Origin: Porphyra umbilicalis
Lineage: Eukaryota > Rhodophyta > Bangiophyceae > Bangiales > Bangiaceae
Assembly (NCBI GenBank): GCA_002049455.2
Contig: KV918853.1
Span: 1 to 64,000 of the forward strand
DNA: 64,000 nt
Direction of reading: 5' to 3'
Part shown: one piece after another, positions 1-64,000 of the stretch
How the letters are laid out: each line of letters begins with the position of its first letter
Position numbering within the stretch: the stretch's first letter is position 1
Translations under genes and position numbers: made by a program
Notes under the pieces: model-generated
Seen by the model: only the letters and a program-made list of their open reading frames with translations
Database searches by the model: none
What the model was told of the DNA's origin: nothing

Positions 1-403
1 CGCCGCCCCGCCGCAGCCGCCGTAGCCGTAGCAGCCGCCGCAGTCCGCCGCAGCCGCACCGTGCAGCCGCCGGCCCGCAGCCCGCCCGCCGCCGCAACAG
101 CGTGGGCAGTTCGGCGGTTGCCGGAGGGAGGACGCCACAAGCGTCCCCCCACGGCGATCGCGCCGCGCCGCAGGCGCCTGCCGGTGGCCGCGCGGCGGCA
201 CTCCGGTTGGCGCCCGTGACGGCCGTGGCCGCGGTGGCGGCGGCAGCGGTCAAAGCTCCGCCTGGCGGCAGCGGAGGCAGCACGCTCGCTCGCCCGAGCA
301 GAGGTCACCTTCCGCCGAGAGCACCGGCCAGAAGTCACCCCGCGTCGCGACCACCGGCGGTCGCCGCGGTGCGACGGCACCGGCAGACGCACCATAGACT
401 GTC
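1..403. other. GC-rich low-complexity DNA, no gene supported
   Basis: The stretch is dominated by CCG/GCC triplet-like runs (Ala/Pro/Arg/Gly in every frame). Open frames exist on both strands but none shows a domain or a convincing start. Confidence 0.5.
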
Positions 404-557
404 ATGCGTCTGGGAGGGGTTGCGTATGTTGTGAAAAAAAGCACTGCGGATAGGTCTTTTCACGGCGCTTCTCGATACAGAGCGGTCATGGGAGCAGCCT
501 CCATTAGTTTTTTGTACAGTTGCGTGAGGACCCCTCTTTGGCATCACTTTTTCAGTG
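404..557 (+). repeat. Direct repeat copy A (154 bp)
   Basis: From ATGCGTCTGGG to TTTTTCAGTG this segment recurs almost identically at 735-889. The only difference I see is one extra C in the second copy (ACCCCTC versus ACCCCCTC). The flanks differ on both sides. The repeat includes an open phrase reading LFGITFSV, so it may be a duplicated piece of a coding exon or a mobile element. Confidence 0.9.
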
Positions 558-734
558 CACGTCTATAAAGTCGAGCCGTCGCTCAACGGCCGGTGCGTGG
601 CACGTCTGTGAGTTTCGCATATGCACGCGATGCTCCTTTGCGAGTCCTATCCGATGCCACAGCCCAAAACAGGCAGTTTGACAAGCTGAAGCGTCGCCAA
701 CGCGTTTTTCGTAGGCTCCGAACCATTGAAATTG

Positions 735-889
735 ATGCGTCTGGGAGGGGTTGCGTATGTTGTGAAAAAAAGCACTGCGGATAGGTCTTTTCACGGCGCT
801 TCTCGATACAGAGCGGTCATGGGAGCAGCCTCCATTAGTTTTTTGTACAGTTGCGTGAGGACCCCCTCTTTGGCATCACTTTTTCAGTG
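735..889 (+). repeat. Direct repeat copy B (155 bp)
   Basis: This is the second copy of the 404-557 repeat, offset by 331 bp and one base longer because of an added C in a C run. The near identity implies a recent local duplication or two insertions of one element. Confidence 0.9.
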
Positions 890-1060
890 TACGAAGGCGA
901 TTATGAGTCGCCACTCGACGACCTCGACGAGGCGGCGCTGTTTGGGCAGGTCGTGCGGGTGGTGGCCGCCCATAGGGAGCCCGCCGTGTCGGGGGGGTCG
1001 TCGGGGGGGAACGCGTCACCGCCGAAGCGCTCGGCGCCGCTGCCGGAGGGGGGGGCGTGA
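851..1060 (+). CDS. Possible coding fragment after duplicated segment
   Basis: A 69-aa frame runs out of repeat copy B into unique DNA. Its middle (residues about 13-45) is acidic then hydrophobic (EGDYESPLDDLDEAALFGQ) and looks more like protein than the surrounding low-complexity frames; the end is Gly/Ser/Pro-rich. The start lies inside the repeat, so a larger gene may be truncated here. I do not recognise the family. It could equally be an exon remnant or chance. Confidence 0.25.
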   Translation: MREDPLFGITFSVYEGDYESPLDDLDEAALFGQVVRVVAAHREPAVSGGSSGGNASPPKRSAPLPEGGA

Positions 1061-1527
1061 GCGGGGGGCGGCGGGGGGGCCCGCCGCGCCTGCCCCCACA
1101 GGCGAGATGTTTTTTGAATGCAACGGACCTTTGTCCAAAAGACCGAGGCTGACGATCATACGAGCGGCTTCTATACGGCTGTCGGAACGCGTCGGGTGTT
1201 GTAAGCGTCTACAGGGAATCCACAAAAGCGCACAAAGGTGGGGAAGTACAAGCACAACGGACATGGTGGGAGACTTGGGATGGCCAGGGGGAGGGACAGA
1301 GTGGAATGCTGAAGGCGCTGGGGAGCAGCGAGCTAGAGTGCGTGCAGGTGCCGGAGCGCCGGTCGTCGTTGCCTTGTCGCACCAACAACCACACCGCAGC
1401 ATCTCCTCGTCTCAAGAGTTGATAGTGCAATTTGGGTACACAACTACGCGTATGATCCGGAGACGACAGAGGCGCCACCAAACTGACCGCCCACCACCAG
1501 ACATAACCCCGCTGCCGACGACCCGAT
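1061..1527. other. Intergenic, nothing recognised
   Basis: The first part is G/C-run DNA; the rest is ordinary-looking sequence without a convincing ORF, RNA gene or repeat. Confidence 0.4.
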
Positions 1528-1641
1528 GATCGACACTTTCACCCAGTGATCGACACTTTCACCCAGTGAACGACATTTTAACCCAGTGACCGACACTTTA
1601 ACCCAATGACCGACACGTTAACCCAGTGATCGACACTTTGA
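1528..1641. repeat. 20-bp tandem repeat, about 5.7 units
   Basis: The unit is close to GATCGACACTTTCACCCAGT. The first two copies are identical and the next three carry one to four substitutions; a final partial copy ends near 1641. There are no spacers, so it is a simple minisatellite and not a CRISPR array. Confidence 0.9.
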
Positions 1642-1848
1642 CCGATGGTACCGAACTTGAGGCGGGTTGTAGACCACTGTGAAATTGTATTTAAGACTGC
1701 GCGGGCGGCTGCTTTTCAATTGGCGCGACTCGACGCAACTACCGATCCGACGGCAGCAACCGCGACGGTGTCGCCTGGCCAAAGCGCGAGTCGGCGCTCT
1801 CACACTCGTGCCCGGCGGTGGTGGAGGTGGAGACGCGCGCCTCGTGTT

Positions 1849-1890
1849 GGTGGGTGTCGGTGGGTGTCGGTGGGTGTCGGTGGGTGTCGG
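1849..1890. repeat. 10-bp tandem repeat
   Basis: There are four head-to-tail copies of GGTGGGTGTC. The period is not a multiple of three, which argues against coding. Confidence 0.85.
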
Positions 1891-1971
1891 CGTTGGGCCT
1901 GGCCGCCACCGAGCGCCCGAATGCGGGTGTTTGGTCGTTCCCGAGACGGCCGCCCCGTACTCTCGGATGCC

Positions 1972-2103
1972 TCAATGTCCTCATTGTCCCCATTGTCCTC
2001 CTTGTCCTCCTTGTCCGTTTTCTTCAATTTCCTCATTGTCCTCATTGTCTGTTTCCTCATTGTCCACATTGTCCTGGTGTTCCTCATCGTCCTCATTGTC
2101 CCC
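1972..2103. repeat. 9-bp pyrimidine-rich repeat (TCATTGTCC-like)
   Basis: An imperfect 9-bp motif (TCATTGTCC, TCCTTGTCC and variants) repeats for about 130 bp and gives a strongly pyrimidine-rich plus strand. The 9-bp period makes repetitive peptides in every frame; I do not treat them as genes. Confidence 0.8.
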
Positions 2104-2919
2104 GCCCCCCCCCCCCTCACCAGGTATGGTGGGGGGTCTCTAGTGCAGCGGCGCCGCCGAGGCGACCGACACCAGCCGTGATGGTCCAAATTCCCACCCC
2201 ACACGACCGACCACCCCCACCGCCACGACGACTCGTGCGACCGGGTTTCATCCATGTCGGCGCGTTCGACACCAGGTAGGAGGGGGTGTTTCGGCAAGGT
2301 GGTCGCACGCCCCGGTGGGATGGGCGTGGGGTCGTCGCAGCGCTGTGGCTGGGCCCATCTGTCGGACCCGTGGGACCTGTATGGCGGGCATGTGCTCTAT
2401 GCGGCGACGCCGCCGCACCGCAGCGGTCGGCAAGACGTCGTCCAGGCGTCTCCATGATGGCCAACGGTGGCGTTCAACGCGCCACACCCCTTCTGTCCGT
2501 GACACGCCCGCGCGTATGACGTCACAATTTTCCACACACCATCTCCGCGGAGGGGGGGGGGGGGGGGCGGGAGGGGGGACTGGCGGTGCCCGTTCGTCCG
2601 TACATTGTCTTCTCCCGCCGTCGGGTGCCGACCCACCGGGTGCCGACCCGCTGACCCACCGCCCAGCTTCTCCCACGGCCGCCGGTGCCCGCAAGGCGGC
2701 CTGTGGGTACACCCACCTGCACGAGCCGGCGGCGGCGTGGCGCGTGGAGCCGAGAAAGGAGGAGAGCGCGGCGGGAGTGCCTGCACGCGAGGGTGTGTTT
2801 GTGTCGTGCGCTCGGCCGGCCCGCAACCAGCTCCTAGACCGTCTCGCAGGGTGGTCTGGTCCCACCCGTGTCGTGTGGTGGTCCGCGGCAAGCCAGCCAC
2901 CGCTACCCGTGCCGTTTCC
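2104..2919. other. Intergenic, upstream of the Fanzor gene
   Basis: No supported gene. It contains C and G homopolymer runs (near 2100 and 2549) and likely 5' regulatory DNA for the gene starting at 3079. Confidence 0.4.
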
Positions 2920-2927
2920 TATAAAAG
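2920..2927 (+). promoter_or_regulatory. TATA box candidate for the Fanzor gene
   Basis: TATAAAAG stands out in GC-rich DNA 152 bp upstream of the ATG at 3079, leaving room for a leader of about 120 nt. This is inference from the match and the position. Confidence 0.45.
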
Positions 2928-3078
2928 GTGTGATGGGTGCTGGCGCCGTGCACAACCATGCGCCCACAGGCCTGGCCGCCGTTCCGCCCCGCGCCGACAC
3001 CCCTAGCGGGCGGCAAGGGCGCGCCACCGCCTTGAGGACGTCAAGCCCCCCCCCGCCCGTGTGCGCTCGTCCCCCACC

Positions 3079-6000
3079 ATGGACGACCAGTCGTCGACCG
3101 ACGAGGAGGAGGCGCCCGGCACGTCGACAGCGCTTCGGGCGCGTCGCAGCGGCCACTGTCCCACGACGCGGCGCCCCACGACGACCACCAGTTTGGCGAC
3201 AGCGCCGCCCCGCGAGGCGACGGCGAGCGGCAACGACAATGGGGACAATGGCGGGGGTGTGGCTGGGCCTGTGGGCGCAGACCTCAACGACGACGACGAG
3301 GTCACGCGCCTCGGTACGGCCGGCGAGGACGCGGCAATCAAGGCGGGTGGCCACCTCGACAGCGCGCGGCAGAGTGCGGCGTCTGCCGTGCGGTCGGCGA
3401 CGGTGGAGGTTGCCGCCGCCGTCGCCGCGTGTGAGGCGGCCGATGATGCGGGGCCGGTGGCGAGCTTGCGTGCCGCGAGTGCCCTCCTGTCCAAGCTCCT
3501 CGCATCAAAGCCGGTGCACGCGCGGGGCACTGGGTCGCCCGCGTCGGCGGCGATGGACGACGCCACGTCGGCCTCTACTGCCGTGTTGCAAGCCGTCGCC
3601 GCGGTGACGGTGCCGCCGCCCCGGCCACCCGCACCAGACGACGGTGACGAGGGCGCCGCGGCACCCCCCGTCGATGCCGACACAAGAGCCGACGCCTCCG
3701 CCCGGGTGGCGTGCAGGCGCCTCTGCGCGCGAGCGCGTCACGCGGCGGGCAGCGTCTTGTCGGCGGTCAAGGGCCTGATCCCCATGGTGCAGCCCGACGC
3801 GGGGGACCACGCGGGCGACGACGATGGCGACGGCAATGGTGGCGACGCTGGCGCCACGGCGCGCGGCGGCGGCGGCACGCGTGGCCGCCAGCGTCGATGC
3901 GGCGGCTGCGGGGCGACGGGGCACAATGTTAAAACGTGTCCGGCTGATGCTGCCACCAAGGCGGCGCACGCGGCGCGTGGCGAGGCGGCCAAGGCGGCCA
4001 AGGGCGCCAAGGCCGGCAGCGGAAACAACAAGTGCAGTGCGTGCCACGCGCGTGGCCACACCCGGGCCAGCGCTGTGTGTCCGCTGCGAGCCGTCTCCCA
4101 CGGCTGGTCGGGCCACAATGCAGACCGCGGGCGCGACTTGGGGTGCGTCGACCAGCACCGCATGACGGGGGAGGTGACGACGACCGTTTCCGTGTCGGTC
4201 GACCGGTTTTTTGGTGTCCGACGACGGCTGGCGCCAGGGCGGCCGGCAATCTCTTTGCCCCCGACGGGGCGCCCGCCTACGACGTCGAGCCGTCGCGCGC
4301 CGACGGGGACCGCCGCCGCTGTCGCAAACGCTGCCGCGGGGGCGGCCGCGCTGACCGAGTTGGCCACGGCACAGACAAAGCATCTGCGGCTCGTGTCCAT
4401 TGTCATGGACGGCACGATGCGCTACCTGCTCGAGCGCGTCGATGGTGGTGGCGGCGGGCAGGGTGCGGGCGGGGGCGGCGGCGGTGGCGGCGGCCACCGC
4501 CGGCGCACGCTCGACGAGTTTATCGCGGCCGTGCCGGCGTCGCTGACAAGCAACCACGGGCTTGCCTGGAAGCAGGTCGCTTCGACCGTCTCTTGTCGCG
4601 GCGTCGGTGCGTTTGGCGGCGCCCCCCGGCGGGCGTGCGTCGATTGCTCGGGTAGAGGCGCACGCGTCAAGCCCCGCGGGGACATCAAGGCCGCCGCCCA
4701 AGGCGACGGCGACTACTCTGCCTTTGTGGCGGCGTCGGCGGCGGTGGCAGACGCGATGACCGAGCCAAGCCAGTTGCCGTGCAGCACGCTGCTGCCGGGT
4801 CCGGGCGACACGTCTGGTTGGGCCACCGTGGCGACGGCTTTTGAAAACCACTATGTGACGCACGTCACGTCGGCGGTCAAGACCATTGCCAAGTGCATCG
4901 TTCACGACGTCTACCCGCAGGCCCCCGGCGGTCTCGACGGACAGCGCCGCGCGGCACTGACTGCGGCCCTCGTTGCCGGCCTGCAAGCCGCCGACGGCAC
5001 GCGCCCGCCGTCGTTCAAGTGGCCGGCGGGCAAAGTGTCTGCGGCGGATGGGGCTGCCATGGCGGCCGGGGCCACGCTGGCGTACGACACTGTGCTCGTC
5101 TACGCCGGTGGTGACGGTCGGCGGCGCTGTCTCCTCCAGCTCGACACGTCGGCCCTGCGACAGCGGCCGCTGCACATCTACCCGCTGCTCCACTATGCCC
5201 AGCTGTTGTGCATCCGTGCCGGCATCGAGGCGATCGACACGTCACCCGGCCGAGCCGCCACGTGCACCGCGTACGCGCGCGTCGGCGGCGCGCTGCTTCG
5301 CCGGCGCCTGGCGTCCGCCGGGGTGTCGCTGCCAGCGCCGACAACCGACGGGCTGTTCATTCAAACGCTGCTCCGCCGCGCGCGCATTGTCGGCGCCAAG
5401 ACGGTGGTCGGGCCCTCCATCGTGTCGGACGGTGTCGGCGTGCACTTTACGATACGGCACCCCGCCACCGCCGCGTCGACGGCGGCCGCTCGGCGGGCGC
5501 GTCGTAAGGCTGCAAGTGACGGTCGTGGGGGGGGGGGGGGCCACCGAGACGGCGAGCGTGCGGACGCAGCTGGACCGCATGGCGTTTTCGCCCGACGTCG
5601 TCAAGGAGCTGGCGTTTGTTGGGTGGGACCCGGGCGTCGCGTCGGTTGTCGCTGCCTACTGCCCCAGGACGGTGCCGTTTGTTCAGTCGCCTGCGCCGCA
5701 CCTGCACGCGTATCGGGCGTACCGGGCGCTGCGGATTGCGGGCGACGCGCTCTCGCGGGCGGCCATGGCCGCGACCGCCGCCGCCGAGTGCCTCGTGCGG
5801 CGGGGTGGTCGGGTTTTGCCGACCGACGACGCGCTACACGCCAAGTTGGCTGACGTTGCGCGCGCGGCCAAGGCCACCGCGGCGGGCCTTCCCGTCGGCG
5901 GCGGTGACGCGGTGAGGCAGACGACCAAAAAGCGCGGCCGTGGAGCGCTCGGTGCGTCGACCGGGGCGGCGGGATCTCCCCCAAAGCGGACTCGTACAGA

Positions 6001-8013
6001 TCTGGTGGGCCCGCCGGCGGCCACGCCCGCGGCACAAGCGCCTTTGCCGCCTTTGGAGCACGCACCGACGGTGCCGACAGACGCGGTGGACCCCCCCCCC
6101 CCAAGCGCCGGCGGTACAAGCAGCCGGCCTTTGGCGACGAGTGGCTGACCCCGATTCAACGGCAAGAGGTGGCCTGCAAGCGGGGTACGAGCGCCCCCGG
6201 CCGCCGCCGGGCCATCCTCACGCGCATGCGCGCCACCGCGCACGCCACGATCAATGGCGGCAACGCCCAACCGTGGCACCTGTCCAACCACGTGTGTGTG
6301 TGGGTGGGCGAGGCGGCCCTGTTCAAAGAGGCGGCGCACGCGACGGCGGCTGTCACGGCCAAGACAGAAGCGGCGGCGCACGCAGAGGCGGCATGGCGTG
6401 CAGTGTCGGTCGACAGTGGAGCACACGCCGCGTGCGTCGTGCAGCGCGCGGCGCAGGACAAGCGCCAGACGGCTGCGGCATCGCGCACGGCAGAGCGAGT
6501 GGCGGCTGCGGCGGCCGCTGCTGCACCCGCTGCGCCCCCGCAGCTCGGCGCGCCCGGCACGTCGCTGCCGTCGGCCGACCGCTTGCGCGTGTTGTGTGCC
6601 GCACTCAAACGTGCGGCCGCCGCCGGGGGGCGCCGGCGCGTGCGCGTCCCGCCCACTGGTGCGACGCTGGTCGTCTCCAAAGGCGCGTACCGCGAGGCGA
6701 CGGGCGCCGGTATGACGAGGCGCGCCGAGGCGGCAGCGGTGGCGGCGTGGGCGGCGGCACACCCAGGCGTGCCGCGCGAGTCACTGACGGCCGGGTGCTC
6801 CCTCAAGGTCACGACGTGGGGCGCGTGGGTGGTGGCGGCCACTGCGCGCATTGCGCGCACCTACACAGACGCCTATCAGGCGGCGTACGGGGCGGCCGCG
6901 ACGGAAGGACGGCGAAAGGCGCGGCTACACGCCCTCATCCAGCGGAACCGGTCCGCGGCGGTGCTGGCGCGCCGCTTGACGGGCGGTTTGCTGCGGCGCA
7001 CGGTGGACGGTAGCAAGGCGGTTTTGGCGATTGGGCGGTGTCGGCCGCGCGCCGGCAGCGTCGACCTCGTGCGGCGCATGGCCAAACACGTGCACCTCGT
7101 GTACGTGGACGAGCACAATACGAGCCTGACGTGTGCAGAGTGTGGCCACGGCTTGTGCAACACGTACGTGTCGCCCGAATCGCCGGTAGACCTGACGCCC
7201 CTCAAGGCGGCAAGCAGCTACGCGCATCGCGCGTCGGTGTCGGCGGCCAAGCGCGCCTCGCCCCTCCGCGGCGGCCGGCGCGCGCGACGGGGTGTGACGA
7301 CCGGCAGTCGGTCGGGCCCACGCGACGGTGCAGCTGCTCAGCGCGCCAAGGAGCACGCAGAGGCGGTGCGGACAAAGGTGCTGCAGGCGATTGCGGCTTA
7401 CGGCAAGTGGGCGTTTGGGACCGACCCGCTGGCGCTGTGGGGGGTCAAGCTGTGCACCAACGTCGCGTGTCCCGCGACGTACGTCGGGCGAGACACCAAC
7501 GCGGCGCGCAACATGTCCAAGATTGCCATCAAGAGCATGCAGGGTGGGAGCATCTACCCCCACATCCGGGGGTACACCGTGTCACGCGCGCCACCCCAGG
7601 AAGACCCTGTACAGGCGGTGCGGCACGCGGCTGCGATCGACGCGGGTACCTACGAGGCCGGCTACGGGTGGACGCGGTGTTCACCCACGTCGTGGGAGCG
7701 TTGGCGCCGACCTGTCGTCACCGACCCGGCGGTCGCGGAGGCCGGGATGACCCCGGCGGTCGCGGAGGCGGGGACGGCCCCCACGGCCGTGCCAGTGGCG
7801 GCGCCAACGGTGCGGGTCGAGGCGCTGGGTGTAGTGGCAGACGGGGCGCACGACGCAGCTGCTGCGTCGGCAAGCGGTGACCTGGCGACGAGTAACGTCG
7901 GCCAGATGGCTGCTACCAGCCCCGCGACAGCCGTGGGACGCAGCCACTCGTCTTCGAGCCGCCTCGAGCGGGTAATCGTAGACTGTTCACCAGGTTCATC
8001 TCGTGGGGTGTGA
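3079..8013 (+). CDS. Fanzor, eukaryotic TnpB-like RNA-guided nuclease (two frameshifts)
   Basis: Predicted RuvC-fold nuclease of the TnpB/Fanzor family, which cuts DNA under guidance of a transposon-encoded RNA. The start at 3079 sits in CACCATGG. Order: an acidic, disordered N-terminus; two CCHC zinc knuckles near residues 274 and 319 (CX2CX4HX4C and CX2CX4HX6C); a long alpha-helical region; then the RuvC core. RuvC-I is FVGWDPGVAS (Asp codon 5627-5629), RuvC-II is YVDEHNTS (Glu 7111-7113) followed by the zinc ribbon CAEC (7132-7143), its second half CTNVAC (7453-7470), and RuvC-III is GRDTNAARNM (Asp 7492-7494). The wide gap between ribbon halves is Fanzor-like. The frame shifts at a G14 run (5527-5540) and a C12 run (6091-6102), so it is either a pseudogene or an intact gene with homopolymer assembly errors. 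At about 1,640 codons it is much longer than typical Fanzors. No serine recombinase lies beside it. Confidence 0.85.
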
Positions 8014-8198
8014 ATAGGGAGCTTCGCTCCTCACCTCTTCCAGAGGTGACTACTGGTACATGGATACAATGCTCAGGAGGACCTTCCTCAGAATGCGAGC
8101 GAAGAGGGGTCACTGCGTGCTGCTTTGAGCGTCATTAACGAAGGACGAAAAAGCCCACTTACGCGCAGCACGCCCTATAAACCCCGTAGTAGTTCGTT
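8014..8198 (+). ncRNA. Candidate Fanzor guide RNA (fRNA) region
   Basis: Directly after the Fanzor stop come short perfect hairpins: GGAGC-TTC-GCTCC (8018-8030), CACCTCT-TCC-AGAGGTG (8032-8048), a weaker GAGG/CCTC pair near 8075, and a 9-bp pair GCGTGCTGC/GCAGCACGC (8115-8123 with 8165-8173). In known TnpB and Fanzor loci the guide RNA comes from the 3' end of the gene and the element boundary. The segment ends at the inverted repeat of the next element. Expression and boundaries are not shown by sequence alone. Confidence 0.3.
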
Positions 8199-8834
8199 CA
8201 TATGGTGCGTGTCCCAAAAATGAGACATGCGCGTTTTCTGAAGGACTGACACATCACTGCACGGGGGCAGGCGGCGTGGGGTACGAGAAAATTCTCTACT
8301 GGCCTCCATGGAAAGAGCCTCTCCCGACGCGTGCGTGGCTGACAACTCCTTAATACCCGCCTGTGGGCCCTGTTCTGTGGACCTCTCAGATAGCCCCGAT
8401 CTTGGAGCCAGTCTTTTTCAGGTTCTTGGGGTTACAGGTTTGGAACGCCAAAGCTCATGTGCTAACTGGAGCTTCGATGAGGGGTGTCCCAAATCGTGTT
8501 TTCTTCACAGGGGGCTACATGGGGGTCTTTTTCACGTTTTTATTGGTAAGGTCGTGCCCTTTTCTTCGTACACGAACTGTCAACACATGCCTGCTCTAGT
8601 ATCCGTGCATTTGATTGGGGCGCGTGATCGTCACCTGTCGAAGCTGCAATGAATGACACTTTCCCCCATGACACGTCAGGAGGTGCCGCCTCTGCTATCA
8701 CTGTCAGGGGCCGTTCTGGAAGCACAGTGGGACCGAGTGGGTCACATTACATTATCGGACCGTTGCAGAAGGCCAGTGGGCCGAGAAAAAAAGAAAAAGC
8801 CGCGATGTCTCATTTTTGGGACACGCACCATATG
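8199..8834. mobile_element. MITE with perfect 30-bp terminal inverted repeats
   Basis: The sequence from 8199 to 8228 (CATATGGTGCGTGTCCC...) is exactly inverted at 8805-8834. The 636-bp interior has no transposase and is less GC-rich than its neighbours. Both ends carry CATATG, so the target duplication could be TA (Tc1/mariner-like) or the palindrome CATATG itself; the sequence cannot decide. It is non-autonomous and its source family is not in the window. Confidence 0.85.
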
Positions 8835-9757
8835 CATAGCCCGACTTTGTGATATGGACACCACAAACCAGGGTTGTAAGTTCATGTTGAATCTACAGAT
8901 GGTTCGATGAATGAGGTTGATTTCAAGAAACGAACCAAACCAAACGACAAACGACTTGGTTGTATTTATAATTAATTGCCCGGGCAGACAGGAGCTTTCG
9001 TTGACCACTTCAAATTGATGAGCCAGGTGGTTCGGCGCTGTGCGGCCGCTCTGACTGCCTCGTTGCCATAACCCCTGCAGGTCAGTCGCCATGAGAGTTC
9101 TGCTCCCAGACCCTCCTTCATGTCAACCGTTGCCAATCGGCTGTGCAGCACCCTAGGCGCTGAGTACGTACATCGATTCATCTGCTGTCAACGTGTGCGT
9201 AAATCATAGCCTTTTTGGCTGGAGGATGGATGGGTCGTAGTCGCACCCAGGATTGCGTGGAGTGCAGCAAGCTGCTTCTCTGACAACAGTGCATCCAATC
9301 GCCCTCAACGCCCCGTGTACACGTATCGGTGTTTGGTCCTTTCTGTTTGGTCCCCCCGTCTCCGTTACTGCGCGGAGGCCCAGGCGGATGTCAACGTCGT
9401 CGCCCCGGCGTCGGCTCGTACCAGTCGTTTGGATTGTGTCGCGGTGGTGGGGCAGGTAAGCAGGGCTCAGTCGCCGGGACTGCAGCAGGCCTGCTATGCA
9501 CACGCTGCATCGGCTTGGCGACTCAAGCTCGATGGAGCTCGAGTCAGACAACCCGACTTCCCGAAGCACAATCTCAACTACATTAAACGTGGCACTTTAA
9601 GTATTACTCGGAACAAGTACGCCCTTGGACATGTTGCGTTCAACCTGAACGCGCCAGCGTTCAAGTGAATCAGGTTGAATTCCGTTCATGTTTGGCAAAC
9701 CAAACCAAACGCTGACAACCCTGCCACAAACTCTTCCACACACGGCAAGAAATCCGT
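8835..9757. other. Intergenic, moderate-GC DNA with a short direct repeat
   Basis: No supported gene. AACCAAACCAAACG occurs at 8933-8946 and 9698-9711, each preceded by a similar GAATnAGGTTGA phrase, so the 750 bp between could be an insertion flanked by a diverged duplication. Confidence 0.4.
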
Positions 9758-11042
9758 CTAATGAAATCTGTCTGTAGCAATATCCTTTATCAGGTATTGG
9801 ATGAGTAGTTCGGTGGTAATCCCTCCTCCCCGGCCACGAGCCCACCTCGCTCTCCGTCCGGCATCACAGACCGCTTTGGCGTGGCCGCGGCCGTGGCCGC
9901 GGCGGCGGCCGCCGCTGAAGCCATTGCGGCAACGACCGCCGGCTCGGCAGCTGCTACAGCAATGACCATTGTCGAGATTGCGTCGGGCAACCCCGACGAG
10001 TTGTCGTTGCAGGTCAAGACGCTGAATGCAACCGCGGCGGCTGCTACTGCGGAGGTGACGCCCGCAGCGACACAGCTGCCACCGCCCCAGATTGGTTGCC
10101 ACTCTTGGAACGGCCGGGGGAGGAATCGGTGGCGGGAGGGTAGGGAGCGGGATGGCCACGCCGGCGACCCGGCGTCCAAAATGCGTGGGGACGCGCCGCC
10201 CCGCACCCCCAAGCGACGCCAGCAGAGCAGAGGGCGAGCGCGTATAGGCCGCAATAATTCGCTTTCCCACCCCCGCCCTCCTCCCTGCCGCTGCCGTGGC
10301 TTCCCCGCTACACATCGTTGGCGCATCCGCCGCGGCGACTCCGCGCCGTGGCGGCTCCGCGCGGCGGTGACGGCGGCGGCGGCGGCGACGGCGATGGCGC
10401 CCACTACCGCTCGCGCTATCGACGACGTGCGGTAAACCACCAGGTTGCACGGCAGCAACGGCAGCCGCCACCTGCGACTGCCTGACTGTGGTGTCCTCGC
10501 CCGGTCGCGCCAACGGTTTCGCCGACGATGCAGGCAGTGACGCCGCTGCCAGCACGCGCACGGCCGGCAAGCCGCCCCCCGCTCCCTCCCTCCCCCCCCC
10601 TTGACCGCCCGCCGCGCGCCGCCAGCCGCTCTCCCGTCGGCAGCACCGCCAATGGCGGCGACCAGCCGCGGACCGACCACCGCCACCCGCCACGGCGCCG
10701 CGCCGGCGCCGGCGCCGGCGAGGCATCGGTCACCAGCGGCAGTGTGTGGGGGTGGGGAGCGGGGCGCCACGCGCGGCGACGGGTCGTCGGCGCCCGGCGG
10801 CGGCGGTGGGGGGGGGGGGTGCGCGGCCGACGCGGCGGGCCGGAGACGAGGGGTGGGGGCGACGGCGCCGCCACGGCGGGCGTGGTGGCCAGAAGGTGCC
10901 CGGCCTCGGCGCCGGCCGCGCCGGTGGGACGCCGGGGGCGCCGTCGGCCGCGCACGCCGCGCCCTCTCGACTCTTCCCTCCCCGCTGATTCATGTCCTTG
11001 TCCTCGTCAGGCCCCCAGGACGGAAAGGGCAGCGCAAACCTT
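9758..11042. other. GC-rich low-complexity DNA
   Basis: Alanine-, arginine- and glycine-coding triplets dominate all frames. A plus-strand phrase near 9960-10040 (TIVEIASGNPDELSLQ) looks protein-like and may be a gene remnant, but it is bounded by poly-Ala and I cannot delimit a CDS. Confidence 0.4.
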
Positions 11043-12662
11043 TTAGCGCCTCGGCCGCCGCCGATCCGCCGGTTTCGTCACGGCCAAGGTCGTCTGCACG
11101 TTGAGGTGGCACGAGTCCATGTTGCAAAAGTGGCCGATGGGCGTTTCGCCGCCCTCGACATTCTTGCCCGTGTGCAGCCGCACGGGGTGCTTGACCAGGA
11201 TGTTAATGATGGCCTTTGCCTCTGCAATCGTCCGGTTGCGGAGGACGTCCGTTTTGATGCCGTCAATCCAATCTTCGTACGTGTCGTTTGAGTGCCTCGC
11301 TTTGCCAAGCTCCTCCACCACGTCCTGCCAGTAGTCGTCCCACCACTGGCGGGAGTGGAGCCTCGACTTGACGTACTCACCCACCTCCTCGAGCGAGTGG
11401 CACACGCCGAAGAGGCTGCGGGCGACGAGGAAGAGGAAGACAAAGAACTTGCGGGTCGTCACCGCCATCGGCGGCGAGTCCAACACCGGCTTGTCGACGA
11501 CCTTGCTCGCGTTGTTGCGCGCCTCTTCGTAGCCCTTGTCGTCGGCCACCTGCAGGGCAAAGTGGTCCACAAAACAGGCCGACCACATCGCGTCCACAAT
11601 CCCCTCCAGCCGCCCGTGGTAGTCCAAGTCCGCTTCGTAGAGCCACTGGTTGGCCGACACGTTCATGTGGCCCCGCAGGGACGACTCGAAAAAGGTTTCG
11701 ACGGCGGCGCGAACGGCAAGGTTGCATCGGTCGCACAGGTCCTCGGGGAGCGACTCCTCGGCGCGCAAGTCGGAGAGCGTCTGCGAGCCGTTGCACTCGT
11801 CGATTTGGTCGAGGATGTACGCGCGCGTGACTTTCCGCACGGCCCGCCCGAGCGCGGGCGCATTGACGTCCTCGTGCGCATTGGCCACGTCGTCTTCGCG
11901 GGCGAGGCGACTCGGCGGGAACGGGTCAGCGACGGTAGCAATCTTGCATTGCGACCACATACGCGTCCACGGGTCCATCCTCCGTAACCTCATGCGCCGG
12001 TGGTGCCTGATGTTTTCGTCTGGCTTGGGCCCGCTGCGCATGCTCCGCCGCGTCACCGTCCAGGCGGCGCCGCCCACACGCACCGCCGCCATGACCTCGT
12101 CGACGCGCTTTTGGTACTCCTCCGTGGCGGTCATGCGGTTGCCGTTGCGCGCGACGACGGCCTCGAGCGTCTGGGTGGGCATCAGAAAGGCCTCCCGGTC
12201 GAGGACGCCCGTCACCTTTTGGGCGACCGACGCCGTGTCCAAGCTCTGGTGCCCCATCCGGAGAAACTCGCGGAGGACGCACGAAACCTCGTTGCGCGCG
12301 ACGCGGGCGAGCATCAGTCTCCGCACCTTGCCAAATGCCAGGATGCCGCGGGCGACCTTGTCGGCAAAGGGGGCCCACGGTGCTACCATTAGCGCCAACG
12401 TCCACCACACAGTGCGCGCCGGCTTGTCCGCCTTGACCTGCAACGTCAGCACGATAGCCTTGAGGACCATGTCGAGAAAGACGATCACCACGCCGCTGCG
12501 CCACATCGAGTAGATGTGAATCTCTGACACGTCGCGCGCATCTTGGCGCCCGGTGGGCTCCTTGATGAAAGAGTAGAGGCCGACGAGGAGGGCCACGCAA
12601 AATGCGGTCGTCTCAAAGGCGCCAAAACCCAAAAAACTGATGGGGTCATCTACGTCCGCCAT
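11043..12662 (-). CDS. Orphan 539-aa membrane protein
   Basis: A complete frame from ATG (12662) with sustained non-repetitive composition, so I regard it as a real gene. Three hydrophobic segments lie near the N-terminus (about residues 9-32, 56-76 and 84-103), followed by a long hydrophilic, mixed-charge region rich in Arg, Asp and Glu, and a further hydrophobic stretch near residues 408-428 (KFFVFLFLVARSLFGV). There are scattered Cys/Trp residues (for example DLCDRCN and WWDDYWQDVVEELG) but no motif I recognise. No intron is visible. The topology suggests a membrane-anchored protein with a large soluble part. I assign no function. Confidence 0.8.
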   Translation of the reverse strand: MADVDDPISFLGFGAFETTAFCVALLVGLYSFIKEPTGRQDARDVSEIHIYSMWRSGVVIVFLDMVLKAIVLTLQVKADKPARTVWWTLALMVAPWAPFADKVARGILAFGKVRRLMLARVARNEVSCVLREFLRMGHQSLDTASVAQKVTGVLDREAFLMPTQTLEAVVARNGNRMTATEEYQKRVDEVMAAVRVGGAAWTVTRRSMRSGPKPDENIRHHRRMRLRRMDPWTRMWSQCKIATVADPFPPSRLAREDDVANAHEDVNAPALGRAVRKVTRAYILDQIDECNGSQTLSDLRAEESLPEDLCDRCNLAVRAAVETFFESSLRGHMNVSANQWLYEADLDYHGRLEGIVDAMWSACFVDHFALQVADDKGYEEARNNASKVVDKPVLDSPPMAVTTRKFFVFLFLVARSLFGVCHSLEEVGEYVKSRLHSRQWWDDYWQDVVEELGKARHSNDTYEDWIDGIKTDVLRNRTIAEAKAIINILVKHPVRLHTGKNVEGGETPIGHFCNMDSCHLNVQTTLAVTKPADRRRPRR

Positions 12663-13300
12663 CGTGGCGGGCCAAGGGGACGGAGCGGGCCGGCGGCAGC
12701 GGGGGGGGGGTGGTGGGCACGGCCGGGCGTCGCCCGACCCGGGCGGGCAGCACGCGTCTGCGAGCTACCCAACACCAGCTGGAGCGGCGGTACCGGACGG
12801 CGGGGGCGGGATGGAGCGGTGGTCCAAGCAAGGGACCGAGCGTCTAGGTCGTACGCGTGGCATCTTTGAGGGCGCCACGGGCACAGCACCAAGCACCCCT
12901 CGCGTCGCGCCAACGCATGCGGCGCACCGCGCGCCTGTGCGTCACGACGCCCGCAACACCTGTTGTTGATCCCGCGAAGCAGGAGCCAATGGCTGAATAG
13001 TCGAGCGGGGCGTGCGTTGCTCCCAGCGACCGCGTCCGGGTCCGTCCGAAAGGTGGGGTTAGGATTCTGGGTTGATTCGAACTGACTGGAAGTCGCACCA
13101 GCTTGACAGTGCAGTACTGTAGTAGCCTGAATGCTCTAGGTGCTTTCCACACCTGTTAGAATGGGAGCAGGGGTGGGGTTAGGATCACAATCACGTCAAA
13201 TGTGACGGCAGTGGGTTCTGTCACGGCCATGTGTCGTGGGGTTTCGCGGACGCACGCGTGTTTTCCCCCCCGCCGCGAGAGCCCCCCTGCCCCCCCACGT
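12663..13300. other. Intergenic with two GTGGGGTTAGGAT motifs
   Basis: No gene supported. GTGGGGTTAGGAT occurs near 13052 and 13173; inverted relatives (ATCTTAACCCCAC) occur near 15157 and 18787, outside both ends of the Harbinger element. They may be ends of another repeat family. Confidence 0.45.
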
Positions 13301-13495
13301 GGGTTGAGCGGCGGACGCCCAATGCCGGTCGGTGGCCACCGGGGTCGGTGCCCAATGCCGGTCGGTGGCCACCGGGGTCGGTGCCCAATGCCGGTCGGTG
13401 GCCACCGGGGTCGGTGCCCAATGCCGGTCGGTGGCCACCGGGGTCGGTGCCGGTGGGTGGCCACCGACCGGCATTGGGCGTCCGCCGCTCAACCC
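13301..13495. repeat. 33-bp minisatellite bounded by perfect 40-bp inverted repeats
   Basis: The 40 bases at 13301-13340 (GGGTTGAGCGGCGGACGCCC...) are exactly inverted at 13456-13495. Between them a 33-bp unit starting AATGCCGGTCGGTGGCCACC repeats from 13321, 13354, 13387 and 13420. The layout resembles a small foldback or MITE element whose terminal repeat contains the minisatellite unit. Confidence 0.9.
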
Positions 13496-13576
13496 CCCGA
13501 CCCCCCCCAAAGCCCCGCGCGCCTTAAAGCCCTTGGGAGCCGCCCACCCCCCCCCCCCGCCCCCCACCACGGCCGT

Positions 13577-13780
13577 CGTCACGCCGGCAGGGACGACGTC
13601 ACGCCGGCAGGGACGACGTCACGCCGGCAGGGACGACGTCACGCCGGCAGGGACGACGTCACGCCGGCAGGGACGACGTCACGCCGGCAGGGACGACGTC
13701 ACGCCGGCAGGGTCGACGTCGCGCCGGGAAGGACGACGTCACGCCGGCGGGGACGACGTCACGCCGGCGGGGACGACGAC
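13577..13780. repeat. 20-bp tandem repeat, about 10 units
   Basis: The unit CGTCACGCCGGCAGGGACGA repeats with few changes; late copies carry GGCGGGG. A 20-bp period cycles through all frames, so the repetitive peptide predicted here is unlikely to be real. Confidence 0.95.
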
Positions 13781-15226
13781 GGTGCTCCCCTCCGTCGCCT
13801 CTGCCGACGAGGCGCCGCCGTGGGCGGTGCGGGCGGGGGGGTGCGGGACCCCCCGCCCACCCTCGACGGCGCGGACGGCGGCGACGGTGCGGGGGGGGGG
13901 GGGGGGCGCGTTTTTCCCCTGGCGGCGCCGGCGGCGGCCGCCGCGGCACTCGGCGCGCGCCTCGGCGTCGGGCTGGGGCGCTCGGGAGCGACACCGCCCG
14001 CGCCGGCGGCGGCGGGTGCGTGCGGGGGAGGGGGGTGGCACCCGCGGCGGTGGCGCCCGGCGCGGTGCCCGTCGCCGACGCCGAATGGACGGGTGGCGGC
14101 AATGACGACGCCAGTGGCGACGGCGGCGGCTGGCCGTCCACTGCCCCGCCCCGCCCGTCGCCCCCGTGCACGCCGTCGGTGGGGCGGTGGCGATGCGCGC
14201 GTCCGCCCGCCGCGGCGCGCGCACCGCTACGCGGCGCCGGCAGCGGGTCGGGTGTGGCGCCAACGGCGTCGACGGTGGCCGCGTCGGCGCCGCGGGCGCC
14301 AACCCCGCCGTGGCGCAGTCGCCGGCGGGCGGCGCGGGTGCCACGGCGTGCGGGTGGGCGTCGCCAGGGTGGTCGACGCGGCGGCGCCGGCGGCGGCCAG
14401 CGCCGGCGCCGACGGGGCTGCGGTGGCCGGGTCGGCGGCCTCTGGGGGGTGTACTGCGGCCGCGTCGGGGGGCGGGGCTGGTGCTTGTGCCCCGCCTGGG
14501 GGGGCGGGGGGGCGGGACGAGGACGACGGCGGTGCGTCGACGGGTGGGCGGGAGCTACCCCGGGGGACACCCCATCCATTGCCGACAGCGAGGGGGGGAG
14601 GGGGGGGGGGCACCCCGCCGGCGCCATCGACGACGACGCGGCGGTCGGGGGCGGCAGCTGCCGCCGCCCGCCAGGACGCCTATGTGTATGTCTACGCCAC
14701 GGCGGCGGGGGGGGCGGCCGCTGCCGCCGCCGCCGACGCGGACGTGGCGGCGGCGGTAGCCCCGCCGCCAGTGTCGGCGGCGGCGCCAATGGCGACGGCA
14801 ACGGTGCCGCCGCCCCACCCTCCGCCGTGACGACGGCCGACTGCCGCGCCGACGGGCGGCTGCCCCGCCCGCCGCCGCCGCTGCCGCCGCTGCCAGGTCC
14901 GCCCGGGGAGCCTCTAGACGACACCCCCCATCCCCCCTTGCCTGCCCGCCGCCGCCGCCGAGGGAGCCCGCGCCGCTGGCGGGCGCCGCCCACCGGCCAG
15001 CGGGGTCAGGGGCCGCCGTGGGGCGGCGGGCACCCGCGGGCACTGCGCGGCTCTGTGCGTCTGTTTTTCTGGCGGGATCCACACTACTGTACTGTTCGCC
15101 TCCCACCAGAAGTCTGAACAAACTTTGTGACGGGGCATCTGATTGGCTGGCGCATCTTAACCCCACCCTACTCCCCATACTATTATAGAGCGTGGCTTTT
15201 AAGTCAACGAGACGAGTCCAGACACT
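13781..15226. other. GC-rich low-complexity DNA, no gene supported
   Basis: Long G and C homopolymers and GCC/GGC runs keep frames open on both strands. The last 100 bp (from about 15120) are AT-richer and form the left flank of the Harbinger element. Confidence 0.5.
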
Positions 15227-15243
15227 AGGGAGTTTAAACAACC
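15227..15243 (+). repeat. Left terminal inverted repeat of Harbinger element
   Basis: AGGGAGTTTAAACAACC, preceded by the target duplication ACT at 15224-15226. Confidence 0.9.
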
Positions 15244-15461
15244 AGGTCGGGGCAACCGTTTGTGGCTATTTTGTGGGAAGAGCTTATGGTAAATTAATTG
15301 CAACATCGAGTGGGACGGGGGGTTTAAACAGCTGAGTTGGGGTTGTGGCAGTCGCCTTGCCGGGTGCACGTGTCCCCGTCGCCTCGACCGCTTGCTTGTC
15401 GGACTGCGTGCATCCGTCTCCACGAGCGGATGTGGCCATCTGCGCGGGGGTGGGCACCACG

Positions 15462-16601
15462 ATGGTCTCCATCAAGGACTTTTCTCTTGGGGAGCTGCAG
15501 CGCACGCGGCGTCGGCTGCGCCGCGAGGTACTGGTGCGCCACATCGCGGGGGAGGGCGTGGTTGCACTTGGGCCTGTGCTGCTCCGCTTGTTGCGCGTGC
15601 GCCGAGACGTGCGCTGTCTGATGGAGCGCGTGCGGGGCGTGAGCGCGACGTCGTTCAACCTCGGCACTATTTCGACGGAGCAGGCTCTGTCTCTTTTTCG
15701 GGTCAAGCCTGCCGACGTCCGGCGCGTCGCTGGGCTTCTCCACCTGGAGGATGAGGTGTACCCCGGCAGGCACCGCGTGTCTGGCATCGAGAGGCTGTGC
15801 ATCATGCTTCGGCGCCTCTCGTCACCCGCGCGTTGGGTGGATCTGGAGGGGCTCTTTGGGCGCCGCAGCTCGGCGCTGTGCGCCATATTTTTAGAAACCC
15901 TCGAGGTCCTTCTCACGCGCTGGGAGGGTGCCTTTTGCTCTTGGCGAGGAGATTTGATGGGGGAGCGGGCTGGTACATACGCAGAGTGCGTTTTGGAAAA
16001 AGGGGGTGCCATTGACAACTGTGTCGGTTTCATTGATGGCACAGGCATCTTTGTCGCGCGGCCCGGGGAGGGGCTGCAGCGCAGTGTCTACAGCGGGCAC
16101 AAGAGGACGCATATGCTCAAGTTTCAGTCGATTGTGACCCCCGACGGGCTTCTGTTTCATCTGGCGGGACCTGTCGAGGGACGGCGGCACGACATCACGC
16201 TGTACCGGGACGCTGGGACGGACGAGATGCTTGACGCAGGACTGCTGGTGCACGGGGTGCGCTACTGCCTCTTTGGTGACAAGGCCTATCTGGCGCGCCC
16301 CTGGTTGCAGGTGGCCTTCCCGTCAGGGCCCGGGGTGGAGCTGGATGAGGAGGAAGAGGCCTACAACGTGGATATGGCGGGTGTGCGGGTGGCTGTCGAG
16401 TGGGGGTACAAGGAGGTGAAGCAGGTGTTCACCAGCCTCGACTTCAAGCGGAAGCTGAAAATACAGGAGGGGCCTGTGGCGCTAGTGTACCTGGCGGCGG
16501 TCTTCTTCTGGAATATCCGCTGCTGTCTGTATGGCGGGCAGACGGCCACGTTTTTCAAGTGCGCACCTCCTAGCGTGGAGCGGTACCTCTCACTGCCGTA
16601 G
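15462..16601 (+). CDS. PIF/Harbinger DDE transposase (DDE_Tnp_4 family)
   Basis: Catalyses cut-and-paste transposition of the surrounding element, normally recruited to the ends by its Myb-like partner. Catalytic acids are visible in order: Asp192 in GFIDGTGIFVARP, Asp273 in CLFGDKAY and Glu313 in VAVEWGYKEVK. The linking phrase YSGHKRTHMLKFQSIVTPDG is also typical of the family. About 379 aa is normal length. I chose the ATG at 15462 (ACGATGG); an in-frame ATG at 15345 would add 39 low-complexity residues. No frameshift or stop interrupts it. Confidence 0.93.
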   Translation: MVSIKDFSLGELQRTRRRLRREVLVRHIAGEGVVALGPVLLRLLRVRRDVRCLMERVRGVSATSFNLGTISTEQALSLFRVKPADVRRVAGLLHLEDEVYPGRHRVSGIERLCIMLRRLSSPARWVDLEGLFGRRSSALCAIFLETLEVLLTRWEGAFCSWRGDLMGERAGTYAECVLEKGGAIDNCVGFIDGTGIFVARPGEGLQRSVYSGHKRTHMLKFQSIVTPDGLLFHLAGPVEGRRHDITLYRDAGTDEMLDAGLLVHGVRYCLFGDKAYLARPWLQVAFPSGPGVELDEEEEAYNVDMAGVRVAVEWGYKEVKQVFTSLDFKRKLKIQEGPVALVYLAAVFFWNIRCCLYGGQTATFFKCAPPSVERYLSLP

Positions 16602-17206
16602 AGGACTGCAGTGGGGCGCAGGGTGGAGGGAGAGGCACGTGGGGGGGAGTGTGGGATGCGGCGGGGGTGGGGGGGGGCCTGCGGGATGCGGGGGTGGGGG
16701 GGGGGGGGAGTGTGGGATGCGGGGGGAGGGGGGGGAGCGGAGGAGTGTGGGATGCGGGGGGGGGGGGGGGCACTCGTGAGTGGGGCGTAGCGCACCATTT
16801 TGCCGCCGTCGGCGGTGGCGGCTCGGGCGTGCGGCGCCGCGCCGTTTCCCGGGCGGCCGGCGCAGCCGGCGACCCCACGGGCCGCGTCCCCCACCGCCGT
16901 GGCCGACGGCGGCAGCGAGGGTGGCGGAGGGCGGCCGAGCGAGGCGGCCGAAGGGCGCCGAGCGAGGCTGCCCGACGCCGCCCGAGCAGGCGGTGGCGGT
17001 CACGGGCGGTGGGGGACGCGGCCCGTGGGGTCGCCGGCTGCGCCGGCCGCCCGGGAAACGGCGCGATGTGTCGGGCGTACGCTCAAAACTACAACGTGTG
17101 TCAAGGACCACAACACACACAAAAAAAACAGAAAGCGCCAGACGCGCCCGGCTGCGGCGCCCCCCCCCAAGCCCGCGCCCCAGTTCCCTCACCCCCCCCC
17201 ACGCGC
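16602..17206. other. Spacer between convergent Harbinger genes
   Basis: Contains a G-rich imperfect repeat (GTGTGGGATGCGGGG and variants, about 16640-16775) and the foldback at 16838-17065. No gene. Confidence 0.6.
16838..17065. repeat. Foldback with perfect 60-bp inverted arms
   Basis: 16839-16898 and 17005-17064 are exact inverse complements (left arm starts GCGCCGTTTCCCGGGCGG), with about 106 bp between. TCGGGCGTGCG (16823) and TCGGGCGTACG (17071) just outside look like an 11-bp direct repeat with one mismatch, as an inserted foldback element would leave. It could also act as a transcription-blocking hairpin between two convergent genes. Confidence 0.85.
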
Positions 17207-18352
17207 TCACTTGTCAAGTCGCCGCACGAGTGCCGCAATGAGGTCCAGGCTGCGGGCACGCTCTTCACGGTCAGCAGCCGCGGCTGCCAGCGCATCCGCC
17301 GCGGCTCGGCGGCTCGTGGCCTCTCTCGCCTCCTGCCGTCTCGCTTCTGCCAGGTACGCCTCGCGCTCGTGCTGTAGCTTTCGCTCTTCGAGATCAAGCC
17401 GCCGCTCCTCGGCAGAGCAGCGCCGCTCCTCGGCCTTCCGCGAGCTCTCCGCGCTGCTTCTGACAACCTCCAGCAGCTCCTCCTCCTTCTCGTCCTCGAT
17501 CTCCGCCCGGCGGCGGGAGCGCCCCCCAGCAGGCGACCTTGTGGTGCCGCCACCGTCTTCCCCCCCCTCCCGCTTCTCCTCTCCGTCCCCTTCAGCTGCC
17601 ACACCAGCATCCCGCTCCTCCCGGCGGCGGACGCGCCGCGCCAGGGCCGAACGACGAGCATCTGCGCCGGCCTGTAGGAGCGCATTCTCTTTCTTGGTCG
17701 TCTCCCCCTTGGTCTTGGCGGCGCGCAGCCGGCTGTCGTTCATGGCCGAGCACGCGTCCGCCATCAGCGCGTCCATCTCCGTCACTTCCTCTACAGTCCC
17801 GCTCTCCTTGGCCACGGCCGCCTCCTTTTTCTCAAACTTCGCCTTGAGGAGCTTGAAGCGGTCCTTGACGGCTTTGCCGTCGACGTGAAAGGGCTTAGCC
17901 GGCTGCTGGTTGAAAAGGTCCGCCGCCCGCTCGTAGGTCTCTTCGCCCTTGCCCCACTCGGCCAGGTGGGCGCCGGCCATTGTCACCACCGACGCGCAAA
18001 GCAGATCCACACGAATCCCCTCTGTTCCGACAGGCCAGACACGGCGCTTCTTGGGAGGCGGCGCCACGTTGCCGTCCTTGTCCACCTCCTCCACGTCGCT
18101 CGGGCTACTGCTCGGTCGGGCCGCCGTTGGCGCCGGGGGAGGGGGGGCACCACTGCCGCCCGAGAGAGGGGGGCCAGGAAGAGCGGCGCCTCCCGTGCCC
18201 AATCCAGCGCCACGTCGGGGGGGAGCAGGGGACGGGACAGAGGAGGCGCCCGCGCCGCGCCCGGCGGGGCGCTCGGGTGGGGAGGGGGCTGCACGGGTGG
18301 AGGCGTCCGCAGCACCCGCCGTGTCCGCAGCGTCCCCATCGGGTGACCCCAT
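17207..18352 (-). CDS. Harbinger Myb/SANT-like DNA-binding protein
   Basis: 381-aa second protein of the PIF/Harbinger element; in studied members this protein binds DNA and helps the transposase enter the nucleus and reach the ends. After a Pro/Ser/Gly-rich N-terminus (1-90) comes a basic PPPKKRRVW segment, a likely nuclear signal. A trihelix/Myb-like domain follows (about residues 110-180, including EWGKGEETYERAADLFN and VKDRFKLLKAKFEKKEA). The C-terminal half is a long Glu/Arg/Lys-rich coiled coil. The frame is intact, minus strand, convergent with the transposase and inside the same terminal repeats. Domain identity is inferred from pattern and context. Confidence 0.85.
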   Translation of the reverse strand: MGSPDGDAADTAGAADASTRAAPSPPERPAGRGAGASSVPSPAPPRRGAGLGTGGAALPGPPLSGGSGAPPPPAPTAARPSSSPSDVEEVDKDGNVAPPPKKRRVWPVGTEGIRVDLLCASVVTMAGAHLAEWGKGEETYERAADLFNQQPAKPFHVDGKAVKDRFKLLKAKFEKKEAAVAKESGTVEEVTEMDALMADACSAMNDSRLRAAKTKGETTKKENALLQAGADARRSALARRVRRREERDAGVAAEGDGEEKREGGEDGGGTTRSPAGGRSRRRAEIEDEKEEELLEVVRSSAESSRKAEERRCSAEERRLDLEERKLQHEREAYLAEARRQEAREATSRRAAADALAAAAADREERARSLDLIAALVRRLDK

Positions 18353-18715
18353 CGCAGTGATGTCGACGGACGCCTCTCGCCGACGCCGGGCGAATGGCCG
18401 GCACGCACACAGGTGCGGCTCTTAGGTACGGGGGGAACAGGCGGTTGCCTGGCAGGACGACGGAGGGACCTCACTCGCGCAGACCCAGAGGGGCGCCCGC
18501 CGGGCGGAAAGGGGGCGTGCGCATCGCCGTGGCCGAGAAATCGACGCCAGTGCGCCACACGTGTCACGATACGTCGAGAGAAACGATCCCCCCGATGTCA
18601 ACGCAGGAACGCCTCTGATAGCGAGAAATGGTAACCCATTCGTGGGATCCCTGGGCTGGATCTGCATACGTGGCATACGTGGCGTGCCACGCTAACGATT
18701 TTCTTCCCACAAACG

Positions 18716-18732
18716 GGTTGTTTAAACTCCCT
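18716..18732 (-). repeat. Right terminal inverted repeat of Harbinger element
   Basis: GGTTGTTTAAACTCCCT, exact inverse of 15227-15243, followed by ACT at 18733-18735. Confidence 0.9.
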
Positions 18733-18735
18733 ACT

Positions 18736-19672
18736 ATCTCCTTTACAGAGTCTCAAGATGTCTCCACCAATCGAATTCATTCCTCCATCTTAACCCCACT
18801 TCCTGCACTGTACAAGACCCATCCGCGTCGGCGACCAGGCGGGAGTAGGTGGTGGTCACTAATCCGCACGTGGTGGCGCTAGCCTGGATTCCATTGATTG
18901 TCACCATTCGGTGCACGCCTATTCGATGCGGGTTTGCGATGGCGGAAGGATAGCTCATTTAAATATGAAACAGCGTCGGGTTGGCAAACCGTGCTTGGAC
19001 GGAATCACAAACGTATATGCGTCACACTTTCAATAGCTAAAAACAACGCAAACCTTCAAGTATGATCATGCTCAGACGGGGGCTCTGCAAGAACCAGCGG
19101 CCGAAAAACGACGAATCCGCGTCTTGGGTGCAACCCCACTGTACGCGCCTCTGTTCTGTGACCCGCTCGTACCCGCGTGCTGTACCGCTGTGCTTCCTTT
19201 TCCCATGGCGGCTTTGGTGCCGTCTCGCTTCTCTACTGACGTTTCTGCGCTCTGGAAGCAGCGTGGCTACGTGCGCTTCTGTTCCTGCTGATACTCGTCA
19301 CAGCGGTCCGGCTGATTTGCGCCACACAAGCCGACCCACGGGCCCACTTCGTTTCGACCGGCAGCGAGCGACCGGGAACTCTTCACCTTGCAGCCTAGTG
19401 GGCGCCCATGCAAACTACAACCTTGCCATCCGCACCCGTCGGGGGGGGCACAGCGACCGCCGCCGGTGGCGCGGCCACCAGCGGGGGCACCGCAGGCAGG
19501 CCGTCGGCGCTGTCGGCCGCGCCGCCGCTGTCTGCAGCATCCCCATCCGCGGCCGAGTCGTCTGGTACGTTGGTCTTGAACCTGTTGGGAGCACGCGGCA
19601 GGGCACTCACGTGAGACGAGGCAGGCGCGAGAGAGAGAAAACGCGCCCTCTGGGCACCACATGACAGGAGCG
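18736..19672. other. Intergenic, right flank of Harbinger to BASS gene
   Basis: Mixed-composition DNA. A 68-aa plus-strand frame at 19408-19614 (Ala/Ser/Pro-rich) ends at TCACGTGAGA, which resembles a splice donor, but no downstream exon is visible. I do not call it. Confidence 0.4.
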
Positions 19673-21115
19673 TTAGTACAGGCGCACTACGGTCAATGTC
19701 AGCCAGACACGCGGCAAGGTCCCCACGTCTGCTCGCACCGAGCCACCAATACCACCGATCCAAGCGCACCCTACGCGAAACGCAACAGCGGCGCCGAGCG
19801 CCATGGGCGCAAGCACCAGAATGGATACCGCCGACGCCGTCTGCACCGCCGGGTCCTCAAAGTGGCGTCTGGCGAGCACCCACGACAGGGCCGGGCTCTT
19901 GAATCCCGCCTCAAACGCCACTGCCGTGGCGACCGGATGGCCCGTGCGCAGGACCGCACGCGCGAGGCCATACCCAAACCCAAAGCCCGTCGCGTGGAAG
20001 AGCACCACCGGCGCAATCGCCGACGTCCACAGCGCCTTGATCTGCGCCGCCGCTCCCGCCGTCGTGCCGAGCGTGATGATGACGAGCGCGGCAATGCCGA
20101 CGAGCGGCAGCAGCGGCTCGGCGGCGGTGACGATGGGGCCCACCACCGCCTTGGCGGTGACGCCCGCGGCGACGGGCGCGAGCACAAACGTGGCGGTCGA
20201 TCGGGCGAGGCCGGCCGAGTCGACCTTGACGAGCCCCGACAGGTAGATGCGGCTGAGCAGCGGGATGGCCCCCGTGGCAAGCAGCGACGAGGTGAGCGTC
20301 ATAAACACCGAGATGGCCGTGTCGCCCCGCGCAATGTAGGTGCACAAGTTGGACGCTTGGCCGCCATTGACGGAGCCCATCAGCGTCAAGCCGACGCGCA
20401 GCGTCCGCCGCAACCGAAAGATGTGGCCGAGCGTAAACGCGGTCAGCGGTGCCAGCCCGTACTCGAGCGACAGCGAGAGGGCGACCAGCCACGGGCGGCG
20501 GAGGGCACCCCACACGTCGGACAGGGAGAGCGTGAGGCCCATGGAAAGCATTAGCAGCGCGAGCCACACCTCCACCCACCGCGCGGTGATGGTCGACGTG
20601 AAGAGGTCGGGCTCGTGCAGCGCCCACACGCCGGCGCCAATGCACAGCAGGGGGGAGATGAAGGTGAGAGAGGTGGACACGGCAGTGAGGGCGACCGACA
20701 GGCGGCGGCCGGTGGTGCGGAGCCACGGGGGGAGCGCGTCGGCGGCGCGGTACGCGGGGGGGGCACCCTCATTGCCGTCGCCGCCATCCCTGACGTCTGG
20801 CGTGGAGGTTGTCGCCGAGGACGGGGAGGGGCCCGCCACCTTGTCGGTGGGGGCGTCGGCGCCCCGTCCATGCGGCGCCACGGCACCAGCCAAGGCACCG
20901 CTGACCGACCGCCACACGCGCGTCGGCCACGGCGCGCCGCCCGCCTCCGCATCGGCCACACCGTCGGCGCGGGCCTTCACGTCGATGGAAGAGGAGGTCG
21001 ACTCATCTGTCGCGTTAGCCACCGCCTCGAGCGGCGGTGCCGAGGGGATGGAGTCCGATTCCCCCGCGCCAGGTGTTGGGCTGGCGACGGGCGCAGCGGG
21101 TGCCGAGGCGTCCAT
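19673..21115 (-). CDS. BASS-family (bile acid:sodium symporter-like) transporter
   Basis: Predicted secondary transporter of the bile acid/sodium symporter family. In plants and algae BASS members are mostly plastid-envelope carriers of organic anions such as pyruvate; the substrate here is unknown. I start at the ATG at 21115, giving about 480 aa; longer frames upstream run into a dispersed repeat. Residues 1-130 are Ala/Pro/Ser/acidic, possibly a targeting or disordered region. About nine or ten hydrophobic segments follow, including LTFISPLLCIGAGVWALH, WLALLMLSMGLTLSLSDVW (the characteristic mid-membrane phrase), SVNGGQASNLCTYIARGD and FEAGFKSPALSWVLARRHF. These Gly/Asn and Glu phrases sit where BASS proteins bind sodium. 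Intact and intronless. Confidence 0.85.
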   Translation of the reverse strand: MDASAPAAPVASPTPGAGESDSIPSAPPLEAVANATDESTSSSIDVKARADGVADAEAGGAPWPTRVWRSVSGALAGAVAPHGRGADAPTDKVAGPSPSSATTSTPDVRDGGDGNEGAPPAYRAADALPPWLRTTGRRLSVALTAVSTSLTFISPLLCIGAGVWALHEPDLFTSTITARWVEVWLALLMLSMGLTLSLSDVWGALRRPWLVALSLSLEYGLAPLTAFTLGHIFRLRRTLRVGLTLMGSVNGGQASNLCTYIARGDTAISVFMTLTSSLLATGAIPLLSRIYLSGLVKVDSAGLARSTATFVLAPVAAGVTAKAVVGPIVTAAEPLLPLVGIAALVIITLGTTAGAAAQIKALWTSAIAPVVLFHATGFGFGYGLARAVLRTGHPVATAVAFEAGFKSPALSWVLARRHFEDPAVQTASAVSILVLAPMALGAAVAFRVGCAWIGGIGGSVRADVGTLPRVWLTLTVVRLY

Positions 21116-21145
21116 GTGGCCTTCTGTCCGCAGAGGGTCCACAAA

Positions 21146-21260
21146 GGGTCCACGACACTTGTCCCCACACCAGGCTCCGCAGGGGGTACAATAGGAGAAG
21201 CGCAGCGCTGAGTGCGCTGTTGTGACGCCCGGTTGGGGTACGCGGGGATCGTCACGGCCC
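21146..21260. repeat. Dispersed repeat, partial copy upstream of BASS gene
   Basis: GACACTTGTCCCCACACCAGG and the following roughly 90 bp match 38203-38290 in the same orientation with moderate divergence. It abuts the BASS start codon, so it may have brought or replaced promoter sequence. Confidence 0.7.
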
Positions 21261-21420
21261 GCCGACTGCCCCATCCATCCCCATCCATCCCCATCCAAAC
21301 TCGTTTCCCATCCAAACGCGTTTTGGATGGGCGTTTTTGACCCATCTGGGAGCCCCCCCATTTCCCATCCAAACTCACTTTGGATGGGCTTTGGATGGGC
21401 CTCGGGGCCCGCCCGAATCC
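21251..21420. repeat. GGATGGG/CCATCC hairpin-type repeat
   Basis: It begins with GTCACGGCCCGCCGACTGCC and then has many CCATCC and GGATGGGC motifs that pair with each other (CCCATCCAAACGCG against TTTTGGATGGGC). The same start, inverted, ends the repeat at 35063-35245. Probably a small non-autonomous element of that family. Confidence 0.65.
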
Positions 21421-21801
21421 GACAGCTCCTGCGCGAAGGTGCAGCACGGCCGTTTTTTCCCCTCCTCGCCCATGGCCGCGGAGGCTGCTCGCCATCCGAT
21501 TGGACCAGCAGTGGCCATGAGACTCCGGCAAAGACCTGAGTCTTCGGCTCGGCCACGGCTTACTGTGGCCTCCGTGACTGACGCCCCCCGTCTTGTCTCG
21601 CACCCTCGCCGATCGTCGTCCAGCTGCCCGGCCAACGGGCGGCACTGAGGCACCTGGACCCGATTTGAACCGGTCAGCTGGGAAGGGCAGGCGTACGTCT
21701 GTCGGCACCGCGGTCGCAGCGGAGAGCGGCGGGACTCGCCACCCGACTGCCTGCGCGGGTGGCGAGCACGGCCGCTGGGGAGCTACGATCATGGTGGGAC
21801 G

Positions 21802-22422
21802 ATGGCTGTCAAGGGTAACACTGTCGTCGAGGGCGTTGCCGTCGCACGGCCAGAAACACTGCTGGCCGTGGCCGTGGCCGTATTCTATGGCAGCATCTTC
21901 CCGCCCATGGGAGCACCGTCCACACACGTGCCACTGCGGGTGGCGACGCTCGTGGTCGCGTGTACGCTCGCCCGCGCGGCGATGGTTGTGATGACTGTGA
22001 GGGCCGACCCCCTGGCGAGAACGACGCCGCCAGCTTCCCCCCCCCCTCCCCCCCCCCCCCCCCTCCTTGTCCATTGCCAGCTCTCGGCCCCCCCCATCGT
22101 CGGCGGTTCTGCCAACGTGCTTGTTCGGTTACTTCAGTGTGCTTCGAGAGCCCCACCGAATGGTGCTCCCGGGCAATGTGCAATTCCAGGCTGGAGACGG
22201 ACTGTTGACAGATTGGTGCTCCCCAGAGTTCGACTGCATCGACCATTCTGTGGCAAAGTCAATGGGAAAGCGCTATGTGCTCCCAAGTCCCAGCGGAGTG
22301 GGCTACTTTCCCTCAAATTCGGGATGAAACCGAGCATACCGCGCTCGGAACGCTTTTCAATTGCGGCACAAGAATCTCAAAGCGGTTTCTCCGATCTTGG
22401 CAAGGGCTCTGCAGCGTCATGA
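21802..22422 (+). CDS. Hypothetical protein, uncertain
   Basis: A 206-aa frame whose first 70 residues look protein-like, with two hydrophobic stretches (LLAVAVAVFYGSIFPP and LRVATLVVACTLARAAMVVM) that could be membrane segments. A poly-Pro run follows at a C homopolymer (near 22035-22063), after which the frame becomes unremarkable. The real gene may shift frame or end at that run. No family recognised. Confidence 0.3.
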   Translation: MAVKGNTVVEGVAVARPETLLAVAVAVFYGSIFPPMGAPSTHVPLRVATLVVACTLARAAMVVMTVRADPLARTTPPASPPPPPPPPLLVHCQLSAPPIVGGSANVLVRLLQCASRAPPNGAPGQCAIPGWRRTVDRLVLPRVRLHRPFCGKVNGKALCAPKSQRSGLLSLKFGMKPSIPRSERFSIAAQESQSGFSDLGKGSAAS

Positions 22423-23830
22423 GACCGGAATATCGCCCGCATTGCCGATTCGACGTGGCTCTGCGGGGCTTCTGATCTTGTTCTCTAGTTCCTCTGGCTG
22501 TCAGCTGATCTGGCGATCCAATCTGCGTTGCGCTAGTCAGGGGCTCTTCTTCCGCTGACTTGTCCGCGATCAGTCCGCGTACCATATCTGACAAACCGTG
22601 ATGCTGACAGTAACTCTTCCCGTCGGCGACATGTGTCGATGCCTCTCATTGGACACAGTCGTGTGTCCATTTATATGCTCCAGTCCCCTTGTTTTTACAG
22701 AAAAATGATTGGTTGGGGGCCGTCCTTTACCGCGGAGATTACCCCAATGTTATCTTGAGGTGCGGAGGGGGGGATCTACGCTGGTGGCGGATGCCATTGT
22801 GGACCGATCGTGAGGCGGGTCGTTTTGGGACCGGCAATGGCGGCGGAAACAGGCCGAATGGGCAGGCAGCAGCCGGCGCGGACACCCCACCCCCCCCCTC
22901 ACCGACCCATGTGCTGGGGCAGAGGGCGCATTCGGCCCCACCCCCACCCGCTACCCGCACTTCGCCCTCGACGGCAGTCGTGGCGGTGGCGGTAGCGGTG
23001 GCGTTGGCCGTCAAGGTGGCGGCAGCGGCGGCAGAGGCGGCTGCAGAGACGATGGCGGCGGCAGCGACGGCGCAGGCGGCGGCGGCGGCGACGCGCAGCT
23101 GCCGCAGGACACCGCGGTGTTGCCCGACGGGTCGGCGGCGTGGGTGGGGGGGCGGGCCGCACCGGCGGCGAGCGCAGGCCGCCCTGCGGCGACGTTTCCC
23201 GCGTCGCCACCGCTGCGGCCGCGGCTGCCCATGGCAAAGGCGCTGCTTACGGCGGCGCAGGCGGTGGCCGACGGGCACGCGGCGGCGGGGATTGTAGAGA
23301 CCCCCACCGCCCCGACGGGCGGCGACGCCGGGCGGCCCGACGGAGCGGCGGCGGCGGCGGCAGCGCGGCTCCGGCGACGCGCGCCGCCCAGGCGCCTAGG
23401 GAGGTCGTCGACGCACAAGCGACACCGCCACCGCCGTCCCCACCTCCGTCGCCCGCGCCGGGGCCCTCCGCCGCGGCGACAGATGCACAGGCTGCACTGG
23501 CAGGAGCGTCGCCACCGCCTTCCTCCTGCACCCCCACACCGCCGGTGGCTCCCCTCCGTTCCGCCCGGCCGTTCTCGCCGTCGCCGCTGACGCCCCCGCC
23601 GCCACCACCGACGGCGGCGGCGGGCGCCGCCGCAGCGGGCAGTCCGCCAGTGACCGCCGCGGTGCACCGAACGCCGATCATCGTCGTCGCCTCGCGCCGG
23701 CCGCTGCCCTCGCGCCGCCGCCCGGCCACGGCGGCCTCGCACCGCGTAGCCGCCGCCAACGCGCGCCGACGCAGCAGCCGCCGCCGGCGGTGGCGACAGC
23801 GTCGACGGTTCACAGCCGCCGCCGTGGCTC
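22423..23830. other. Intergenic, AT-richer then low-complexity GC-rich
   Basis: 22423-22740 is less GC-rich with no ORF. From 22800 onward Ala/Pro/Arg triplets fill every frame. Short plus-strand phrases such as MAKALLTAAQAVADGHAAAG (23230) could belong to the broken gene called next. Confidence 0.4.
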
Positions 23831-24001
23831 GTGCCACCCGCCGCGGGCGCCGGCGGCGGCGGCACGGCAGGGCGCCGCCGCTCGTCGGCCTCCTGCCGCG
23901 CGTGCCCGCGAGGGATCTTCGCCGCCGCCGACGCGCGAATTGACGCGTCGGCGCCGGCGGTGGCGGGTGGCGGCGGCGGCGGCGTTGGCGCGGCGGCCGA
24001 A

Positions 24002-24032
<31 letters not shown>

Positions 24033-24582
24033 ACGCGGCGGCAGACGGTGGCAGCACGGCGGCGGCCGACGGCGGCGCCGACGCGGCGGCGGCCGGTGAC
24101 GCGCCGTGCCCCCACGCGGTGGCGGATGCCCCCTTTCCCGCTCCCGCGGCCGGCCGTCTGCCCGCCGACGCACTGCGGAACGATTGGGACGGGTGGGCTT
24201 CGGCGGCAACGGCCAACCATCACGCCGCCGAGGGCGCCGCCGCCGCGGGTGCTGACGGCCCCGCCGCCGCCTCCCCCCCGCCGTCAAGGCACTCGTCGCC
24301 TTCGTGCTCCCCGTCGGGTGGGAGGACGCGGTTCTCGCCGCCCACGTGGCATTTCTGGCCCAACCCGACGGCGCGGGGGCGGCACAGCTGGGGGAGGCCT
24401 TCGACGTGCGCGTGATACTGCGGGGGCTACGCGCCTGCGCGGCGGTGCGGTCGGCGGCGGCCGGCGGGGGGGGGGGGACCACCGCCGGGGGTTGCTGCTT
24501 GCCGACGCGGCGGTCCGCAGGGGGGGGGGGGGGGGGGGCGGGCGGCCGCCACTGCGGCCTCGGCGGCAGTGGCATTGCGTGA
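23831..24582 (+). pseudogene. Broken hypothetical gene with homopolymer frameshifts
   Basis: A protein-like phrase in one frame (RLPADALRNDWDGWASAATA, about 24160-24215) continues in another after a C7 run near 24273 (LPVGWEDAVLAAHVAFLAQP, then LGEAFDVRVILRGLRACAAV) and in a third after a G run near 24466-24477 (RGLLLADAAVRRG). The same reading therefore shifts exactly at homopolymers. The N-terminal part is poly-Gly/Ala. I do not recognise the family. Either a decayed gene or assembly indels. Confidence 0.35.
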
Positions 24583-25147
24583 TCGACATTGTCATTTGAC
24601 TTACATGGTTGGTCGCGTGTCAGTCATTAATTGGCACTAAATTGGATTCACACATCTGCATCCGCCAAATAGTCCCTGAAGCATATGCCCAAAATCAGTG
24701 GTAAATAATTGGCGCGGATTAAGCCAGAAACCGGCACGGCCGGATGCTTATCCGCCGCTGAAGTGCTCCCGTGGTGCTACCGTCTGCGACACATTGAGCT
24801 TGCCTGCGCAACTCTCTGGCGACACTGTGTTGTATTGTGTCGCCATTGTGTCGCCAATAAGGAACCAAAAAGTCACCTTGGGCACGACCGCCGACGATTT
24901 GAGGCCAACGCCGCTGGTATGCCTCTGTCTCCGTCGCTGACGGGCTGACGAGCATATCGTTTACCCGTCTCTGCGCCAGCCCGGGTTTGACCGGCGAGAA
25001 CGTCACAACCTCCGTCCCGGGTCTTTATTGGCTGCGACGGCGGCGCTGGCGCCCACTGCCGCAGCGGTCGTGAAGAACGGAGGTGCAAGCACGCGGCAGC
25101 TGTTTCTTTTTCAGCCAAACGCATGGCGCCGTGTACGTGCACCGCTG
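24583..25147. other. Intergenic
   Basis: Moderate-GC DNA between two gene 3' sides. No ORF, RNA gene or repeat recognised. Confidence 0.4.
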
Positions 25148-25183
25148 TACCTTCCCTTGTACCTTGGAGTACAAGGGAAGGTA
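25148..25183. repeat. Perfect 15-bp hairpin downstream of transposase
   Basis: TACCTTCCCTTGTAC pairs exactly with GTACAAGGGAAGGTA across a 6-nt loop. It lies about 50 bp beyond the stop of the minus-strand transposase; a 3'-end signal or element subterminal structure is possible. Confidence 0.7.
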
Positions 25184-25230
25184 TGTGCGTTCAAAGACAA
25201 GAAAGAACACGAACAGGAATACGAGTTGTA

Positions 25231-28200
25231 CTAAACGTCCCAATGGAAAAACACATTGAGAAAAAAGCGCATGTCCAGGCGCTCCTGCAGTGGGCTGTGC
25301 ACCGTAGGAATGTCCGCATCGGCCCCTCGGCGAGCGGATAGGTCCGCAAAGTCTGGGATCACAAACGCTAGGCGCCGCACGTGCTCAACGGGCACCAGGC
25401 GCAGCGTAATGCGCGAAGCGCCGTCGGCGATCAGCCACTTGAGGCGTACACAACCCCGCGCGACAAAGGGGCAGAGCGGCTCCGCCGGAACGTCCTCCAT
25501 TGCAGCCAGGATGACGGCGTCGCCCTTTGGCCCACGCACAATTGCGCGTAGCTCGCCAATGCACACCCTCTCCACGTCACCCCCGGGATGGTACAGGACG
25601 GCATCATACCACGGCGCCCCCAGGTAGTCGTTGACGGCGCGCAGTTGCTGCTGCGCGCGAGTGCCACAGTCAAACTGCGCCTGAATCGGTGTTCGGCTCA
25701 CAACCCGCACAAGGCGGTGAGCCGCCATTCGGAGCAGCGCCCCGACATTAGCCATGTCGGGGCGGCTGGACAGAGTGCCGACCGACACATTGGCGACATT
25801 GTACATGCGTCTCTTCTGCTTCCGTCGTTGATCTGCTTCTGCAGCCGCCCGACCAGCCTGCACGGAAGCCTGCCTGGCTGCCGCGGCCGCCCCTTCCCCA
25901 GCCGTTGCCAGTGTACGGGTTGTCACCGACCGTCCTGTCGTCGGCGCCGTCCCCGCAGCCGCCTCACGTGCCGCCCCTCCACTTGCCACCGCCCTACGTG
26001 GCGCCACCGCACTTGCCGCCGCCCCACGTGCCGCCGCCCCACGTGACGCCGCCCCACTCGCCGCCGCCCCTGTTCGTGCGTCCTCACCTGCCGCCGTCAC
26101 AAATGCCGCTGTCCCACCTGTCGCCGAGCCACTAGCAGCCGCGCCAGCCGCACGCTGTAGCGAGTCGGCGTCTTCAAAAGCCGCACGTCGCGCCAGCTCG
26201 GCCTGCCAGGCTACGGCAGCGGCCTTGTCCGCGTCGGCGTGGCGGGCGAGGATCTCTCGCGCGCCGTGCGCGTGGCGCACAAGCTCGCGCGTGAAGGTGT
26301 GCTCTTTCTTGCTTGTACGGCAGTAGTGAGGCTTGTCCCTCTTGTGCTCGCTCTCGTTGGCAGCAGTGTTGCAATTTTGGAGGTTGCCGTGCCACTGGAT
26401 CGCCTCGGCGACGTGGCATAACAGCTTGTGGACTTTCACGGAAGCGATGTGGCCAAGGATGGGGCTTACAAACTTGTTGACAAAGTTCTTGGCGTGCTCG
26501 CCAATGCTCAACCCTTCTGCCATCGTCATCGGTGATGGCACGGCGGTCGTCGTACGCCCCGCGATGCGAGCGTAGAGCACCGCGTACTCGGCGAACATGG
26601 AGGTCACAGCCACGTCAACGGGCGTGTCCCCCCACTCGTCGTGGTACGCCGCCCAATTGAACCTGAAGTTCCGGTCGACCCTCGCCGCATTGTCGTCTTC
26701 GTCGGCCTCAAACCCCGCTGCGAATGCGGACGCAGCAGCCGTCCTGCGCTCTGCCTCATTCTCCACCGCGAAAGCACCACCGGCGTCCTCGTCGCCGGCT
26801 GGGCCGAACAAGCCCGCCACGATGAATGCGAGAATAGCCACGCCGTCACGTTGCTGCTTGCCCGTAAACACAGCCTGCTTCTCGGTGGCACGCACAATGT
26901 ACCTGCAAAGCATGAGAATCAGATAAGCGCGGGTAGTCCAGAACAGACGAGGACAACGGTCAGACACAGAGCAATAGCTGTGCGAAGCGGGTATGTGGGA
27001 GCGGGTGACCGCACGTACGGCCAAGGACAGGGCAAATTGACGTAGTGGAGAGAAGAGGGGAAGCAACGGTGAAGCGGAGAACCTGACGTACCCAGGCGGT
27101 GTTTTGCACGCTTTGCTCCGTCTGCTCAGGCGCAGCAGACGCCGAAAAGCGACGCGACGAGTCGCTGTCCCTGACCCCGCCGGTGGTCTTTTCCCCTTGC
27201 ACAAATACGGAAACACCCGCACGAGGCGGTGCACCAACATGCGGGTGACTCCCAGATCCAGCACCTGACGTATCGAGGCAGCCATCACAAGCGGGGGAGA
27301 CTGGAAGGAGGTACATGTGCATGGCGTCAGAAGTCGATCCGAAGAAGGAGGATGGGCCGTGCACAGCCGCGCATACCGAATGCAAAAAACAGGTCAAGGA
27401 GATGGATATGGAAAACGTACGTGCAGGACATCAAACCCAATCATCTTATACAGCAGGTGTGGTGCCGTTCCCAGACCAGCCATGCCGGCAAGGCCTGGGA
27501 CACCGCCCGACGTAGAGTCGAGCGCACCCAGCGCCACCCGCCGTTGGCGCTGCCGCTGCCGCCGCGTGTGCTCATATGCCTCGACTTGGTTGGTCAGGGT
27601 ATTGATGACGTTGCGGTCCTCGGCATTAGCTGCCTGCGGTGCCCCGATCTTATCAATCTTCGCCATGCACGCCGTGCATGGATGCGCACACTGTCCGCCC
27701 TTTAAGCCCAGCACAGCCCTCTCCTCCGGCTGGTCACAGACGTACAACAGCACGCGCGGAAAGGCCAAGGCCTTATGGCCTTCGACGTTCACGTGGAACC
27801 CGATGTGGCTGCGGCCGATTACATGCGTAAACGCCGCGTAGATCACCCGCTGCAGTATGCCACACCGCCTGATCCTGGCTCTGTCATCCGCGCCCGGCTC
27901 CTGGAGCTTCCGTACGACGGGAACGTAAGCGACGGTCACCCACTCGACAGTGCCCGACACGTCGTTGACGAGACGAACACGGACAGGGTATAGTTTGTGT
28001 GCTAAGCGCGGGCGATCAACCAGGCGAACGAAAGGGAGCGACTGACAACCAGGACGTAGTCAGAGGCTGGTGCACAACGCACACGGCACGAGTGTCGCTC
28101 ACATATTACCAACTAGTGCGTGATGTGCGGCAAAGAGTGAACCCCCCAACAGAGTAGCAGTGAACGTACCTCCCGACCAAGACAACTGGCTGCTATCGGA

Positions 28201-29226
28201 GAAGACGTGCAGGCCCAGGACACAGGCGAGCTCCTCACTGTTCTTCATGACGAGCTCCTCGCACAGGCGGAACGCGTCACCGTCCATCGGCGTCTCCCGC
28301 TTATCGCTTGAGGGCGCCGGCCCAGTGAGGCCGCTCCACAACTGAATGCTGCCACGCTTCCTCTTCAGCAGCGCCCGAATGACCTGCAATACATCACGAA
28401 AATAAGCCTCGTAAGCAACGCCGCCCTCAACAAGCTTGACCTTTTTCCAGCCAGCGTCGAGGGCGGCGTTGTCGAGATCGTCCCGCAGCGCGTTCTTGAA
28501 GGCGGTGACAGATGGGAACACATGCCGCAGCGTCGCATGATGCCCGGCGTCCTCCGCCATTCCCGCCTTGGTGCCGTCCCACACGTCCAAAAAATTGTAC
28601 ATGAACTCCTGGTCCTTCACAGACAAGCCCGCCCCGCCAACTTGCAGGACAAACCTCTGAAGGGCCCGCAGTCGGACCGTGTTGAAACGGCCCGTCTTGG
28701 CGCGTTTGCGGGGCCGGACGAGCGGCTCGGCGCGCTGCGCGTCGCCGAGAGCCTCGTACAGGGCGCGCACATGCAATCCAACCGAAGAATAAAGGTACTC
28801 GGGAACCGCGTTAGCTGCGGCGGCGCCGGTTTCGGTGTTGGGAACCAAGATACGTGTCAGCTCCATCAGGGTGCGTAGCTGCGACTCGACTGCGCTGTGC
28901 GCTGTCGAACCGGACTCTTCAGAAGTTGGCAGCGAGGCAGACGCCCCGGACGTGCACGAGTGTGCCGACGAGGGCGCCGCGTCCGACTCGTCGTCAGCAA
29001 CATTGCCGTCCGTACCCGCACCGGCTCCAACACCGCCATGGCCGCCTCCAATTGCGCCGTGTTCGACCGTCGAAGAGACACTCAGACGGCGCCGCGGCAG
29101 TTGTGTGTTGTGACCCAAGATCCCTCCATGGATGCCGAACTGGTGCCGTCGCAGCGGGGCCAGGAACTCGGCTTCAAATCCGCAAGGGCATACCAGGAAG
29201 GGTCGCGGTGGTGGGACATCCGACAT
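25231..29226 (-). CDS. CACTA/Plavaka-like transposase, four exons
   Basis: Predicted transposase of the CACTA-related (Plavaka/Tnp2-like) group. Exons on the minus strand: 29226-28170, 28001-27421, 27264-27092 and 26902-25231; introns of 168, 156 and 189 bp all begin GTACGT and end AG, and joining them keeps one frame of 1,160 codons. Exon 1 has a CPC...H...H zinc finger (CPCGFEAEFLAPLRRHQF, near residues 13-32). Exon 2 has the family core (HIGFHVNVEGHKALAFPR, VCDQPEE, HPCTACMAKID). Across the exon 2-3 junction reads GFDVLHVLDLGVTRMLVHRL. Exon 4 holds KVHKLLCHVAEAIQWHGN, then an Ala/Gly-rich linker with degenerate repeats and a conserved-looking C-terminal domain. The start is the ATG at 29226; another 5' exon is possible. 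No stop or frameshift. Confidence 0.78.
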
Positions 29227-29389
29227 GGTGAAAAAGCTAAGACAGGAACAGTGCCATCTTAAGGGAAAGATGAGATCGTAACAACAGCACCCGAGAGACA
29301 CTACTCTGGCGCTCGTCAGAATCCAATCTCGCAGGAAAACCGTACGGCACGCAGGCCGCGCACGAAATCAACAGCACCTGCCTACCCAC

Positions 29390-29614
29390 ACTCCACTTAA
29401 GCTCCTCAAGAGCACATAGATTGCAACAGGTACATCGTTCGCCAGAACGTACCGTTGAAAAGCCTCTGGCCGGGCACGCGAGGGGCGCGCCTTGGAAAGC
29501 GATGGGCGGCATGCCTTCGGGCAGCTCCCTCAGCTTCTCTTTGGCTGCAGGTCGTGCAGCACGGCGCGGTTGAGTCGCCGGCCGCCACAGACGGATGTTA
29601 CCAACATCGGACAT
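29390..29614 (-). CDS. Possible upstream exon or small gene with Cys cluster
   Basis: A 75-codon stretch from ATG (29614) begins MSDVGNIRLWRPATQPRRAA and ends with a Cys cluster (ERCTCCNLCALEELKWS), just before GT-containing donor-like sequence (GTGGGTAGG). It lies about 160 bp upstream of the transposase start, same strand. I could not find a donor/acceptor pair that keeps frame convincingly, so it may be a separate gene, an upstream ORF or an alternative first exon. Confidence 0.35.
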
Positions 29615-31109
29615 TGCCCGCACATGCAGAGCAAAAGTGGCCGATACCAAACGGCGAGAAAAAACGCTGGGGAGCGACCGCCAGAATACAGTAGACAGAA
29701 TCAGGCAGCAGCACAGCAGGACACGCAAAGCGGCGATGCATGCAAAAAATGCATAACACCAGTCAGGCCCTGCGCCCGTGACCGCAAACGGCAGACTGTC
29801 GGCCGGACGGCCGGATACACCCCCCCCCTCCTCCCCGGCCGAGCCCAAGAGACGAGAACAATGATCAGCATGATGGCACGTACATTGTGCTGGGGCCAGC
29901 AACCACGAACGAGAGAGCGGGCACAGTCCACTGCGACCGACGACGGACAGAGCCCAGGTTGTGTGGGCCATTGTGGCTGGCAGGCGTGTGCTGCGGGTCA
30001 GGCGGGTACAGGCAGTGCACCCGCCTGGCCGGGGCACGCCGTCCACCCGCTTGACCGAAAGCGGCGCGTTTGTCAGCGGCCCATAGTGGTGGTAGCGAAT
30101 CGAGGGGCGGGGGTGGAGCGGAATACACGTGAGGGGGGGCACCCAGCGGTGCTCGTGGCGCAGCGGTACCACTTTGCCGTGACGAGACACAGGACGAGCG
30201 CGCCCCGTCCCCAGCAGGGTCGCACGCGGGCGACGACGGCAGTTCCCATCCAGAAAGGGCTGGATGGGAATGTCCGAGGACGAGTCTGGTTCAGCAACGC
30301 GTTGCGAGACACACCGCGAGCGCGTTGCAACACGCGACGCTGCCCCAGATAATATCTAGATTGGGTCGATCGGGAAATTTTTTTTCACACCCTCGAGAAT
30401 CTGTCCCAAGATTCAGAAAGAAGTTGCGCCATCGCTCGTAATTGGGCTAGAGAAAATCCTGTGATTTTCAACTGTACCCGCTGAATGATGACCCCAGGGC
30501 GTGCGTCGTTCCGCCTTGTCCCGGAGAGACCATTGAAATGCACGTGCCTATCTACTTAGACATCATCGCTCTCTACCGAGTTCAATCGATCGGTAAAACC
30601 TATCAACCGTCCTTCAGCGGCGGCCTGTGTCCAGCGACGACGTGACGCGCATCGAGCAAGCGCACGTGCACGCGCCCCCAAACAGCGGGTCCCAGGGACC
30701 TTGGCCCGAGCTGCGTTGCCCAATTCCCGTCGCACAGGCAATCGAAGGGCGGCTTGGGGTGCGCGCTGACACCTGCGCCTGATGCTCGCTGCCCCCCTTC
30801 GTGCCCCAGATGGTCTAGGAGCCCGAGTCGACGGCCTCTACAACGTTCCTCTCGTCGCTCGCCGCCAATCTGTGCGCGCTCCTTTCGTGCCTGTTTCCGG
30901 TCGTGCTTTGTAAGACGGACTGTTGTTCGCCCCATGCGGTGCGCTGCGTTGCGCGCCCCTCCCTGCCCTGCCTACGTCACCAGCGTTGTGTAAACCGGCT
31001 CCTCTGGCCATGTTCGGCGAGGGTGTTGAGTTCTGTCCACTGACGAGAGCCCGTCAGCGACCCGTTCTCACGTTCACGACAGAGCCGTTTGTATTGTCGT
31101 TCGCTTCCC
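29615..31109. other. Intergenic, nothing convincing
   Basis: Includes C runs (29820) and an AT-rich patch at 30345-30480. No gene or RNA recognised. Confidence 0.4.
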
Positions 31110-31490
31110 GCCCTGGGACGCTGTGCGCCCGTTTTCCCCCATACCCACAGGCGCCCCTGACCGCACCCCCTCTGTGGTGCCCCATCGACGCCGTTTGCTT
31201 TGGCGCTTTTCGCGCCTTGTGGTGGTGCGCGCGCTTTTCCCCCGCGCCCACAGGCGCCCCTGACCGCACCCCCTCTGTCGTGCCTCATCGACGCCGTTTG
31301 CTTTGGCGCTTTTCGCGCCTTGTGCTGGTGCGCGCGCTTTTCTCCCGCGCCCACAGGCGCCCCTGACCGCACCCCCTCTCTGGTGCCTCATTCACGCCGT
31401 TTGCTTTGGCGCTTTTCGCGCCTTGTGACGGATCACGCGCTTTTCCCCCTCGCACACAGGCGCCCCTGACCGCACTCCCGCTTTGGCGCC
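31110..31490. repeat. 103-bp tandem repeat, about 3.5 units
   Basis: GCGCCCCTGACCGCAC recurs at 31151, 31254, 31357 and 31460, exactly 103 bp apart, with the intervening GCCGTTTGCTTTGGCGCTTT block also conserved. It lies 330 bp upstream of the next gene and may affect its promoter. Confidence 0.93.
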
Positions 31491-31819
31491 CCTACGTGCC
31501 CCCTGCCGCCCCACCCAGGTTGTCTCACGAAGGGTGAGCGTGCGCCCGTTTGCCGCGCCGCCTGGCCCTGCGGCAAGCGTGGGCGGGTCGGTCTCACCGG
31601 CTGGGGCTGACCGCGCAAGACACTGAAATGGTACATATACGGGTGTCCGAGGGGTGGAGGAGCGTGGCGTCTGCTGCCCACCGCGTCCATCACACAAGTC
31701 TGACCACGACCCCCGTTTTCGTGACCTGCACCTCTGCCGACTCCCTCGCCCCCTTCTGCACCAAACACTGGCCCCCCCCCACTCGTTGTGAGCACCTGCT
31801 CGCTTCGTCGCTTTCCATC

Positions 31820-34642
31820 ATGGGCGGCCGCCGTACCAGCCACCAAGCCCCGCGCATGTCCGCAGCTCCACAGACGGCCGCGTCTCTTGCGGCGTGGGAG
31901 CGGAAGCACCGGCGGCGGGAAGAGATTGATGACGCGGCCTGGGAGCAGCGGCGTCTGGCGGACCGCGACGCTGCGGTAGCCGCCCGCATGCGAGCCGCCG
32001 CCGCCACCACGACTGCGTCGGCTTCAGTTGTCGCCGCGCAGCCGCCCCAGCTGCACACCCACTTGCCCGGGTCGCAAGCTGGTGAGCAGACCGTCAATGC
32101 GTCCGGCCTCGCCCATCCGTTTGGCCATTGGGCATCGTATCCAAATCTGGAGGCTCCCGGCGCTGCGCGGGCTGCTGCTGGTGTGCCCACCTTCAACAAC
32201 GTCGGCAACCGCGGACTGCCGGCTGTTTGCGCCCCCCCCGTGCCGCCGCCCACGGGCGAGGGCACGCTCGGATCTCAAACCGTCTGGAACCTGGCTGGTT
32301 TGGTCACCGAGCGCGGCGACGCCGGGGCGACCGACGTGCAGCAGCGCGCCCCGTTCGGGCCCAACCAAGGGGCGCCGCTCATTGGTTCACCTTCCATTGT
32401 CCCAACTTTGCCATTTTCGTCGCCCGCCCGCCCCATGTCGATGACGCCGATGCCCCCGTCCGCCCGGCCTTCTGAGTCAGCGGTTGTGGAGACGGCAGCT
32501 TCCACTCCCGGCAGCGCGCCGCCGTCGGTCTCGCTCATGACAAGCCCGTCAGCCGCAATGGCGGTGGCGGAGCCCTGGACGCCTGCACAGCCAGTCGCTG
32601 CTCTCTGGCCTCGTACTCCGCCGGCGGCCCTGTCGCCTTCCCCTGATCTGGAGATGGAGCACGCGGCAGCAGCGGCGGCGGCTGCGGTGGTGGCCGCGCC
32701 GCTCTCGCCGCCACCGGCCTCTCTTTCTGCAGCTTTCGCACCTAGCCCTGCCCCTCGTCGTCGCGGCGGCACAAAGACCGGTGGGGGGACCAAGCGGCGG
32801 CAGACGGACGCGCCGTCGGCCAAGGCCGCGGCGCCTCGGAGCAAGAAGAGCAAGGCGGCCGCCGAGCGTGCGGCAACGGCTGGCGGCGGGGCCGGGGCGG
32901 CCGCAGCCCCTAACCCGTCCTCACCGACGCCTGAGGCCGCGGCTGCTTGGGGCCTGGTTAAAGGAGAGGTTGACGCGGCCGTTCGCGATGGAACGGAGGC
33001 GCTTTGGGCTGCGCTTAAGCAGTCAAAGGTGCAAATCGAGCATCTGCAGGCCAGCGCGAGCCGCCTTGAGCAGCGCGTTGATGCGCAAGGGCAGGGGAAC
33101 GTGCGGACGGCGCTGGCCGTCGCGTCGTTGCGCGTAGCCGTCAAGAGCTGTGTCGGCGTGCCCGCAGCGCACAAGGACGGTGGCAGCGGCAGCGGCAGCG
33201 GCAGCGGCAGCGGCAGCGGCAGCGGCAGCGGCAGCGGCAGCGGCAGCGGCAGCGGCAGCGGCAGCGGCAGCGGCAGCGGCAGCGCGGTCAAGGACGAGAA
33301 GCCGGTTATCGACCGTGAGTTGGCTAAGGTTGCCGCCATGGCGCTCGCTCCCGACAATGAGGAGAGGGCTGCTCAGCTCCGGCGCCCAATCCGTAGCGCC
33401 GTCAAGAGCCTAGTCGCTACGACTAGAGTCACGCGCGAGGTTCTAATGGACTCGGCGACGGCGACGGCTTTCATCAACGAGCAGACCATGAAGGCGTTTG
33501 AGATGTCATCGGGTGTCGCGCACAGCTACCTCATGGACTTTATCTACTTCCCCTCGGCCATCAAGGACGCCGTGCCGACCCTCAAGCGGCCGCACACAGT
33601 CATTGTCGCCACGATATCCCACGCCGTGGCGCAGCTGCGGGAGTTCGTACTCAAGCCGTACTTTAAGGTGCTCGGGTTCCCCTACAAGGCGATGCCGCGC
33701 AGCAAGGCCGAGAAGTGGTGCAAAAACGACAGCTTCCTCACGTCTTACAAGGGCGAGAAGGCGGTCGTGGCCGCTGCCAAGAACCTGTTCACAAAGATTG
33801 GCGGCAGCCACCGCATCGTGAAGGACACAGGCGCGGGCGGGCGCTACCACGTCAACATGACCGTCGGTCATTACTCGCTGATTGCGAGCTTCGTGCGCAA
33901 CGAGTTTGAGATAGCGCTCGACCGGCGCCAGCGTCGTCGCCAGGGCAATGGCAGCGGCACCTACTGCTACTGGGTCGATGAGATCGCCCACTCGATGAAG
34001 CACCTCGCCAAGAACCACGCGAACAACCGCATCCACGCGGGCTTCTGCATCACAGACGCCATTGACCCCGACGTTGTGGTCCGTACCAGCACCGGCGGCT
34101 ATGTGTTCACCGCTCCCGACGCCTCGTCGGCGGCACTGCCCACAACGAACAAGGTGTCCTCTGCCACGACGTCCGCCCGCCCGCCTCGCCCAATGAAGCG
34201 CACGGGGGCTGCCTCACGTCTTCCTCTAGCGTTGCCTTCTCAAGCGGCAAGCCCTGACGTCACGCCCAATCCGGCAAGCGATGGCATCTCGACGGGGGTG
34301 ATGCCCGACAACAACGAACTTGGTGTCGGCCCCGACGACGACGGCCGCCCCTCCGACGGCCAGTCGAACATGCGGGCCTCTGGAATCGTGCTGGTGGTGG
34401 ACGACGACGACGCCAACGATCGCGCCGGGGCAGCGGCGATTGGCCTCAAAGAGGATGGCGCGGACAGCGACATTGCGGGGGTAATGGGGTGGAGAGCGAC
34501 GAGGGGGGGGGGAGCGACGGGGAGGGGAGCAGCGACGTCGGCTGCCGCACATCCTCGACCGACGACGACGACTCGGACAGCTCGCACACGGGCAGCCGCA
34601 GTGAAGACGACGAGGAGGACGGGGAGGTGGGCGGTGGCGTGA
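31820..34642 (+). CDS. Orphan large protein with Ser-Gly tract
   Basis: From the ATG at 31820 about 940 aa. Residues 1-330 are Ala/Pro/Ser-rich and likely disordered. A basic segment follows (RRRGGTKTGGGTKRRQTD, then PRSKKSKAAAERA), probably a nuclear signal, then a short coiled coil (QIEHLQASASRLEQRV), 17 Ser-Gly pairs encoded by a GGCAGC microsatellite, and a well-formed globular region of about 300 residues (for example SYLMDFIYFPSAIKDAVP, VLKPYFKVLGFPYKAMPR, YHVNMTVGHYSLIASFVR, YCYWVDEIAHSMKHLAKN). I do not recognise it. Near the end, G runs at 34477-34512 probably hide a 1-nt indel: the alternative frame gives a Ser/Asp/Glu-rich tail ending at 34647, more natural than the Arg/Thr-rich one. 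Possibly transposon-derived or chromatin-related; function unknown. Confidence 0.75.
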   Translation: MGGRRTSHQAPRMSAAPQTAASLAAWERKHRRREEIDDAAWEQRRLADRDAAVAARMRAAAATTTASASVVAAQPPQLHTHLPGSQAGEQTVNASGLAHPFGHWASYPNLEAPGAARAAAGVPTFNNVGNRGLPAVCAPPVPPPTGEGTLGSQTVWNLAGLVTERGDAGATDVQQRAPFGPNQGAPLIGSPSIVPTLPFSSPARPMSMTPMPPSARPSESAVVETAASTPGSAPPSVSLMTSPSAAMAVAEPWTPAQPVAALWPRTPPAALSPSPDLEMEHAAAAAAAAVVAAPLSPPPASLSAAFAPSPAPRRRGGTKTGGGTKRRQTDAPSAKAAAPRSKKSKAAAERAATAGGGAGAAAAPNPSSPTPEAAAAWGLVKGEVDAAVRDGTEALWAALKQSKVQIEHLQASASRLEQRVDAQGQGNVRTALAVASLRVAVKSCVGVPAAHKDGGSGSGSGSGSGSGSGSGSGSGSGSGSGSGSGSGSAVKDEKPVIDRELAKVAAMALAPDNEERAAQLRRPIRSAVKSLVATTRVTREVLMDSATATAFINEQTMKAFEMSSGVAHSYLMDFIYFPSAIKDAVPTLKRPHTVIVATISHAVAQLREFVLKPYFKVLGFPYKAMPRSKAEKWCKNDSFLTSYKGEKAVVAAAKNLFTKIGGSHRIVKDTGAGGRYHVNMTVGHYSLIASFVRNEFEIALDRRQRRRQGNGSGTYCYWVDEIAHSMKHLAKNHANNRIHAGFCITDAIDPDVVVRTSTGGYVFTAPDASSAALPTTNKVSSATTSARPPRPMKRTGAASRLPLALPSQAASPDVTPNPASDGISTGVMPDNNELGVGPDDDGRPSDGQSNMRASGIVLVVDDDDANDRAGAAAIGLKEDGADSDIAGVMGWRATRGGGATGRGAATSAAAHPRPTTTTRTARTRAAAVKTTRRTGRWAVA
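33182..33283. repeat. GGCAGC hexanucleotide microsatellite (17 copies)
   Basis: 102 bp of uninterrupted GGCAGC inside the orphan gene, in frame as Gly-Ser. Length variation would change the protein without shifting frame. Confidence 0.98.
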
Positions 34643-34647
34643 TTTGA

Positions 34648-35062
34648 GACCACGTGCGCTGTGCGTGAGTCGTGATACCTGCCGTGATGCGCGCTTTTTC
34701 TGTGTTGTTTGCTTTCTGTTTGGGTGTCGATGGCGCCGCTCCTGCAGCTCACCGGTGATGTTTCTTGGATGCGATCGATAGACAATAACGTCAGTATGCC
34801 AGCGCAGTTTGTGTTGTTCGAAACGTATCATCAGGGGCCGAGTGATCGCGCGCACAAAAGCGTGCAGGTGTGGTCTGTTATTTCTTCCCCCGCTGTCAAC
34901 AGGCTTGTGTCTCACATACAGACACGGCATTGGCAGACGACTTCATGTCCGGCGTCCAATAGGAGAGCAGTTCTTCCGCCGTCGCGACGCTGTGCATCTG
35001 AAACGGCCGAGCCTGCCGAGGATCACACGCTGTCGCTCCGGCGGGCCAGGTGCAGCTGGGCA
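34648..35062. other. Intergenic
   Basis: Unique moderate-GC DNA without a gene. It ends where a small inverted-end repeat begins. Confidence 0.4.
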
Positions 35063-35245
35063 GTCACGGGCGGAACGGGGGACTACGCCATCGGTTGGAA
35101 ACGCCCATCCAATTCCCCAACGCTATCCCAACCAAAACGCGTTTGGTTGGGCGGAAACGCCCATCCATCCCCATCCAAAAGCCCATCCATCCCCATCCAA
35201 AGCCCATCCAAATCGCGTTTGGATGGGCAGTCGGCGGGCCGTGAC
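35063..35245. mobile_element. Small hairpin element (183 bp) with CCATCC/GGATGG motifs
   Basis: It starts GTCACGGGCGG and ends CGGGCCGTGAC, so the ends are inverted. The interior is full of CCATCC and GGATGG pairs that can fold. It sits next to the right-hand part of a longer dispersed repeat, and a relative in inverted orientation is at 21251. Likely non-autonomous. Confidence 0.6.
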
Positions 35246-35916
35246 GATGTCGGCGCGCTCGGCGATCAAGCGGGAGACCGCCCCCGCGCTGAGAGCCCGC
35301 CGCGGAGCACGGCTCTTTCATCCTCGCTTTTTATGCTCACCGGAACAATCAGCGAGGGCGTGTAACATGCGTGACAGACACCCACGCAGAGGGGAGCTCT
35401 GGGCGCCCTTCCCTCACCGCTCGGGGCGGGCGCAGCAGAAAAGCTACTCGCGCGCGGGCGCTCGCGCCAGAGCTCCCGCCCGCCACACAGCGCTCGCCGG
35501 CGGACCCCAACGCATGCCTCTCCAGCGCGCCGGGAGCGCACCTTATGTTTCTTGCGCTTCGCGCCGGCCCTACCGCGGACCCTACAGCAACAGCACAGCT
35601 GCACGTCGTGTTAGCAGGTCGGGAAGGGCACGGGTGGCGAGCGCCTGACGGATATCTCCCGAAAAATCAGGACGGATCACGCTGCGTCGTTGATTGACCG
35701 GTGGCTGCCGATTCGGATGTCCGAGGCGCGATGGACGACCCGAGGGGCGGTCAACAAAGACGGCTCCGTGCGGTTGCACCGTCGCCACGTGTACCCGGAG
35801 TACCGTGGACACTGGCTGGTTGGCGGTCACCGCTGTATTGCAACGGCCAATGCGCTGGATCTCGCATGGGTGTGGCTGTGTACTGTATGCACCACCGGAC
35901 CTCGACGGGTAGGCAT
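35246..35916 (+). repeat. Dispersed repeat copy 1, left part
   Basis: From GTCGGCGCGCTCGGCGATCA onward this matches 38290-38950 in the same orientation with perhaps 15-20% difference by eye. Frames inside are not conserved between copies, so I treat it as non-coding repeat. Confidence 0.88.
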
Positions 35917-37998
35917 CGTCAGCTTCCGGTAGAATCCCCATCGGGGGGGTGTTCGGTGGGCATCGAAGCCCATCGAATCGGGTGTCCGGTTGGAACTGAT
36001 GGGGCCCCGATGGGGACAATGCCCGGGGGGAATCGGCCTCATCGGGCACCCATCGGCGAAAGTCACGAGACCGAGGCTGCTGACAGCTCTTGTGCGACCA
36101 ACCAGAATCCCAATATGCACATCATGCCTCAGGAGCCTTTTGGAAGGGAATGATGCAGGCAAGTTGCAAGTGGGTGTACCGAGGGGTATTGATCGTGACC
36201 GGTGGTGACACCTGTCCAAGAAACACGCGCGCCTGGGCGTGTTTCTCTTTTTCTTCGCCATGCATTTCTTGTTCAGCTAGGACGATTCTGATGACGTACG
36301 CGTGGTGTCTGGAACGAGAAAAAAGTGCCCATGGCGATGCATATGCGAACCAGGGCAATACGCGTACTGAGAGAAGTGGGTGCAGGGCTCGTCGCGGCGG
36401 CCGGCCGGCCGCTTCCCGTGCGCCGGCGGTGGGGACGGGTCCACCGCAAGCCCTACAGAACTCTAGGAAGACGACCCGCCCGTTCTGCCTTGCCCCCCCC
36501 CACCGAGGACCGGCTACCAAAATCAGTCGACCATGACACCCCACTGCCACAGGGGCGACGCCCTCCCAAGTGCGCAGCCGGCGCCGGCACGGTCCGCGGC
36601 GACCTCCCCGGCGCCACTGACATCGGCGCAGCAAAGGTCGCCGCAGCGAGCGGCTGCGGCGCGCGGGTAGCCGGACGGTCGGACAAATGAGAGAGGCCTC
36701 CCTGTGGATGCAGCGCCAGCTGTGCGGCAGCCGGTGGAGATGGCCGCGGCCATGGTGGTGGCGGGGCGGCACGACGTGCACCGCAGCTCGTGCGGTCGAA
36801 AACGTCCCCGTCCACCACTGTGCCGCAGGCAGCTGGGTCGCCGCTCGCCACACAGGACCGTCGCCACCTTCCTTCCCCCCAGCCCCGACCAACGCCCACG
36901 CAGCTCCAACGTACCATCCCACTGGCGCGTGGGGGTGGCCGCAAGCAACATGGCTTGAGCCCCGGCGGGCGCGCGACGGACCCACCGCCAACGGTGGCGG
37001 CGGCGGCGGCGGCAGTGGCAGCGGCGGGGAGCCCCCACGGGCGGCACCCCCTGCCGCGGCGACCCGACCGCGGCGCCCCCCCGCGTGACAGCGTCGCAGA
37101 CGGCGCGGCATCCCCCCCGCGCCGGCGGCACGCCGCCGCCCGACCGACCGCCGCCGCCCGGCCAAGCGGCGCGCGCGGGGGCGCGCCGAACGGGAAAAAA
37201 GTCGTACAGCCGCCGGGTCAGACGGCAAAGGGACGACAAGCAAAAAAAACAAAAAAAACGCAAAAAACGCAACAGCACCGCCACGCGCACGGACGCAAGG
37301 CGGAACGCGCGGCCGACGCGGCCGACGGCGTCGGGTCGGTTCCGTCAGCCACGGCGGCGTCCCCACCGCCACGGTGGCGGCGGCGGCGGCACCACTGCCC
37401 CCCGCCCCACCCCCCCCCCTCACACGTGCACGAAGAGGACGAGGGTGCCGCGGACCCCCCCCCATCACCCCCCCCCCCCCCGCTGTTTGGTTGCTGACCG
37501 TCGTGCCAGTGGCGGCGGTGGAGACGGTGGTAAGCAGCGAGCCGCTCGCATCGGTGGTCTGGTAGGGGAGCGGGAGGGACGAGGGGGTCGGGGCAAGTGG
37601 TGAGGGTGCCCATGTGGATCGCAGGCGAGAGGCAAGACGGTCACACGGCGATCAGACGACGAGTCGCTTGAAGGCGTCGAACCCAGGCCAGTGCATTTGG
37701 CAGCCAAAGACACCATGTTTGATGGTAACTCGCCTTCGTCCTAGTCCTTATCTTCACACGTGGCATGCTTTACATCAGCACCCTTGCATGACGAGCCTCG
37801 GCTGTCGGCTGTTCGGCCGGGAACTCCGGGCGGGGCTCGTGAGAACGCCCATCGGAACCCCTGTTCGGTGGGCGCTCGATGGGCGTTCGATGGGCCTCAT
37901 CGGGTCCCATCCGGCCCCATCGAAACGCCGATTCGATGGGCTTGGGCGCCTGGTGGGGGCCGATGCAGCCAGTTGGGGAATTCTTCCGAAAGCTGACG
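35917..37998. mobile_element. Inverted-arm element inserted in repeat copy 1
   Basis: It starts CGTCAGCTTCCGGTAGAATC and ends with the inverted relative (...GAATTCTTCCGAAAGCTGACG). Diverged inverted arms of about 170-190 bp, rich in GATGGGC, occupy 35917-36085 and 37826-37998. The intact copy of the host repeat at 38203-39105 shows the empty site (GGCATCGGCCCC), so AT appears duplicated at 35915-35916 and 37999-38000. The 1.7-kb interior is low-complexity GC-rich DNA. A 235-aa plus-strand frame (36790-37497) with a Lys/Gln/Thr-rich patch is the only candidate gene and is weak. Superfamily unknown; long arms suggest a MULE- or foldback-type element. Confidence 0.75.
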
Positions 37999-38105
37999 AT
38001 CGGCCCTACGCCGATGCGAAGAATGGGTACTGAAGTGCGGTTGGCGGGTGGCTGTTGGCATGGATCCCCGGACACGTCAGATGAAAGCGAACCGTCTCAG
38101 GTTGG
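37999..38105 (+). repeat. Dispersed repeat copy 1, right part
   Basis: ATCGGCCCTACGCC and then GGTTGGCGGGTGGCTGTTGG match 38937-39105, completing copy 1 on the far side of the inserted element. Confidence 0.85.
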
Positions 38106-38202
38106 ACGCTCATCTGGACGCACTATACATAGGAGTGGCGGGAGGCAGGGCGTCAGGCCGTCCAGAGCGTCCAAGAGCGCGCGGCGGCGCGGCGACAAGA
38201 GA

Positions 38203-39105
38203 CACTTGTCCCCACGCCAGGCTCGGGAGGGGGCACGATGGGAGAAGCGCGGCGCTGGGCGCCGCTATTACACATGCGGTTGGGTAGGTAGGGATGCCGG
38301 CGCGCTCGGCGATCAGGCGGGTGGCCACCCCCGCGCTGAGAGCTCGTCGCGGTGCACGGCTCTTTCACCCCCGTTTTTATGAGGGCGTGTAAATTGAGTG
38401 ACAGACACCCACGCACAGGGGAGCTCTGGTCGCCCTTCACCTCATCGCTCGGGGCGGGGCAGCAGAAAAGCTACTCGCGCGCGGGCGCGCTCGCGCCAGA
38501 GCTCCCGCCCGCCACACAAGGCTCGCCGGCGGACGCCAACGCATGCCTCTCCAGCGCGCCGGGAGCGCACCTTATGTTTCTTGCGCTTCGCGCCGGCCCT
38601 TCCGTGGATCCTGCTGCAGCTGCGCAGCTGCACGCCGTGTTTCCACCTGGGGAAGGGCACGGGCGGCGAGCGCCTGACAGATATCTCCCGAAAAATCTGG
38701 ACTCATCACTCCGCGTCCGTTGATTGGCCTGTGGCTGCCGTTTCGGACAACCGCAGCGCGATGGACGACCCGTATGGTGGTCAACAAAGACAGGTCTGTG
38801 CGGTGCACCGTCGCCAGACGTACCAGAACTACCGTGGACACTGGCTGGTTTGGGTCACCGCTGTAATATGCAACGGCCGATGCGCTGGTTCTCGCCTGGG
38901 TCTGGCAGTGTATGCACCACCGGGACCTTCATGGGCTGGCATCGGCCCCTCACGCCGTGACACTGGCCTGGTTTTACAACGGATCTTTCGGTCTGAAGGA
39001 GCCCAGTGTGTGGGTGAGAAATGGGTAGCGCGGTTGGCAGGTGGCTGTTGGCGTGTACATATCCCCGGATACAGCAGGTGCAAGCGACCCGTCTCAGCTT
39101 GGACC
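38203..39105 (+). repeat. Dispersed repeat copy 2 (uninterrupted)
   Basis: Same orientation as copy 1 and free of the insertion. Its first 90 bp also match 21146-21260. It contains the near-identical phrase ACACCCACGCANAGGGGAGC and the shared TTATGTTTCTTGCGCTTCGC. Long ORFs crossing it are not conserved with copy 1. Confidence 0.88.
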
Positions 39106-39707
39106 GGAAGCCTTGCGGGCTGGCATCATACGTTTGGTCAATGGAGATCTCTGCTCTCTCCTTTGTCCTCGATACATCCGCCCGCGCGGCCAAGCAAGCG
39201 GGCGTGGAATCAGCACCGGGGGCTAACGCGCAGAGTCGTCGGCGGCTGGGTGTTCAATGAGAAATCAGCCGCCCCGCCAGGAGGACGCGCGGGAGACAGA
39301 AAATAGCAGCAGCCAGCAGCGTGGACACCTCCCGTCTGCATCGTCTACGGTACAAAAAAAAAAGTCACCGCGCGGCAGGCCGCAACGGGCAGGCGCCCAC
39401 GTCCCCCCACGCGGACTCGACTGCTGGCGCGCAAGCAGTCACCCGCAGCCCGCGTCGCACCCCACGCGCGCCGCCCCGCGCCGTCGCGGCGCGGGCCCGC
39501 TGCCACGCCCGGGGCGACCGACCGGGTGTGGGCCGGGGGCGGGCGCCAGCACCGCGCCGCCGCCGTCGACGGCCCCCCCGGGAGCGCGGCCGCCGCGCAG
39601 GCGGCCGCCAGGTGCCGACCTGGCAGCAATGGCGCCGCCGCCCAGCCGCCGCCCGCGTGCCGCGGCCGCGGGCGCGTCGGGCCTCTCGCCCGCACGGGGG
39701 CCCCCAT
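39106..39707. other. Intergenic, increasingly GC-rich
   Basis: An A10 run precedes AAAGTCACC near 39355. No supported gene. Confidence 0.4.
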
Positions 39708-39765
39708 CGCCGCCGGGGGATGCACGCCGTGCACGGCCGTGCACGGCGTGCATCCCCCGGCGGCG
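39708..39765. repeat. Perfect 58-bp palindrome
   Basis: The sequence centred at 39736/39737 (…GCACGG|CCGTGC…) equals its own reverse complement over 58 bases with no spacer. A 14-bp palindrome CGTCACGCGTGACG overlaps its end (39764-39777). Confidence 0.97.
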
Positions 39766-39794
39766 TCACGCGTGACGCGGCCGGCCGCCCCGCC

Positions 39795-39820
39795 AGCAAG
39801 TCCGACCCGCAAGTCGGACT
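39795..39820. repeat. Perfect 10-bp hairpin
   Basis: CAAGTCCGAC and GTCGGACTTG flank a 6-nt loop. It lies 30 bp from the 58-bp palindrome. Confidence 0.9.
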
Positions 39821-41507
39821 TGTGTGTCGGAACAGCGCTTCACACGGCGGCGGCGACCACGGCGGGGGGCGCGCCCACGCGCCGCACCACCGCATGACGG
39901 TGCCGCGGTGGGGGCCGCCAGACGGCTGCCGCGAGGCGGCGGCGGCGGCGGCGTCGCTGCGGCACGGGCGCTGACGGTCAGCCGCTCCTCACCTCCCCCC
40001 CCCCCCCCCCCCCCCCCCCCCGCCCCTTCCCCTCCTCGTCTCCTCCCCCGACGGCGCACCACGCGCACCGCGCGGCGCGCCGCGACCGGCAACGGTGCGC
40101 GTGGCAGCGGGGCGAGCACGCGGGCGCGGCGGCCGCCGCGCGCCGCGGCGCGTGACTGGCCCGCCGCCCCGCCACGGCACCTTTTTTTGCTCCCGCTGCG
40201 GAGTTGGGTGGCGGAGCGGGGCGGCGCGGGGCGGCGCGCCTGACACCCGCAGCACCGGTCGGGGGGGGCGCCCACCGCCGGCGGCGGCGCGCTCGGCGGG
40301 GCGGCGGCGGCGCCCCCCTTTTTTTTTTCCTCGCGCAGCTGACGGAGGTGCAGTTGGGAGAGGGGGGGGGGGGCGGGGGGGCGGGAGCCGCCGACGGCGG
40401 CGAGCCGACGCGTGCGCGCCGCGCCACGTCGTCGCCGCCCCGCCTGGCGAGGCGGGCGCGCGCCCCGCGGCCGTGCCGGCGGCGGGCCGTCTGGCGGCGC
40501 CGGTGGGGTCCCCCCCCCCGCGCCGGGGGGTGCTCCATCGGGCGCACGGACGCCGCGGGCGTGCCGCCCGTGCGCCGCCACCGGCGGCACCTGCCCCGCC
40601 GTGCATGGTTGGGGGTGGTGGGCGCCCACGGTGCGGGTGCCAATGCCATCAAGGAGGCGGTCCGTGGCGCACGGGCATGGCGGCGGGGGGGGTGGGGTGG
40701 CGCTCTGACGGGGGGGGGAAGCACCGGTACGGGCGTGGGGGGTGTCGGCTGCCGCCGAGGAGCGTCGGCCATCCGCGGCTGGGGGGGGGGGGGGGGGGGG
40801 GAGCTGCCACCGTGACGCCGTCACCCACCCCGAGAGCGTCGGCCGTGCCGTCGGGTGGGCGTCGGCGGGGCCGGTGTCCATCCCCATTATGGGGACGCGC
40901 GGCGTGTCGGGGGTGTTGCGGGTGGGGGGACGGGGGGGGGGCCCTGCCGCCTGCCGGCGCGCCCTTGGTGGCCACGCGGTCGACTGCGGGAGGCGCCCCG
41001 TTGACGGCGGCCGCCGGTGGGGAACCCCCGCCACGGGTTGGCGGCATGGACAGGCCGGGCGGGGCCGCCGCCGTGGCGGGAGGGGGGGGGCGGAGGACGC
41101 GTCGTGGGGCTGTCTTCTCCCCTCGGCCCTTGGCGCCCGGCTCCATGCAGCCGGTAACGGGCGTGCGGGCGCTTCACGTGTGCCCCCCTCTGCCCGCCCA
41201 TGGGCTCCACGCCGCATCGTCAATGGGCACGGGCTTTGGCGGTGGGGGGCCGACCTGGGCGACGGCCGTGGGGGGGCTCCGCCCGTTTAAGTAGCCGCGC
41301 CCGCGTCGTCGCCGTCCATCCCGACGACCGACGCAACGTGCTCGTCGACAGCGGAGGAGCGGCCGTCTCGCCGCGACGCGGTTGCCGTTGGAACCTGCGG
41401 CCGCCGCCTGTAGGCCCCCACCACCGCCGCCGACGTTGCTAGCGCCGAGCGCACCGCCCCGTCGCTGTTGCTGACGCCGGTCGCGTGCGCGCTCACACCC
41501 CACGGTC
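39821..41507. other. GC-rich low-complexity DNA upstream of tyrosinase
   Basis: Contains long C and G homopolymers (for example C runs near 39987-40020, G runs near 40779-40800). All frames stay open. No gene supported. Confidence 0.5.
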
Positions 41508-43316
41508 ATGGCGTTTTTCCGCTCGCTGGTGGCCGCCACCGCCTTCATTGGGGCGGTGGCGGCCGCGGCGGACGGGTCGCCCGCCGCCGCTGCCGCCTCG
41601 GTCGCCGCGCCCGCGGCCGGCCGCCAGTTTACCAAAGGCGATGGCGACGGCCGTCGCCCCTTTTTCTTTAGGCCGTCGACCAAGCCGACGCCGTCGGCGA
41701 GCCCCAAGCCCAACGAGACGCCCATGTCGTGCTGGGGAGGCACCGGCTCTGGTGCCGCCCGCCGCTACTGCTGCTTGATGGCGAGGCCCTGCGGCGAGAC
41801 GTGCGACACCGTCACCAAGCGCAACGTCCCGGTCAAGCGGTGTGTGCTCAAGACGTGTGGCCGCCGTGTGCAGTGTGGCATGAAGGAAACGCCTGGGCCG
41901 GTGCGGACGCTCGAGCCCAGGCCGTACGTGACGTCAACGGCGCGCCCGACGGCGTCGCGGACGCCGGCCCCTACGGCGCGTCCGACCGCCACACCGACCG
42001 CTCGGCCGACGGCCACACGGACGGCGGCGCCGACGGCGCGTCCGACCCCCACACGGACGGCGCGTCCGACCCCCACGCGGACGGCGCGTCCGACCCCCAC
42101 GCGGACGGCGCGTCCGACCCCCACGCGGACGGCGCGTCCGACCCCCACGCGGACGGCGCGTCCGACCGCGAGTCCGACCGCCACACCGACGGCGCGTCCG
42201 ACCGCCACGCGGACGGCTGCCCCGACGGCCTCACCGTCTCCCTCTCCGACCGCTGCCTGGACGTTTGGTGACGGCTGGGGGCGGTGCACGGCGGCCAACT
42301 CGCGCGTCCGCAAGGAAATTCGCGACCTGAGCGCCACCGAGCGCACGGCGTTCACGACGGCCCTCCGCACGTTTTACGACTCGGGCGCGTTTGACAATTT
42401 TACAACGATCCACTCGGCCAACGCGGCGGAGGCGCATGGCGGGTCGGCGTTCCTCCCGTGGCATCGGTACTTCCTCATCGAATTGGAGGATGCGCTCCGC
42501 TCCATCGACCCGTCCGTGGTGCTGCCGTACTGGGACTGGTCGCTGGACGCGGCGGATCCAGCGGTGTCCCCAGTGTGGTCGACCAACCTCCTCGGCGGCG
42601 CGACGCCGGGCGCGTGCATCCCCGACGGGCCCTTTGCCAACCTCCAAGCGGCGCAGCCAACACCACACTGCGTGCGGCGGGGCTTCACCGCGCGGACGAC
42701 CAACGGCATGGCGGGCGTGCGGTTTGAGGAGCCGTCGGTCATTGACCAGTTGACCGGCCCAACAACGTCCTTTGTCGACTTTGTGGAGGGGTGGGAGTTT
42801 GCGCACGGCGGCCCTCACGTCGCCATTGGCGGGGCGGACCTCAGCTCGAACTTTGGCGACATGTTTTTCATCTCGCAGAGCCCGCAAGACCCGGCCTTCT
42901 TCCTCCACCACGCGTACGTCGACAAGGTGTGGGCGGACCGGCAGGCGCGCAACAGCCCGACCGACTATGCCGGCACGCAAAACGGGCGGACCGTTGCCGC
43001 GAGTGACAACGTGCCACCGTTTGGGCAGCCCGTGTCGCTCACCTTCTCGGTGCCGTGCGTGTCGTACGCGTCGCCGCGGACGCGGCGGACGATGCGGTCT
43101 GGGCGCCGCGTCGCCCGCGCGACCGCGGAACTGGCGGTGGCTACCGAGGGGACATCCAAGCTATCGCCAATGGAGCAGTTTGCGCGCGCCAGCGGTGTGT
43201 CGGAGGCGCGTATCGAGGCGGCCAAGGCGGTGCTCGTCGCCGCCGATGTGTCGGCGACGCAACAGGGGCTGTCCCTTGCGGCGGCCTCACTGACGGCAGA
43301 CGCGGCCAGCACTTGA
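41508..43316 (+). CDS. Secreted tyrosinase (type-3 copper oxidase)
   Basis: Predicted copper enzyme that oxidises phenols to quinones, probably extracellular or in the secretory pathway. Residues 1-22 form a signal peptide (AFFRSLVAATAFIGAVAAA). A Cys-rich segment follows (about 72-125; CCLMARPCGETCDT, CVLKTCGRRVQC), then a Thr/Pro/Arg/Ala linker with an 8-residue repeat (TPTRTARP, about 140-245). In the catalytic domain CuA ligands are His302, His310 and His319 (IHSANAAEAHGGSAFLPWHR); CuB has His433 and His437 (FAHGGPHVAIGG) and the HH pair 467-468 (FFLHHAYVDKVW). PYWDWSLDA is also diagnostic. The C-terminal tail of about 100 residues is Ala/Ser-rich and might be a removable extension. Intact, no intron. 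Confidence 0.95.
   Translation: MAFFRSLVAATAFIGAVAAAADGSPAAAAASVAAPAAGRQFTKGDGDGRRPFFFRPSTKPTPSASPKPNETPMSCWGGTGSGAARRYCCLMARPCGETCDTVTKRNVPVKRCVLKTCGRRVQCGMKETPGPVRTLEPRPYVTSTARPTASRTPAPTARPTATPTARPTATRTAAPTARPTPTRTARPTPTRTARPTPTRTARPTPTRTARPTPTRTARPTASPTATPTARPTATRTAAPTASPSPSPTAAWTFGDGWGRCTAANSRVRKEIRDLSATERTAFTTALRTFYDSGAFDNFTTIHSANAAEAHGGSAFLPWHRYFLIELEDALRSIDPSVVLPYWDWSLDAADPAVSPVWSTNLLGGATPGACIPDGPFANLQAAQPTPHCVRRGFTARTTNGMAGVRFEEPSVIDQLTGPTTSFVDFVEGWEFAHGGPHVAIGGADLSSNFGDMFFISQSPQDPAFFLHHAYVDKVWADRQARNSPTDYAGTQNGRTVAASDNVPPFGQPVSLTFSVPCVSYASPRTRRTMRSGRRVARATAELAVATEGTSKLSPMEQFARASGVSEARIEAAKAVLVAADVSATQQGLSLAAASLTADAAST
42037..42170. repeat. 24-bp coding minisatellite in tyrosinase linker
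   Basis: GCGCGTCCGACCCCCACGCGGACG repeats about five times in frame, coding for the TPTRTARP linker repeat; diverged copies extend on both sides. Confidence 0.9.
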
Positions 43317-44211
43317 TCGCCCGCGCACTGACCGGCTGGATCGGCCACCCGTCACCATTGACGTGGCCGCCGGCGTCGACCGTTTGGCTGTTGGGCGCGT
43401 TGCGAGGGGGGGTCGGGCGGAGCGCCACGGCCAGACGCAGGGCCTCCCTGCCATAGCAACCTTTTTGAGAACCGGATCGGAACAGGGGGCGTTTTTTATG
43501 CATGCGTGTAGCGAGGGGGTGGAGTACGTTTACGTAGATGGGTAGATGACAAGCAGAAAGACCTCTACCCCAACTTTTGCGCGCCACAGTGAGCCCAGTC
43601 CGTGAACATACTGGGAGTGTACGCAATCATGGAGAGTGTGACAAATCACGGGGCCCCCTTACAGCGGCGATTCCGATGTGTTCGAGCGAGATTTCGTGGA
43701 CTTGGGACTGAACGGAGCGCTTCAACAGGCTCTTTACAAGAAATAAAAGAGACAAAAGTCACCATGAGCGTCGCTGATTCGGCGTTGTCAAGAGCTCATG
43801 AGACTGCCTGACGTCTCCCGCTGCGGTTGCACTCGGTTCTGCGTCGCACTCATCCGTATTGCGTGCTCCACGGACACAGACGTACTGTTCATGTGACTGC
43901 ATGAGCACGCCGACGTCCTTCTGTCTCGTTCTCAACACGACAGAAGCCAGCCTCCCCAGGCGGTCGGCTGGCCCCAGTTCAGAGGAGAGACAGACGTGCC
44001 TCCTGTTCCTCTGAGGCCCGACTGCTGGAGTCCAGTTGGCTCGACAAGGCGCAGGTGGAACCCCATGTCATCCGCCGTTGTGGCCACGACCGTCGTCTCC
44101 GCTCCAGCGAGTGCCGCAGTTTTCCTTCCTTTCCCTCCCCTCCCTTGCCTCCTTTACTTCCCCACCCACCTGCGTGAGGCGCACACTCGTTGCCCTGTGC
44201 TGTTGGACACC
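43317..44211. other. Intergenic
   Basis: Mixed-composition DNA. Small ORFs only, none convincing. Confidence 0.4.
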
Positions 44212-44496
44212 ATGGCTCCAGGCGGCCAGCACACTGAAGGCCGTGGGCAGCCCGTCATGGCCCAGCCTACCCGTGGTCTCACCAAAGACCAGGAGGTACT
44301 GCTGGACAGCTGGCTACCTCTACTGCGCGCTCGTGAGATGGCGGTGAGACAGGCGGCGCGACAGCTGGGCTGCTCTGAGGGCCTCGTCGCGCGCGCTCGG
44401 GACGGATCCGCCGAGGCGGGGTCCGCCGGTCTGTCGGCGGAGCCACTCTCAGCGCCGGCCGAAAGGGCCAATAAGAAGCCTAGAATCGCCGTCTGA
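44212..44496 (+). CDS. Small helix-turn-helix-like protein
   Basis: A 94-aa frame with a strong start (CACCATGG). The centre (residues about 29-63) reads TKDQEVLLDSWLPLLRAREM then AVRQAARQLGCSEGLVARAR, which fits a helix-turn-helix with Gly-Cys-Ser at the turn. The C-terminus ends in KKPRIAV, a short basic nuclear-signal-like tail. DNA-binding domains of this size occur in transposase N-termini and in small regulators; I cannot place it in a family. Standing alone it may be a domesticated or truncated transposase fragment. Confidence 0.5.
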   Translation: MAPGGQHTEGRGQPVMAQPTRGLTKDQEVLLDSWLPLLRAREMAVRQAARQLGCSEGLVARARDGSAEAGSAGLSAEPLSAPAERANKKPRIAV

Positions 44497-45541
44497 CAGT
44501 CGTCATGAAAACAACCGATTGTGCTTCCTCAGATAGCAAGACGCGAGAGGGACATCGACGGCCGCGACACGACTGTGCCTTGTTGTTTTTTGCTACCTCT
44601 TTCACAGATGAACAAGCAACTCAGGGGCATTCTCCCGATGTTTTTTTTTCTTGCGTGGCGCTTGTTGGCGCTTCTCTACTGCCAGATAGCTCCTCAAAAG
44701 CATGCAGGATTTGAGCCATCCCCAGTAGCCTGCGTAGCTGCAGCGGCCGCCGCCGCCGTCGCCGCTGCCGCCGCCGTCACGCCTGGCGGCATCCCCCATG
44801 AGGGGGGCTTGCACACGGCGTCGGCGGGTTGCAGAGCCCCACCCCACGCCGTTGCGCAGCAGCAGCGCCGTGGCGGCCACCGACCGCCCGGTGGCGGCGA
44901 GGACCCCCGATACGGCCCCGCCGGCCGCAGGGGCGGGTGGCCCCCCCTCCCCCGCCGTGGCGGTCGTCCAAGCGCGGTGTGGCCGTCGAGCACCGCCCCA
45001 CCAACCGACGCGGCGCGTCGGCGCCGCGGGAACGGCGTCCCCCCCGTGCGGGTCACGCGCGACCGACGCTGCGGCGCGGCGGGTGCGGCCGCCCGCGGCT
45101 CGACGGCAGCGGGCTGATGGGTGGGGGGGCGGCACGCACGCAGCTGCCGCCGCGGGTGGTCGCGCGTGTGGGGGCGCAACGGGCAGACGCGCCGCCGGCA
45201 CCGCGCTGTCGGCCACCGCGGCTCGGGTGGTGGCGGGGCGGCTGGGCGGGGGGGTGGCGTCAAAAAGGGACACACAAGGGCTGAGGGTGGGGCGGACGGG
45301 CCGCGCAAGGTGCGATTGCGGATCAGGGCTTGGCCCGCTAGTAGAGAGACAAATGCACACGTTGACAAAACGAAAAAAGCCGCGGTGGTCCCCGCCATCG
45401 CGGGGCCGGCCGACTGCGCTCGCTAGTCGAGCACGCAGCGAGCGGCACAAAGACGGGCGGATGCAAAGTAGCGCAGGGGCGCAAACATCGAGCGGGGGTG
45501 TGCGAGATCAGTCGCGCGGCGCCCCTCCGGCGCGGTAGTCG
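44497..45541. other. Low-complexity GC-rich DNA between genes
   Basis: Long frames exist on both strands (for example plus 44798-45538) with Ala/Arg/Pro composition and no motif. I call no gene. Confidence 0.45.
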
Positions 45542-46072
45542 TTACGCCACCGGTCCCGCCGCCGCTGGGTCTGCCGTGCTCCCCGCCTCCACGTCTGAGA
45601 ACTCGGCAGGGCAGCCCGTCTCCGCCGCCGCTGCCGCCGCTGTCGGCACCAGCTGCCTCGCGGTGACGACATCGACCGCCGTTACTACCGCCACGCCCGA
45701 AAGGATGATCGTGAGCACGATCCGCAGCGCGAGGAAGACATCTGAGGAGGCCTCGTCAGTATCCAGCGAGTCTAGGTCGCTATCGGGAAACCAAAGCATG
45801 ATGACCGCTGCAAAGATGATCGCCGCCAGAAGGCTGCCGACACTTGCATAGATGATGTACCAGACACAGACGGCACGGCGTGTGACGTTGCGGCTGGGGG
45901 AGGACGCCACCCATAGGCCGACACCGGCGACAACGATGGCTCCGTAGGCGGCAACTGTGATGAGGGATATCGGTTCCCAGGTGAGGATGACGGCGACGAT
46001 TGAGAGGATAAAAAGAACAATGTGAACAATGGCGACAATCTTGTGCAAGACGAATGCGGCCGCGGCGGCCAT
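45542..46072 (-). CDS. Four-TM small membrane protein
   Basis: 176 aa from the ATG at 46072. Four hydrophobic segments lie near residues 8-31 (VLHKIVAIVHIVLFILSIVA), 34-56, 66-93 (VWYIIYASVGSLLAAIIFAA) and 108-134, with short loops: a basic loop (SPSRNVTRRA) and an acidic one (DSDLDSLDTDEASSD). The tail is Ala/Glu/Pro-rich. The topology recalls tetraspan/MARVEL-like proteins but I see no signature. An upstream in-frame extension to 46378 is Pro/Ser/Thr-rich and probably 5' leader. Confidence 0.7.
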   Translation of the reverse strand: MAAAAAFVLHKIVAIVHIVLFILSIVAVILTWEPISLITVAAYGAIVVAGVGLWVASSPSRNVTRRAVCVWYIIYASVGSLLAAIIFAAVIMLWFPDSDLDSLDTDEASSDVFLALRIVLTIILSGVAVVTAVDVVTARQLVPTAAAAAAETGCPAEFSDVEAGSTADPAAAGPVA

Positions 46073-46666
46073 CGTCAAATGTGGCGAGGCCCCGGGGGCG
46101 AGGGTGGGGACAAATGAAGGTGGTGTATGTGTTGGGCAGAGGGAGGGTGTAACAAGGAGAGCGGTAGGTGGAGGGGAGAGGGGCAGGCGATGGAGCAAGT
46201 CGGAAAGCAACAGCCTCGCGATGGGCGGTGGAAGTGATGGAGAGGATGTGGAACGAATGCGCGGCGTGCAGAACACGGCGAGGCGCTGATCGGCGACGGG
46301 CTTTGCTTGGTATTGCAGGTCCCCGAAGCCGCTGGCGGCACACGCCGCGGCCCGTGTGCCGCCTGTGCAGCGTCGCATCCAGCTGCAATAATCCAGTCAG
46401 CGCGAAACGCATAACGCGAGGGGGGAGCCATGGATGCCCGCGTCAGGCAGCAACGGATGCGCAGTTCGTGGCCGCCACCAAGCACTTTGTGACCATGCGG
46501 ACCGTGGGAGGACGCTACGCTGTTTCCGGAAAACACCGCGATGCGTTGAATGGGTGTACAACCTCGTCGTACAACCTCGTCGCAAGGCACCTCGTTCATG
46601 GTTGCCAAGTGGGGTGCCAGTGATTGGACGACGGTGCTGACCTTGCAGTGCCCCGCTGTATCCCTT
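46073..46666. other. Intergenic, left edge of macrosatellite
   Basis: No gene. The boundary with the repeat array is near 46640-46667. Confidence 0.4.
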
Positions 46667-48070
46667 TATATAAGGCGCGCGGTGGGCCACATGTCTGTAT
46701 GTATGTCTGTATCTCTGTGCAGCCCACCAATGGGATGTCCGCGATCGGGTTTCGCACAGGGGCTACATTGCCAAACAAATAGATTGCACGAACGCCCAGA
46801 TTTTCAGCGCATTCCGACCACAAACATTCTAAGGACCTGCCTGCACGCCCGGATCAAATACATCCCAGTGGGATGGCCGCGATCGGGTTTCGCACAGGGG
46901 CTACATTGGCAAACAAATGGATTGCGCGACGGCCCAAATTTTCAGCGCATTCCGACCACAAACATTCTAAGGACCTGCGTGCACGCCCGGATCAACTCCA
47001 TCCAGAACCGCGAGCGGCGCAGCGCGAGGCCGTCGAATTGATCCCCTGACTTACAGTTTCCCGATTTGGAATGAACAGAGGTTTTTGGGGACGGCCAAGA
47101 TTTTTGGCGAGCGGTGCAGCGCGAGGCCGTCGAAGTAAACGCGTGACTTGCCGTCCGCCAAGTTGGTGCAGTCAGAGGATTTTTGGGAACGCCCAGAGTT
47201 TCGGCGAGCGGCGCAGCGCGAGGGCGTCTTCACACCGGCTGCTGGGTGGCGGGGTGAGGGGGCCGCCGGGTGGCGGGGCGGGGGGGTCCGGGGGGGAGGG
47301 CCGCCTCCCCCCGGCCGCCGGGTGGCGAGGTGGGGGGGGTCCGGGGGGGAGGGCCGCCTCCCCCCCGGCCGCCGGGTGGCGAGGTGGGGGGGGTCCGGGG
47401 GGGAGGGCCAGCTCGCCCCCGGCCGCCGGGTGGCGGGGTGGGGGGGGTCCGGGGGCGAGGGCCGCCTCGCCCCCGGCCGCCGGGTGGCGGGATGGGGGGG
47501 TCCGGGGGGAGGGCCGCCTCCCCCCCGGCCGCCGGGTGGCGGGTGGGGGAGGTCCGGGGGGGAGGGCCGCCTCGCCCCCGGCCGCCGGGTGGCGGGGTGG
47601 GGGGGGTCCGGGGGGGAGGGCCGCCTCGCCCCCGGCCGCCGGGTGGCGGGATGGGGGGGTCCGGGGGGGAGGGCCGCCTCCCCCCCGGCCGCCGGGTGGC
47701 GGGTGCGGGGGGTCCGGCGGCATGGGCCGCCCCTCCCCCTGGAATATAAGGCCGCGCCACAATCATCTATTCTCAGAACGGAGAACGAATTATTCTCTCT
47801 CTGGAAAAGTAGCCGATTCTATTGGCCTGGAGGCACTTTTTCTCTTTCTTCGGTGCTCTGTATCTCCGGAACGGCTGCCCTACGGACAAATCTGAGCAGC
47901 GCAAACGGGGGATGGGGGGAGGCATGGGCAAATGTTTGCAAGCTATTGAATGAGCTGGGTCGCGTAGTCGTCTGGCGATTTCATGAAAACGCGTCTGTGG
48001 GGCATGTGAGAGCATGCGCCTCGATTTACTGTGGGCTCTCAGAGCCCGCGCGGGTCCTACCTAGTCCCTC
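46667..48070 (+). repeat. Macrosatellite unit 1
   Basis: Two clear 135-bp sub-repeats (about 46740 and 46874) and about eight copies of the G-rich minisatellite (47250-47720). Second box AATATAAG at 47743. Confidence 0.9.
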
Positions 48071-49490
48071 TATATAAAGCCCGCGGTGGGCCACATGTGT
48101 GTCCGTTATTCGCGTTTCGGAACCAGCCAGTCGCAACGCCGCGCGCGGCCTCGGAACTACATTCGCGAGATGACCCAGATTTTAAGGGCATTGCACGGCC
48201 AACCATTCTAAGGACCGGGATCCAGCGCCCGGATCAATTCCTGACGGCAAGCAGCGCAGCGCGAGGGCCTCGGTCCGAACCCCAGCGCTACGGCGAGCAG
48301 CGCAGCGCGAGGGCGTCGGCATGCACCCAGCGCTACGGCGAGCAGCGCAGCGCGAGGGCGTCGGTCCGAACACCAGCGCTCCCGCGAGCGGCGCAGCGCG
48401 AGCGCGCCTTCCCACCGGCTGCTGGGTGGCGGGGTGGGGGAGCCGCCAGGTGGCGGGGTGGGGGGGTCCGGGGGGGAGGGCCGCCTCCCCCCCGGCCGCC
48501 GGGTTGCGGGGTGGGGGGCGGCGGGGGCGGAGCAGCACGAGGGCGTCGGTCCGAACGCCAGCGCGAGCGGTGCAGCGCGAGGGCGTCGGTCCAAACGCCA
48601 GCGCTACCGCGAGCGGCGCAGCGCGAGGGCGTCGAGCCGAACGCCAGCGCATCCTCGAGCGGCGCAGCGCGAGCTGCCCTCCTCACCTTCCCACCGGCTG
48701 CTGGGTGGTGGGGTGGGGGGGCCGCCGGGTGGCGGGGTGGGGGGGTCCGGGGGGGAGGGCCGCCTCCCCCCCGGCCGCCGGGTGGCGGGGTGGGGGGGTC
48801 CGGGGGGGAGGGCCGCCTCCCCCCCGGCCGCCGGGTGGCGGGGTGGGGGGGGTCCGGGGGGGAGGGCCGCCTCCCCCCCGGCCGCCGGGTGGCGGGGTGG
48901 GGGGGTCCGGGGGGGAGGGCCGCCTCCCCCCCGGCCGCCGGGTGGCGGGGTAGGGGGGGTCCGGGGGGGAGGGCCTCCTCCCCCCCGGCGTCTATGTACG
49001 CGCCACCATCATCCATCCTCAGAACAGAGAACAAATTATTCTCTCTCTGGAAAAGGAGCCGATTCTGACAGCGGGTGGCGGGGATGGGAGGGGGGGGGCG
49101 GAGTGGAAGCAGAGAAGACTGCCGACACTGTTGCTGGCGTGGCCTCTCAGAGCCATCAGAAGTCCTCGCCACAATCATCTGTCCTCAGAACACAGAACAA
49201 ATTATTCTCTCTCTTGAAAAGTGGCCGATTCCGACAGCCTGGACGCACTTTTGCTCTTTCTTCGACTCTCTGTATCTCCGGAACGGCTGCTCTACGGACA
49301 AATCTGAGCAGCGCAAACGGGGGAAGGGGGGGGGCATGGGCAAAGGTTTGCAAGCTATCGATTGAGCTGGGTCCCGTAGTCGTTCGGCCATTGTAAAAAA
49401 ACGCGTCTGTGAAGAGATACAACCTTGATGACAATGTTGATGGACAGGATTTGCGGGCGCCAGGGGCCCGCTGGTACCGACTAGTCCCTT
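48071..49490 (+). repeat. Macrosatellite unit 2 (diverged)
   Basis: The 5' part differs (GTGTGTCCGTTATTCGCG) and only one 135-bp sub-repeat is recognisable. Extra copies of GCGCAGCGCGAGGGCGTCGG follow. Its 3' half contains a partly duplicated TTATTCTCTCTCTGGAAAAG block (49032 and 49199). Confidence 0.85.
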
Positions 49491-49499
49491 TATATAAGG
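49491..49499 (+). promoter_or_regulatory. Conserved TATA-like box opening each macrosatellite unit
   Basis: TATATAAGG, preceded by CTAGTCCCTT and followed by GCGCGGTGGGCCAC, is kept in four of five units while nearby bases vary (unit 2 has TATATAAAG). That suggests a core promoter, but spacing alone cannot show transcription. Confidence 0.4.
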
Positions 49500-50910
49500 C
49501 GCGCGGTGGGCCACATGTCTGTATGTATGTCTGTATCTCTGTGCAGCCCACCAATGGGACGCCCGCGATCGGGTCGCGCACACGGGCTACATTGGCAAAC
49601 AAATGGATTGCGCGAACGCCCAGAGTTTCAGCGCATTCCGACCATAAACATTCTAAGGACCTGCATGCACGCCCGGATCAAGTACATCCCAGTGGGATGG
49701 CCGCGATCGGGTTTCGCACAGGGGCCATATTAGCAAACAAATTGATTGCGCGACGGCCCAGATTTTCAGCGCATTCCGACCACAAACATTCTAAGGACCT
49801 GCTTGAACGCCCGGATCAAATACATCCAGATCCGCGAGCGGCGCAGCGCGAGGCCGTCGAAATGAATGCCTTACAGTAAACAATCTTGGCGAACACGGCG
49901 AAATGTCGGGATGGCCCAGAGTTCAACCATGGCAAACAAATGGATTGCGCGAGCGCCCAGATTTTCAGCGCACGCCGACCACAAACATTCTAAGGACCTG
50001 CGTGCACGCCCGGATCAACTCCATCCAGAACCGCGAGCGGCGCAGCGCGAGGCCGTCGAATTGATCCCCTGACTTACAGTTTCCCAAATTGGAAAACAAA
50101 GAGGTTTTTGGGGACGGCCCAGATTTTCGGCGAGCGGCGCAGCGCGAGGCCGTCAAAGTAAACGCGTGACTTTCCGTCCGCCAAGTTGGTGCATTCAGAG
50201 GATTTTCGGGAACGCCCAGAGTTTCGGCGAGCGGCGCAGCGCGAGGGCGTCTTCACACCGGCTGCTGGGTGGCGGGGTGGGGGGGCCGCCGGGTGGCGGG
50301 GTGGGGGGGTCCGGGGGGGAGGGCCGCCTCACCCCCGGCCGCCGGGTGACGAGGTGGGGGGGGTGTGGCCGGGTGGAAGGGTCCGGGGGGGTTCCGGGGG
50401 GGAGGGCCGCCTCGCCCCCGGCCGCCGGGTGGCGGGGTGGGGGGGGTCCGCGGGGGTGGGCCGCCTCCGCCCCGGCCGCCGGGTGGCCGGTGGGGGGGGT
50501 CCGGGGTTGAGGAACGCCTCGCCCCCGGCCGCCGGGTGGTGGGTGGGGGGGGTCCGGGTGGGAGGGCCGCCCCTTCCCCTGGCATATAAGGCCGCGTTAC
50601 AATCATCTATCCTCAGAACGGAGAACGAATCATTCTTTCTCTGGAAAAGTAGGCGATTCTATCGGCCTGGAGGCACTTTTTCTCTTTCTTCGGCGCTCTG
50701 TATCTCCGGGACGGCTGCCCTACGGACAAATCTGAGCAGCGCAAATGGGGGAAGGGGGGAGGCATGGGCAAATGTTTGCAAGCTATTGAATGAGCTGGGT
50801 CGCGTAGTCGTCTGGCGATTTCATGAAAACGCGTCTGTGGGGCATGTGAGAAATACCGCCCAGATTTACAGTGGGCTCTCAGAGCCCGCGCGGGTCCTAC
50901 CTAGTCCCTT
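49491..50910 (+). repeat. Macrosatellite unit 3
   Basis: Three 135-bp-type sub-repeats (the third, from about 49880, is rearranged) and a shorter G-rich minisatellite. Second box CATATAAG at 50583. Confidence 0.88.
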
Positions 50911-51940
50911 TATATAAGGTGCGCGGTGGGCCACATGTCTGTATGTATGTCTGTATCTCTGTGCAGCCCACCAATGGGACGCCCGCGATCGGGTCGCGCA
51001 CATGGGCTACATTGGCAAACAAATGGATTGCGCGAACGCCCAGAATTTCAGCGCATTCCGACCATAAACATTCTAAGGACCGGCCTGCACGCCCGGGTCA
51101 AGTACATCCCAGTGGGATTGCGGCGATCGGATTTCGCACAGGGGCTACATTAGCAGACAAATGGATTGCGCTAGCGCCCAGATTTTGAGCGCATTCCGAG
51201 CACAAACATTCTAAGGACCTGCGTGCACGCCCGAATCAACTCCATCCAGAACCGCGAGCGGCGCAGCGCGAGGCCGTCGAATTGATACCCTGACTTACAG
51301 TTTCCCGAAGTGGAATAAACAGAGGTTTTTGGGGACGGTCCAGATTTTCGGCGAGCGGCGCGGCGCGAGGCCGTCGAAGTAAACGCGTGAGTTTGCGTCC
51401 GCCAAGTTAGTGCAATCAGAGGATTTTTGGAAACGCCCAAACTTTCGGCGATCGGCGCAGCGCGAGGGCGTCTTCACACCGGCTGCTGGGTGGCGGGGTG
51501 GGGGGGCCGCCGGGTGGCGGGGTGGGGGGGTCCGGGGGGGAGGGCCGCCTCGCCCCCGGCGGCCGGGTGGGGGGTGGGGGGGGTCCGGGGGGATGGGCCG
51601 CCCCTCCCCTGGCATATAAGGCCGCGCCACAATCATCTATTCTCAGAACTGAGAACAAATTATTCTCTCTCTCGAAAAGTAGCCGATTCTATCGGCCTGG
51701 AGGCACTTTTTCTCTTTCTTCAGCGCTCTGTATCTCCGGAACGGCTACCCTACGGACAAATCTGAGCAGCGCAAATGGGGCGACGGGGGAGGCATGGGCA
51801 AATGTTTGCAAGCTATTGAATGAGCTGGGTCGCGTAGTCGTCTGGCGATTTCATGAAAACGCGTCTGTGGGGCATGTGAGAGCATGCGCCTCGATTTACT
51901 GTGGGCTCTCAGAGCCCGCGCGGGTCCTACCTAGTCTATT
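50911..51940 (+). repeat. Macrosatellite unit 4 (short)
   Basis: The shortest unit; its G-rich minisatellite has only about two copies (51490-51600). Otherwise collinear with units 1 and 5. Second box CATATAAG at 51613. Confidence 0.88.
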
Positions 51941-53270
51941 TATATAAGGCTCGCGGTGGGCCACTTGCGTCTGTCTGTATGTGCAGCCCACCAATGGGAC
52001 GCTCGCGATCGGGTCGCGCACAGGGGCTACAATGGCAAACAAATGGATTGCGCGACGGCCCGGAGTTTCACCGCATTTCGACCACGAACATTCTAAGGAC
52101 CTGCGTGCACGCCCGGATCAAATACATCCCAGTGGGATGGCCGCGATCGGGTTTCGCACAGGGGCCACATTGGCAAACAAATGGATTGCGCGACGGCCCA
52201 GATTTTGAGCGCATTCCGACCACAAACATTCTAAGGACCTGCGTGCACGCCCGGATCAACTCCATTAGGAACCGCGAGCGGCGCAGCGCGAGGCCGTCGA
52301 ATTGATCCCCTGACTTACAGTTTCCCGATTTGGAATAAACAGAGGTTTTTGGGGACGGCCCAGATTTTCGGCGAGCGGCGCAGCGCGAGGCCGTCGAAGT
52401 AAACGCGTGACTTTCCGTCCGCCAAGTTGGTGCAATCAGAGGATTTTCGGGAACGCCAAGAGTTTCGGCGAGCGGCGCAGCGCGAGGGCGTCTTCACACC
52501 GGCTGCTGGGTGGCGGGGTGGGGGGGCCGCCGGGTGGCGGGGTGGGGGGGGTCCGGGGGGAGGGCCGCCTCGCCCCCGACCGCCGGGTGGCGGGTTGGGG
52601 GGGTCCGGGGGGGAGGGCCGCCTCGGCCCCGGCCGCCGGGAGGGGTCCGGGGGGGAGGGCCGCCTCGCCCCCGGCCGCCGGGAGGCGAGGTGGGGGGGGT
52701 CCGGTGGGGAGGGCCGCCTCGCCGCCGGCCGCCGGGAGGCGGGGTGGGGGGGTCCGGGGGGGTGGGCCGCCTCGCCCCCGGCCGCCGGGAGGCGGGGTGA
52801 GGGGGGTCCGGGGTGGAGGGCAGTCTCGCCCCTGACCGCCGGGTAACGGGGTGGGGGGGGTCCGGGGGGGAGGGCCGCCTCCCCCCCGGCCGCCGGGTGC
52901 CGGGTGGGGGGGTCCGGGGGGATGGGCCGCCCCTCCCCTGGCATATAAGGCCGCGCCACAATCATCTATTCTTAGAACTGAGAACGAATTATTCTCTCTC
53001 TGGAAAAGTAGCCGATTCCATCGGCCTGGAGGCACTTTTTCTCTTTCTTCGGTGCTCTGTATCTCCGGAATGGCTGCCCTACGGACAAATCTGAGCAGCG
53101 CAAACGGGGGATGGGGGGAGGCATGGGTAAATGTTTGCAAGCTATTGAATGAGCTGGGTCGCGTAGTCGTCCGGCGATTTCAAGAAAACGCGTCTGTGGG
53201 GCATGTGAGAAAATGCGCCTCGATTTACTGTGGGCTCTCAGAGCCCGCGCGGGTCCTACCTAGTCTACTC
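51941..53270 (+). repeat. Macrosatellite unit 5
   Basis: Collinear with unit 1, with about seven G-rich minisatellite copies (52510-52920). It ends at a decayed TATA position where the array stops. Confidence 0.88.
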
Positions 53271-53525
53271 TCTTAAAGACGCTTGTAGGCTACTTTGTCC
53301 GTCCGCGACCACCCCGGATTGCTGATCGTTCAACAGTGTCAGTTTTTCACACCCGATTCCAGGCAGGCAGGGGCCAGTGTTCACGCGTATTTGAGAAATT
53401 CATGACACGGCGTGCACATGAAGTGCAGATCGGTCGGAATTCCAGCCCCTATGACAGAATTATGTACCCAACAATTGACGCTTTTTCAGACGAATGACAA
53501 CAGAAAACTAACTACGACGAGCTAC

Positions 53526-54059
53526 TCACTGACCGCCCGGACCACCGGGGTGGTGCGTGTCGTAAGTCATGACCGCCTCTTCACGCTCCTCTCGCTCCAT
53601 CTCCGACATGCAACGCGCACCGCCCTCATACACAAAAAAAAAGAAATGCGTGATGGGGTCAGTGGGCCCCACCTCTTCGTCCCAAAGGTGGTGGTTCAGC
53701 TCCCACTCCTGGTCCGCCATCATGACGATCTTGGGGGGGTTGGTGTGGAGCTCGATGAGCTCGCCCAATGCCCGCTGGTCAGCCCACCGAGCGAACGACT
53801 CCCCGTAGGACCCGAGCACGACGTAGCTGAGGGGGTCAATTGACACGAAATCCCCAATAAAGACGTTCGTCCAAAAGTAGTCCCAGTGTCTGTAGTTGTC
53901 GCCCCCCTCGCGGTAGTCCAATTCCTCCGCGCGGAGCACGGCCTCCTCGGCCGCGCTCATCCGGGCGCCAATGCGGCCGGCGCCCCACACCCGACGCCGC
54001 TTGCGGAGCCGTTCTAGCTCCGACAAGACGCGGTGGACCTCTGATAGAGACCGGCGCAT
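53526..54059 (-). CDS. Orphan 177-aa protein
   Basis: A complete frame with good composition from the ATG at 54059. The N-terminus is a basic amphipathic helix (SEVHRVLSELERLRKRRR). The middle is rich in aromatic and acidic residues (NYRHWDYFWTNVFIGDFVSI, then DPLSYVVLGSYGESFARWAD). A Glu/Trp/His phrase (DQEWELNHHLWDEEVG) and a Glu/Arg-rich helix follow. Its end, CAGTGAGTAG, also resembles a splice donor (GTGAGT), so the stop may lie in an intron and the protein could continue; no downstream exon is obvious. No family recognised. Confidence 0.6.
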   Translation of the reverse strand: MRRSLSEVHRVLSELERLRKRRRVWGAGRIGARMSAAEEAVLRAEELDYREGGDNYRHWDYFWTNVFIGDFVSIDPLSYVVLGSYGESFARWADQRALGELIELHTNPPKIVMMADQEWELNHHLWDEEVGPTDPITHFFFFVYEGGARCMSEMEREEREEAVMTYDTHHPGGPGGQ

Positions 54060-54353
54060 ATCGATCCGTAGAGGGGGAGGGAGTCGTCAGGGGGGGGGGG
54101 GGGGGGGGGCAAGTCTGCTTGCCAAAAGTGGGGGGTTTGTGGGTGATGGGAGAGGGGGGGGCAGGCACAACGAGCCTGGTACTCGCGCCGTAGGCAAGCG
54201 GGCGGCCTTTTTTTATGCACTTGCGGCGGCGCTGCTCGCGCCACATGCTCGGGTCATCCCACCTACATCCGACGCGGCTTAGCTGGAGTTCACTCTTTTT
54301 CGATGCCTGACAGTAATTCCAAACCGTCGCGACGGACCGACCTGACCCCCTGC
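54060..54353. other. Intergenic
   Basis: Contains a long G run near 54090-54108; no gene. Confidence 0.4.
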
Positions 54354-54560
54354 GATGACTTGGATCTGTCTGACGAGCACCGAACTGAGCCGGTCGGCTG
54401 ACTGCCTCACAGCGCCTTCGGGCTGGTAGATGACTTGGATCTGACGAGGACCAAAATAAAACGGACAGCTTACGGTCTGACAGCTTCACTGACAGCGCCT
54501 TCAGGCTGGTCGATGACTTGGATCTGACGAGGACTTAATGAAACGGTCAGCTTATGGTCT
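54354..54560. repeat. Imperfect 75-83-bp tandem repeat, three copies
   Basis: GATGACTTGGATCTG starts at 54354, 54429 and 54512 and is followed each time by a GACGAG phrase and, in two copies, by ACGGNCAGCTTANGGTCT. Confidence 0.8.
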
Positions 54561-54894
54561 TACAGAGTCAATTTGCTGGTTGCAGCGCGCGCTGTACGTT
54601 GCAGACCAAAGGAAAGGAGCGGTTGATGACATGGCGAAAGTATTCTGCGGTCGCCCAGCCAGATACGTTCGCAGTCAACTCCTCCCCCAGGGTGTCAGGC
54701 ATGAAACCCTCATTTTTCTTACGATTGGGGCCTGTACGAGGCTCCAGTGAGGCCAGGACTCAGATGACGGGCAGCAGTGGCACCGCCGGAAAAGGCGGCC
54801 GGGGCGCAGCCACCCATGAATTTAAGCGCACCCAGCAACACCATGGAGCTCGAGCAGCTTTCGACCCGCCAAGCACCCTTCAGGAGCCAACGCA

Positions 54895-55709
54895 ATGGCC
54901 TCCTCCCCCTCATCCCCCGGGCCCCTGAGCCCTGAGTTTCGAATCCCCCGCCTGCCGACCGGCTCGCGCACCCCCCCCCCCGGCGGCCACCCCACCCCAG
55001 CCGCGCACACGACGCTGGCCACCCCCCCCCATCGCCTGAGCGCGTCGCGGCGGCGTCCGACGCCCAGTCGGTCGGCGGGGCTGTGCCGTTTGTGCCAGCG
55101 CCCCTGCCCTGGGCGGCGGTCGCTGCGCCTCTGCCTGGTCGCGACGGGCCCTTTGTGGCCCAGGCGGGGCCGGTCGCCTCATCCGAGGCGGCCAGCCGTC
55201 CGCTGTCGCTTCTGTTGCCACCGCGGCGGGGTGGGCTTTCAGCTGGGCCACCCAATTCGGTTTGGGCGGGCGGCCGCGCGACGCAGGGTGGCGGCGGGCC
55301 AGCTGTTGGGACTGTGGAAGAGACGTCTGACCCCTTCGCTCCTCGCCGCGTGGCGGCGTTTGCTGCGAGTGGCGGCGGGGCCGCCGTCCCAGAGCCCCGG
55401 CAGGTGGCCGGCATTCGTCCTCGCACGGCCCGGGCGATCGAAGCCCGGGCCACGCGCGCCGAAAAGAAGGCGAGGTGACGCAAGCCACAAGTGTGGCACT
55501 GTAAGACTTGCAAAGTCGATTGCACCAGTGCCAAGAATATGTTGGCCCACAAGGCGTCCTCGGGCCATCAACGCAAGGCAGCCGAGCACGCTGGGACACC
55601 CCATTGTGGGACGTGTGACAGGACTTTTGAATCGGCTGGCCATTTGGCCACCCACATGCAGAGTCGACGCCACGCTTCGACTGCTGTTCGCTTGAATTTG
55701 AAGAAGTAA
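54895..55709 (+). pseudogene. Two-zinc-finger protein gene with frameshift and in-frame UGA
   Basis: From the ATG at 54895 a Pro/Ser-rich N-terminus runs to a C8 run at 55022-55029. One more C there would join it to the frame beginning SPERVAAASDAQSVGGAVPF, which continues to EARATRAEKKAR and a TGA at 55476-55478. The same frame stays open beyond: RKPQVWHCKTCKVDC and then two C2H2 fingers (CX2CX12HX5H, the U1/matrin spacing) at about 55500-55565 and 55608-55676, ending RLNLKK. So a disordered region plus paired fingers, likely RNA- or DNA-binding, is split by one frameshift and one UGA. Decay, sequencing error, or readthrough of UGA are the options. Confidence 0.6.
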
Positions 55710-56867
55710 ATTTTTGTTTCGCGTCCGCGAGGCGTGCCCACGTTGGAAGTGCGCGTGGCCCGGTTGCCAAGCGGCGAACGCTTGCTTGGGGCGCTTGCAG
55801 ACGATCCGCTGCCAAATCGGTGGAGGCGGGCCCAGTGATTTCGAGGGACGCTTGGATCAGAATCTAGCCGAAACGGTTGCATTTCTTTTGCGCCACAGCA
55901 GGAACATTACGCTCACATTTCTTTCGCGCCAGTGTGCCAACGTACGATCAGGTCTGCATATCTTTGGCGAGTGGAGTGTCGATGCCACTTCACACTCGAA
56001 ATCCTTTGCACCGTGCATCTCGGATTCCTGGCGTCGCCGTCGTCGCGCCCGTCTTGATCCCGCGCGCCGTCACCGGCGCGATTGGTTCTTGGCGGGCGTG
56101 CTCGACACGCCGACGGCAAGGCGCCCCTGTCGGGCGCCGGGCCGCAGACCGAGACCGGTTTGACTGATCGACTGTTGGAGGGGGGAGTTCACAATTCGGA
56201 CAGGACTTTCGTTTGCTGTTTTGTACGGTCGTCCCCCTGCCGATTGCTTCGGGCATATAACTGGTTTTGGGGCGCCCGTACAATTCGCAAGGGATCTTGA
56301 GGTTGCAACTTTTGGTTGGTTCTCACACCACCAGGATTGCTTCCCAGGACAGATCCCTCCTCACACCCTGGTGTCTCGGCCGTGAGGTTTCGGGCTTTCG
56401 GTCGGGAGGACCAATCCGGCAGTCGGTACCCGTGAGGGACTACTGCCGGTGGACAGAGGAGCGAAGGCCCTGTTCGATTTATGAACGGGGGACCCTTTGC
56501 GGCTGGCACTGCGCCACGACCCTGTTTTGATTTCGCGCGAAGCGCTGCCCAAATTTGTGACGGTGCGGGACGGACGGCTTCGCGTGTCCCCACAAAGACC
56601 GACCCTGCGCTGACCCGCCTCCTGCCCTGAGCGCGCCACGATTTCGTCATCCAAATTGGAATCTGTTGCCCGTGCTGTTATCTTGACCTGGACTGAGTTC
56701 GTGGTTGAGGGGGGACCTTGTGGATCTCGAGAGCGACCGATTTTGGAATCACGCGAAGCCCTTGCACTTTCGATCTCGCGGGACCACCAGATAGTTATCC
56801 ATCGTACGTTAATTTGGCGTGCGTGGGAATAACGTTGTAGTTGTTTTCGTCGCGTACTTCATGCAAC
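55710..56867. other. Intergenic, upstream of Helitron helicase
   Basis: Moderate-GC DNA; no gene recognised. Could contain the Helitron 5' end, which I could not locate. Confidence 0.4.
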
Positions 56868-59800
56868 ATGGCGGACTCCGACGATGAAATTCGACCTGTC
56901 GCGAGTAGGGAGTTGCCTGCAAGTGAACCACAAAATGCAGCAGGTGTCACCTCTGTTGTGGCTGCACAAGTTGAAATTGATCGTGCACTTGCGCTGAGCA
57001 CCGCCATGGACGAAAAGCGACGTCGGAGACGCGAGCAAGACGCAGCACGAAGGGCACGCCTGGCGCAGGATCCCGTGGCTGCGGCGGCCGCGCGCGAGAG
57101 GGCTGCAGCGAACCGGGCGAGGCGCCGAAAACGTCTTCGCGACACTGATCCAGAAGCTTCCGCGTCTGTGCAAGCCGAGAATACTGCTGCCCATGCTGCA
57201 GCGCGGCGCCGGTTGCAAGCGGGTGCTGCAGTAGCTAGCGCCCATGGCTCAGCAGCTAGGGCTGACCTCCGTAGCCGTGTGGCTATCGACGCCCTTTCGT
57301 CAGATAGCGAGGGCTCCGAGAACGATGAGGAGACGGCCGGCATGGAAGGGACTGCTCGGCCGCGGGGTCTTTGCGCGGCTGAGATCTTCTCTGGCGTCGA
57401 GGGCTACGATGAAGAGCCGTCCCACTTTGGTGACATGGACGTTGTCTGCCAGAAGTGCAAGGCGTACCACTGGATGGATGAACGCCTGAAGTCCTCTTCC
57501 GAGAGCCGCCCGCTTTTCTCAATTTGCTGCGGAAACGGATCCGTGGACCTTCCGGCGTTCCCTGATCCTCCCGAGCCGCTGCGGGCATGGGCACTGGGGG
57601 AGACCGCACAAGGCAGAACAATGGCAAATAATTTTCGACTCTTGAACAATGCCATGGCCCTGACTTCTTCCCAGGGAAAATCACCCCCGCCGCTTCCTGG
57701 AGGAAGCGGCTGGGAGCCCGCCGTGCGCCTACATGGAAAGCTCACTCACTACGCTGGCCCCCTCCTTGCAGCTGAAGGGCGCGAAGCCTCTTTCCTTCCA
57801 GGGGGCGAAGAGGTCGGACGGCAGCCCAGAGATGAAATACAGCAGTATCTGGACGCCAGATGGATTGCTGAGTGCGAAGCAGTGTGGAGGGGACTGTCCA
57901 ATCCAGTTATCTTTCGTGACCCTGCGGTGATGAAGATGCCCGTTCACTTGGAGAACCAGCAGCCCGTGTTCTTCGCGCCTGGAGAGGTGGAAGGTGTTGC
58001 GGCAACCGCACCAAAGGAGACAAAGCTCACAGCCTTCTTCTCCTTGATGCAGGCGCCAGATGATGGAAAGTCTCCCTCCACGACAGACCTCTTATATGCG
58101 GACATCCCCAGGTACTTTACTTGGCAGACCAAAACGCGCAAGTGGCGGCGCCGCCAGCGCGGTGTGCAGAGATCGTCTGAAGATACGCCAACGATGATTG
58201 GCCGGGTTCCTGGCCTCCACCCCTCCATGGGCGATGTTTATTACATGCGGCTGCTTCTTTACCGCGTGAAGGGACCTGGATCGTTTGTGGATCTTCGAAC
58301 GTACGAGGGTTTCGTGCATCCCACATACAAAGATGCATGTGCAGCAAGGCAAATGCTGGCCACCAATGCGGTCTGGGATGAGACACTGACGGAAGCGGCT
58401 TCGTGGAAGATGCCGGCGGCTCTGCGGGAGCTGTTCGCGTCCGTGGTGGCTCTCAATGCTCCGGCTGATGTGCCCGACTTGCTGCAAAAGCACTACACCG
58501 CTCTCTCCGAGGACATGACCTACAGATTGGCATCTCGGCAGGCACAGGGCTTGGACCTGGACGCTACCGAGGACGACCTGCGCCGCATTGTGCTGCTCGA
58601 TATTGAAAAGCACATGAGAGCGCGTAACAGCTGTCTTCAAGACCACCAGATTCTGATTCCGGCAGCCCGAGTTGGAGAAGACGGGGAGGCGCTGGAGGTC
58701 CTCGGCGAAGCTCCTCCACCAGCCAGGAGGGCTGGCGGGCAAGCGCTCGCAGAACAGCTTCCAGGAAATCGGGATGAGCTCCTCGCTGCAGTGGCCCACC
58801 GTGTGCCGACACTGCAGCCGGACCAGAAAGTTGTTTGGGATGCAGTGAGCGAGTCAATCGACGGCTCCATGGGGAGATTATTCTTTCTGGACGCCCCTGG
58901 TGGCGCTGGGAAGACGTATTTGGCGGAGACTCTCTTGAACTACACGAGAGGCAGCGGTCACATCGGGCTAGCGGTTGCATCCAGTGCAATTGCAGCAACT
59001 CTCATGCCGCTTGGCCGCACCGCGCACAGCCGCTTCAAAATTCCCATCGAGATCAATCAGACTTCGTTCTGCGGCTTCACGCAAAGCACTGATGTTGCAA
59101 AAATGCTGAAGAAGACCAAACTGATTGTCTGGGACGAGGCGTCAATGGCATATCGTCACTGCTTCGAAGCTGTGGACCGCAGCATTGTGGATGTGATGGG
59201 GCCAGACGTGGCGTCGCAAATCACATGGCTGGTGTGCGGAGACTTCCGTCAGGTTCCCGCAGTGGTACCCAAGGGGTCCATAGCACAAATCATTCGTGCT
59301 TCTCTTCGAAAGTCACCGTTGATGTGGTCACGCTTCACGCGAATGCAACTGACGACAAATATGCGCGTGAAGACCAGGGCAGACGCAGGTCAGGCTGAGG
59401 AGGCCAGCCTTTTCGAGGCCTTTGGGAAATGGCTGTTAGCCATTGGCGATGGGGTTATCCGGTCCGCTGTGGTGCTTCAGACCGAGGAGTCAGCACGTGG
59501 CACACCTGCACAGGGCTTCGACTTAGAAACAGACCTGAGAGCAGCGCTCCCTTTGGCCTCAGGACAGGGCGGTGCCCGTCGCCGTTCGCCGAGGCCAGGA
59601 AGTACTGCCGCGGAGCAGTGTACGACGAAGATCCGCATCCCTCGGGCCATGTGTCTCCCGAAAGGAAGTGGGATGCAGGAGCTGCTAAACTCTGTGTTTC
59701 CAGAGATGAGCACGGTCAACCCCACGAACGCTGCCGCGCTGGACGCGATGGGAGAGCGCATGATTCTCACCACTCTGAACAAGGACGTTCTAGACCTCAA

Positions 59801-60398
59801 CGAATTGGCTATCGATCAGTTTCCAGGTCAGGCACGGACCTACTACAGTATCGATACAGTCAGCGATGAGGACATGGAGCTCGCGGAGGTCTATGCGACA
59901 GAGTTTCTGAACACGATTGACCACTCCTCAGTGCCAACGCACGCAATGGTGCTCAAGGTAGGCATGACTGTCATGCTCCTACGAAACCTGGCGGCCCAAA
60001 ATGGCGACTGCAATGCAACGCGGTACATAGTTACACGGCTTGGCGACAATGTCATCGAGCTCCGCCAAATTGGCACCAACAGGCGCATCCTCATTCCAAA
60101 AATTGACGTGACCACCAGCGATTGTGGGCTGCCGATCAAGCTCAAGCGACGGCAATTCCCCATCCGCGTGGCATTCGCCGCAACCATCAACAAAGCCCAG
60201 GGTGCCACCCTCAAGCGCCTTGGTCTATGGCTGCCGCAACCAGTTTTCGGACATGGGCAGGTGTATGTTGGCACTTCCCGTGTTGGTGATCCGCGAGAAA
60301 TCATTGTCGGAGCGCCTGCGGCCTATTATGATGACGCAGGGTACATTGTGACTGACAATGTGGTGTTCACGCAACTGTTGAACGACGATGCTGTTTAG
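56868..60398 (+). CDS. Helitron PIF1-type helicase lacking the HUH domain
   Basis: Starts at ATG 56868; about 1,176 aa, intronless. Residues 1-150 are Ala/Arg/Glu-rich. Next comes the Helitron N-terminal zinc motif (CQKC at 194-197, CCGNG at 220), then FRLLNNAMALTSSQGK and AVRLHGKLTHYAGPLLAAEG, which normally lead into the HUH replication-initiator nuclease. Instead FLPGGEEVGRQPRDEIQ runs straight into QYLDARWIAECEAVWRGLSN, which in Helitrons lies after the nuclease; no HxH motif occurs between. The PIF1 helicase is complete: Walker A DAPGGAGKTY (675-684), Walker B LIVWDEAS (Asp756), GDFRQVPAVVP, and the C-terminal FAATINKAQGATL and VYVGTSRV. It likely retains ATPase/helicase but cannot cut or join DNA. 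Codon use looks less GC-rich than the neighbours. Confidence 0.9.
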   Translation: MADSDDEIRPVASRELPASEPQNAAGVTSVVAAQVEIDRALALSTAMDEKRRRRREQDAARRARLAQDPVAAAAARERAAANRARRRKRLRDTDPEASASVQAENTAAHAAARRRLQAGAAVASAHGSAARADLRSRVAIDALSSDSEGSENDEETAGMEGTARPRGLCAAEIFSGVEGYDEEPSHFGDMDVVCQKCKAYHWMDERLKSSSESRPLFSICCGNGSVDLPAFPDPPEPLRAWALGETAQGRTMANNFRLLNNAMALTSSQGKSPPPLPGGSGWEPAVRLHGKLTHYAGPLLAAEGREASFLPGGEEVGRQPRDEIQQYLDARWIAECEAVWRGLSNPVIFRDPAVMKMPVHLENQQPVFFAPGEVEGVAATAPKETKLTAFFSLMQAPDDGKSPSTTDLLYADIPRYFTWQTKTRKWRRRQRGVQRSSEDTPTMIGRVPGLHPSMGDVYYMRLLLYRVKGPGSFVDLRTYEGFVHPTYKDACAARQMLATNAVWDETLTEAASWKMPAALRELFASVVALNAPADVPDLLQKHYTALSEDMTYRLASRQAQGLDLDATEDDLRRIVLLDIEKHMRARNSCLQDHQILIPAARVGEDGEALEVLGEAPPPARRAGGQALAEQLPGNRDELLAAVAHRVPTLQPDQKVVWDAVSESIDGSMGRLFFLDAPGGAGKTYLAETLLNYTRGSGHIGLAVASSAIAATLMPLGRTAHSRFKIPIEINQTSFCGFTQSTDVAKMLKKTKLIVWDEASMAYRHCFEAVDRSIVDVMGPDVASQITWLVCGDFRQVPAVVPKGSIAQIIRASLRKSPLMWSRFTRMQLTTNMRVKTRADAGQAEEASLFEAFGKWLLAIGDGVIRSAVVLQTEESARGTPAQGFDLETDLRAALPLASGQGGARRRSPRPGSTAAEQCTTKIRIPRAMCLPKGSGMQELLNSVFPEMSTVNPTNAAALDAMGERMILTTLNKDVLDLNELAIDQFPGQARTYYSIDTVSDEDMELAEVYATEFLNTIDHSSVPTHAMVLKVGMTVMLLRNLAAQNGDCNATRYIVTRLGDNVIELRQIGTNRRILIPKIDVTTSDCGLPIKLKRRQFPIRVAFAATINKAQGATLKRLGLWLPQPVFGHGQVYVGTSRVGDPREIIVGAPAAYYDDAGYIVTDNVVFTQLLNDDAV

Positions 60399-61691
60399 CC
60401 ATGCTTTTTTTGTGTTGGCCGGATCATCTTTAGATAGCTACTTTGATATAATGTTTCATGATTCGCATGCTGTTTTTCGGTAGTTCCCGCCCATACCAGA
60501 TAGTGCAAAAAAATACATTTTCCATTTGTAACATAGCTTTTCGACAGGTAGTGAGAGGACCCTTTCACTCTGAGGTTGCTTGAATGCAACCGAATGTCAC
60601 AGACGAGGCGCTAGCCGGCCCACGGGCACTAGTCGTGTATCGTCTCGATAAGAGCAAAGCCAACAATGTCGTTCAACCACAACGTGTCTGTATTATTGGT
60701 GAAACGTGTCTACATTGGTTCACTGTGCCACAGGTGGTTGTCAATGTGAACGTGCCCTAACGAACGTCGAGCCACATTCTTGAATTCGGATAATTCCAAC
60801 TCGATTCGAAAGTCCGGGTGTCACGATAGAACGCGCATGTCTTATTCGAAGCCAAAATACAGCACGCACACCCTATTCAGGCCGTTGGAGTATGCTACGG
60901 GCCCTCTTATTGGCTGGGCACCAAATGGTTTTATTGCAATACGTGTCTGACGACGACCGACGACGCAAAACAACGACCGCGACCCGATCGAGGCCCGATG
61001 CGCTGGGCAGATGGTAACACGTGATCGAGGAACTGCTGCAGACGCAATCCCTGCGAGAGGCCGCGACATATGAGGGCGACAGAGACTTGTCGCAAGCGGC
61101 CACAAGCATGCCCACACTCCAGAACGTAGATTGATCCCCAACAGCAGTTGCGTTGCACACTGGGCCCGGCTTGCGCCGGCGCCGCTGACGGTGCGGGTGT
61201 CGGCGGCGCGGCGGGAGACGATGGGGCGGGCGCGGCTGGCGCGACTGCTGGCGCCGCTGACGGCGCAGGGGCCGGCGGCAGCGCCATGGGAGGCGCTGCG
61301 GCGGACGCGGCGGACGGGGATGGCGCGAGGACTGGCGCCGCCGATGGCGCAGTAGCTAGAGGCGGCGCCGCGGGAGGCGCTGGGGCAAGCAGGGACGGCG
61401 CGGGGGCTAGCGCCGCCAATGCGGCAGGCGGCGCCGCGGGCGCGGCTGGCGCGGGAGCCGCCCACGGGGCTGGGGCCGGCGGTGGCGCTGCAGGAGACGC
61501 TGGGGCGGGCGATTGTGGGGCGAGCTTCGGCGGCGGTGCGCCGGGTGTGGCCGGGGAGGGAGGTCACGGGGGGAGGGGTGGCGGGGCAGGAGGTGCTGGG
61601 GCCCGGAGGCGCAGGTGCTGCTGCCGAGGGTGGCCTGGGCGACCTAAAAGGTACTCCTTGAGTTCCACCACCAGCTCTGGGGGCCGCCGCG
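60399..61691. other. Helitron 3' flank, then GC-rich low-complexity DNA
   Basis: 60399-60840 is AT-richer. No clear CTRR end with a hairpin was found. From 61170 a GGCGC-rich stretch gives Ala/Pro or Gly/Ala frames on both strands; none is callable. Confidence 0.4.
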
Positions 61692-61892
61692 GTGGCCCCC
61701 ATGAGCGAGCTCATGCGGATTCTGATGGCCATTGGCGAGGCGAAGTCCCGTGAAGAGCATGCGGCGCTGCGCGAGGATCTGTTCGCGCACATGTTATCGC
61801 AGTGTGGGGAGTTCTTGGCGCCTTATCATGATCGCTTTCTATCGTTGTATCGTGTGTCGTCTGCAAACCCTTCACTGCGATGTGCTCTGTAA
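61692..61892 (+). CDS. Possible small CDS or 3' exon
   Basis: A 66-aa frame reading MSELMRILMAIGEAKSREEH, then AALREDLFAHMLSQCGEFLA, forms convincing amphipathic helices with ordinary codon use, unlike its surroundings. Upstream in the same frame are stops within low-complexity DNA, so it may be the last exon of a gene or a free-standing small gene. No family recognised. Confidence 0.35.
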   Translation: MAPMSELMRILMAIGEAKSREEHAALREDLFAHMLSQCGEFLAPYHDRFLSLYRVSSANPSLRCAL

Positions 61893-62194
61893 TGTGCTAT
61901 GTACAAGGGATCTGCTTTGCCATGCGGGCGGGAACCTGAAACGTTTTTCAAAAGGTAACCTTCTTCCTACCTCGGACACATGCACAGCTGGTCGGCTGAT
62001 GCGCGTTTAGGGTCCTCGTACCGGTCGCACGGCGGTGGCCGCCACGGTCAAGGTGCTTCGCGGGCGGAACCCTTTGCGAAAGGCAGCACTTGCGGGGGCC
62101 GCCACCGCAGCGCGAACCACCCCGCGCGCCGTTATTCCCTGTGCGCTGCGGCGGTCACCGCCGCTCAACCCCAGGCACAACGGCGTCGGCCGTC

Positions 62195-63130
62195 AAAGTT
62201 GTTACCCTACGGCGGCGGCCGCAGCCCCGCCACACAAAGCGCGGCGGAGGCCGCCGTACTTCTCGCCCACGGCGGCGGCCGCAGCCGTGCCACATCCCGC
62301 GCCGCGGCGGCCGTCGTACGTGCTCCCTCATGACGTATCGTCCGCCGCCGTGCCAGACCGCGCGCGGAGGCGGCCGCCGTACTAGTCGCCTACCGCGGCG
62401 GCCATAGCTGTGCCACAGCACGCGCCGTGGCCGCGGCCGTACATGTTCCCTTACGGCGGGGCGGCAGCCGCCGTGTACTACCATGCGTGGCGGCGGCATC
62501 CCCGCGTGTTTCCTTACGGCAGCGGCCGCTACCGTGCCACACGATGCGTGGCCGTGGTCGCAGCACTTGTTCCCTAACGGCGGCGGCCGCCGCCGTGCCA
62601 CACCATGCCCGGTGGCGGCCGCCGTTCTTGCTTCTTGCGGCGGCGGCCGCCGCCTCGCCACATCACGCGCGGCGGCGGCCGCCGCCCTCGCTTTCTTGAA
62701 ACGGGGTGGCCGCCTCCGTGCCGTACCATGATCGATGGCGGCGGCCGCGCTTGCTTCCCTCCGGCGGCGTCCGCCGCCACGCAACACCGTGCAAGGCAGC
62801 GGCCGCTGTACGTGTCCCCTGCGACGGCGGCCGCCGCCGCGACACATCACGCACGGCGGCGGCCGCCGTACTTGTCGCCTACGGCGGCGGCCGTCGTTTT
62901 GCCACCTCACGAGCCGCGGCGGATGCTGTAAGTGTTCTCTTAGGGCGGAACGGCAGCCACAGTGTAGTACAATACGAGGCGGCGGCTGCCCCACGTGTTT
63001 CGTTCTGGCGGCGGTTGCTGCCGTGCCACATCATGCGCGGCCGCGACCGCCTTACGTTCTCCCTGAAGTCGGCGGCCGCCGCACCGCCACACCACGCGAG
63101 GCGGCTGCCGCCGTCCTTGTAGCCTACGGT
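62195..63130. repeat. About 61-bp GC-rich minisatellite, about 15 copies
   Basis: Each copy has ACGGCGGCGGCCGC, then a GCCACATCACGC-like core, then GGCGGCGGCCGCCGTA. Identical cores at 62659 and 62843 are three periods (184 bp) apart. Each unit is itself weakly palindromic around the CCACA core. The 61-bp period and the stops argue against coding. Confidence 0.88.
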
Positions 63131-64000
63131 TGGGCGTTCGACTGGCGGTCACTACTGCCAGCCACCGTCACGTACCGCAGCCGGACCCCGCGCGGGGACC
63201 CACTTGTGCCCACCTGGTGGCGACAGCCAGCAGCCACCGCCTCATTGCGCAACCCCTTCCAAGTGGGGGCGGACGTGCGGAAAGCGTGCACTGACATCGC
63301 ACCCACACCCCAAAGGTACTCGGTGGCTGCCCCCTGCCCTCCACAGCGCCTCGCGCTCGCGCGTCACACTGCCTGATTCATGTCCTCCCCCCCCTCTCTC
63401 GCCTGGCCGTGGACGCAGGTCAGTCTCTGACAGCGCCCCCCACGCAAGCACGTGCCCGCTCTACCCTCGCACATCGACCCGCAAAAATATGATGCGCGAC
63501 ATAAAAACTGACCAATTAGAGACGTTTCATTGAGAATCATAAAGGGGCGTTGATCACTCAAGAAGGCGCCTCACGATGCTGATGCATGCCGCCAACAAGG
63601 TGTTGCAAACCGCCCAGCTTCCAGCTGGGCGCAACAGAGAGAACGCCCCTGGCCGTTCGAAGGAGGGGTGCGGCCACCAACACCGCCAGCCTCGCCAACG
63701 CGCGTTGCCAACTGCGCACACGCCACCACCACCACCACCCCCGCTACCGCCATCAGCCCGCCGCCGCAACCGGTCCACCGCAAGCTGTCGCCCCTCGCGG
63801 TGGCAGCCCTGCCCCTTGCTGCCCCCCCCCCCCTCTCCTGCAAGTGCGGCCACCTTTGCTTGCCACGCCCGACGTGGCACCAGCCGCGGCGGCGGCGGCG
63901 GCGGCGCCGCGTGCCGCGAAGCGGCCGCCACGGCCGCCGCGGCAACTGACAAGCACGCGCCTGGTGCGTTGTAGTCCGCCACACCGTCGCCCCGGCAACG
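63131..64000. other. Intergenic to window end
   Basis: An AT-richer patch lies near 63480-63570; the rest is low-complexity. Open frames on both strands (about 63554-63982) are poly-Pro/Ala/Gly and not callable. Confidence 0.4.

Follow-up and report, generated by a model that had tools for sequence, protein, structure and literature searches.

The locus and its mobile element

The window (the whole 64-kb stretch of DNA that was analyzed) opens inside a mobile element in which a single gene was recognized, a Fanzor-like open reading frame (ORF); the open frames of the element's left part were inspected by eye. The main features are the following.

1–8057, + strand: section of the mobile element within the window; the element has an exact right end, and its left end lies before the first base of the contig
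404–893, + strand: 332-bp tandem repeat of about 1.5 units, in the element's left part
3079–8013, + strand: Fanzor-like ORF, 1,636 aa in the intact copy L013; broken here in two homopolymer runs
8019–8057, + strand: 3′ terminal module of 39 bp, with two hairpins, ending CTGG|T

The sequence-only reading of this DNA had proposed a search for other genomic copies, which revealed about 60 loci (merged from 74 matches) in the 84-Mb, GC-rich genome. That reading had missed the family and its sharp, Helitron-like 3′ end. Twenty-one copies were examined, N-terminal copies being counted only within the fetched loci. One locus (L020) aligns piecewise with the window from position 1 to 8062, another (L025) from 2 to 8023, where it carries an insertion. 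Left ends differ among copies, and the flank is different at each 3′ terminus inspected; past position 8057 it is unique in 18 of the 21 copies. The right end has the Helitron arrangement of a 3′ hairpin, then CTRR, with insertion before a T: CTGG|T is found in 18 of 21 copies, and the remaining three have the same terminus 8.2 kb further on. The terminal 31-mer occurs 64 times in the genome at up to three mismatches (none for the reversed control), and 40 of these sites have a Fanzor match no more than 400 bp away. Six Fanzor-less ends were fetched. One of them (L044) has an unrelated body and nothing but the last 39 bp in common, and three (L045, L048, L049) show a reverse-transcriptase composite ahead of the same end. 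As for the antisense reverse transcriptase that lies beside three copies, the idea that it shares the terminus by descent was discarded; it is instead inserted 34 bp short of the end and comes with an 87-bp duplication.

Two loci that lie downstream of RepHel matches share their sequence as far as CTAG|T and differ beyond it. None of the 28 RepHel matches is on a contig carrying the terminus of the present family; the element is therefore at most a non-autonomous, Helitron-like one. A 5′ TC was not seen at the left break points, and the element's left end is not reached in the copies. The elements might have no relation to Helitrons, having been moved by another enzyme (e.g., that of a retrotransposon acting in trans), with CTGG|T a coincidence. 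Such an origin, which does not conflict with the Fanzor side of the explanation preferred below, would agree with the lack of RepHel on the terminus contigs and with the unreached left end, and an exact 3′ end combined with variable left ends also fits retrotransposition started from the 3′ side. We regard it as a serious but somewhat unlikely alternative: no poly-A is present at the 3′ ends inspected, the hairpin is followed by CTRR|T as in the RepHel-linked repeat, and copies of the composite that contains the antisense reverse-transcriptase insertion have themselves spread, up to that same terminus.

Frame breaks, intact copies and selection

5527–5540, + strand: G run, first frame break of the Fanzor-like ORF
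6091–6102, + strand: C run, second frame break of the Fanzor-like ORF

The window copy of the ORF reads in three frame pieces, and the lengths of the G and C runs differ from copy to copy. Frames are broken in 13 of the 15 aligned copies, the window copy included. The sequence-only reading had named confirmed frameshifts with no unbroken copy elsewhere among the grounds that would refute it. The outcome favors that reading, as two unbroken copies occur among the 21 examined: L013 (protein P0004) has one uninterrupted frame of 1,636 aa, and in L015 (P0005), which belongs to a second subfamily, the frame stays open over 1,824 aa. When these two were compared, dN/dS over codons 68–800 was 0.31 in frame, whereas the two other forward frames gave 1.21 and 1.60; over codons 815–1300, the corresponding values were 0.43 versus 1.09 and 1.46. 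The frame-specific value of 0.31 indicates that the N-terminal, knuckle-bearing part is real coding sequence. Among the six pairs tested, no segment as far as codon 1365 has a ratio above 0.70; over codons 1481–1636, where there is little divergence, the ratio ranges from 0.60 to 1.39.

The position of the G run, just ahead of RuvC-I, raises the question of whether two proteins are made separately, one with the knuckles and one with the RuvC core (through splicing, an internal start or slippage in the G run), which would leave a nuclease nearer the normal Fanzor size. Seven of ten subfamily-A copies are shifted at this run relative to L013 (itself among the ten), and the C run is shifted in six of ten subfamily-A and three of five subfamily-B copies. 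This arrangement is nonetheless unlikely, as L013 and L015 are open from end to end, the frame is kept at the G run in all five aligned subfamily-B copies, and selection operates in one and the same frame on either side of it.

The RuvC core

5621–5635, + strand: RuvC-I, GWDPG; Asp present in all 19 rows, DPG in 16 of them
7111–7143, + strand: RuvC-II Glu (7111–7113) and first zinc-ribbon half, CAEC (7132–7143); Glu present in all 21 rows, both Cys in 20 of them
7453–7494, + strand: second zinc-ribbon half, CTNVAC, CX4C (7453–7470), and RuvC-III Asp (7492–7494); both Cys and the Asp present in all 21 rows

The D-E-D triad, at D851, E1346 and D1473, is kept throughout (19/19, 21/21 and 21/21 rows). 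In agreement with the Fanzor rule as given in PMC10711439, DPG is present at RuvC-I and six residues separate the Glu from the first CxxC; a C4 zinc ribbon followed by RD is also present, though its second half is CX4C rather than CxxC. The spacing is another matter. Fanzor search patterns given in PMC3627910 and PMC10711439 read D-X(125,275)-[TS][TS] and DPG-X(120,160)-E, with ribbon halves 12–18 apart; these are not matched by the core motifs of the ORF, where 494 residues lie between the Asp and the Glu and the ribbon halves start 107 apart. The assignment to the TnpB/Fanzor family made from the window alone is supported by the signature residues, the three RuvC acids and both ribbon halves; the core spacing falls outside the published Fanzor patterns. 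Since the signature residues agree and the spacing does not, we classify the ORF as Fanzor-like. RNA guidance and cutting are proposed for its product.

The Pfam TNB profile (PF07282) matched the window's C-terminal piece with an E-value of 1.1e-4 and 22.7 bits, below the curated cut-off of 26.3; P0004 and P0005 likewise score below it. In a six-frame search, 32 places of the family exceed this cut-off, seven of them only with in-frame neighbours, and the window copy is absent from the 32. TNB was matched in eight of eight alignment members at E up to 0.1. The score of the NCBIfam TnpB model was far beneath its cut-off. A PDB sequence search with P0003 (E up to 1) gave no match, and no PDB Fanzor was matched by sequence; a profile search of the PDB at E up to 10 gave 27 rows, made up of 26 triosephosphate isomerases and a single Cas12m (E 2.1, over the RuvC-II/ribbon stretch), which we took as a chance match. 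The protein database searches returned close relatives only, from JGI and ENA. AlphaFold models were of no use (mean pLDDT 33.0 for the window's C-terminal piece with an 8-row alignment, 32.9 for the homologue P0006 with a 2-row one).

It is distinctly unlikely that the gene is a fossil whose open frames are simply those expected from GC-rich sequence, a view favored by the GC content (0.71–0.72 across 2001–8000), the abundance of long open frames in other phases and the many broken copies, but opposed by the low, frame-specific dN/dS up to codon 1365 and by the retention of the catalytic residues in all rows. Past selection is no proof of present activity.

Zinc knuckles and protein size

3898–3939, + strand: first zinc knuckle, CX2CX4HX4C; all 15 fully readable rows keep it intact
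4033–4080, + strand: second zinc knuckle, CX2CX4HX6C, whose spacing is non-canonical; 14 of 16 rows keep it intact

An unusual architecture of about 1,640 codons had been claimed, with tandem N-terminal knuckles near 3898–3939 and from 4033 and several hundred residues before the RuvC core. Both knuckles are present and conserved among copies, the exceptions at knuckle 2 being L015, which is without one Cys, and L016, where a gap interrupts the His codon. About 850 residues of the intact frame, knuckles included, precede the catalytic Asp, and the RuvC core has long insertions, so the claimed layout holds. Each knuckle pattern was found once across all six frames of the window; both matches are therefore those within the ORF. 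The two patterns arose in 8 and 9 of 20,000 shuffles of P0004. Scores with the Pfam knuckle profile PF15288 are weak (16.4 bits for the window against a cut-off of 22; 10.0 for P0004 and 12.1 for P0005). CX2CX4HX4C is the CCHC zinc-knuckle motif of Gag/nucleocapsid proteins, and knuckle 1 shares it; unlike those proteins, the ORF shows no Gag or reverse-transcriptase domain in Pfam scans at E up to 1.

Most Fanzor1 proteins are of 600–700 aa, some of about 800 aa, and Fanzors overall of about 500–800 aa, by the figures in PMC10711439 and PMC11423790. The intact copy is about twice as long as the longest Fanzors in the literature compared. A selected protein of this size with knuckles that bind nucleic acid would broaden the range of architectures known for eukaryotic RNA-guided nucleases.

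A model for the element

7989–8057, + strand: candidate 3′ end of the guide-RNA scaffold; folds into a stem that closes on the final bases of the element, with an inner hairpin

The 3′-end fold is mildly better than that of shuffled sequences (z of -2.18, -1.76 and -1.38 for 150, 100 and 60 nt), and an alternative fold wins in 2 of 17 copies. The element's 3′ end may also serve as the scaffold of a guide RNA. Co-occurrence of Fanzors with Helitrons and a cut-and-copy proposal are put forward in PMC10432273, and Fanzor1 genes within non-autonomous Helitrons are described in PMC3627910.

With moderate confidence, we consider it probable that a Fanzor-like gene resides here in a non-autonomous Helitron-like element. 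The 3′ end of its transcript would constitute the omega-RNA scaffold, closing with the 7989–8057 stem, and the host flank past 8057 would act as guide. The nuclease would cut the unoccupied allele, whose repair would copy the element back; transposition would be supplied in trans by RepHel of other Helitrons in the genome, and the knuckles would hold single-stranded element DNA or scaffold RNA. Having many distinct flanks and sharp ends, this multi-copy family could be used to test whether Fanzor cutting and Helitron copying are linked as proposed. A bolder version, which we offer as a long shot, is that a Gag-like nucleic-acid-binding module was built into the RNA-guided nuclease of a rolling-circle transposon: the knuckles would grip single-stranded DNA or scaffold RNA while the Fanzor opens the unoccupied allele, a single protein would thereby link transport of the element with RNA-guided homing, and the G and C runs would be slippage switches on expression.

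Relation to known systems

As described in PMC3627910, the Chlamydomonas elements CRe-1, -2 and -3 also carry a Fanzor gene in a rolling-circle-type element without RepHel, and also have sharp 3′ ends with frequent 5′ truncation and internal deletion. They differ in that their Fanzor1 genes have five or ten exons, as opposed to apparently one exon here, encoding 1,636–1,824 aa with zinc knuckles; in being Helitron2, whereas the CTGG|T end resembles Helitron1; and in the target duplications reported for the majority of copies in the youngest CRe family, whereas visual inspection of L014 and L015 showed none. GtFz1, SpuFz1 and PpFz1, in the account of PMC11423790, have the RuvC D-E-D triad and a TNB-like zinc ribbon in common with the ORF. 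The triad of SpuFz1 is D383, E541 and D606, to be compared with D851, E1346 and D1473 here, and PpFz1 has a RuvC insertion of about 100 aa (PMC11423790). Relative to the characterized Fanzor1 nucleases, the ribbon is split by about 100 residues. RuvC and a C4 ribbon are common to TnpB of IS200/IS605 and IS607, as would be the logic of a guide RNA at the right end; unlike in TnpB, the DPG and the shifted Glu are Fanzor forms by the rule in PMC10711439.

Synonymous divergence is very low in the last kilobase. This was not taken as proof of guide-RNA constraint, because divergence between subfamilies A and B there is about the same as within a subfamily, a pattern that fits exchange between copies.

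The Fanzor-like gene and its genomic copies

The sequence-only reading had described a giant Fanzor carrying the RuvC acidic residues, a zinc ribbon and tandem N-terminal CCHC zinc knuckles. All of these elements are present, distributed over an ORF that consists of three open pieces:

3079-8013, + strand: Fanzor-like ORF
N-terminal piece: both zinc knuckles
middle piece: RuvC-I (GWDPG)
C-terminal piece: RuvC-II Glu, zinc ribbon and RuvC-III

One break lies in a G run and the other in a C run (GC content across the window is 0.545-0.783 in 2-kb steps). The length of both runs differs among copies: compared with L013, a copy elsewhere in the genome, 7 of 15 aligned copies have a frame shift at the G run and 9 of 15 have one at the C run. 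These differences may reflect assembly error, replication slippage or decay.

Searching the genome (83.8 Mb in 665 contigs, the window being contig 93) with the C-terminal piece yielded at least 74 matches, merged into at least 60 loci. Twenty loci were fetched and, with the window, 21 were examined. They form two subfamilies, the remaining loci being shorter or mixed. Subfamily A (the window, L013 and others) is mostly 93-97% alike, by piece; subfamily B (L015, L016, L028, L030 and L032) is about 84% identical to the window. Among the 21 loci, only L013 (1,636 aa, complete from start Met through stop codon) and L015 (1,824 aa) are open across the whole aligned ORF, which bears out the unusual size proposed earlier. 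L016 has a 1,458-codon open frame, and no other frame above 1,458 aa was found among the matches listed from this search. Two copies, L026 and L029, are mosaics of alternating A and B sequence, which points to exchange between copies.

The long frame is coding

The long frame is coding, because dN/dS between L013 and L015 (codons 68-1636) is low in the reading frame compared to the other two forward frames: 0.31 versus 1.21 and 1.60 (codons 68-800), 0.43 versus 1.09 and 1.46 (815-1300), and 0.38 versus 0.92 and 2.10 (1300-1636). The values from the reverse frame mirroring third positions, 0.46, 0.59 and 0.56 for the same segments, are those expected of a mirror effect. In six copy pairs, dN/dS does not exceed 0.70 in any segment up to codon 1365 and is 0.28-0.95 over codons 1366-1440; the values for codons 1481-1636 (0.60-1.39) come from divergence too low to judge.

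Residues were counted by aligned codon in the readable rows of the 20 loci and the window. The RuvC-I Asp is kept in 19/19 rows (DPG in 16/19), and the RuvC-II Glu and RuvC-III Asp in 21/21 each, supporting the resemblance to the Fanzor family. Both Cys are kept in CAEC in 20 of 21 rows and in the CX4C ribbon half in all 21. Knuckle 1 is intact in 15/15 rows and knuckle 2 in 14/16 (L015 lacks one Cys; in L016 a gap interrupts one codon). Both knuckles also occur in two JGI homologues, P0006 and P0007.

In passages of three papers (PMC11423790, PMC10711439 and PMC3627910), which do not amount to a census of Fanzors, most Fanzor1 proteins are given as 600-700 aa (PMC11423790), and the longest reach about 800 aa (PMC10711439). 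The catalytic residues are D383, E541 and D606 in SpuFz1 (PMC11423790), in contrast to D851, E1346 and D1473 in L013. Published spacings are D-X(125,275) (PMC3627910) and 120-160 (PMC10711439); in L013, 494 residues separate D851 and E1346, and the zinc-ribbon halves start 107 apart. The rhodophyte entry seen in PMC3627910 is one Fanzor1 family, from Cyanidioschyzon merolae. Literature searches found nothing linking Fanzor with zinc knuckles or CCHC, or with Porphyra or Pyropia; papers that bring Fanzor together with Rhodophyta or red algae did turn up.

The 3′ end of the element

An exact right end is seen in 18 of the 21 copies, where a hairpin is followed by ACTACTGG, a T and a flank particular to each copy. 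The other three (L024, L025 and L022) depart 34 bp before the end, at the point matching window position 8023, and continue into an antisense reverse-transcriptase stretch, with the terminus about 8.2 kb further on. In L024 and L025 this insertion sits between the two copies of an 87-bp duplication. The reverse-transcriptase/Fanzor-end composite has itself spread (L045, L048, L049); in L045 (C459:29971) the loop of the terminal hairpin has the opposite orientation to that in the rest of the termini listed.

The terminal 31-mer occurs 64 times in the genome with at most 3 mismatches (reversed control, 0). Forty occurrences have a Fanzor match no more than 400 bp away, three have one at 8.2 kb, and 21 have none. 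Six of these 21 were fetched: three are reverse-transcriptase composites, and in two the end of the Fanzor element is retained over about 110 and 176 bp. Across the 731 bp fetched for L044, just the final 39 bp are in common.

The Helitron replication/helicase protein, RepHel (PF14214), has 28 matches in the genome. Downstream of two of these, a pair of loci match at 98.7% as far as CTAG|T and diverge beyond it, so that CTAG|T probably marks the RepHel element's end. The 3′ end of the Fanzor element thus has Helitron form, and the element can be classed as non-autonomous at best.

Candidate guide RNA and interpretation

A predicted fold of the last 69 nt has a stem that closes at the final bases of the element and encloses a hairpin. 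The z-scores are modest (-2.18, -1.76, -1.38), and 2 of 17 copies favour a different fold. Across 17 copies (L028, the eighteenth, left out), 11 substitutions relative to the window fall in the terminal 80 bases. This conservation is no proof of RNA function, since the last kilobase as a whole is about as alike between subfamilies as within them. Published Fanzors and TnpB suggest by analogy that the right-end transcript would most likely serve as scaffold RNA and the host flank as guide; the nuclease would then cut the empty allele, and repair would copy the element back into it. Such a cut-and-copy-back idea has been raised, in a passage of PMC10432273, for Fanzors with Helitron-type HUH partners. 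We infer this step for the present element by the same analogy, and any role of its zinc knuckles is likewise conjectural.

Overall, we lean towards a Fanzor-like gene within a non-autonomous Helitron-like element, using the proposed guide-RNA mechanism. That the gene is a dead fossil appears improbable; the frame is broken in 13 of 15 aligned copies, and is open in L013 and L015. These broken frames, the TNB (PF07282) match of the window's own copy, which falls under the cut-off, and the putative nature of the RepHel element's end slightly weaken the preferred reading and slightly strengthen the fossil alternative.

Left part and neighbouring repeats

Left ends are unlike between copies, the compared sequence stopping short of the true left end. 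In the element's left part, window positions 404-893 hold about 1.5 units of a 332-bp tandem repeat, of which lengthened L019 has about ten (132-3609). A further repeat, 95.6% alike at its two sites, follows two separate Fanzor copies on their downstream side, at 8194-8832 in the window and 9042-9678 in L030. Large interleaved arrays, in which 138-, 97- and 53/54-bp tandem repeats recur in order, occupy window positions 46727-52942.
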